From JALXCG01 sp026991065 [NCBI: Gemmatimonadota bacterium] (lineage in GTDB: Bacteria; GCA-2686955): a stretch of 6,557 bases of DNA. Below are positions 1 to 6,557 of this stretch, piece by piece (position 1 is the first letter of the stretch; each line of letters opens with the position of its first letter). The DNA lies in the NCBI GenBank assembly GCA_026991065.1, contig JALXCG010000308.1, positions 1 through 6,557 of the forward strand, written 5' to 3'. A model generated the notes under the pieces. The model was not told where the DNA came from. It saw nothing but the letters and a program-made list of their open reading frames with translations, and did not search any database. Made by a program: the position numbers and the translations under genes.

Positions 1-2034
1 CTGCAAGCGCTGGCCACTCCTCCACCCGCACCTGTTGCGCCGCCGGCCCCGTCCATCAACGCAGCGCAGCGGGCTCGTTTCGCGGAATCGATCCGGGAAA
101 GCCATCGCCGCATTCGCGAAGCGCACCGCAGGTCGATATCCACGCCACGTCTAACCGCCTCGGGAGCGGAGCGTATCGTAGAATTGGAGCAGGAGGCTTT
201 CGATGTCCTCCACTACAGCATCGCGCTCACCATCGACCCCGACAACCCGACGGAGTACATCAACGGCCGCGTCGACGTGCAACTGGAACCGACCGGCCCC
301 AGCCTGGATAAGGTCGAATTGAACCTCGACGACCGGTTGACCGTCTCCAGAGTGCGTCGTGATACCGGCGATCAGACATTCGTGCAGGCGAGTGATGTTG
401 TCACGATCACGTTGGATCCCCCGCTCGGCCCGGGCGAGCAGACCTCGCTGCGCGTGATCTATGCCGGCTCGCCCAACGTAGACGACGGAGACGCGTTCGA
501 CATTGACCGTTCCCGCGCTTTCCCGGTGGTCTGGACCAATTGTGAACCGGAGGGATCTCGGGATTGGTGGCCATGCAAGGATCGCCCGGATGACAAGGCG
601 CCCGTGGACATCAGCATCACCATGGACGCCGACTATGTTGTCGCCTCCAACGGGCTGCTGAGCGGCATCACCGACAATGGTGACGGAACCGCAACAACTA
701 ACTGGGCAACCTCATATCCGCTTGCAACCTACTTGGTGGCGATCACGGCCACCGATTATGTGCTTTTCGAAAATAGCTATGAATTGCATGCGGGGGGAAC
801 GCTTCCGCTCACCTTCTACACTTACCCGGAGAATGAAGCCGACGCCCGGGAAGATGTAACCTCCCTTCCCGGAATGCTGGACATCTTCGAGACCGACTGG
901 CTCCCCTATCCCTTCGCCACCGAGAAGTATGGCCACATGGAGTACCCCTGGGGCGGCGCCATGGAGCACAGCACACTCACCAGTTACGGCACCGACCTGT
1001 ACACTGGGGATCACTATTTCGACTGGATCATGGCGCACGAGTTGGCGCACCAGTGGTGGGGTGACATGGTCACCTGCGGAACCTGGGCCGATATCTGGTT
1101 GAACGAAGGCTTCGCTACCTATGGTGAGGCGATCTGGACCGAGGGCATGGACGGTTATGACTCCTACCTGTACTACATGCAAACGCTGAAAAGCTCATCC
1201 TTCTCCGGCCCGATCTACGATCCCTACTACACCTTTAGCTCGACGGTCTACGACAAGGGCGCCTGGGTCCTGCACATGCTGCGCGGTATCGTTGGCCGGG
1301 AAACGCTCATGGAAATTCTCCAGACTTGGGGAACGCGCTACTCACAACAGTCCGCGGTAACCGCGGATTTCGTGGCAACCGCCTCGGAAGTCGCGGGTGA
1401 AGACCTGAGCTGGTTCTTTGATCCGTGGCTCTACGAAACCGGCCGCCCACGCTATGAGTATTCGACCAATCTCATCCCGGAACCGGGAGATTCGACCACG
1501 ATCGAGATGGAGTTGGAGCAGGTGCAGACCGGCTACTCGCCCTACCGAATGCCGATCACTTTTCGCCTGGTGACAAACACCGGCAGCTATGTAGACACCA
1601 CGGTGGTCAACGACACCGCATTTGAGCGTTACACCTTCCACGCCCCGGGGACGGTGATCGGCGTCGATCCGGATCCGGAGGGTTACATTCTGGCGACTTT
1701 CCGGAAGGTGCCGTGGGTTGGAATCGGTGGCGAGACTCCCGATGCCCCAATACGATCCACCCATTTGGGCAATCCGGCTCCCAATCCGTTCAACCCACGC
1801 ACTCTCATCCCGGTCGAGATGCAAAGCCAAGGTCATGCCGAGCTGCGCATCCATGATCTGGCCGGGCGCACGGTGCGCAAACTCTTCTCTGGAGACCTCA
1901 AGGCAGGCACAACCAGATTCACGTGGGACGGCACATCCGACCAGGGGACTCCGGTTCCGTCGGGAATCTACTTGGTTCGCCTCGAAACCGGCAACGCCGC
2001 CATTCAAACGCGCAAACTCATGCTCTTGAAGTAG
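1..2034 (+). CDS. Secreted M1-family zinc metallopeptidase with C-terminal FlgD-like/T9SS-type domain (5' truncated)
   Basis: The frame is open from base 1 to the TAG at 2032-2034 (677 codons), so the start, probably with a signal peptide, lies off the left edge. A TTG at 184 could open a shorter frame, but coding-like sequence continues upstream as a Pro/Ala-rich stretch and a basic helix. Numbered from base 1, the zinc site is HELAH at residues 346-350, with the third ligand Glu369 in WLNEG: exactly the HEXXH-X18-E spacing of M1 (gluzincin) aminopeptidases. The exopeptidase motif appears as GGAMEH (318-323), with His in place of the usual Asn of GAMEN. Tyr417 in 'YDKGAW' matches the transition-state tyrosine. 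Residues from about 588 to 677 form a FlgD-Ig/T9SS-like module (NPAPNPFNPRT, then a 'GIYLVRLE' strand and a basic 'RKLMLLK' end), which suggests export and possibly surface anchoring or sorting. The family removes N-terminal residues from peptides; the actual substrate is unknown. Family call is sure, exact specificity is not. Confidence 0.93.
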   Translation: MQALATPPPAPVAPPAPSINAAQRARFAESIRESHRRIREAHRRSISTPRLTASGAERIVELEQEAFDVLHYSIALTIDPDNPTEYINGRVDVQLEPTGPSLDKVELNLDDRLTVSRVRRDTGDQTFVQASDVVTITLDPPLGPGEQTSLRVIYAGSPNVDDGDAFDIDRSRAFPVVWTNCEPEGSRDWWPCKDRPDDKAPVDISITMDADYVVASNGLLSGITDNGDGTATTNWATSYPLATYLVAITATDYVLFENSYELHAGGTLPLTFYTYPENEADAREDVTSLPGMLDIFETDWLPYPFATEKYGHMEYPWGGAMEHSTLTSYGTDLYTGDHYFDWIMAHELAHQWWGDMVTCGTWADIWLNEGFATYGEAIWTEGMDGYDSYLYYMQTLKSSSFSGPIYDPYYTFSSTVYDKGAWVLHMLRGIVGRETLMEILQTWGTRYSQQSAVTADFVATASEVAGEDLSWFFDPWLYETGRPRYEYSTNLIPEPGDSTTIEMELEQVQTGYSPYRMPITFRLVTNTGSYVDTTVVNDTAFERYTFHAPGTVIGVDPDPEGYILATFRKVPWVGIGGETPDAPIRSTHLGNPAPNPFNPRTLIPVEMQSQGHAELRIHDLAGRTVRKLFSGDLKAGTTRFTWDGTSDQGTPVPSGIYLVRLETGNAAIQTRKLMLLK

Positions 2035-2039
2035 CCAGA

Positions 2040-2055
2040 GGCCGGCGCCACGGCC
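2040..2055. terminator. Weak hairpin between convergent stop codons
   Basis: GGCCG (2040-2044) and CGGCC (2051-2055) can pair around a 6-nt loop in the 23 bp between the peptidase TAG (2032-2034) and the miaA TGA (2058-2060). CCAG at 2035-2038 and CTGG at 2061-2064 could add an outer stem. There is no T-run on either strand, so it is at best a weak bidirectional terminator and could be chance in GC-rich DNA. Confidence 0.25.
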
Positions 2056-2057
2056 AG

Positions 2058-2987
2058 TCACTGGCGGGGAACGCGCTCCAGAAGCGATTCCAGCGCGCGT
2101 TCCCCAGCAGCGGCATCAACCTCGACAAAGTCCCCGAACTTGCGGAACCAGGTCATCTGCCGTTTGGCATAGCGGCGAGTTGCAATCTTGACCGCCTCGA
2201 TGCTCTCTGCCAGGGTCATTTCGCCTCGGAGATGCGCGCGTACTTGGTCATAGCCCAGGGTCGGCAGGCGCGAGAGCGCCTGCTCGCCCCAACGCGCCAC
2301 CAACCGCCGAGTCTCGTCGACCAACCCGGCGGCAAAAAACCCCTCCACCCGGCGGTCGATGCGCTCAACCAGGTCTTTGCGCTCGCGCACCAGCAGAAAG
2401 CGTGGCCCGGTGAGTTGCAGCGGCCGCGTCTGCAGAGAGCCACCGGCGGACGCCCCGATCGCAGCAAGCTCCAGGGCCCGCAGAACCCGGCGCGGATTGG
2501 CAAGGTCGATTCGCCGCGCGCTCTCCGGATCGCGCCGGCGCAACTCCTCCACCATTGACGCCAGCCCCCGCCGCTTCAGCCGCTCCTCCAGCAGCCGGCG
2601 CTGTTCGGGATCGGGTGGCTTCCGGTCGGAATCAAAACCAACCAATGCCGCCTGGAGATAGAGGCCGGATCCTCCCGTAACGACCGGCAATCGACCCGAC
2701 GCCCAGGACTCCCCAATCCACCTGCGGACATCCCGAGCGGCTTCGCCGGGTGTCCACGGTTGGTCCAGATCCCGGGAATCGATGCCATAGTGCGGCACCC
2801 GCGCCCGCTCAGCGGGACTCGGCTTGGCCGTGGCCAGATCCATGCCACGGTAGATCTGGCGTGAGTCGATCGAAACCACCGCGATCGGAATGCGCTCCGC
2901 CAGTTCCAGCACCAGCTGAGTTTTCCCTACCGCGGTCGGTCCCGCCAGCAACAGCGCCACCGGGGCGGCAGTGACTTCGGATGCCAT
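2058..2987 (-). CDS. miaA: tRNA dimethylallyltransferase MiaA
   Basis: The 309-residue product is full length for the family. MiaA transfers a dimethylallyl group from DMAPP to N6 of A37 in tRNAs reading UNN codons, the first step toward (ms2)i6A, in the cytoplasm. Visible signatures are the P-loop GPTAVGKT (16-23), the catalytic-region 'SIDSRQIYRGMDLATAKPS' (39-57) with Asp41, VTGGSGLYLQA (103-113), a 'DPESARRIDLANPRRVLRALEL' type segment in the middle, and the C-terminal TRRYAKRQMTWFRK (270-283). No key residue is missing. The ATG at 2985-2987 gives a standard N-terminus; the best Shine-Dalgarno, AAAGGG at 3001-3006, sits 13 nt away, a little far. The start lies 24 bp after the mutL stop on the same strand with no promoter visible between, so it is probably co-transcribed with mutL, as in E. 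coli mutL-miaA. No hfq follows; the next gene is the convergent peptidase. Confidence 0.96.
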   Translation of the reverse strand: MASEVTAAPVALLLAGPTAVGKTQLVLELAERIPIAVVSIDSRQIYRGMDLATAKPSPAERARVPHYGIDSRDLDQPWTPGEAARDVRRWIGESWASGRLPVVTGGSGLYLQAALVGFDSDRKPPDPEQRRLLEERLKRRGLASMVEELRRRDPESARRIDLANPRRVLRALELAAIGASAGGSLQTRPLQLTGPRFLLVRERKDLVERIDRRVEGFFAAGLVDETRRLVARWGEQALSRLPTLGYDQVRAHLRGEMTLAESIEAVKIATRRYAKRQMTWFRKFGDFVEVDAAAGERALESLLERVPRQ

Positions 2988-3011
2988 CGGTTCTATGCCG
3001 CCCTTTCAGGC

Positions 3012-5006
3012 CTAAACGCGCCCAAAACGGCGCTCGATCTCCGCCAAACCGATCCGAACGACCGTAGGCCGTCCATGGGGACAGTAGAAAGGCTGTTTGG
3101 TGGCAAAAACCTGATTGACCAACTGCGCCATCTCCTGCTCATTCAGCGGATCGCCGGCCTTGACCGCTGCCTTGCAGGCGAAAGTCGCGGCGACCCGCTC
3201 GATTCCCAGCAAACGCCCATCCCCCGTCTCCGCCAGTTCACCCAGAAGATGGCGAAATACCTGCCCGGCACGAGCATCGCGTCCAACTGCCGGCACGGCA
3301 ACCAGCGCGACTCTCTGGGAACCGCGCCGCTCTATTTCGTAACCGACGCGGGCGATCGCCTCCGCGTAGGACTCCAATACTTCATCCTCTTCCGGCGCAA
3401 GATCCAGCTCGACGGGAAAAAGCAGCCGCTGAGCCGGAACCGCTCCGGCGAGAATCGATGCCATCGTCTCTTCGAAAAGCACACGCTCATGCGCCGTGTG
3501 CTGGTCGACCATCACCAGGTCACCCTTGAGTGGGGTAAAAATGTAGGTGCGTGCGAACTGCCAACAGGAAGGCATTCCCAGGGGGGGCATCTCGCTGGGC
3601 GGCCCTGTCGCCACAAGTCGGCTCCCCGCAGAGCGCTCTCCAACCTGCGCCGCCATGGCCGCGCGCATTGCGGCCGCGCGTTCGGCAATGCCACCGCTCT
3701 CTGGATCGGCGGCTTCCGTTGCGCCGCTTTCCCAGTTGATCTCAGCCTGCGGGGGCAGATCGGTGGCCTGGTCCGGTGTCCCGCCGGAAGGCCCTGGAGT
3801 CGACTCAGAAGGAAGACCGGGAGCTGGGCTCCCCCCGGAGGAGCCTGGCGGACGCTCACGCACAATCGACAAGGTGTGCCAGGTCGGGGTCACCCCCGCG
3901 GATCGCAACATCTCGGACAGCGCGTGGCGCAGCGCGCGAACAGCCTCCTTCGGCTCACGGAAACGGATCTCCGCCTTGGCCGGGTGGATGTTGACATCCA
4001 CCCGCGCCGGGTCGACTTCGATCATCAGCACATAAACCGGGTACTGCCCCGCTTTCAGATGATCCCGATAAAGAGCGTAAACCGCACCGCTCAACCCCCG
4101 GTCCTGAATCGGGCGCTGATTGACAAAGAACGTCTGCTGATTTCGGGATGCACGAAAAGTTTGCGGCATCCCGGCCATTCCCCGAATGCGAAAGCCATTT
4201 TCCTCGTAGTCGATCGTCGCCATTCCGGCCGCCAACTCTTTCCCCACAACGGCCTGAATCCGCTCCTCGAGACTCTCCACGGCGGGAAAGTGCAACCGCC
4301 GGCGGCCGTCGACCGAATAGCTCAAGGCTACCGTCGGGTTGACCAGGGCCACCTTCGTCACAACTTCGGTGCAATGGCGGACCTCCGCCTGGGCACTGCG
4401 CAGAAAGCGGCGCCGCGCGGGAACATTGAAGAAGAGGTCTCGCACCTGGACAACGGTTCCCTCCGGGGCGCCGGTTTCGGTCACCTCCGGTGGCTTCCCA
4501 CCGACAACAACCACCTTGGTAGCCACCGGATCACCCTGCAAACGGGTCAGAATCTGAAAGTGCGACACCGCGGCTACACTGGGCAACGCCTCGCCCCGAA
4601 ACCCCATCGTGGTAATTGCGTCAAGATCACTGGCGGCACTGATCTTGGAGGTTGCGTGCCGGCGCAATGCCACAACTGCATCGGCGGCGGACATGCCACA
4701 GCCATTGTCGCGCACCGCGATGAGCTTCTTCCCGCCCTGCTCCACCCGCACTTCGATCCGCGTCGCACCGGCGTCGAGTGCGTTTTCCAGCAACTCCTTG
4801 ACAACCGAGGCGGGCCGTTCGGCAACTTCACCAGCGGCGATGCGATTGGCCAGTTCTTCAGGCAGAACTCGAATGCGGCGTTCAGGGGGGCGTTGAGTGG
4901 AAATGTGAACTCCTCCTAGTTGCGGTCGGCCACAACGCGGCAGCAAGGAAGCCTCGCGAGGCTTCCATTCTGGAGCCTGCCCGGAATCCAGGTCAACCCA
5001 CCACAT
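3012..5006 (-). CDS. mutL: DNA mismatch repair protein MutL, endonuclease-type
   Basis: MutL is the ATP-driven matchmaker of mismatch repair. Coordinates give the longest ATG form (664 aa); a second start, ATT at 4902-4904 (630 aa), has the better ribosome site, and its numbering is used here. The N-terminal GHKL ATPase shows LPEELANRIAAGEV (14-27), ELLENALDAG (37-46), DNGCGM (66-71) and GFRGEAL (101-107). A Pro/Ser/Gly-rich linker follows (about 350-440). The C-terminal domain has DQHTAHERVLFE (467-478), which fits the DQHA-X2-E-X4-E endonuclease motif except Thr for Ala, then ACK (576-578), CPHGRP (608-613) and the final FGR (627-629). QRLLFP (492-497) fits the QxxLxP sliding-clamp motif. 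This set marks a nicking MutL as in bacteria without MutH; the actual absence of mutH cannot be seen here. E. coli MutL is 615 aa, closer to the short form. The ATG start has only a GGAGG (5018-5022) at 11 nt, and the extra 34 residues look unlike MutL. Confidence 0.97.
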   Translation of the reverse strand: MWWVDLDSGQAPEWKPREASLLPRCGRPQLGGVHISTQRPPERRIRVLPEELANRIAAGEVAERPASVVKELLENALDAGATRIEVRVEQGGKKLIAVRDNGCGMSAADAVVALRRHATSKISAASDLDAITTMGFRGEALPSVAAVSHFQILTRLQGDPVATKVVVVGGKPPEVTETGAPEGTVVQVRDLFFNVPARRRFLRSAQAEVRHCTEVVTKVALVNPTVALSYSVDGRRRLHFPAVESLEERIQAVVGKELAAGMATIDYEENGFRIRGMAGMPQTFRASRNQQTFFVNQRPIQDRGLSGAVYALYRDHLKAGQYPVYVLMIEVDPARVDVNIHPAKAEIRFREPKEAVRALRHALSEMLRSAGVTPTWHTLSIVRERPPGSSGGSPAPGLPSESTPGPSGGTPDQATDLPPQAEINWESGATEAADPESGGIAERAAAMRAAMAAQVGERSAGSRLVATGPPSEMPPLGMPSCWQFARTYIFTPLKGDLVMVDQHTAHERVLFEETMASILAGAVPAQRLLFPVELDLAPEEDEVLESYAEAIARVGYEIERRGSQRVALVAVPAVGRDARAGQVFRHLLGELAETGDGRLLGIERVAATFACKAAVKAGDPLNEQEMAQLVNQVFATKQPFYCPHGRPTVVRIGLAEIERRFGRV
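4902..4917 (-). promoter_or_regulatory. Strong Shine-Dalgarno plus candidate ATT start of mutL
   Basis: On the minus strand AGGAGGA (4917-4911) precedes an in-frame ATT (4904-4902); counted from AGGAGG the spacer is 7 nt, which is optimal. Translation from this codon would give (M)STQRPPERRIRVLPEEL, a normal-length MutL N-terminus. No ATG, GTG or TTG occurs in frame between this Shine-Dalgarno and the conserved IRVLPEEL block. AUU starts are known (infC, where they serve autoregulation), so the site may be a real rare start, or an ATG changed by mutation or sequencing error. The alternative is that the gene starts at the ATG at 5004-5006 and the Shine-Dalgarno match is coincidental. Confidence 0.5.
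4947..4966. repeat. 20-bp perfect palindrome in the mutL 5' region
   Basis: The sequence from 4947 to 4966 (GGAAGCCTCGCGAGGCTTCC) equals its own reverse complement over all 20 bases. As RNA it can fold into an 8-bp stem with a CGCG loop. It lies 29 bp upstream of the strong mutL Shine-Dalgarno, either in the leader (if translation starts at 4904) or inside the first codons (if it starts at 5006). No T-run follows on either strand. It may be an operator, a leader hairpin or one copy of a dispersed palindromic repeat; the window holds no second copy. Confidence 0.6.
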
Positions 5007-5027
5007 GATTCCGCGATCCTCCGCCCA

Positions 5028-5033
5028 ATTTTA
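5028..5033 (-). promoter_or_regulatory. Candidate -10 element for mutL-miaA
   Basis: On the minus strand TAAAAT lies here, five of six bases matching TATAAT, in an AT-rich pocket directly upstream of mutL. No good -35 is seen at the usual spacing. A transcript from here would begin near 5021, so the GGAGG of the ATG start would sit at its very 5' end, whereas the ATT start would have a leader of about 115 nt that contains the palindrome. Confidence 0.35.
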
Positions 5034-5117
5034 CAATCCCGCTCCAGCGCATCGGTTCTGGTTCTTCTCGACCGCCGGCAAGGCGTCGGATGTCGGGCTG
5101 CAAGGGACTTGCGACCG

Positions 5118-5133
5118 GCGTATCTTGATACGC
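5118..5133. promoter_or_regulatory. Dyad GCGTATC-TT-GATACGC, candidate operator
   Basis: Two perfect 7-bp inverted arms are separated by 2 bp, the shape of a site bound by a dimeric helix-turn-helix regulator. It lies between the mutL start and the + strand promoter at 5207, so one protein bound here could affect both directions. No regulator gene is visible in the window. The arms could also form a hairpin only with a larger loop, so a DNA role fits better than an RNA role. Confidence 0.4.
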
Positions 5134-5206
5134 TGAAAGAAGCCTGGCCCACCGGCCGACAACGCGGAAAGGACCCTGATGATGGATCGAGGCGGGAGAA
5201 GCAACA

Positions 5207-5235
5207 TTGACAGACCCGGCCAAGACCCCTAAAGT
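5207..5235 (+). promoter_or_regulatory. Sigma70-type promoter TTGACA-N17-TAAAGT
   Basis: TTGACA at 5207-5212 is a perfect -35 consensus. After exactly 17 bp comes TAAAGT at 5230-5235, which matches four of six bases of TATAAT. Transcription would start near 5242 and run toward the Arg-rich gene at 5991, leaving a leader of about 750 nt, or express an RNA or short ORF of its own. Confidence 0.5.
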
Positions 5236-5253
5236 TGAAGGATTCGAGAAGCA

Positions 5254-5278
5254 TGTCGTATGGATATGCCAAACGACA
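5254..5278 (+). other. Hairpin just downstream of the predicted transcription start
   Basis: TGTCGT-A-TGG (5254-5263) pairs with CCA-A-ACGACA (5269-5278): nine base pairs with one A-A mismatch and a 5-nt loop. It begins about 12 nt after the predicted start of the 5207-5235 promoter, so it would lie in the 5' end of the RNA. A DNA operator is the alternative. Confidence 0.4.
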
Positions 5279-5297
5279 CGGGACCGGAACGATCCCG

Positions 5298-5320
5298 CCG
5301 GGGTTTAACAGAAACTCCGG
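5298..5320 (+). other. Nine-base-pair hairpin in the putative leader
   Basis: CCGGGGTTT (5298-5306) pairs with AAACTCCGG (5312-5320) through nine pairs, one of them G-U, around the 5-nt loop AACAG. No T-run follows, so it is not a standard intrinsic terminator. It is the second stem after the promoter at 5207-5235, and it overlaps the end of a 24-codon ORF (5253-5327). Confidence 0.45.
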
Positions 5321-5370
5321 GACATGAACCACTAAGAAGGAGCAGAGCCTGCAGGCAGCGCGTGCGAGAC

Positions 5371-5385
5371 AAAGCTCTCAGCTTT
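5371..5385 (+). other. Short hairpin AAAGCT-CTC-AGCTTT
   Basis: Two perfect 6-nt arms surround a 3-nt loop. A separate 10-bp palindrome, GCCTGCAGGC, lies just upstream at 5347-5356. Both are short enough to be chance but add to the density of dyads in this non-coding stretch. Confidence 0.25.
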
Positions 5386-5487
5386 CTCGCCGCCGCATGG
5401 ACCTCGGGCAGATCGGACACAGGCGCACCGGCCATCCACGCATGAGCCCAGACTACTCTTTCCCGCCCTCCAATGTCGAAAATGAAC

Positions 5488-5505
5488 GGTATGCGGAAAC
5501 ATACC
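5488..5505 (+). other. Hairpin GGTATG-CGGAAA-CATACC
   Basis: Two perfect 6-nt arms enclose CGGAAA, which contains GGAA, a GNRA-type tetraloop, if the flanking C and A face each other as a mismatch. The tetraloop is a hint of RNA rather than DNA function, but a single small stem is weak evidence. Confidence 0.3.
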
Positions 5506-5934
5506 ACCACCACGGCACAACGCCTCTTCCGCGCCATGATACGGCGGTCGACGTCTTTGTCGTGCTTGGGCCGGGGAGATTCCCGTCACGGCAAGATCAG
5601 GCCAGGAGCCTGTCGCACATTGCCTTTCGAGCCCCGTATTCGGGCCGGCTTCGAGATCAGGGCGCTGAGTCCACGGGAGGGCTGATTGCCTTTCAAGAGC
5701 TTGGCAACGCAGAGATCGGAGCAGGGACGAGTCGCGGGCGACGTGCAGACAATGCGCGACAAACTCCCAGGGTCACCCCGCTGATGGCGAAAAGCAGCAG
5801 CGGAGTTTCGTCCTCCAGCAGTCGCAAGATGCGCTCACTGATGGCGACGACCCCACATTCCGGATCCCGCTCATGCCTGCCAACGCAGCGGCACAACAGC
5901 CGCGAGTCCAATCTCCCCAATGCTCTCGCTCCCA

Positions 5935-5976
5935 GGCGCCTGCAGAGGCGCCGCCAACAAGTCACAGACCAGTGAC
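5935..5976 (+). promoter_or_regulatory. Two hairpins directly before the Arg-rich gene's ribosome site
   Basis: GGCGCC (5935-5940) can pair with GGCGCC (5947-5952) around TGCAGA, and GTCAC (5961-5965) with GTGAC (5972-5976) around six bases. The second stem ends three bases before the GAGGA Shine-Dalgarno (5979-5983). They could modulate translation. GC-rich short stems are common by chance. Confidence 0.3.
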
Positions 5977-5978
5977 GC

Positions 5979-5993
5979 GAGGATGAATTCGTG
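5979..5993 (+). promoter_or_regulatory. Ribosome binding site deciding the GTG start at 5991
   Basis: GAGGA (5979-5983) is followed after 7 nt by GTG (5991-5993). It is the first possible start in the frame after the TGA at 5973-5975, and no ATG exists in this frame in the rest of the window, so the site fixes the start. Confidence 0.65.
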
Positions 5994-6557
5994 CACGATC
6001 AAGGCCACGACATCGAAGAGAGATACGATCACACCACCGACGACGATTTCCCTGCCAGGAGCAACCGCAGCCGCCGTCCAACCCAACGCCGACGCCGCTC
6101 CCGGGCTACCGCGGCCCGTCCCGCTGCCGCGCAGCAAGAACCCCGCGAGGAATTCGATGACGCCCCGGTTCGCCGCCGTCGACGCAGGGCACGTCCCGCT
6201 GCCGCGCTTGATACACCGCGCCACGCAGCCGCTGATTTCCACGACCGCTCGCGGGAAGACGACTGGGACGATGCACCGGCCGCGCCGCCGGTGCGGCGCC
6301 GGCGCCGTCGTCGTCGCCCGATTGAGGAACCTGCCGCCGTCGAGGTTGAAACAGCTCTTGACGCCGAAGAGGAGATCGCCCCGACCCGCCGCCGTCGCCG
6401 CAGTCGGCGCCCCGGGCGAGGCGCCCCGGCGAAGCCTGTCGCCGCCCCCGAGGAGAGTTGGGAAGAGACCGACGTCGAAGAGCCGGACGATTTCGCCCCA
6501 CCGCGCCGGCGGCGAAGATCCACACGCAACCGGCGACACCCGGAAGCGGAAATCGAA
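5991..6557 (+). CDS. Arg-tract/acidic repeat protein, N-terminal part (3' truncated)
   Basis: The frame is open for 189 codons from GTG 5991 to the window edge without a stop. I do not recognise a family. The visible part is low-complexity and strongly mixed in charge: acidic segments with an aromatic residue and Ala-Pro alternate with arginine runs, for example EEFDDAPVRRRRRR (codons 53-66), EDDWDDAPAAPPVRRRRRRRR (from codon 90) and EPDDFAPPRRRRR (near codon 165), with weaker copies at TTDDDFP-QRRRR and EEEIAPTRRRRR. Synonymous codons vary between copies (GAT GAC GCC CCG against GAC GAT GCA CCG; CGN and AGR mixed in the runs), which argues for selection on the protein and supports this frame. 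No signal peptide or membrane segment is seen, so it is probably cytoplasmic and disordered, fit to bind RNA or DNA. Similar charged extensions occur in RNase E/G, Rho, IF-2 and topoisomerase I of high-GC bacteria; the folded domain, if any, lies beyond 6557. Confidence 0.75.
   Translation, partial: MHDQGHDIEERYDHTTDDDFPARSNRSRRPTQRRRRSRATAARPAAAQQEPREEFDDAPVRRRRRRARPAAALDTPRHAAADFHDRSREDDWDDAPAAPPVRRRRRRRRPIEEPAAVEVETALDAEEEIAPTRRRRRSRRPGRGAPAKPVAAPEESWEETDVEEPDDFAPPRRRRRSTRNRRHPEAEIE
6117..6207 (+). repeat. Direct repeat of 16 bp at a 75-bp (25-codon) period
   Basis: CGTCCCGCTGCCGCGC occurs at 6117-6132 and again at 6192-6207. The 75-bp offset is a whole number of codons, and both copies encode RPAAA after or between Arg tracts. 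This suggests the repeat protein grew by in-frame duplication, at least for this module. Confidence 0.65.

Follow-up and report, generated by a model that had tools for sequence, protein, structure and literature searches.

An arginine-run open reading frame at a Gemmatimonadota contig end as a candidate disordered tail of a nucleic acid-binding protein

The open reading frame (ORF) that runs off the end of contig JALXCG010000308.1 of the Gemmatimonadota bacterium JALXCG01 sp026991065 encodes a blocky, Arg-rich mixed-charge stretch, which we read, at a probability of about 0.5, as the disordered N-terminal tail of a probably nucleic acid-binding protein. The stretch is a new instance of a sequence class already known, here on an as yet unnamed, truncated protein. 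The folded domain of what we infer to be a nucleic acid-handling protein would be specified by sequence that was not recovered. RNA or DNA binding is a reasonable expectation from the amino acid composition and from known proteins, and condensate formation is possible by analogy.

The window, i.e., the whole stretch of DNA that was analyzed, comprises 6,557 bases and is the entire contig (C308), so that the gene is truncated mid-tail by the contig end. The source genome is fragmented (902 contigs, 4.14 Mb, completeness 84%). Frame, coordinates, + strand and open end at position 6557 are as a preliminary description of this DNA had claimed. The ORF is divergent from mutL, and the gap of almost 1 kb between the two contains a dispersed repeat; neither three ORFs from this gap nor one long antisense ORF overlapping the Arg-run ORF had a Pfam match. 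The features of the window are as follows.

1-2034, + strand: M1-type peptidase with a FlgD-like Ig domain, open at its 5' end
2058-2987, - strand: miaA
3012-5006, - strand: mutL
5602-5770: dispersed hairpin repeat, almost fully palindromic, about 167 bases
5979-5983, + strand: sequence reads GAGGA, a probable ribosome-binding site 7 bases upstream of the GTG start
5991-6557, + strand: 5' part of the Arg-run ORF, 189 codons from the GTG start to the contig end without a stop; product Arg-rich, blocky in its mixed charge and predicted to be disordered
6012-6098, + strand: module 1, acidic patch with Y12 and F20, then R4 (run 6087-6098); profile match
6138-6188, + strand: module 2, EPREEFDDAPV, then R6 (run 6171-6188); profile match
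6234-6317, + strand: module 3, DFHDRSREDDWDDAPAAPPV, then R8 (run 6294-6317); profile match
6360-6401, + strand: module 4, DAEEEIAPT, then R5 (run 6387-6401), without an aromatic residue; profile match
6450-6518, + strand: module 5, EESWEETDVEEPDDFAPP, then R5 (run 6504-6518); profile match

The 189 residues include 46 Arg, 1 Lys, 41 Asp/Glu, 29 Ala and 21 Pro. Charged residues thus account for 47% of the stretch, with a net charge of about +6 (47 basic, 41 acidic). Five Arg runs of at least four residues lie at positions 33-36, 61-66, 102-109, 133-137 and 172-176 (lengths 4, 6, 8, 5 and 5), each preceded by an acidic patch, which bears out the original count of five modules leading from an acidic patch into 4-8 arginines. 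None of 20,000 residue shuffles reached five such runs or 28 residues in runs, and a longest run of eight occurred in just 13 of them. Charge is likewise segregated far beyond expectation (delta of 0.215 versus 0.065 +/- 0.014 in shuffles; as high in 0 of 3,000). All seven aromatic residues (Y12, F20, F55, F83, W92, W157 and F168) have more acidic than basic neighbors within four positions, and their mean local net charge of -2.7 was matched or undercut by none of 20,000 shuffles. Charge fraction, Arg as the main cation and charge segregation therefore place the ORF in the blocky Arg-rich mixed-charge class, membership of which denotes a sequence type and not homology.

The modules are less uniform than first described. 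An acidic patch with F or W had been proposed as their common element; four modules carry F, W or Y there, but module 4 has none of the three. The DDAP motif said to be frequent occurs as such at residues 56-59 and 93-96, i.e., in two modules of five, and the remaining ones read DDDFPA, EEEIAP and DDFAP. In module 1 the Arg run does not follow directly on the acidic patch but after 12 intervening residues that include basic ones, and module spacing is irregular, with run starts 28, 41, 31 and 39 residues apart. A five-module profile recovers all five modules in the ORF (E of 3e-13 to 0.002), as expected of a profile built from these very modules.

AlphaFold2 returned for the 189 residues a mean pLDDT of 56.4, a pTM of 0.13 and one 7-residue helix, from a single-sequence run, a mode that reduces the confidence of orphan predictions in general, whether or not the protein folds. 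No fold is predicted for the stretch, in keeping with disorder. Searches of Pfam, NCBIfam and PDB sequences with the ORF gave no match. Together with the start codon, its probable ribosome-binding site and the biased composition, these results agree with the earlier assignment to a disordered N-terminal part.

The preliminary description also drew a parallel to Rho and RNase E, which holds as a precedent but not for the genes found in this genome as the remainder of the ORF. A search with TIGR00767 detected two Rho genes, each with its own start on another contig. The gene product on C415 (639 bits, above the TIGR00767 cutoff) is a plain Rho. Its counterpart on C748 scores 507.4 bits, 2 bits under the cutoff of 509.45, over profile positions 49-414, and has a Ser/Gly/Arg-rich N-terminal extension. 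TIGR00757 identified one RNase E/G, on C775, with its own start, an in-frame stop upstream and no modules of this type. The Rho core (TIGR00767) had no match in the 189 residues and could only follow beyond the contig end; a further Rho or RNase E/G paralogue may lie in unrecovered sequence. Separately, the distal part of C775, the RNase E/G contig (about 3230-3420), looks unlike the rest by eye and may be chimeric or foreign.

Arg-rich charged leaders precede membrane protein domains in high-GC bacteria. The 189 residues might accordingly be the cytoplasmic N-terminal leader of a membrane or cell envelope protein, placed before a transmembrane helix and tuning its anchoring or insertion, with no role in nucleic acid binding. 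The absence of a visible domain and a frame that runs past the contig end leave room for a membrane segment to follow, but five acid/Arg-run modules over 189 residues are, in our judgment, more elaborate than a leader needs, and the Arg-run extension found in the same genome sits on Rho. We therefore regard a leader as unlikely.

The missing fold and the multiple Arg runs would also suit a free-standing protamine-like or nucleoid-type charged protein that compacts DNA or RNA by itself, without a folded domain. Protamines and H1-like tails, however, are unlike a sequence nearly as acidic as it is basic, and the frame does not end within the window, which makes such a protein very unlikely.

Evidence that the ORF is coding bears on the tail reading and on its negation alike. 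Three of the six frames are stop-free across the stretch, the Arg-run frame among them, so that openness as such says little. The synonymous-codon score, trained on five genes, is +0.027 per codon in the Arg-run frame, the best of the six (-0.018 to -0.061 in the other five) but below that of the training genes themselves (0.066 to 0.113, in-sample). All six Arg codons occur among the Arg runs (counts over the ORF: CGC 21, CGG 8, CGT 8, CGA 5, AGA 2 and AGG 2), and Tandem Repeats Finder reported over positions 5400-6557 just three low-scoring arrays of 21, 33 and 25 bases. These two observations argue against a simple DNA repeat and indicate that, as had been proposed from the differing synonymous codons, the pattern is kept at the protein level and not as a single tandem array. 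The tail reading is thus favored by Arg runs, segregated charge and aromatic positions that almost no shuffle equals, by the GTG with its GAGGA, by the lack of a fold and by the best codon score; a score below that of known genes and the lack of a detected homologue weigh against it. On balance, the ORF is probably coding, with moderate support. That it is no gene at all but a GC-rich stretch whose frames are open by chance and codon composition, its Arg runs being CG-rich simple sequence, could draw on the stop-free frames, the Arg- and Ser-rich antisense frames, the low codon score and the lack of homologues, but is made distinctly improbable by the start codon with its probable ribosome-binding site, the codon score and codon diversity, the scarcity of arrays and the confinement of aromatics to acidic context.

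Relatives of the ORF were sought at several levels. A search for the module in other genomes, suggested at the outset, was negative: the profile matched none of 385 other genomes and, of 386 in all, only the source genome (E up to 1e-4, best 20 or fewer candidates per genome). No match to the ORF was obtained by tblastn against plasmids and phages with the low-complexity filter on, a setting that weakens the test, and 19 pattern matches in viral contigs included no relative. A whole-fragment protein search of 40 other genomes returned one match (G004, E of 0.004), which we take as chance because it is antisense to a 620-aa ORF; a match in C6 (E of 0.03), antisense to a 595-aa ORF, was set aside likewise. 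When the profile threshold was relaxed to E up to 10, 16 places outside the window emerged in G000 and G001 (best E of 0.04) among the best 150 of 313 and the best 150 of 423 candidates, respectively. The repeated pattern was present in none of the 13 that were inspected (six in G001, C428 and six more G000 contigs, i.e., all but C57 and C237 of G001 and C506 of G000). The six G001 places and C428 were judged on frames of at least 60 residues with at least five consecutive R/K, of which L058, L063 and L064 had none. A search pattern of six arginine codons in length proved unspecific, with 693 hits versus 797 in the reversed control for G000 and 749 versus 642 for G001. Disordered tails diverge fast, and the lack of matches therefore does not make the protein an undescribed one.

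Neither gene order nor assembly extended the ORF. The one other genome of the phylum that was examined had no comparable protein and no mutL match, so that synteny was of no help; a MutL scan of the genomes' contigs yielded five loci, all distant relatives with 37-41% identity. Matches of the window's final 108 bases elsewhere in the source genome were all short (14-36 bases, E of at least 0.11, best 40 of 55 candidates), those in C242 and C862 lying close to the contig start. C242, C862, C410 and C616 were each rejected as the continuation, since by eye they carry other genes there and their ends do not overlap with the window. Exact overlaps of at least 8 bases with the window end were likewise absent from the ends of 11 stretches, some of which are only parts of contigs.

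Beyond the window copy, the hairpin repeat upstream of the ORF occurs in at least 39 other places of the source genome with 82-90% identity, some of them partial (best 40 of 162 candidates); two further rows in this genome are the palindrome matching itself. Across 98 genomes (best eight or fewer candidates each), the repeat was confined to the source genome and to another genus of the phylum, both with eight positives among eight scored candidates (best 8 of 123 and best 8 of 75). A third genome gave only a 26-base match, and the 95 others had none at the same depth. Copies in the source genome also include L002-L008, L074 and L087; those of the other genus are L078, L080, L082-L086 and L088.

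An alignment of 13 copies (7 of 10 from the source genome and 6 of 8 from the other genus, where the two left out are 117-base matches) was folded with RNAalifold into 57 pairs, eight of them with compensatory changes. Pairing amounts to 97.6%, falling to 34-46% once the columns are offset by 1 to 3. Both-side changes affect 40 cells, compared with 16 in shuffles, and the covariation score of 0.187 compares with 0.116, each as high in 0 of 500 shuffles. The number of pairs with both-side changes is ordinary (reached by 162 of 500 shuffles), and further pair types are fewer than in every shuffle. Since most of the arm changes separate the two genera, they may represent few events, and copying between the palindrome arms could be the cause of the compensatory changes. 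No Rfam family matched the window at the gathering threshold. Most copies whose flanks were inspected begin with NAGGAGCC and end in CTCNAG or a similar sequence, and in L080 the repeat is flanked by CTAG on either side; such ends could suit a miniature transposon bearing terminal repeats. The available portion of a report on enterobacterial repeat units, the 168-bp RU-2 among them, describes these units as small mobile sequences (PMC2759123). The hairpin repeat may represent a new family of miniature transposons, a structured RNA, or both.

If the ORF does encode a tail of the proposed kind, electrostatic attraction would let its Arg runs bind RNA (or DNA), with the acidic-aromatic patches as intra- or interchain competitors for those runs. 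Simple nucleic acid binding would be weakened by a net charge of only about +6. Competition by the acidic patches would tune binding and self-association, as the accessible part of the BtRho study reports for the charged motifs of that protein (PMC13269538). By analogy, the patches would either hold the Arg runs in check or cross-link chains. The layout of putative stickers is unusually clean, with aromatics only in acidic context and long Arg runs. A bolder version, to which we give a slim chance, is a lineage-specific RNA- or DNA-organizing protein, in a phylum represented here by two genomes, whose tail would act as a self-regulated sticker array and drive condensates of ribonucleoprotein or of the nucleoid; the domain behind it would be one not yet known to carry a tail of this type. 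Should the tail belong to an RNA enzyme distinct from Rho and RNase E, the enzyme would be another bacterial protein to have gained charge-blocked regulation via a disordered extension.

Three bacterial proteins and one type of peptide offer points of comparison. The RNase E tail is charge-patterned. It is also a disordered tail linked to ribonucleoprotein bodies (BR-bodies) in the parts of the source at hand, a likeness to the candidate tail from which the RNase E/G of this genome departs in starting inside its own contig behind an in-frame stop and in having no modules. Closer at hand is the C748 Rho, which, like the reading favored here, has an N-terminal extension with an R8 run ahead of an RNA-binding core; an Arg-run tail on an RNA-binding protein does, therefore, occur in this organism. 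Unlike the ORF, the 97-residue stretch of that Rho used for comparison is predominantly basic (31 basic versus 9 acidic residues), has no aromatics and is less segregated in charge (delta of 0.101 versus 0.215). R/D peptides share the combination of R with D/E and the blocky patterning: according to the portion of the study available, the blocky peptide phase-separates with RNA affinity and the alternating one does not (PMC9324279). The ORF differs from them in being bacterial and in containing A/P and F/W, and the likeness is one of patterning, with no evidence of homology.

Also among the closest described systems is the Rho of B. thetaiotaomicron (BtRho). As far as the consulted part of that report goes, co-condensation with RNA is driven by its positive motifs and regulated by a negative motif that is predicted to contact them (PMC13269538). 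The N-terminal region of BtRho, which is disordered as is probable for the candidate tail, resembles it in being long and bacterial and in having separate basic and acidic charge-dense stretches; the same part of the report describes a KE-rich subdomain, a PLD subdomain and a Bacteroides conserved domain that set it apart (PMC13269538). In the ORF, by comparison, no Rho core follows within the window, Arg supplies nearly all of the positive charge (46 R, 1 K), and the aromatic residues lie within the acidic patches.
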